Part shown: piece by piece, positions 1-22,052 of the stretch
How the letters are laid out: each line of letters opens with the position of its first letter
Numbering within the stretch: position 1 is the first letter of the stretch
DNA from: a virus
IMG/VR virus record: IMGVR_UViG_3300037963_006066
Span: 1 to 22,052 of that record
Length of the DNA: 22,052 nt
Reading direction: 5' to 3' (one strand)
Notes under the pieces: model-generated
The model's database searches: none
What the model was told of the DNA's origin: nothing
The model's input: the letters and a program-made list of their open reading frames with translations, nothing else
Position numbers and translations under genes: made by a program

Positions 1-1062
1 AATGCCTTCGTCTACAACAATGTTACCCGCACCACTAGCTGCTGATATAACACCACTACCTACATTCATACCACCACTGGTATTGATACGAACTTGGCTT
101 GCAAGTGAACCACCACTTCCACCAGTGGCAAAATCAATTATACCACTCTCAAATATTTTAATTCGTCCATGAGCATTATTATCAATTCCGTGAGTAGATA
201 CAACAAAGTCTCCAGAAGTATTTGTAATTGAAACTTCTCTTGTATCTGAACCATCCTTTAATCTAATAGAAGGATTAGTGGAGTCATTTGAATTACCTTG
301 AACTACGAGAAATGCATCAGGATTATCACTTCCAATTCCAACTTTACCATCAGATGATATACGAACTTTTTCAGATTCTGTTCCCGAATCTGAAGTCCTA
401 AATGCGAGTGAAGCAGAAGTACTGCTAACACCACCAGCAGTAAGAGTGGGAACACCGCTGTCAATACCTAAACTTATAAATTCACTGCTTTCATCGGCAC
501 CAGTTGCCAAAATAATGTTTGCACTATCAGAACCTTGGTGAACACGCAGTTTGTTTGTATTTGTTGTTGTTCCAATACTGCAGTTGCCATCACTCCCGAC
601 GCGAAGTCTTTCTGAATTATTTACATAACAATTTAGATTATTATCATTATGGTCATATCTAACCGCACCAATAAATGAATCATCAGTATCGCCAAAAGCA
701 ATACCACCCACTTTATCACTTGGCGATAAAACTTTTATATATCCATTATTATTTCTCTCAAAAATAGCAATATCATTTGATTGTGCTGCAACATTGGAAC
801 CTAAGTGAGACTCTACAACCCTCAAAGATGTATCTGGATTATCAGTTCCTATACCAACATTACCACCAGTGACGTGAATACCGTTCTGGAATGTGGATAG
901 ACCAACAGAATCAATATTTGTTACGTCTTCATAAGTCAATGTACCACCAATTGATACACCACCGCTAAAGGTAGTGAAACCAGTGACAGTCAGACCCTTG
1001 GGACAATCAGGCGCACCAGTATCAAAATGATTTACGATCTCATTTACTTGGATCTTAGACAT
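1..1062 (-). CDS. Tail-fibre-like structural protein, C-terminus beyond window
   Basis: An open frame of 354 codons runs from an ATG at 1062 to the left edge with no stop, so the C-terminus is missing. The start (MSKIQVNEIVNHFDTGAP) resembles the N-termini of three other fibres here. A shaft follows: a 'GGTLTYEDVTNIDSVG' module at about residues 38-53, then 'VGIGTDNPDTSLRV', a 'GGIAFGD...GAVRYDH' segment near 120-150, and 'SERLRVGSDG' and 'KVGIGSDNPDAFLVV' repeats. These are beta-rich modules known from marine phage fibres, with many Gly, Ser, Thr, Asn and Asp. There is no signal peptide or membrane segment. A late promoter lies about 20 bases upstream, at the end of the small gene before it, so it is probably its own transcription unit. 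A distal host-contact fibre is inferred; the tip that would define its specificity is outside the window. Confidence 0.85.
   Translation of the reverse strand, partial: MSKIQVNEIVNHFDTGAPDCPKGLTVTGFTTFSGGVSIGGTLTYEDVTNIDSVGLSTFQNGIHVTGGNVGIGTDNPDTSLRVVESHLGSNVAAQSNDIAIFERNNNGYIKVLSPSDKVGGIAFGDTDDSFIGAVRYDHNDNNLNCYVNNSERLRVGSDGNCSIGTTTNTNKLRVHQGSDSANIILATGADESSEFISLGIDSGVPTLTAGGVSSTSASLAFRTSDSGTESEKVRISSDGKVGIGSDNPDAFLVVQGNSNDSTNPSIRLKDGSDTREVSITNTSGDFVVSTHGIDNNAHGRIKIFESGIIDFATGGSGGSLASQVRINTSGGMNVGSGVISAASGAGNIVVDEGI
902..955 (-). repeat. 'TYEDV..DSVG' shaft module, copy 1 of 3
   Basis: Encodes GGTLTYEDVTNIDSVG in the truncated fibre at the left edge. It differs from 4135-4188 at 10 of 54 positions by eye. 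Confidence 0.65.
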
Positions 1063-1081
1063 ATCACTTAGACTTTTTAGT

Positions 1082-1089
1082 TATTTATT
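1082..1089 (-). promoter_or_regulatory. T4-type late promoter (AATAAATA)
   Basis: On the minus strand this reads GAATAAATAACTAAAAAG (1073-1090). The AATAAATA core matches the T4 late-promoter -10 consensus (TATAAATA, NATAAATA in cyanophages). It overlaps the stop codon of the 53-residue gene (1085-1087) and ends about 20 bases before the ATG at 1062. Confidence 0.7.
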
Positions 1090-1246
1090 CAGTATCAGCA
1101 GGTAGTGGTGTATTACCTTCCGCTAACCATTCTTGAAATGGTGGGTGTTCTTCTGTACAGGATAACCGAATTACTCCATCGTCATCAATACGAGCATAAA
1201 TTTGTGGACGGTTAGGATTAATTTTTGGAAGTTTTTTGTAGTTCAT
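1085..1246 (-). CDS. Small 53-residue protein, tail-assembly-chaperone-like
   Basis: The ATG at 1246-1244 overlaps the TGA of the upstream 455-residue gene in an ATGA arrangement, which points to translational coupling. No clear Shine-Dalgarno is visible. The 53-residue product begins MNYKKLPKINPNRPQIYARI, carries a 'DDDGVIRLSC' segment and ends in 'EEHPPFQEWLAEGNTPLPAD'. The ending 'W-L-A-E-G-N-T-P-x-P-A-D' recurs in small proteins encoded right after phage tail-fibre genes, some annotated as tail-fibre assembly proteins or chaperones. That is recalled family knowledge, not a search result. It is rich in Pro and acidic residues and has no membrane segment. The inferred role is folding, trimerisation or capping of the 455-residue fibre encoded just before it. 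It could instead be a short virion component. The gene is real on coupling, coding pattern and motif; the function is moderate to weak. Confidence 0.75.
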   Translation of the reverse strand: MNYKKLPKINPNRPQIYARIDDDGVIRLSCTEEHPPFQEWLAEGNTPLPADTE

Positions 1247-2610
1247 AGTTCTGCAGTAAATGCTAGATAGGTGCCATTGGAATTTGATTCTAGGGCATTT
1301 CCCTGCCCAGCGGTCAAACCCGATCCAGTATCAGCTTGAATTTCAGCAGTGTTCGTAGTGGTAGAGTTGAGCGCTGGAACACCACTACAAGCGGTTTCTG
1401 TAGTTCCGTGGTAAATACGATAGTTTGCTGCTGTTCCTGTCTGTTCAAGTGCAGTTGGTGCAACTCTCATAGTGACAGGGAAGTGAAGGATATTTCTCGT
1501 ATGTCTCGTATTCTGATTGTATCCATTGGCAAACGTATCCCCACTATCAGCAATTAACTTGTAATAATACCTCTGACACCTAGCAAGTTCATCAGTATAA
1601 GGACGATGTTCGAATGGAGTGGCTCTTTCGCCGACTTCTAATTGAACTCCTGTAAGATAAAATGTATTTGCAATAGTGTCAAAGAAATTGATTGGACTAT
1701 CATCTCTTGACATGAATTGTCCCGCATTCCATTGATCTACACTACTTGTCTGGAAATCAGATCCAAATGTTCCCCATCTTATTCTAATACCAGTAGTATT
1801 GTCTGTTTTCCATGTTCCACTAGTGTCACCAGGAATAGTACATTCCTTTCTTTCCCAGGTGTCTGCAGAATCGATTGTAAAAGTTTTTACATAAGATCTA
1901 TTATTAGCACTATTTACAAATGCAACTGATGTGTTTCCAGTTTTATTTGATCTAACATAAAATGATAATGTTACAGTCTGAGCATCTGCTGTACCCCAAT
2001 TAAGATGTGCAGAATCTAAACCTTCTACTCTATATTCATGTTTATACTGAGCAGATGCATCAAGTGAAGTATCTGCTGATGTTACATCAACTCTTAATGC
2101 ACTTGAAAATCCATTAGGTGATGTAGCAGTTTGAATACCAGTACCACCACCTGATGTAGTTCCAGCATTTGAAAAAAGAAATCTATCTGTCGGCCGATCA
2201 TCATCACCAATTGCAAAAGCTGTGGTCCCGTGTTGCGCCACTTGCATCGCACCGTTGATAATCAGGTTACGATTACTTAATGCACCAGCAGATGGATAAG
2301 TAAGACCATTTATAGTGTTAATACCAGTGATAGTTCCATCAGTACCATTCAAGGTGACTGATGCGGTGCCAACAGTTAAGATACCAGTAATCCTTGCATC
2401 ACCAGTGACAACCAACTCAGTCGTAGCACCACCAACAACTACATTAGATAAAGTTGATATACCACTTGAATTAATATTACCCGTAATATTACCCACAAAA
2501 CTTGTTGCTGTTACAACACCAGAGACATTGATACCCCCACCTATTCCAAGTTGAATAGACGGTGAAGTGGCATCTAAGTGCTCAATATTATTTGTCTTGA
2601 GAGTACTCAT
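1243..2610 (-). CDS. Putative receptor-binding tail fibre with jelly-roll-like tip
   Basis: 455 residues. Residues 1-110 are a beta-rich shaft: the N-terminus MSTLKTNNIEHLDATSPS resembles the docking-like start of its neighbours, followed by 'NVSGVVTATSFVGN' and 'VVTGDARITGILTVG' segments. At about residue 113 'NRNLIINGAMQVAQHG' opens a separate tip module. It continues through 'PTDRFLF', 'VTLSFYVRSNKTGN', 'SADTWERKECTIPGDTSGTW' and 'TGVQLEVGERATPFEHRPY' to 'RCQRYYYKL'. This module is widespread in phage fibre tips and looks like a carbohydrate-binding jelly roll. I infer that it binds host surface glycans. The last 100 or so residues after RYYYKL are Thr/Ala/Asn-rich. A GATAAATA late promoter lies just upstream, overlapping the previous stop codon, and the 53-residue gene is coupled downstream. 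The module is recognised with good confidence; the ligand is unknown. Confidence 0.85.
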   Translation of the reverse strand: MSTLKTNNIEHLDATSPSIQLGIGGGINVSGVVTATSFVGNITGNINSSGISTLSNVVVGGATTELVVTGDARITGILTVGTASVTLNGTDGTITGINTINGLTYPSAGALSNRNLIINGAMQVAQHGTTAFAIGDDDRPTDRFLFSNAGTTSGGGTGIQTATSPNGFSSALRVDVTSADTSLDASAQYKHEYRVEGLDSAHLNWGTADAQTVTLSFYVRSNKTGNTSVAFVNSANNRSYVKTFTIDSADTWERKECTIPGDTSGTWKTDNTTGIRIRWGTFGSDFQTSSVDQWNAGQFMSRDDSPINFFDTIANTFYLTGVQLEVGERATPFEHRPYTDELARCQRYYYKLIADSGDTFANGYNQNTRHTRNILHFPVTMRVAPTALEQTGTAANYRIYHGTTETACSGVPALNSTTTNTAEIQADTGSGLTAGQGNALESNSNGTYLAFTAEL

Positions 2611-2627
2611 GTCTATCTACTTTTAAT

Positions 2628-2635
2628 TATTTATC
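2628..2635 (-). promoter_or_regulatory. T4-type late promoter (GATAAATA)
   Basis: The minus strand reads TGATAAATAATTAAAAG. The TGA stop of the 541-residue fibre gene (2636-2634) forms the first bases of the promoter. The ATG it serves is at 2610, about 18 bases downstream. Confidence 0.7.
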
Positions 2636-2963
2636 AGTTACCTTCAAGAGCGTCTACTCTTGCTTTAAGAGATTCAATCTCGGATATTGCTTCTTGAAGT
2701 GCAGCGGTTAATAATGGAGTTACCTTACCGTAATCCATACCTTGCATAGCAGGAACTTCACTTCCATCTTCTTCAACTCTCATCTGGTCTTTAGTTCCTG
2801 TAACGGCGTAAGGAACAACTGTTGATGCTTCGTGAGCCAAAAACCCGTCAATAGGATTATTTTCTGGGTCGTCGATTAAATTAAAACTCTTTGGTTGAAG
2901 TTGTTTTAACCTATCAATAGCACCTGTTAAGGATACAACATTCTCTTTAAGGCGATAATCAGA
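2634..2963 (-). other. S74 intramolecular chaperone domain with predicted self-cleavage site
   Basis: This codes for the last 109 residues of the 541-residue fibre, starting at Ser433 (codon 2963-2961). The sequence SDYRLKEN puts the catalytic Ser at 433 and Lys at 438, the same +5 spacing as the Ser911/Lys916 dyad of phage K1F endosialidase. 'DGFLAHEAS' and a final coiled coil (about residues 515-540, 'AISEIESLKARVDALEG') complete the family pattern. From family knowledge, the domain trimerises the fibre and then releases itself by cleavage just before the Ser. Confidence 0.85.
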
Positions 2964-4259
2964 GCCTGTGTTATAAGCAATTTGAGTACCAGCACCGTTC
3001 AATTCAATAGATGAAATACTAACCCCGTTCTTAAAAAAGTTGATGAAACGAGAGTCGTCACTTGTGTCCCAGTCAAACCTGTTTAAATACATGTTTGCCC
3101 AACCATTATCAGAGTCAGTCGTAAGAATTACTGCTCCACCAGAGGAACCAGAGTCTCTCCTAAAAAGAAAGTTGCCGTTACCAGATGTTTGTCCGTAGTT
3201 TGAATTCCCATAATCAGCTGGGTCACCCATGTATACATTATTGTTACTATCAATCGAGACCGATTCGGCATCATTGACGAAAAAGTCCATTGAGTTATTA
3301 GAATGATCATATCTAATACGACCTTCATTAAAGTCATCATCACCAAAGTTCAATATAGAATGTCCTGTACCATTATTATTTGACTTAATAGTCAACATTG
3401 TATCAGCTTGACCACTAGGTCCATTAACGCGCATGGCTTCTGCAGCATCATTAAATGTGTCGGTGTTAATACCAATCCTGCCGGTATTGTCAATAAACAT
3501 CCGCTGGGCCGAACTTACATAAAACTGTAATTCATGAGCCAAAGTGGTATATCTAATTTCACCTGGATAAGTAGAGCCATCTTCACTAAAACGTACCCGA
3601 CAAGATTCATTGGTATTACATTCAATATCAAAGAAGGTGTGTTCATTTCCTGTAGCACCATTCTTAATGTATAATGCTGTTGCAGAGTCAGCAAAAGCAG
3701 TTGTGTTTATACCAACTCGTCCTGAGCTGTCGATGCGCATACGCTCGACACCATCAGCTACACCAAACGCCATTGCGTTAACGGAGTGTAAATATTGTAT
3801 AATTCCTTCGTATTCGTCTGTTCCTGAAGTACCATCAGAGAAATAGATATTACCTTGACTTGATATACCAGATCTAATCGTGAGTCCACAATCTGCTGTA
3901 TCTGCAATCGTTAAGTTATCGGCATAATCTGCATAACCTTCAGTTACTGTCCCGATGGCGACCCTTTGGTTTTGGTCAATAACCATCGCAAGATGTGGAC
4001 CACCACCAGTATAGATGTTAAGTTTATTATTGGAATCACTTATTAATCTAGAATAACTACCATTACCCGTATGTTGTATTCTTACCTCGGCAGGATTACC
4101 CTGAACAATAATACTATTTCTTGCGGTGATGACACCAACAGAATCAACGTTTGATACATCTTCATAAGTGACTGTACCAGCGATCGAAACAGCCTGATCG
4201 AAGGAATAACTTGTGCTTGCTCCAGTAATTGCACCAGAACCTGAGATAGTAATTGACAT
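2634..4259 (-). CDS. Tail fibre/spike with C-terminal S74 auto-cleaving chaperone
   Basis: 541 residues. The N-terminus (MSITISGSGAITGASTSYSF) leads into a 'GTVTYEDVSNVDSVGVITAR' module at residues 29-48. About four imperfect repeats of 75-85 residues follow, each with a 'G.I.F.D....G.IRY.H..N.M.F.V' beta segment, an 'ERMRIDSSGRVGIN' or 'QRMFIDNTGRIGIN' turn and a 'DSATALYIKNG' linker. The C-terminal S74 domain begins at Ser433 and ends in a coiled coil. Such fibres are trimeric; the chaperone part is removed after folding, leaving a mature fibre of about 432 residues. It starts 10 bases after the 183-residue gene, with a strong AAGGAG site and no promoter between them, so the two are co-expressed. 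I see no enzymatic domain, so adhesion rather than glycan cleavage is inferred. Confidence 0.88.
   Translation of the reverse strand: MSITISGSGAITGASTSYSFDQAVSIAGTVTYEDVSNVDSVGVITARNSIIVQGNPAEVRIQHTGNGSYSRLISDSNNKLNIYTGGGPHLAMVIDQNQRVAIGTVTEGYADYADNLTIADTADCGLTIRSGISSQGNIYFSDGTSGTDEYEGIIQYLHSVNAMAFGVADGVERMRIDSSGRVGINTTAFADSATALYIKNGATGNEHTFFDIECNTNESCRVRFSEDGSTYPGEIRYTTLAHELQFYVSSAQRMFIDNTGRIGINTDTFNDAAEAMRVNGPSGQADTMLTIKSNNNGTGHSILNFGDDDFNEGRIRYDHSNNSMDFFVNDAESVSIDSNNNVYMGDPADYGNSNYGQTSGNGNFLFRRDSGSSGGAVILTTDSDNGWANMYLNRFDWDTSDDSRFINFFKNGVSISSIELNGAGTQIAYNTGSDYRLKENVVSLTGAIDRLKQLQPKSFNLIDDPENNPIDGFLAHEASTVVPYAVTGTKDQMRVEEDGSEVPAMQGMDYGKVTPLLTAALQEAISEIESLKARVDALEGN
4135..4188 (-). repeat. 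'TYEDV..DSVG' shaft module, copy 2 of 3
   Basis: This 54-base stretch encodes AGTVTYEDVSNVDSVG. It matches 902-955 at 44 of 54 bases by eye and is also similar to 7835-7888. The three copies lie in three different fibre genes, near the N-terminus in two of them and about residue 315 in the third. Confidence 0.65.
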
Positions 4260-4265
4260 TAGTTA

Positions 4266-4271
4266 CTCCTT
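4266..4271 (-). promoter_or_regulatory. Strong ribosome binding site for the S74 fibre
   Basis: The minus strand reads TAAGGAGTAACTAATG. The AAGGAG lies six bases before the ATG at 4259 and overlaps the TAA stop of the 183-residue gene (4272-4270). This fixes the fibre start and suggests coupled translation. Confidence 0.75.
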
Positions 4272-4821
4272 ACAGAACGACCCATCTTTGTGTACCAGGG
4301 ATAGTAACCGTGGCACCCGCAGATACAGTTACTGGGCCAACACTTACTGCGCTATAACCAGATGTTAAACTATAACTGGTAGTTACAGTTCTTTGATTTT
4401 CTTGGAAGACCTTATCAGATCCACCACCTCTTGCACCACCAGAGATTGCAATATCAATAGAACCATCACCCTTCAATGAGACTGTATTACCAACACCAGT
4501 GAAGTTTAAAGTAGAGGATCTTCCAATTAATGATCCAGCAGATTCAATACCAACACGGTCATCAATACTGAGGACACTGAAGGTGTCAAGAATTTCAAAT
4601 ACAACTTCATCATTCGCTTGACAAGACTCATTCAGAGTAACAGTGCTTCCATCAGCAGCAGTGAAGTCAAGGTTTTCACTTAGACGAACACCATTTTTAA
4701 ATACAGCAAGTTTTCCTACTGTATATCCGTCAGTAATCGTGAACAAGGTTTGACCTGCGGTTGCGTCAAACCTAGGAGTTCTAAAATTATTCTGACTTGA
4801 TATAGGATTTCCAATCGCCAT
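4270..4821 (-). CDS. Small fibre-associated structural protein (183 residues)
   Basis: The start MAIGNPISSQNNFRTPRFD leads into a compact beta domain at about residues 18-80. Its pattern is 'FDATAGQTLFTI..GYTVGKLAVFKNGVRLSENLDF', 'DGSTVTLNESCQANDEVVFEI', a unit common in phage tail-fibre neck and connector regions. A 'GIESAGSLIGRSSTLNFTGVGN' linker follows, then a Gly-rich stretch near 130 (GGARGGGSD). The C-terminus is a beta module 'VGPVTVSAGATVTIPGTQRW', often seen ending marine phage structural proteins. The 211-residue product of 6268-6903 has the same order of modules and looks like a diverged paralogue. It is first in a two-gene unit with the S74 fibre and follows a late promoter, so it may be that fibre's connector or cap. 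Virion location is inferred; no enzymatic motif is visible. Confidence 0.8.
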   Translation of the reverse strand: MAIGNPISSQNNFRTPRFDATAGQTLFTITDGYTVGKLAVFKNGVRLSENLDFTAADGSTVTLNESCQANDEVVFEILDTFSVLSIDDRVGIESAGSLIGRSSTLNFTGVGNTVSLKGDGSIDIAISGGARGGGSDKVFQENQRTVTTSYSLTSGYSAVSVGPVTVSAGATVTIPGTQRWVVL

Positions 4822-4837
4822 TGTAAACCTTTTTAGT

Positions 4838-4845
4838 TATTTATT
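4838..4845 (-). promoter_or_regulatory. T4-type late promoter (AATAAATA)
   Basis: The minus strand reads TAATAAATAACTAAAAAGG, ending close to an AAGG site ahead of the ATG at 4821. Its 18 bases are nearly the same as those before the genes starting at 1062 and 7430. It drives the 183-residue and S74-fibre pair. Confidence 0.72.
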
Positions 4846-4853
4846 AGATTGCT

Positions 4854-6242
4854 TTATGCAGCACTATATTGAAGACTAAATTGTACCATCATACTATTAT
4901 TAGCTTGGCTAACAATATTAGTGTTGGTAACAGCATCAATCTCATAGTTCAATAAAGTACAGAAAGTTACGTTTTGTCTAGCTTGTATTGCGTGAGGACA
5001 GTTGTTAGTGTTACCCCAAACAGGAACTCTTAACGACCCGATATTGTCTGCGTTATCACCATTAGTTCTTGCTACATTAGTAAACGGTAAACCTCCAATA
5101 CACAAAGTGTCACCACTTGATCTGTTAGATGTATCAATATTAGAACATCTAGCACATCCATTTACAGTAACTATACTTCCAATTTTGACATATCGTGCGC
5201 CAGTATCTGTGTGATAAGTAACGGAAGTAAAGTCGCCATTATTTGAAGTAAATGTAGGTTCCCAAGTGCCCTCCTCATAATCATCTAAAAGTTCCGAATC
5301 TACATTTGGTCCATCAGTAGCGGAAGCAGAGAAGTCAATACCGTGACCACTCGCTACGACTAGGTTTCCATCTGTTATATTAACATTACCATCATGATTA
5401 ATACGAAGTCTCTCTGCATTTGTTACTCCAGTTGTGAAATAAATGTCACGATTTTCAAAAGTTTTTATGTAAGAATCTACTGAACCATCAATACCAATAT
5501 GCAAACCATCATTTGCAGTGAATGCAGTATTTCCCTGTTGAATGACTAATGCATTAAATGCTGCTGAAGCATTCTGAGTAAGAGAAAGTAATCCGTGACC
5601 ATTTGCATTTGAGTTGTTATCCCCTATATGTACAGAGCCTGCAGAACCTACACGAATTCTTTCAGTACTTGCAGTTTCAAATCGCATACTGTTATCAGTA
5701 TGCACATACCTGATACTACCTGCCTCATGATCACCAGCGTCACCAAAATATATTCTACCAGTTGTTGCAGATAAAATTGAAATACCACTATCTACATCAC
5801 CAGTATCAATAACTAGATTATCAGCATCTGCATCAGGTGCTACAGTTGTACTACCACCAATTTTTACTTGACCATTAGCATTTACACGAAGTCTTTCATT
5901 GTTACTGGCGTCATCAATTACAAAATGATCAGCAGCGGGTAGTCTTAATTTAAAGAGAGACCCAGTATATCTTAATCCACCAAATCTATCTCCACCATCT
6001 CTGTAAAATCTTAATTCTTGGTCAGAACCTTGAATGTCAAGTTTTGATCTTGGATCATCAGTTCCTACACCAATAGAACTTCCAGTACCAACGACGTGTA
6101 AACTAGTCGATACAGTGGTTATACCCGAAAATGACACTCCACCACCAACATGTAAATCCCCTGTGACTGTAGTCACACCCGTCAGCACTGGTCCATGAGT
6201 ACCAGTTCTTCCTGTAATCGAGTTTACATTAATTGCTGACAT
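4854..6242 (-). CDS. Tail fibre with C-terminal 'DDYEEGTW' domain
   Basis: 462 residues. The N-terminus MSAINVNSITGRTGTHGPVL shares the 'MS.I.VN.I......GP' pattern with neighbouring fibres and is followed by 'GVTTVTGDLHVGGG'. The shaft has 'IGVGTDDPRSKLDIQG', 'DNLVIDTGDVDSGISI', 'GRIYFGDAGDHEAGSIRYVH' and 'ERIRVGSAGSVHIGDN' segments. From about residue 316, 'LLDDYEEGTWEPTFTSNNGD' begins a C-terminal domain. It continues with 'ARYVKIGSIVTVNG' and 'GLPFTNVA' and is found at the tip of many phage fibres. Here it carries five cysteines (NGCARCS, LCIGG, NNCPHA, TFCTLL), many for a fibre tip. It has its own late promoter at 6262. A host-recognition role is inferred from the distal domain; the ligand is unknown. 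Confidence 0.85.
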   Translation of the reverse strand: MSAINVNSITGRTGTHGPVLTGVTTVTGDLHVGGGVSFSGITTVSTSLHVVGTGSSIGVGTDDPRSKLDIQGSDQELRFYRDGGDRFGGLRYTGSLFKLRLPAADHFVIDDASNNERLRVNANGQVKIGGSTTVAPDADADNLVIDTGDVDSGISILSATTGRIYFGDAGDHEAGSIRYVHTDNSMRFETASTERIRVGSAGSVHIGDNNSNANGHGLLSLTQNASAAFNALVIQQGNTAFTANDGLHIGIDGSVDSYIKTFENRDIYFTTGVTNAERLRINHDGNVNITDGNLVVASGHGIDFSASATDGPNVDSELLDDYEEGTWEPTFTSNNGDFTSVTYHTDTGARYVKIGSIVTVNGCARCSNIDTSNRSSGDTLCIGGLPFTNVARTNGDNADNIGSLRVPVWGNTNNCPHAIQARQNVTFCTLLNYEIDAVTNTNIVSQANNSMMVQFSLQYSAA

Positions 6243-6261
6243 TTCTTATATCTTTTAAAAG

Positions 6262-6269
6262 TATTTATC
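6262..6269 (-). promoter_or_regulatory. T4-type late promoter (GATAAATA)
   Basis: The minus strand reads TGATAAATACTTTTAAAAG. The TGA stop of the 211-residue gene (6270-6268) is part of the motif. The ATG served is at 6242, about 20 bases downstream. No strong Shine-Dalgarno follows, only AAGA near the start. Confidence 0.68.
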
Positions 6270-6903
6270 AGAGGTCACCCAACTGATACAAATCAGTTAC
6301 GAGTGTCTTACCAAGACCAACAGTAATTGAAGAACCTGTTGCAACAACAATTCTTGGTTCTTGAACTACAACATATGTATTGTGCTCACCAGCAACCGTT
6401 GTATTCAGATTGATGTCCTTGTCAACATAGACTGATGCATTGATATAACTAAATGGACTTGCTGTATTGTCAGGATATCTGATAGCGGTGCCAACACCAC
6501 CACCAGCACCACTTACCTCAACATTAATTTGACCTGCTGTCTGTGAGAATGTGGTTGCAGTTCCAACAAAATTTAATGTGCTTGCATCACCAATCGTTGT
6601 TCCATTAGAACTGATTCCAATAGAAGCGGAAGCAGCATTGAATGATTTATAAGATACTGCCTCAACTACATCACCAGGTTGTACGTGTGTTGTAAGTGTA
6701 AAATCTCTATTATTAGGAGCAACTGAATAGTCAATGCCCCTTATCTGTTTAGCACCGTTGATATAGACATCAAAATATAAGATGTCATAACCTGAGGCAA
6801 ATTCAAATGAGGTCTGAATTCCTGTAGGTTGATAAACTTGACGAGCAACAGTTACTGCTGAATCGCCAGGACTTCTTCCTATGTAACCGTTATTACCAAG
6901 CAT
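6268..6903 (-). CDS. Small fibre-associated structural protein (211 residues)
   Basis: The ATG at 6903-6901 shares one base with the upstream stop (TAATG), and an AGGAG at 6915-6911 gives a well-placed ribosome site, so translation is coupled. After 'MLGNNGYIGRSPGDSAVTVAR' comes a beta domain, 'QPTGIQTSFEFASGYDILYF', 'VYINGAKQIRGIDYSVAPNN', 'DFTLTTHVQPGDVVEAVSY'. This is the same unit as residues 18-80 of the 183-residue protein. An 'ASIGISSNGTTIGDASTLNF' linker, a Gly-rich hinge (GAGGGVG) and a C-terminal beta module ('VAGEHNTYVVVQEPRIVVAT', 'TVGLGKTL') follow. It is probably a virion connector or cap protein, paralogous to the product of 4270-4821 but with a different end. No enzymatic motif is seen. 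Confidence 0.8.
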   Translation of the reverse strand: MLGNNGYIGRSPGDSAVTVARQVYQPTGIQTSFEFASGYDILYFDVYINGAKQIRGIDYSVAPNNRDFTLTTHVQPGDVVEAVSYKSFNAASASIGISSNGTTIGDASTLNFVGTATTFSQTAGQINVEVSGAGGGVGTAIRYPDNTASPFSYINASVYVDKDINLNTTVAGEHNTYVVVQEPRIVVATGSSITVGLGKTLVTDLYQLGDL

Positions 6904-7430
6904 TAGGCGACTCCTGCAAGTACACTCAGATTAACATCAACGGCATCTGCGGTATTACAATAAACTCTAACTTGTTCAGCGTTCTGAAGAATTGTCTTAC
7001 CAGCGTCACTGATTACAAAAGAACTTCCCTGTGGAACAGGAATATTATTAGCAAGTAAAGTTAAAGTATTACCAACACCAACTTCAACAAAGATGTTGAT
7101 TGAGGCATCAGACAAGTTCGCAAATGTTCCTCCCACCAAGATAGATTTAGACGTTGCAGTAAATGCAGTTGTCACACCAAGGAAACTTACTGATTGTGCA
7201 GTTGCAGCGGTTGTATTTGTAGATGTTTTATCAAGTCTTACTTGACCAGCATCAATATGGGCAACTTTTGCACCACCTCTAAAGTGTGTGGTTCGAACCA
7301 GGTCACCAACAGCAACACTAGCAGTGGAGATACCAGTGATAATCGTGACACCAGCTCCAATACTTCCGTTTGAACTAGTGGTCACAATACCAGCAGCTCT
7401 TGTCAGTGAATTTGTAAATGACTCCGCCAT
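6903..7430 (-). CDS. Small virion structural protein (175 residues)
   Basis: A 175-residue, Ala/Thr/Val-rich protein beginning MAESFTNSLTRAAGIVTTSS. The first half has 'VTIITGISTASVAVGDLVRT' and 'GGAKVAHIDAGQVRLDKTST', which look like a small beta-barrel. The second half (about residues 105-175) has 'NTLTLLANNIPVPQGSSFVI', 'AGKTILQNAEQVRVYCNTAD' and 'VNLSVLAG'. That half matches the pattern of the 114-residue product of 8838-9182 ('ILQGFPVPS', 'AGKLVLESGDSLVISSSSAT', 'ISSVLETL'), so the two share a domain known in phage structural proteins. It is first in a two-gene unit with the 211-residue gene, behind a late promoter. I infer a tail or fibre accessory role; the exact position in the virion is unknown. 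Confidence 0.78.
   Translation of the reverse strand: MAESFTNSLTRAAGIVTTSSNGSIGAGVTIITGISTASVAVGDLVRTTHFRGGAKVAHIDAGQVRLDKTSTNTTAATAQSVSFLGVTTAFTATSKSILVGGTFANLSDASINIFVEVGVGNTLTLLANNIPVPQGSSFVISDAGKTILQNAEQVRVYCNTADAVDVNLSVLAGVA
6911..6915 (-). promoter_or_regulatory. Ribosome binding site inside the upstream gene
   Basis: AGGAG on the minus strand lies seven bases before the ATG at 6903, inside the last codons of the 175-residue gene. Together with the TAATG overlap it fixes the start of the 211-residue protein. Confidence 0.65.
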
Positions 7431-7449
7431 TGTATTAATACTTTTTAGT

Positions 7450-7457
7450 TATTTATT
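7450..7457 (-). promoter_or_regulatory. T4-type late promoter (AATAAATA)
   Basis: The minus strand reads TAATAAATAACTAAAAAG, and the TAA stop of the 458-residue fibre (7458-7456) supplies its first bases. It precedes the ATG at 7430 by about 20 bases and starts the 175/211-residue unit. Confidence 0.72.
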
Positions 7458-8832
7458 AAAGTCCACCGAGAGCAATCACCATGGCTAATGATGGAACAGT
7501 ATTCTCTTTAATTGTTAATTTACCGTCAATATTAGTATCACCTCTAACATCTAAAGTATAGTCAGGTGATGTGGTTCCGATGCCCAGTTGTGCCGAAGTT
7601 GCTGTCGATACTACAGTGAATGCAGATGCTGCTGTTCCGACCTGAATTGCATTAAGCGGATTATCGGTATTGACTCCTAATCTACTTGTGGCAGTGATCG
7701 TTGTCGATCTAATTGTAGGTGCGGTGACGATACCTGCAAAGACTGCATTACCAGATGGAAGAAGTGTTGCACCAATACCAGTACCACCGTCGTAGTCAAA
7801 ACCGACGTGAACACCTTCTCTAGCAGTAATGAAACCAACAGAGTCAATACTATTTACATCCTCATATGTCAGAGTACCACCGATGGTTACATTACCATCA
7901 AAAGTTGCATTACCCTGGAAAGTAGATACACCAGTAACAACTAATTGTTCTGCAATAATATTTGCTGTGTTTGCAAGACCAGTGATTGTGACATTACCAG
8001 TTGCACCACTTACAGAAATATTGTTGCCTGCAGTGATTGAGGTAACAATACCTGATAATTCAGTACCAGAACCAAAGTAAGTTACAACACCAGCTGAACC
8101 ACCGACCGTTGCACCTACACCAGATGATGTAATCTTAAAGTCTGCGAATGAAGATATACCTACATCTACATTGACTTGAGTAACAGAAGCTGCACCACCG
8201 ACTACACTTGTGGAAATACCCGCTTGTGTTACAAACGTTTGTTGAGATATTGTGACTGTGGCAATACCACCATTATTACCACCAGTGGCGACTACATCTA
8301 ATCCCCTAAAGTCTAAACCACTATATGTGGTACCTACACCTACAGCAGATCCTTCATCAAATACTAAAAGACCCTCAATAGCACCTGCAGGAGCAGCTGC
8401 TAACCATTGTGGTGGTTGACCCGAACCTCTTGAGAATAAACCAAATCCAGTTGTACCACTCTCAAACGCTGAGGTAACACCAGGTTGTGCTTGATATAAT
8501 ATCTGACCTGTAGCACCACCATAAATGTTAGTTGCATTAGTGGCACTTGTGATTCCCGTCAGTCCCAGACCAGAACCATAAAATTCGTTGGCAGTAACGA
8601 CACCAACATTTACAACTGCTGTGTTATTAGTATCAACTGCATCACTCGGTGTTGAAGTACCGATGCCAATACTTCCAGAAATATAAACATTCCCTCTTAC
8701 ATCCAGATCCTGCATCGCAGCATCTGTATTTAAGCCGATACGTCCGACTACTTCTAGTGAAGTCTTCTCCTCACTAAAAGAACTGACACCAACTTTTAAA
8801 TTAAGACGGTCGTTACTTCCGTATCTTGCCAT
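7456..8832 (-). CDS. Tail-fibre-like protein (458 residues)
   Basis: 458 residues beginning MARYGSNDRLNLKVGVSSF, then 'RIGLNTDAAMQDLDVRGNVY' and 'GSIGIGTSTPSDAVD' shaft repeats. The middle has 'GATGQILYQAQPGVTSAFES', also seen as 'GAILYQAGADDTAFTAAG' in the 1294-residue protein. Long Ser/Thr/Gly/Val-rich beta segments follow, then 'TYEDVNSIDSVGFITAREG' near residue 317, 'SRLGVNTDNPLNAIQVG', 'LGIGTTSPDYTLDVRG' and a hydrophobic end 'PSLAMVIALGGL'. It has no recognisable enzymatic or chaperone domain and no separate tip, so it may be a shaft or proximal fibre part joining to another protein. It starts five bases after the 114-residue gene, with no clear Shine-Dalgarno, so it is probably translated by coupling. 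It is third in the unit started at 13098. Confidence 0.82.
   Translation of the reverse strand: MARYGSNDRLNLKVGVSSFSEEKTSLEVVGRIGLNTDAAMQDLDVRGNVYISGSIGIGTSTPSDAVDTNNTAVVNVGVVTANEFYGSGLGLTGITSATNATNIYGGATGQILYQAQPGVTSAFESGTTGFGLFSRGSGQPPQWLAAAPAGAIEGLLVFDEGSAVGVGTTYSGLDFRGLDVVATGGNNGGIATVTISQQTFVTQAGISTSVVGGAASVTQVNVDVGISSFADFKITSSGVGATVGGSAGVVTYFGSGTELSGIVTSITAGNNISVSGATGNVTITGLANTANIIAEQLVVTGVSTFQGNATFDGNVTIGGTLTYEDVNSIDSVGFITAREGVHVGFDYDGGTGIGATLLPSGNAVFAGIVTAPTIRSTTITATSRLGVNTDNPLNAIQVGTAASAFTVVSTATSAQLGIGTTSPDYTLDVRGDTNIDGKLTIKENTVPSLAMVIALGGL
7835..7888 (-). repeat. 'TYEDV..DSVG' shaft module, copy 3 of 3
   Basis: Encodes GGTLTYEDVNSIDSVG at about residues 317-332 of the 458-residue fibre. 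It resembles 902-955 and 4135-4188 at both base and protein level, although it lies in the middle of its protein rather than near the start. Confidence 0.6.
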
Positions 8833-8837
8833 TTTTA

Positions 8838-9182
8838 TTACTGATTAAGTGTCTCTAGTACAGATGAGATATACTTCACGTCAGTAGCACTACTGGATGA
8901 TATAACCAAAGAATCACCAGATTCCAAAACAAGCTTACCAGCCAAAAGATTGGCGGCATCATTCGAAGGAACTGGGAATCCTTGTAAAATTTCAGTTGTG
9001 ACTGCAATACCAGATGTGGTCCTTTCATGAGAAAAATTGATAGTTTGTGTGTCACTACCAATATTGGTTGCTTGTGCTAAAAGGACAATAGCACTATAAC
9101 CAGTAGGTGCAGTGTAGATACCTACTGCATTGGTTCCAACCACTCCCGTGATTGTATTATAATTGTTAAGAGCTAATGCCAT
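8838..9182 (-). CDS. Small virion structural protein (114 residues)
   Basis: A 114-residue protein with a compact beta pattern: 'NTITGVVGTNAVGIYTAPTG', 'YSAIVLLAQATNIGSDTQTI', 'TEILQGFPVPSNDAANLLAG', 'KLVLESGDSLVISSSSATDV'. Small phage structural proteins often carry the 'PVP......GKLVLE.GD.L' pattern, and the C-terminal half of the 175-residue product of 6903-7430 has a diverged copy. The start is fixed by GGAG repeats at 9191-9200 in the last codons of the preceding gene. It sits between the 1294- and 458-residue fibre genes in one unit, which suggests it joins or caps one of them. The fold is plausible and the role is unproved. The reading frame covering 8876-9061 in another phase is a shadow of this gene. 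Confidence 0.8.
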   Translation of the reverse strand: MALALNNYNTITGVVGTNAVGIYTAPTGYSAIVLLAQATNIGSDTQTINFSHERTTSGIAVTTEILQGFPVPSNDAANLLAGKLVLESGDSLVISSSSATDVKYISSVLETLNQ

Positions 9183-9185
9183 CTC

Positions 9186-12100
9186 TTAGTCTCCTCCTCC
9201 TAATGCGAGAATGTATGGGGTAATGTTTGCAAACAGAGATCTTTGATATGCGTCACCAGAGATAGATCCCTCCAACTGATTAATAATAACACCATCACCA
9301 ATCTTAAAGTTACCTGCCTGGTCAGTTGATGTATAAATGACTAGACCACCATCTCTACTTGTGACTTCATTTGCTGGAATTGCCACACCACCTCTTTGGG
9401 GGAGTGCGGATAGAGCAGTATTTCCAGAACCGATGTATTCAAATGCGTGACTTGAAGCAAGTACTCTACTCTGTTTGAAGAATGGAACTGTTGTTCCTAC
9501 ACCAACCGCGTAAGGTACCCTTTCAGTAAAGGTGACTGTAGAGATACCCCCAACAATAGGTGTACTACTACTAACCACATAGTATGTAGGTAAGATATTG
9601 ACAGTACCAGTAGCAGCACCATCAATGGTGACAGTTGGAGTTGATGTATATCCTCTACCATTTGAAATCATGTCAATGGAGGTTACAACACCGTTCGTGA
9701 GGACAGCTGCACCTGTTGCAGTGATACCCCAGGATTCACTTGGTGAGGAGAAAGTAACAACTGGTGGACTGGTGTAACCTGAACCACCATTAGTGATCGT
9801 CACACCTTCGATAGTATTATATAATTCATCCAGATATACAACCTGACCATCATAAGGTCTGGTGACAAAGGTCTCTGCCTCACCACCACTGACATATGTG
9901 TGTGCTAATGTAGAAACACCAACATATGCTGTAAATGTAGTTGGACCTACAATCGAATCTACCGTAAAGATATTTCCAAATGCACCACTTGGGAATGGAG
10001 CAAATGTACTGATACTTACGTTTCCACCTGTCTGATAATTATGTACAATTGTGGATGGTCCAACATTAACTGTGAATTCTGTAGAAGTTCCGACAGTCAA
10101 GACATCAAATACATGTCTTGCTGCTCCATTACCAGCACCAAATGCAGGTGGGAAGAATGCAGTAGAAACACCACCACCAGAATCACAACTGAATACTAGT
10201 TGTGAGAAGGTAACACTGGCACCAACGTAGAAGTTGTTAGCAACTGATGTCTGAACAGTCATGATACCAGTCACATTACTGTAATTGGCGGTTGAGATAC
10301 CAAATGATGTGATTGGAAGTTGGGAATCACAGGTGAAGGTCATATCCTTCATTGTGACCGACATACCAACATTGAAACCGTGGTTAGTTGATGTCGTTAC
10401 AGTTGTCAGACCAGTTACATTATCATATTCAGCATTTGTAATTGTGAGTGTATCAGCACCAATATCAATTGGGAAGATATTTGTATCTGCTGCTTTTGCT
10501 TCTGTGACCGTACCAATGAATTGTTGTGGTCCAACACCATCTGCAACCAGACCCAATCTACCAAAGGAAGAGTTAGAGTTAGTCAGGTCACACTGACCAC
10601 CATTTGTACAAACAATACTTTGGTCATTGTAGATTGTGAAGATTGAAACTAACTGTGCATAACCTTCATTGGAGATTGAAACACCAATACCACCCTGATT
10701 GAGTTGAGTATAAGAGTCAACGTTCATTGCTCTGGTGTCACCGATCACATGAGCACCATCAATCTTCATACCAATACTATTTGAGATGAAGTTGGTACAG
10801 TTACGGATGTAAGGACCCTGTGTTACATAAGATGGTTTGTCAGGATTGAATGAGATAATTGCTTTACCTTCATTAAGTGACCCCGTGAATGAAATATTTT
10901 CTACGTAATTACCATTTGCAACATAGATAAGATCTTCATCAGGATTTTGTGGGATAATTGAAACTTCTCTTAAACTATCGCCAAGTAATGTAACCTGTTC
11001 TGGAAGTATGATTGGGTTGTTCTCTGAATAATTACCAGCAGAAATCTTAATGACAGTGGAAGCTTCTGCAATCGTCAGTGCCGAACCAACAGTTCTCTTA
11101 GCAGAAGATACCAAATAACCATCATTAGTGTCATCACCATCAGGAGTGACAAACAGAATGTTGGTGACAGATACCAGACCAACAACACCAGTCAGGTTTG
11201 AACCATCACCATAGAATGATGTAGCACTGACAATACCTGATGTTCCATACATCGTGATGGCTGAACCAACAGATGCAATACCAGAAACATATAGACTATC
11301 AGTAATTGTTGTGAATCCAAGAGTGGAAACACCCGTGACATTCAAGGTAGTTGCAGTAACACCAGTACCAGCAACTGTCAATCCAGTTCCAGCAGTTACA
11401 TAACCAGTGAGTGTTGAGACACCAGTGACTTCAAGGAACTGAGTTGTGGTTACACCAGAGACACCAAGTGTCTGAGCAGTGGTGACACCAGTCAGATTAG
11501 AACTGTCAAAGTTACCATCATTTACAGTGACAGATCCCAGATTTACATTACCACCAAAGGTAGAAACACCAGTGACTTCCAGGAACTGAGTCGTAGTGAC
11601 ACCAGAAACACCTAGTGTTGCAATAGTTGATACACCAGTTATCTCAAGGAATTGAGATGTGGTTACCCCACTAACACCTAAGGTTGCAATGGTCGATACA
11701 CCAGTTACCTCAAGGAACTGTGCCGTTGCAACTCCAGTGACACCCAGAGTTTGAACTGTACCAACACCAGTGACATCTAAGAATTGTGTAGTGGTGATAC
11801 CTGTAACACCCAACTGACCTGTGATAGTGGTCAGACCTGACAGTGAGGTCAGACCCGAAACAACCAAGTTGTTTGGAACAATTACATTGGTGTCAAGACC
11901 AACATTGACTTGCTGACCAGATGCAGTGATATAAATCTGATTCGTATCACCACGAAGGTCAAGTGTCTCACTATCAAGATCAATATCAATTGTTCCATTA
12001 TCAGTGGTAATGTCAAGATCTTGTGCTGTTACTTGATCATCAACATATTTCTTAATTGATTGTTGTGTCGCCAGAGCATCAACTCTGTCTGACACCATAT

Positions 12101-13070
12101 CATCCTCATCGAGGATTGCTGTAACAGCAACACCAGGACCCGTAGATAAAGTCAGATTGGTGATTGTCGCCGCAGTAGAGACATTCAGGAAGTTACTGGT
12201 GGTGAGACCAGTGACATCTAGTGTCAATGCGGTTGTGACACCTAAAGTGGTAACACCTACAACTTCTAAAGAAGATGCATTCGAAATATATCCGTTTTCT
12301 AAACTGGTTGTGATACCAGCACTGTTTGCCACAGAAACATGAAGTGATGCCTTTGGATCAATAAAGATCGGGGTTGATGTTCCTTGAGCAAGAATAATAT
12401 TGCCAGTCGCACCGACAGGCATAAATGTGGTTTGATTTGCAGCACTTTGAACAGGGATTCTTCCTGCAGAACCACCCCTCAGATTGGTTGAGATACCTGC
12501 AGAATCAGCAAATGATACGTTAATTGCTGCAAGACTGACCCAGGTAGGTGTTCCAGTACCGTTTGACTGAAGGATCTCACCCGCAGTTCCAGCCGCTGTA
12601 AATGCAGTATCGTCAGCACCTGCCTGATACAGAATCGCACCAGCTACACCACCCTTAACATCAGTCGCAAGACCAGCGTTTGTTGCATATCCAGCAACCG
12701 CAACACCAGTCGCAGAAATTGTAACTCTACCTTGTCCAGAGACAGGACTGATTTGAACACCAGCACCAGCAGTGACTGATGTGACAACACCAGTCAGATT
12801 AACACCATTACCGTAATATGTCGCACCAGTAACAATACCTGCAGTAGTGACACCTGTCAGGTTTGAATTGAAAAGACTTGCTCCGTTATTAGCCGTAAGG
12901 TAATTCGCTGTTAAAGCATTACCAACTAAAACGTTATTTGTAACACCAAGACCAAGGACAGTTGCAATACCAGTGACTGTAAAATGTCCACTAACAGTTG
13001 ATGGACCTACAATAATAGGACCAGTATTATTAAACCTATTGGCAATCTTGTCGGCCCTAAGTAATGACAT
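9186..13070 (-). CDS. Giant mosaic fibre with 22-residue repeats and beta-helix (1294 residues)
   Basis: 1294 residues. The N-terminus MSLLRADKIANRFNNTGPII is of the docking-like type shared by the fibres. Residues about 20-410 are Gly/Thr/Val shaft with 'GAILYQAGADDTAF' and 'IPVQSAANQTTFMPVG' segments and a short charged stretch 'MVSDRVDALATQQSIKKYVD'. Residues 414-501 hold four tandem 22-residue repeats (consensus LGVSGVTTTQFLEVTGVSTI), with a fifth copy at about 528-549. From residue 638 ('LFVTPDGDDTNDGY') to about 850 lies a right-handed beta-helix region of pectate-lyase type, ending in 'AQLVSIFTI' and 'TNSNSSFGRLGLVADG'. 'GGSGYTSPPVVTF' and 'GRGYTSTPTVTI' repeats follow near 1094 and 1137. 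A C-terminal module ('SSHAFEYIGSG', 'GGLVIYTSTDQAGNFKIGDG') also occurs in the 1632-residue protein. No catalytic residues can be named. A virion protein is inferred. Confidence 0.85.
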   Translation of the reverse strand: MSLLRADKIANRFNNTGPIIVGPSTVSGHFTVTGIATVLGLGVTNNVLVGNALTANYLTANNGASLFNSNLTGVTTAGIVTGATYYGNGVNLTGVVTSVTAGAGVQISPVSGQGRVTISATGVAVAGYATNAGLATDVKGGVAGAILYQAGADDTAFTAAGTAGEILQSNGTGTPTWVSLAAINVSFADSAGISTNLRGGSAGRIPVQSAANQTTFMPVGATGNIILAQGTSTPIFIDPKASLHVSVANSAGITTSLENGYISNASSLEVVGVTTLGVTTALTLDVTGLTTSNFLNVSTAATITNLTLSTGPGVAVTAILDEDDMVSDRVDALATQQSIKKYVDDQVTAQDLDITTDNGTIDIDLDSETLDLRGDTNQIYITASGQQVNVGLDTNVIVPNNLVVSGLTSLSGLTTITGQLGVTGITTTQFLDVTGVGTVQTLGVTGVATAQFLEVTGVSTIATLGVSGVTTSQFLEITGVSTIATLGVSGVTTTQFLEVTGVSTFGGNVNLGSVTVNDGNFDSSNLTGVTTAQTLGVSGVTTTQFLEVTGVSTLTGYVTAGTGLTVAGTGVTATTLNVTGVSTLGFTTITDSLYVSGIASVGSAITMYGTSGIVSATSFYGDGSNLTGVVGLVSVTNILFVTPDGDDTNDGYLVSSAKRTVGSALTIAEASTVIKISAGNYSENNPIILPEQVTLLGDSLREVSIIPQNPDEDLIYVANGNYVENISFTGSLNEGKAIISFNPDKPSYVTQGPYIRNCTNFISNSIGMKIDGAHVIGDTRAMNVDSYTQLNQGGIGVSISNEGYAQLVSIFTIYNDQSIVCTNGGQCDLTNSNSSFGRLGLVADGVGPQQFIGTVTEAKAADTNIFPIDIGADTLTITNAEYDNVTGLTTVTTSTNHGFNVGMSVTMKDMTFTCDSQLPITSFGISTANYSNVTGIMTVQTSVANNFYVGASVTFSQLVFSCDSGGGVSTAFFPPAFGAGNGAARHVFDVLTVGTSTEFTVNVGPSTIVHNYQTGGNVSISTFAPFPSGAFGNIFTVDSIVGPTTFTAYVGVSTLAHTYVSGGEAETFVTRPYDGQVVYLDELYNTIEGVTITNGGSGYTSPPVVTFSSPSESWGITATGAAVLTNGVVTSIDMISNGRGYTSTPTVTIDGAATGTVNILPTYYVVSSSTPIVGGISTVTFTERVPYAVGVGTTVPFFKQSRVLASSHAFEYIGSGNTALSALPQRGGVAIPANEVTSRDGGLVIYTSTDQAGNFKIGDGVIINQLEGSISGDAYQRSLFANITPYILALGGGD
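9191..9200 (-). promoter_or_regulatory. Ribosome binding site made from a Gly-Gly-Gly codon run
   Basis: The minus strand reads GGAGGAGGAGACTAAGAGATG. The last Gly codons of the 1294-residue protein double as the Shine-Dalgarno sequence of the 114-residue gene, whose ATG is at 9182, eight bases beyond the last GGAG. Confidence 0.7.
11421..11486 (-). repeat. Separated fifth copy of the 66-base repeat
   Basis: The same unit (encoding GVTTTQFLEVTGVS) lies 147 bases, or 49 codons, from the neighbouring copy at 11568. Between them is a segment encoding 'GGNVNLGSVTVNDGNFDSSN'. The gap keeps the reading frame. Confidence 0.7.
11568..11831 (-). repeat. Four tandem 66-base coding repeats
   Basis: Units begin at 11568, 11634, 11700 and 11766, exactly 66 bases apart, each starting 'accagt' on the plus strand. 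They encode 22-residue units such as TLGVSGVTTSQFLEITGVST. Third positions differ between units, so the protein pattern is kept while the DNA has drifted. Degenerate relatives lie further upstream in the gene, near 12190. Confidence 0.85.
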
Positions 13071-13097
13071 TACCTATGATTTTCCTTCCGTTAGTTG

Positions 13098-13105
13098 TAT
13101 TTATA
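13098..13105 (-). promoter_or_regulatory. T4-type late promoter, perfect TATAAATA
   Basis: The minus strand reads TTATAAATACAACTAACGG, an exact match to the T4 late consensus TATAAATA. It lies 28 bases before the ATG at 13070 and drives the three-gene fibre unit 13070-7456. It is back to back with the plus-strand promoter at 13115. Confidence 0.8.
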
Positions 13106-13114
13106 ATATAACCA

Positions 13115-13122
13115 GATAAATA
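13115..13122 (+). promoter_or_regulatory. T4-type late promoter (GATAAATA), plus strand
   Basis: The plus strand reads AGATAAATATTTTCAG, 27 bases before the ATG at 13150. It is the only plus-strand copy noted, in front of the only plus-strand gene. The two divergent -10 elements are about nine bases apart. Confidence 0.72.
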
Positions 13123-13149
13123 TTTTCAGATCATTCAGTATTTAACACG

Positions 13150-13482
13150 ATGAAAGATGGTGAATTTTGCCCCTTAATTAAGAAGAAGTGTGTTGAACAT
13201 AAGTGTGCCTGGTATACACAAGTACAGGGTTATAATCCACAAACTGGACAAGAGGTCAACAATTATAAATGTGCGGTGGCTTGGATGCCAATGATGGCTG
13301 TCGAGAACTCTCAAATGTCCAGACAAACAACTGCTGCAGTAGAAAGTTTTAGAAACGAAACTGTGGCAGCTAATGATAGAAACAATAAATTATACACTCA
13401 TGCATTAAATCAGGGGATTGTACAGGCACAAATTACACCTCATCCCCCTATTAATACGTTACCACCTAATCAAGTAGGATAA
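13150..13482 (+). CDS. Conserved four-cysteine cyanophage protein (110 residues)
   Basis: A 110-residue protein and the only gene on the plus strand. The N-terminal part has four cysteines (C7, C14, C19, C41; spacing C-x6-C-x4-C-x21-C) in 'FCPLIKKKCVEHKCAWYTQV' and 'NYKCAVAWMPM', with His17 nearby. That suggests a bound zinc ion or iron-sulphur cluster. A helical, probably coiled segment follows ('MAVENSQMSRQTTAAVESFR' to 'RNNKLYTHALN'), then a Pro-rich tail. I recall closely similar proteins in other T4-like marine cyanophages, always unnamed. A late promoter 27 bases upstream suggests expression with virion genes, although no Shine-Dalgarno is clear. Its 3' end overlaps the converging 788-residue fibre gene by 13 bases. 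Function unknown; metal binding is inferred only from the cysteines. Confidence 0.85.
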   Translation: MKDGEFCPLIKKKCVEHKCAWYTQVQGYNPQTGQEVNNYKCAVAWMPMMAVENSQMSRQTTAAVESFRNETVAANDRNNKLYTHALNQGIVQAQITPHPPINTLPPNQVG

Positions 13483-15836
13483 GCATCCTTAGTACAAATA
13501 ATCACATCAAGATATCTGACCCTAAAGTCCATGGATGCACCAGCAGTTCCAGCGTTTTGCACGGTAATTGTGTGATTATGGTTAGAGTTTTGATTTGATA
13601 CATTGGCATTATGTGAGTGTTCACCAGCATTTTGAGTTTCGTTGATGCCCGTGTTTGCATTTGACGTAGTTTTAGTTTCCTGCTCATTAATAGCGTGTTC
13701 ACCTTTTTCGTCTTCACCCTCTTCATCATTAATTAGTTCTCCTCTTGTGTCAACATAATTATGTGCGTGACCAGGGTCATCAATACTATGTTTATGACCA
13801 TTATGAGTTGAAATGGTTACGGTATGATTGTGATCATCACTCTGATTACCAGCACTAGCATTATGATTATGTTGTGGAAGAACAACGGCTCTTTCATCAA
13901 AAGCATTAGTAAATGCCATATTACCACCATCATTGGCACCTGTACCACTTACAACTCTCAATGCACGATTATTGACATTGGTGGTAACTTTAGTCCAACC
14001 AGTCGGTGCTGCAGCCTGATAAAACAGCATAACAACACCAGCGGGAATGACATTATCTGTTAATTCATTGTAGATGTTGGTGGCAAGACTGGCTGTTGCT
14101 GCTCTAGTAGTTGATGTACTTGTGGGTGGAAATGTGTTATATAATTGAGATACACCCTGAGCAGTGGTTGATGCATCAGGGAGTCTATCTACATCAATGA
14201 CACCTGTGGTGATGTTAGGTCCATGGATGTCAGTTACATTAGAACCATTACCATTTAAGTTACCGACAGTAAAATCCTGTGTGTTTGGATTGTATGTAAA
14301 ATGTGATGCATCACTATCAATAAAAGGTCTTTGATAACTTGAAGCACTTTGGTTACTGAAGAGAACTTGATATGTCTGATTATTATTCCTCTCATCTACA
14401 TTAATGAAGTCTGCATTAGTTACAGTGCCATCTACATCTCCAGTCAGATCACCAACAAAATTTGCAGCGGTTAAGGTATTTGTACTTGGATTGTAAGTAA
14501 ACTGTGAATTTTGTGTGTCAAGATAAAGGGCTTCATAGCCATTAGCATTAGGTTCAGTGAATGCTACCTGATAGTTTGTATTATCACTCTTTTGATCAAT
14601 ATTAACACGTTGGGAACCTGTTGAAATACCAGTCAAGCTACCAACAATTTCGTCAACCGATAGAATGTTTGTGGATGGGTTGTATTGAAGTTGACCGTCT
14701 TCACTATCAATGTATAAATTTTGATAGTCTGAACTTATACCACTGAGACGATCGGTAAATGCTAATTGATAAAATGTATTATCAGATTTTTCTTGAACAG
14801 AAACTCTGTCTGCTCCAGTAGAGACACCAATCAGAGCGGTCTGGTCTTGTCTAACTGTCAGAATACCAGCACTTACACTAAAGTCCTGAGGACCCTTTAG
14901 ATTGTTGATTGTACCGATACCAGAGACATAGATATTATCAAAATCAGCCCGTAATTTACTATCAAGGAATTGAGTGACTGTTAATACACCGACTTCAAGA
15001 TCCTTGTAGTCATTATTGATATAGATTGTACCACCCATACCAGCGGTGTTGGATGCCTGATAATACAGTTTGTTTGGTGCGTTGAATGGAACCTTAAAGG
15101 TAACAACACCAACCTGGGCACCATTGTTGGTTACACCATCATTATACTGATTATTAAGATCAGCTGTTGGTTGTGTCTTAATATAGAATGGGAAACCAGC
15201 ACTATCTACATGGAACTCGTACTTGGCAGCTCTTTGAAGATAAAGTTCTGGGTCATCAGTATTCTGTGTGAAGCCAATACCAGGAGGACTACCTGCTGTC
15301 AGATATCTAAAGGTGTTTGAATTTACCTCTTCAATATTAAATTTAGTATATACTTCCGCATTATTCGCATCAAGGATATTATCTACTGTTACGTTTGTAA
15401 ACCCGACAGTACCACCAGCAGAGATTTGACCTTGTAAATTTGTACCCTTAATATTACCAGTTACTTCAAGATCACCAAAGATATATGTGGCTGTCGTACC
15501 AGTTGACACTGGTCCAATGATATCGAGTGTGTATACAGGATTGGCTGAGTTGATACCAATCTTTTTATCAGCTTTGACAGCAGACAAGAATGTACCACCT
15601 ACACCAAGATCAAATCCCTCGGTGACAGTAACGATACCAGAAAATACACCACGTTGTGCAGTGATAGTAGTTCCAACGGAGAGATTTGAACTTACCTCAG
15701 CATCGCCAATGACTACAAGTTTCTTATCAGCCTCAGTGGTACCAATACCAACTTTACCTGTACTATCGTCTGCATATAGAAGGTTTTCGTTGACCTCTAA
15801 ACCATTCTTTACGACAAAATCCTTATCGATTGCCAT
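13470..15836 (-). CDS. Tail fibre with tail-collar domain and HxH metal needle (788 residues)
   Basis: 788 residues. The start MAIDKDFVVKNGLEVNENLL leads into a 'GKVGIGTTEADKKLVVIGDA' shaft repeat. Residues about 340-526 hold three tandem repeats of about 65-70 residues with 'SDNTFYQLAF', 'LYIDSEDGQLQYNPSTN' and 'ILSVDEIVGSLTG'. From about residue 596, 'VIPAGVVMLFYQAAAPTGWT' opens a phage tail-collar domain, as in T4 gp12. Residues 653-755 contain six HxH motifs, and the protein ends 'YLDVIICTKDAYPT'. In T4 gp37 and gp12 such histidines coordinate metal along the trimer axis. It may be a short-tail-fibre-like or distal fibre protein. It has its own late promoter at 15871 and a GGGGGAG site 11 bases before the ATG. 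Its 3' end overlaps the plus-strand gene. Confidence 0.88.
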   Translation of the reverse strand: MAIDKDFVVKNGLEVNENLLYADDSTGKVGIGTTEADKKLVVIGDAEVSSNLSVGTTITAQRGVFSGIVTVTEGFDLGVGGTFLSAVKADKKIGINSANPVYTLDIIGPVSTGTTATYIFGDLEVTGNIKGTNLQGQISAGGTVGFTNVTVDNILDANNAEVYTKFNIEEVNSNTFRYLTAGSPPGIGFTQNTDDPELYLQRAAKYEFHVDSAGFPFYIKTQPTADLNNQYNDGVTNNGAQVGVVTFKVPFNAPNKLYYQASNTAGMGGTIYINNDYKDLEVGVLTVTQFLDSKLRADFDNIYVSGIGTINNLKGPQDFSVSAGILTVRQDQTALIGVSTGADRVSVQEKSDNTFYQLAFTDRLSGISSDYQNLYIDSEDGQLQYNPSTNILSVDEIVGSLTGISTGSQRVNIDQKSDNTNYQVAFTEPNANGYEALYLDTQNSQFTYNPSTNTLTAANFVGDLTGDVDGTVTNADFINVDERNNNQTYQVLFSNQSASSYQRPFIDSDASHFTYNPNTQDFTVGNLNGNGSNVTDIHGPNITTGVIDVDRLPDASTTAQGVSQLYNTFPPTSTSTTRAATASLATNIYNELTDNVIPAGVVMLFYQAAAPTGWTKVTTNVNNRALRVVSGTGANDGGNMAFTNAFDERAVVLPQHNHNASAGNQSDDHNHTVTISTHNGHKHSIDDPGHAHNYVDTRGELINDEEGEDEKGEHAINEQETKTTSNANTGINETQNAGEHSHNANVSNQNSNHNHTITVQNAGTAGASMDFRVRYLDVIICTKDAYPT
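13572..13880 (-). other. Six HxH motifs, likely metal-binding fibre tip
   Basis: HxH pairs fall at residues 656/658, 669/671, 681/683, 690/692, 740/742 and 753/755 of the 788-residue fibre. An acidic stretch between the fourth and fifth pairs (about 700-722, rich in Glu and Asp) separates two groups. By analogy with the T4 gp37 tip, each pair from three chains could hold one metal ion. Confidence 0.7.
14260..14820 (-). repeat. Three protein-level repeats of about 65-70 residues
   Basis: Repeats start near residues 340, 410 and 479 of the 788-residue fibre. Each has an 'R/FINV.E/Q...N.TYQV.F' strand, an 'L/FIDS....F.YNP.T' strand and a 'L...N/EI.G.LTG' strand. Boundaries are approximate, and the units differ at many bases. 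Confidence 0.7.
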
Positions 15837-15870
15837 TTGGGTTCACTCTCCCCCAACTAAATTTTATTAT

Positions 15871-15878
15871 TATTTATT
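15871..15878 (-). promoter_or_regulatory. T4-type late promoter (AATAAATA)
   Basis: The minus strand reads GTAATAAATAATAATAAAA, about 35 bases before the ATG at 15836. It lies just after the TGA of the second oxygenase gene (15890), so the 788-residue fibre is probably its own transcription unit. Confidence 0.68.
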
Positions 15879-15889
15879 ACTTAATGTAA

Positions 15890-16486
15890 TCAACCTTGGT
15901 GTGAGGGTGTAATAAAATGTTGAGTCTCTCTTACCTCCTTTACCAAATCAAGACTATCGTCTGTACAGTACGAAAATGCAATCGAAGTTCTTAAATGATC
16001 TGTAAGTACATTAGGGGATGCACCAAAATGTTCGTAATTTGCTGGAATCAAAACCCCTCTGTTAGGTATGTAAGTTGTATATTTGTATTCCTTCTTTTCT
16101 TTATCAAAAAATACAAATTCTCCTCCCCATTGAGTATTCCAATTTTCCTCAGTAAATAAGACAACTGTATAAGTACCTGATTCTTTATAATCAATATGAA
16201 ATGAAGAACCTTGACCACTGGTTTGACCATTTACATGAGACCTAACATAATTCAAATTTTGTTTAATGTATTTCTGTATCTTAAGTTTGATTATACCAGC
16301 AGCATCACATATGCATAATATATTGGCCCTATTTAAATTCTTATTCCAACCCCATGAATATCCATCATCAGTATGAGATCTATTTTTAAGAGTCCACCCA
16401 ATGTATTTAAACTCATCCCTTAGAGCATAAAAATTTTTCGTTGGTAAGATATTATCAATAACAATAGGAAATTCAATATTGTTCAT
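15890..16486 (-). CDS. 2-oxoglutarate/Fe(II) oxygenase, prolyl-4-hydroxylase-like (198 residues)
   Basis: Probably adds a hydroxyl group to a substrate using iron, 2-oxoglutarate and O2. The 198-residue protein begins MNNIEFPIVIDNILPTKNFY. 'GQGSSFHIDYKESGTYTVVL' supplies the first iron ligands, His97 and Asp99. 'WGGEFVFFD' and 'YIPNRGVLIPAN' are the usual core strands, 'YEHFGASP' gives the third ligand His153, and 'HLRTSIAFSY' gives Arg166, which would bind 2-oxoglutarate. All key residues are present, so it should be active. I chose the ATG at 16486 over an upstream TTG at 16558 because the longer form would run far into the previous gene. It lies seven bases after the other oxygenase gene. 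The substrate is unknown; virion proteins made beside it or host components are candidates. Confidence 0.85.
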   Translation of the reverse strand: MNNIEFPIVIDNILPTKNFYALRDEFKYIGWTLKNRSHTDDGYSWGWNKNLNRANILCICDAAGIIKLKIQKYIKQNLNYVRSHVNGQTSGQGSSFHIDYKESGTYTVVLFTEENWNTQWGGEFVFFDKEKKEYKYTTYIPNRGVLIPANYEHFGASPNVLTDHLRTSIAFSYCTDDSLDLVKEVRETQHFITPSHQG

Positions 16487-16493
16487 CTTTATT

Positions 16494-17102
16494 TTATGGT
16501 GAACTGACATTAAGGTTAAATGCCAATGACACTCTATCATATGGATCTTTATTTTCAAGGACGGAGTGTCTTAGGTCTGAGGGAAAAATGACCATATGTC
16601 CCTCAATTGGTTTGAAATTATAACCCGAGCAGTTATGAAATTCATTCATAAATTGTTCGGAATATGAACCATGTAAACGAAAATGGTTGAATTGATTTTG
16701 ATTATATGCCTTTAAATTACCACTTTCGTGTGTATTTTTAATCCATAAACATCCAGATAAATGACTCCCTGGATGAATATGAGAAACATTTTCACTACCC
16801 TGACCGTTAATATTCAACCAGCAACTATCTACTGTGACATTTGTTCCACTCTTGAACATCGTACCGACTGTTTCTCCAATATGTTTTTTTAAAAAACTCA
16901 TACAATCTTGGAAATCGTCTTCGTTTTTGATATTAGTATCTGAGTGCCATCCATTTTTATTTGACCTACTGATACCAGGAGATTTTGATCTTAGATCGTA
17001 AGCATAATCAATAAACTTATCCCTGAACTCTAAGAATTCAGGGTTAGTATCGGTCCTTGTTACAAGTTGAGGAAATAACGGAATGTATTCAATGTTACTC
17101 AT
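16494..17102 (-). CDS. Putative 2OG-Fe(II) oxygenase, TIGR02466/PF13759-like (202 residues)
   Basis: The 202-residue protein (MSNIEYIPLFPQLVTRTDTN) has the pattern of a family recalled as PF13759/TIGR02466, common in cyanophages. A conserved 'NGWHSD' lies near residue 52 and 'VDSCWLNINGQGSENVSHIH' before residue 110. His108 and His110 sit in 'HIHPGSHLSG', 'GHMVIFPSDLRHSV' gives His179, and 'YDRVSLAFN' gives Arg190. The usual acidic ligand two residues after the first His is a His here, as I recall is normal for this family. A hydroxylase or related oxidase is inferred; the substrate is unknown. The ATG at 17102 is preferred over a GTG two codons earlier. No promoter was recognised in the 46 bases upstream, so it may be read through from the 1632-residue gene. 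Confidence 0.82.
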   Translation of the reverse strand: MSNIEYIPLFPQLVTRTDTNPEFLEFRDKFIDYAYDLRSKSPGISRSNKNGWHSDTNIKNEDDFQDCMSFLKKHIGETVGTMFKSGTNVTVDSCWLNINGQGSENVSHIHPGSHLSGCLWIKNTHESGNLKAYNQNQFNHFRLHGSYSEQFMNEFHNCSGYNFKPIEGHMVIFPSDLRHSVLENKDPYDRVSLAFNLNVSSP

Positions 17103-17148
17103 ATTCACATATCACATATAATAATTATAGAACAAATTTCAATTTAAA

Positions 17149-20100
17149 TCAACTACTAATATCTCCAAATGTCTTCCACATGTTATTAGTTGTATAAACC
17201 CAACCTACCGTACCACCCGCCTCGGGGTTTGCATTGTAAACAATATCACCAGGGTTACCAGCATTTGATGGTGTTGCAATACCGACAGTGATTTGTCTAG
17301 AAACAGACGCATTACCTTGAAGGAACAAACTATTTGCTTCGAATCCCTCTGCAGACGTGTTGGTAACTTTTTGTGAGAATTGAACAGGACCGTTGAATTC
17401 AGAAAGAATATCACGAGAGTCACCACCATCAACAACGAAATTTCTTGCAACTTTCAGAACAGAACCTTCAACAAAGTTAAACTCCGAAGTTTCATTCTTC
17501 GAACCTACAGTATAAGGATCTTCACCTGTAACTGTTTGAATTGGTGTATCATAAACTTGTTCTCTACCAGTATTAGATGCGATTCTCTTATTACCGATAT
17601 AGAAGTCACCTCTATCATTCATACCAGTGTAGTTTACAACACCACCACCAATAGTTTGTGACTGTACGTTGATCTGTTCATCAAGTGTTAATTGTTTTGT
17701 CTGTTTACTTGGGAAAGCAGTGGAGTAGTTACCAGGACCATAACCCAAATATTCAAACGTGTGACCAGACGCACGAATAATGGAATTTCTTCTGAATTCA
17801 AGTGGATAGAATCTAATCCTGTTAACAACGGATCCAACAACGTGAGTATCTGCAATACTTCCAAAGACACCTCTAAAGACTCTTAATTCAGTATCACCCG
17901 AAGTTCTACTTACGGTTCTACTGATTCTCATGATTTCATCATCAATTTGAAGGAAATCACCAATTTGGAACGCATAATTTGTCATGTTATTGACATTAAT
18001 TATGTTCGTAGTCTTACTTGTGATTGCTGCTGAAAGGGTTGTAGAGATACCTGCATAGATTGAAGTCTCTCTTCCGTGAAGTCTACCATTACCAACCACA
18101 AGGTCACCTGCATTATTGTAAATACCTGCAGGATGGATTCTGATGGTACCACCAGTGGCAGGAGTGACAGTGTTGATACCAACGTCTAAGACCACTGTGG
18201 TCAAACCAATCTTATCAATACATGAGAATGTACCGTTGTAGAATGTTTGTGCTGCACCACTGACTGTTACACTGTTGTTTACACGGAAGTTGTTGGCATA
18301 GTCTGTTGTGACCGTTGCAAGACCAACATCCTTATTATATACGAAACTTGCGGTATCATAAGAAGGACCCATGACAGAGAATGCACCTGGTCTACAAACA
18401 TCAATACCGAGACCACTTGTTGTGATACCTGGAGACTCTGCGTCAAGAGGTTCCACTTCAAATTCTTTTAGTCCAGATATAGAAGTAATTCTATATTGAG
18501 TATTGAACCTTCTACCATCAAAATCATTAATACCAGTGACATTGATAGTATCGTTTCTATTATCATAGATTCTGTTTACAGAACCAGTTGCGACTGTAAA
18601 TCCAGTGGTTGTTGCAATACCAACAACTCTAAAGGTGTCACCTTCAACAAAAGCACTACCCCCATCCATGATGGCGATGTCAATAATTTCACTAGAACTA
18701 GTTCCATCTACAGTGACTAATGCGGTAGCATGTCTTCCAAGTGAACCAGCACCAGTGTTCTCAAGTTTGGCATTGTAATAGTATTGAATGGTAGAGGAAC
18801 CGTCACCGTAACCTGCACCAACATTGTCAATAACAGGTCTTGTTATTCTACTTAAACCATGTTCAATATCTGTAAAGATTGTATAAGCTGTACCAACATT
18901 ATTTGAGACAATATCAGTGATACCGACACCAATACCAGTATCTGAGAAAAGTTCTTCTAAAGTTTCTCCAGTGATACTCTTTGTGGGTTCATTGATTTTA
19001 ACTTCACCAATATTATTTGGGAGAGCGTGACATGCAGATGATTCAGATGTTGATGTAGGATTATCTCTGTCAAGTTGTGGATAAAGATGTTTGACTGGTT
19101 GAGGGAAAGCAAAGTCCTCAGTATTGAAAGGTGCAACAGATGGTTTTTGATCTGCATTAATCAAACTCAGATAATAGATACCATCTTGTTCACCATTTTT
19201 ATAGTCATTAATGGTTGTTACATCATAGCAGAAATAATTACCAACGTAATTTTTTCTCTTATATGTTGGGAGAGATGTTGTTCTCTGAGACGTATTGTTT
19301 GTAAAAGTTCCAGGACTGGATTGAATCTGATTAACAGTGAATGTCTTAGCACTTGTGATACCAGTGACTTCATATGTTCCGTTATAACCAGAGTTACCAA
19401 CACCAACAGTTGGGAACAGGGAACTAGTAATATTATTGATTTCTACAGTCGATCCAACTGAAAGACCGTGTGGTTTTTCAGTGCTGTAAAAAGCAATACC
19501 CGAAACATAATTTGCATCAGAGATGAAACTGAAGTTTCTCAACTGAGCATCGTTGCTCATGTCAACAGATCCTGGGTTGAACTCAAGAGCCACTTCAGTA
19601 TCAGTTGCACCAGTTACATCACCAGATTCTTGTAAGATATAACTATCCAGTGGTGGTCTTGCAGAATCAGATCCAGTTGATGATGGAATTACAAATCTTA
19701 CTTGGTGAATTCTATCAGATGACTGTCTCGTATCAACTTGTCTCTCAAAGAATGTTCTTGGTGATGCATCACCCAAACCACCACCAGTTACTTTGGTGTA
19801 AATGTTATTTTCGGTTGAAGCACCAGATACATTTACATACCACTGATTTTCAGTAGTATCATACTGAATGGGGTGACCGATATCACCAGCAGATTTATCA
19901 CTTACTCTACTTTCAACAATCAAAGTATCTCCAAGATTGTTAATACCAATATCATTTCCAGTAAGAGAATCATTAAGGGTCTGTGCTAACTGAATTTGAT
20001 CAGCACCAAGACCGTCTACGATTGAGAAATAAACCTTATTGTGTTCAAGACCATCAGGTAATCTACCATCATTTGAAATAACTCTGACAGATTCACCTTG

Positions 20101-22047
20101 AATAAACTGGTGGCTCTCAGTTAAGGTAAGTGTGTTATTTGTAATACTATTACCAGTAGACACATTTCTTCCAACTCTTCCTATTTTCTTAGAAGAAATT
20201 TTCTTCGTAGCATAATTTGTATCTGCCATCACAATTCTGGCACGGAAGTTTGTGGGAGTACCAGACTCTGGAATAATAACTTTCAGTTCATCATCTTTCT
20301 TAGCACCAAATCTATAACCCTGAATAGTGGTGATTGGTGGCTCATCAATGTTTGTCTGTTCATAAAGATAGAGTCTTGATGTATTCGCAACAGAAGTTGT
20401 TTTTGTAATATCAATGGATGAGAATTCAATCGTTGCAACTTCAGGTCTTAATTTTCTTGGAGGAATAACTTGTGTGATGTAACCTACATCATCCTGGGAG
20501 AATACATTGTCTTTATATCCTTTTGATACAAGAGCAATCTGACCGAAGTTTGAGTTTGAGTTAGTAACAGAGAAGTCACCACCAGACTCAACTACAAATT
20601 GATTTGCATAACCAATCGCAAAGATTGAGACTAATTGAATAAGTGAATTATTCGATGCTTTAATGTGGAAGTTTGTGTAGTCGGGTCTGTAAACAGCATC
20701 AATATCTTTGTGAAGATTTGGAACCGTTGTAAAATCATCAAAAGTTCCACTAGTAGAATTGTATTTTACAAACGCCTTGTCATCTACTTGAAGACCGACA
20801 CCAGTGTATTGTGCTACGACCATGGACTTAAATCCATCAGCCTTACTACCATCGGCATGCATACCACACATACCGAAGATTGATCTCAGTGATACGTTAA
20901 AGACATAAGGAGATGCAGATGTGACGGTATCTGTAGAAAGTTCAATATTTGATCCTGTTGGATTAGGTAATGCATCACCAGGAGCTACGGGGACTTCATA
21001 CTTAAATCCTGTTGTACCATTGATATCTGTGTCTGTAATTTCAGTGACAAGGAATGTACCGTTATATTTGGTATCCGTAACGTTGTTGATAATGACATTA
21101 GTATCAGTGTTCAGACCTTGAATACCCTCAGAAAGTTTAACGTCAATGACAGTAGTTGCAGTTACACCGTCTCCAGCCTTGATACTATTAATACCAACGG
21201 TACCACTAACTGGACCAACAATTCTAAACTCGTCAATTTTAGGATTGATATCTACATTTGCATTAGGATAATCTGGTTCGATTTCACGTCCACTACCAGG
21301 TCCATAAGCAATACCAATCTTCTCATAATACATGTCAAGATCAGTGCGATCCGTTGTATACGTTAAGAAGTCGTCATTGATATTAACATCATTTCTACCA
21401 TCACAGTATTCAAATGCAGTCAGTCTGTGGTGTGAAAATGTGGGTTTGAATTTATTTGTACTATAATCTTTGTAACATGCCTTATTTGTATCTGCGTCCT
21501 TGATAGTGAAAGAGTTTAGATAACAACCACCAGTTAGTCTAAACAGTGCAGATCTTTCAATGAGCGTATTTTCTGGATTTGGAACATAGATTGGTCTGAT
21601 GACACACTTTCTGAGGTCTTGTCCAACAATAGAACAACCTCTTGGTACAACAACACCACCATGGATACTATTCACCTTATACAGGTCATTGTTTGTATCA
21701 AAGATATCAAAGTTTGTTGTGTTACTGTAAGCAGTGAAGTCACTAGAAGTTACACCACTCCTAAGATTAAAACTAGAACCATTAGGAATCCATCCAGGTC
21801 TATTGTCAATGTGGTGAGGACCTGGTGCTAAGTAAATCGTTGTCTTTTCAAATCTATCGTTATCTTTTCCTTTCTGATATGAGAATCTAGCAGCTTCAAT
21901 CAGTGCCCTTTGAATCGTCTTGAAAGGACGAGCCAATGAGTTTCCCTGGTTCTCAATACCATCTGTCGCATCCAAATTGTTAGGATCGACGTAAAGAATA
22001 TTACCTTTTACATTCTTCAGAAAATTATCTAAGCGAGATAATGGCAT
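17149..22047 (-). CDS. Giant beta-helix virion structural protein (1632 residues)
   Basis: A 1632-residue protein that starts MPLSRLDNFLKNVKGNILYV five bases from the right edge, so its ribosome site and promoter lie outside. I recall a similar large structural protein in cyanomyoviruses. Residues about 15-60 have 'YVDPNNLDATDG' and 'ARPFKTIQRALIEAARFS', the entry of a right-handed beta-helix of pectate-lyase type. 'CSIVGQDLRKCVIRP' and 'GGCYLNSFTIKDAD' continue it. At about 470-510 'IQLVSIFAIGYANQFVVESG' and 'VTNSNSNFGQIALVSKG' match the 1294-residue protein. Later come 'GLSVGSTVEINN', 'YNGTYEVTGIT' and 'DDEIMRISRTVSRTSGDTEL' segments. At about 1428 'SGHTFEYLGYGPG' and 'GGGVVNYTGMNDRGDFYIG' match the other protein's C-terminus. 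No catalytic site can be assigned. It is probably a tail or baseplate-associated fibre. Confidence 0.87.
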   Translation of the reverse strand: MPLSRLDNFLKNVKGNILYVDPNNLDATDGIENQGNSLARPFKTIQRALIEAARFSYQKGKDNDRFEKTTIYLAPGPHHIDNRPGWIPNGSSFNLRSGVTSSDFTAYSNTTNFDIFDTNNDLYKVNSIHGGVVVPRGCSIVGQDLRKCVIRPIYVPNPENTLIERSALFRLTGGCYLNSFTIKDADTNKACYKDYSTNKFKPTFSHHRLTAFEYCDGRNDVNINDDFLTYTTDRTDLDMYYEKIGIAYGPGSGREIEPDYPNANVDINPKIDEFRIVGPVSGTVGINSIKAGDGVTATTVIDVKLSEGIQGLNTDTNVIINNVTDTKYNGTFLVTEITDTDINGTTGFKYEVPVAPGDALPNPTGSNIELSTDTVTSASPYVFNVSLRSIFGMCGMHADGSKADGFKSMVVAQYTGVGLQVDDKAFVKYNSTSGTFDDFTTVPNLHKDIDAVYRPDYTNFHIKASNNSLIQLVSIFAIGYANQFVVESGGDFSVTNSNSNFGQIALVSKGYKDNVFSQDDVGYITQVIPPRKLRPEVATIEFSSIDITKTTSVANTSRLYLYEQTNIDEPPITTIQGYRFGAKKDDELKVIIPESGTPTNFRARIVMADTNYATKKISSKKIGRVGRNVSTGNSITNNTLTLTESHQFIQGESVRVISNDGRLPDGLEHNKVYFSIVDGLGADQIQLAQTLNDSLTGNDIGINNLGDTLIVESRVSDKSAGDIGHPIQYDTTENQWYVNVSGASTENNIYTKVTGGGLGDASPRTFFERQVDTRQSSDRIHQVRFVIPSSTGSDSARPPLDSYILQESGDVTGATDTEVALEFNPGSVDMSNDAQLRNFSFISDANYVSGIAFYSTEKPHGLSVGSTVEINNITSSLFPTVGVGNSGYNGTYEVTGITSAKTFTVNQIQSSPGTFTNNTSQRTTSLPTYKRKNYVGNYFCYDVTTINDYKNGEQDGIYYLSLINADQKPSVAPFNTEDFAFPQPVKHLYPQLDRDNPTSTSESSACHALPNNIGEVKINEPTKSITGETLEELFSDTGIGVGITDIVSNNVGTAYTIFTDIEHGLSRITRPVIDNVGAGYGDGSSTIQYYYNAKLENTGAGSLGRHATALVTVDGTSSSEIIDIAIMDGGSAFVEGDTFRVVGIATTTGFTVATGSVNRIYDNRNDTINVTGINDFDGRRFNTQYRITSISGLKEFEVEPLDAESPGITTSGLGIDVCRPGAFSVMGPSYDTASFVYNKDVGLATVTTDYANNFRVNNSVTVSGAAQTFYNGTFSCIDKIGLTTVVLDVGINTVTPATGGTIRIHPAGIYNNAGDLVVGNGRLHGRETSIYAGISTTLSAAITSKTTNIINVNNMTNYAFQIGDFLQIDDEIMRISRTVSRTSGDTELRVFRGVFGSIADTHVVGSVVNRIRFYPLEFRRNSIIRASGHTFEYLGYGPGNYSTAFPSKQTKQLTLDEQINVQSQTIGGGVVNYTGMNDRGDFYIGNKRIASNTGREQVYDTPIQTVTGEDPYTVGSKNETSEFNFVEGSVLKVARNFVVDGGDSRDILSEFNGPVQFSQKVTNTSAEGFEANSLFLQGNASVSRQITVGIATPSNAGNPGDIVYNANPEAGGTVGWVYTTNNMWKTFGDISS

Positions 22048-22052
22048 CTGTC

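Follow-up and report, generated by a model that had tools for sequence, protein, structure and literature searches.

Cyanophage 2OG-Fe(II) oxygenases have been reported as numerous (PMC3037559), with 24 encoded by S-SCSM1 (PMC9602691) and ten by S-CREM1 (PMC9964418); across T4-like cyanophages they are common, at 1-24 per genome. Roles proposed for them include 2OG/nitrogen control, DNA repair, and general host reprogramming (PMC3037559; PMC2984593; PMC9146016), and phage oxygenases structurally like human EGLN3 have been described (PMC12774648). In S-TIM4, mutations acquired as the phage adapted to sub-optimal hosts fell in tail genes and also in a non-particle-associated 2OG gene, which is a lead only (PMC6224464). 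Virion proteomics of S-SCSM1 placed no 2OG oxygenase among the function-assigned virion proteins and is silent on modification (PMC9602691). In Syn9, S-CREM1, Sf-FP1, S-CAM4, and the Pelagibacter phage Mosig, small 2OG oxygenases of two families, distinguished by an HxH or an HxD motif, are arranged head to tail and commonly close to genes for fibres or necks. Such clusters occupy other genome positions, several of them accompanied by tryptophan halogenases, whereas in the DNA analyzed here (a 22,052-base virus record, hereafter the window) a pair of such genes sits between fibre genes. Tryptophan halogenase genes adjoin the oxygenase clusters of Syn9, S-CREM1, and Sf-FP1, and halogenase-like proteins occur beside such clusters in two environmental contigs (all among loci L177, L180, L181, L120, and L153); some of these halogenase-associated clusters have fibre or neck genes at their borders. 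A further array (L094:6309-10198) comprises seven tandem genes of 171-199 aa, including six 2OG oxygenases drawn from both the HxH and the HxD family; apparent neck genes lie on one side of the array and, on the other, a 560-aa protein that weakly matches methyltransferases.

The window is a fragment of a Synechococcus T4-like phage, from a marine cyanobacterial virus; among isolates, the Synechococcus phages RN05-S and RB11-B come closest to it (~81% DNA identity over 59% of the window). On its minus strand, the oxygenase genes OXA and then OXB lie between the genes of two tail fibre proteins, one of 1632 aa upstream (17149..22047, minus strand; phrog_529 tail fiber, E=0) and one of 788 aa downstream (13470..15836, minus strand; phrog_677 at 4.6e-18 and phrog_2097 at 2.8e-5). 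OXA (16494..17102, minus strand; 202 aa) is an HxH-type 2OG-Fe(II) oxygenase of PF13759, TIGR02466, and phrog_81, with a complete reading frame from an ATG at 17102 to a stop codon ending at 16494; OXB (15890..16486, minus strand; 198 aa) is an HxD-type enzyme, PF13640-like and matching phrog_274, likewise complete from an ATG at 16486 to a stop codon ending at 15890. The first-pass annotation had described two different 2OG-Fe(II) oxygenases side by side among fibre genes, and both the distinct family memberships and the phrog_529 and phrog_677/2097 flanks bear this out; its remark that the two start seven bases apart holds for the existence of a seven-base gap, but this gap (16487-16493) runs from the OXA stop to the OXB start.

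OXA scores well above the cut-offs for PF13759 (2OG-FeII_Oxy_5; 72 bits against 27) and TIGR02466 (89.5 bits against 62.5) and falls short of that for the FlmC family 2OG oxygenase model NF052475 (42.9 bits against 240). The match of OXB to PF13640 (2OG-FeII_Oxy_3; cut-off 27) is borderline, at 27.9 bits, or 26.4 without the first Met, although OXB has the HxD...H...R arrangement of the PF13640/phrog_274 cyanophage oxygenases and is matched by phrog_274 over its length. That PHROG carries the name "DNA endonuclease V" (for OXB at window 15890-16486, and also at L007 and L177); the label looks like a mis-annotation of phrog_274-type phage genes, because OXB is matched by 2OG-Fe(II) models of Pfam and is predicted to fold like PHD2. 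One limited pattern search of 84,980 species genomes for a cellular origin of OXB returned only three short, weak matches. The ligand and 2OG residues of OXA (H108-I-H110...H179...R190) are invariant in 51 relatives, and those of OXB (H97-I-D99...H153...R166, the iron triad and 2OG-binding Arg) in 26; comparisons between diverged relatives gave dN/dS values of 0.12-0.28 (OXA) and 0.11-0.33 (OXB), and a single pair was too close to be informative. Given this invariance and the low dN/dS (~0.11-0.33), the HxH and HxD motifs are not due to chance, and, judged from their sequences, both genes are intact and under purifying selection. The difference in motif to which the first-pass annotation drew attention is therefore genuine and separates two families; as HxH is found across the whole OXA family, also in its bacterial members of known structure (3bvc and 2rg4), it is no peculiarity of this phage.

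AlphaFold2 models were obtained with pLDDT values of 95.4 (OXA) and 77.5 (OXB). The best fold matches of the OXA model are 3bvc (Z 20.4) and 2rg4 (Z 20.3), TIGR02466/PF13759 proteins of unknown function that have the HxH...H...R arrangement and fold in common with OXA; unlike them, OXA is phage-borne and embedded between tail-fibre genes, and the identity is only ~20%. Next come the chlorella-virus collagen prolyl hydroxylase (vCPH), PHD2, and the EF-Tu prolyl hydroxylase 4iw3 (Z ~16-17). By sequence, solved relatives of OXB were not found from OXB alone, and its profile gave one weak match; its model is best matched by PHD2 (Z 16.5, rmsd 3.2, 173 residues aligned). The HIF prolyl hydroxylase PHD2, Pseudomonas P4H (acting on EF-Tu), and vCPH thus belong to the same fold class as OXA and OXB, yet are only ~10-17% identical to them. 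From the models and the retained residues, OXA and OXB are inferred to be catalytically intact 2OG-Fe(II) oxygenases of prolyl-hydroxylase-like fold, and the predicted fold favours peptidyl hydroxylases; it does not show the substrate, since antibiotic-tailoring and other small-molecule oxygenases share it. The earlier suggestion of a protein-modifying rather than a DNA-modifying enzyme accordingly stands in part: the predicted PHD/P4H-like fold points to no obvious nucleic-acid enzyme, but it leaves room for small-molecule substrates.

The fibre junction itself is variable. In RN05-S, where this pair is absent, a late-promoter-like ATAAATA and the leader of the next fibre gene come directly after the stop codon that ends the 1632-aa fibre gene, and it is exactly between that stop codon and the ATAAATA that both oxygenases sit in the window. 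The phage collection searched contains no isolate that bears the cassette. The slot holds OXA alone in L018 and L019, OXA and OXB in the window, L009, and L011 (the sequence of L010 begins inside OXA), and OXA, OXB, and a third, PF13640-type oxygenase in L012, L013/L020, L021, L022, and L026; the third gene follows OXB and its product is ~25-30% identical to OXB (L012:10524-11135; L021:11197-11781; L026:5833-6393). Such precise presence and absence at a fixed junction, with an empty site in RN05-S and variable content in relatives, is one of the traits of morons (accessory genes with a promoter and terminator of their own), and it identifies the OXA-OXB pair, at the level of genome comparison, as an accessory cassette. 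When fibre loci were sampled regardless of oxygenases, only two of the 65 with a downstream gene present had an oxygenase directly after the fibre gene, both on contigs already known, and two further loci had one within four genes; this sporadic occupancy, together with the empty nearest isolate, makes the cassette optional. On the fibre tree, which was midpoint-rooted and has some long branches, the oxygenase-bearing loci require two changes, those outside the window's clade having been chosen by their oxygenases. Compared with the window, L018 and L019 have fibre flanks of ~90-96% identity, an OXA of only ~75% identity, and no OXB; the enzymes therefore do not vary in step with these fibre regions.

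Expression signals at the junction are mixed. A candidate sigma-70-type promoter, TTGATT-17-TATAAT (17124..17152, minus strand), which matches the consensus at 10 of 12 positions and is identified by that match only, lies ~20 bases ahead of the ATG of OXA, its first hexamer partly overlapping the stop codon that ends the fibre gene upstream. The longest invariant intergenic run before OXA, TCTATAATT, is unchanged in all ten aligned clade members. Within the window, ATAAATA was not seen upstream of OXA or OXB; it precedes several other window genes and the 788-aa fibre gene, where it is a consensus match to a late promoter (15871..15877, minus strand). In L029, L030, L032, and L100, a late-promoter motif stands 29-32 bases before the OXA ATG. 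As no terminator-like site was found between OXB and the 788-aa fibre gene, read-through from the cassette is possible. These consensus matches suggest late expression in the sister lineages, to which the window's lineage would have added, or for which it would have substituted, an early-type promoter.

Whether the enzymes are tied to fibres depends on how widely the families are drawn. At loci retrieved by the OXA and OXB profiles, 21 of 222 oxygenase genes had a recognized structural neighbour, as did 18 of 253 other small genes (p=0.40), so that the wider families show no general enrichment beside structural genes; incomplete fibre detection lowers both counts, and the null set was drawn from these same neighbourhoods, which makes the test conservative. 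In annotated phages, relatives from these families occur near psbD/glutaredoxin, uvsY, tRNA arrays, and sugar genes as well as fibres. Placement alone, on which the first-pass annotation had relied, is consequently a weak argument in view of this count, the low occupancy, the empty nearest isolate, and the sigma-70-like promoter of the cassette. For one OXA subclade, the fibre context does carry meaning. OXA of the window's clade forms a single clade with that of L029, L030, L032, L033, and L100 (support 100/99), in which all ten rows adjoin fibre genes, down to 36% identity and usually with OXB, and in which the tail-protein flanks were confirmed by PHROGs. The OXA-OXB pair likewise lies between fibre genes in L029, L030, and L032, and is present in reversed order in L033, even though the long fibre of this lineage is only ~38% identical to that of the window. 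The nearest OXB relatives (at least 49% identity) are all at fibre junctions, in two groups that are not resolved as one clade. The linkage of OXA to fibres is old and kept, over deep divergence; part of the conserved order reflects shared ancestry, because the fibre-linked phages are relatives. The enzyme families are ordinary, and their context here is unusually stable.

Fibre hydroxylation by the cassette is plausible. To judge from the fold, OXA and OXB would most likely hydroxylate protein side chains, and the conserved linkage would make the neighbouring, late-made fibre proteins the likeliest single target class; hydroxylation may then tune fibre stability, folding, or receptor binding, with a presumed effect on adsorption. 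We infer both the enzyme activity and the protein substrate. Kept linkage and fold make this reading somewhat more likely, whereas the promoter of the cassette and the fact that the cassette is dispensable make it less so; most relatives with the same fibres are without the cassette, and fibre hydroxylation would thus be optional for the phage. That accessory OXA and OXB hydroxylate proteins, most likely the neighbouring fibres, with an effect on fibre properties, is tentatively the best explanation overall, at less than even confidence. Hydroxylation of fibre or other virion proteins is, in the same tentative sense, possible rather than probable, and it is doubtful that a dedicated fibre-linked peptidyl-hydroxylase pair, with one HxH in place of HxD, hydroxylates the phage's own tail fibres and tunes adsorption.

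The fibres themselves were searched for a substrate motif, and none emerged from Gly-X-Y runs, fibre composition, or k-mers. A collagen-like substrate was rejected, there being no Gly-X-Y run of at least six in any open frame of the window and of loci up to L188; two RN05-S genes annotated as collagen-like (L185:1848-3357) also have no runs of six or more. In the 788-aa fibre of cassette-bearing phages, Pro content showed no significant difference (p=0.051) and Lys and Asn were no different, and Ser/Gly differences and private k-mers were discarded as a substrate signature, being confounded by clade and set against an unequal control. The C-terminal region of this fibre (window 13470-14040) contains six HxH motifs, which are retained (6-9) in relatives both with and without oxygenases; by analogy, the HxH-rich end may be a metal-binding fibre tip, of which T4 gp37 is a known example, and a sequence search of solved structures gave no match to the C-terminus. 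A 110-aa plus-strand gene (13150-13482) of no recognized family sits between two minus-strand fibre genes at this end, with an ATAAATA motif of its own at 13116; relatives encode its protein at 93-99% identity, while DNA identity falls to ~63% at that end of the 788-aa fibre gene which adjoins it.

The alternative that survives best is that the oxygenases, acting early in infection, hydroxylate a host protein (a translation factor or regulator, for example), the fibre junction being only a tolerated insertion site. The sigma-70-like promoter conserved in the window's clade would suit such a role, as would the clean insertion between stop codon and late promoter, the structural match to 4iw3, the scatter of family relatives among accessory genes, and the view of the family as host reprogramming genes taken in work on S-SCSM1 (PMC9602691). 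The OXA subclade nevertheless stays at fibre junctions instead of moving between accessory regions, and the late motif precedes OXA in four relatives, so that a host target is judged unlikely. Small-molecule or cell-surface chemistry, in which a sugar, lipid, or metabolite would be modified and, for example, the host envelope altered, is more unlikely still. In its favour, RN05-S has a PF13759 oxygenase and an OXB relative in or near a nucleotide-sugar/glycosyltransferase region, the antibiotic-tailoring oxygenases SnoN, OkaE, and KanJ have the same fold, and oxygenase arrays of other phages adjoin tryptophan halogenase genes, but recognized sugar or secondary-metabolism genes do not adjoin the window cassette. 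DNA repair or 2-oxoglutarate drawdown, as proposed for cyanophage 2OG oxygenases (PMC3037559; PMC2984593) and in keeping with relatives near uvsY (P-SSM2) or a RecA-like recombinase gene (S-N03), is very improbable, as the window has no recognized repair gene, its Pfam matches include no AlkB-type family, the best fold matches are of peptidyl-hydroxylase type, and two different enzymes kept by purifying selection would be more than a 2OG sink requires.

The part worth following is the fibre-linked OXA subgroup, the enzymes themselves belonging to known families. The 2OG oxygenases of T4-like cyanophages have no known substrate, and this subgroup offers a concrete and testable substrate hypothesis. 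A literature search that covered few subscription journals found no papers on point concerning phage fibre hydroxylation; if fibre hydroxylation by OXA and OXB is true, it would be a modification of phage virion proteins without precedent in that search, and it could bear on host range and on the sensing of oxygen, iron, or 2-oxoglutarate during infection.
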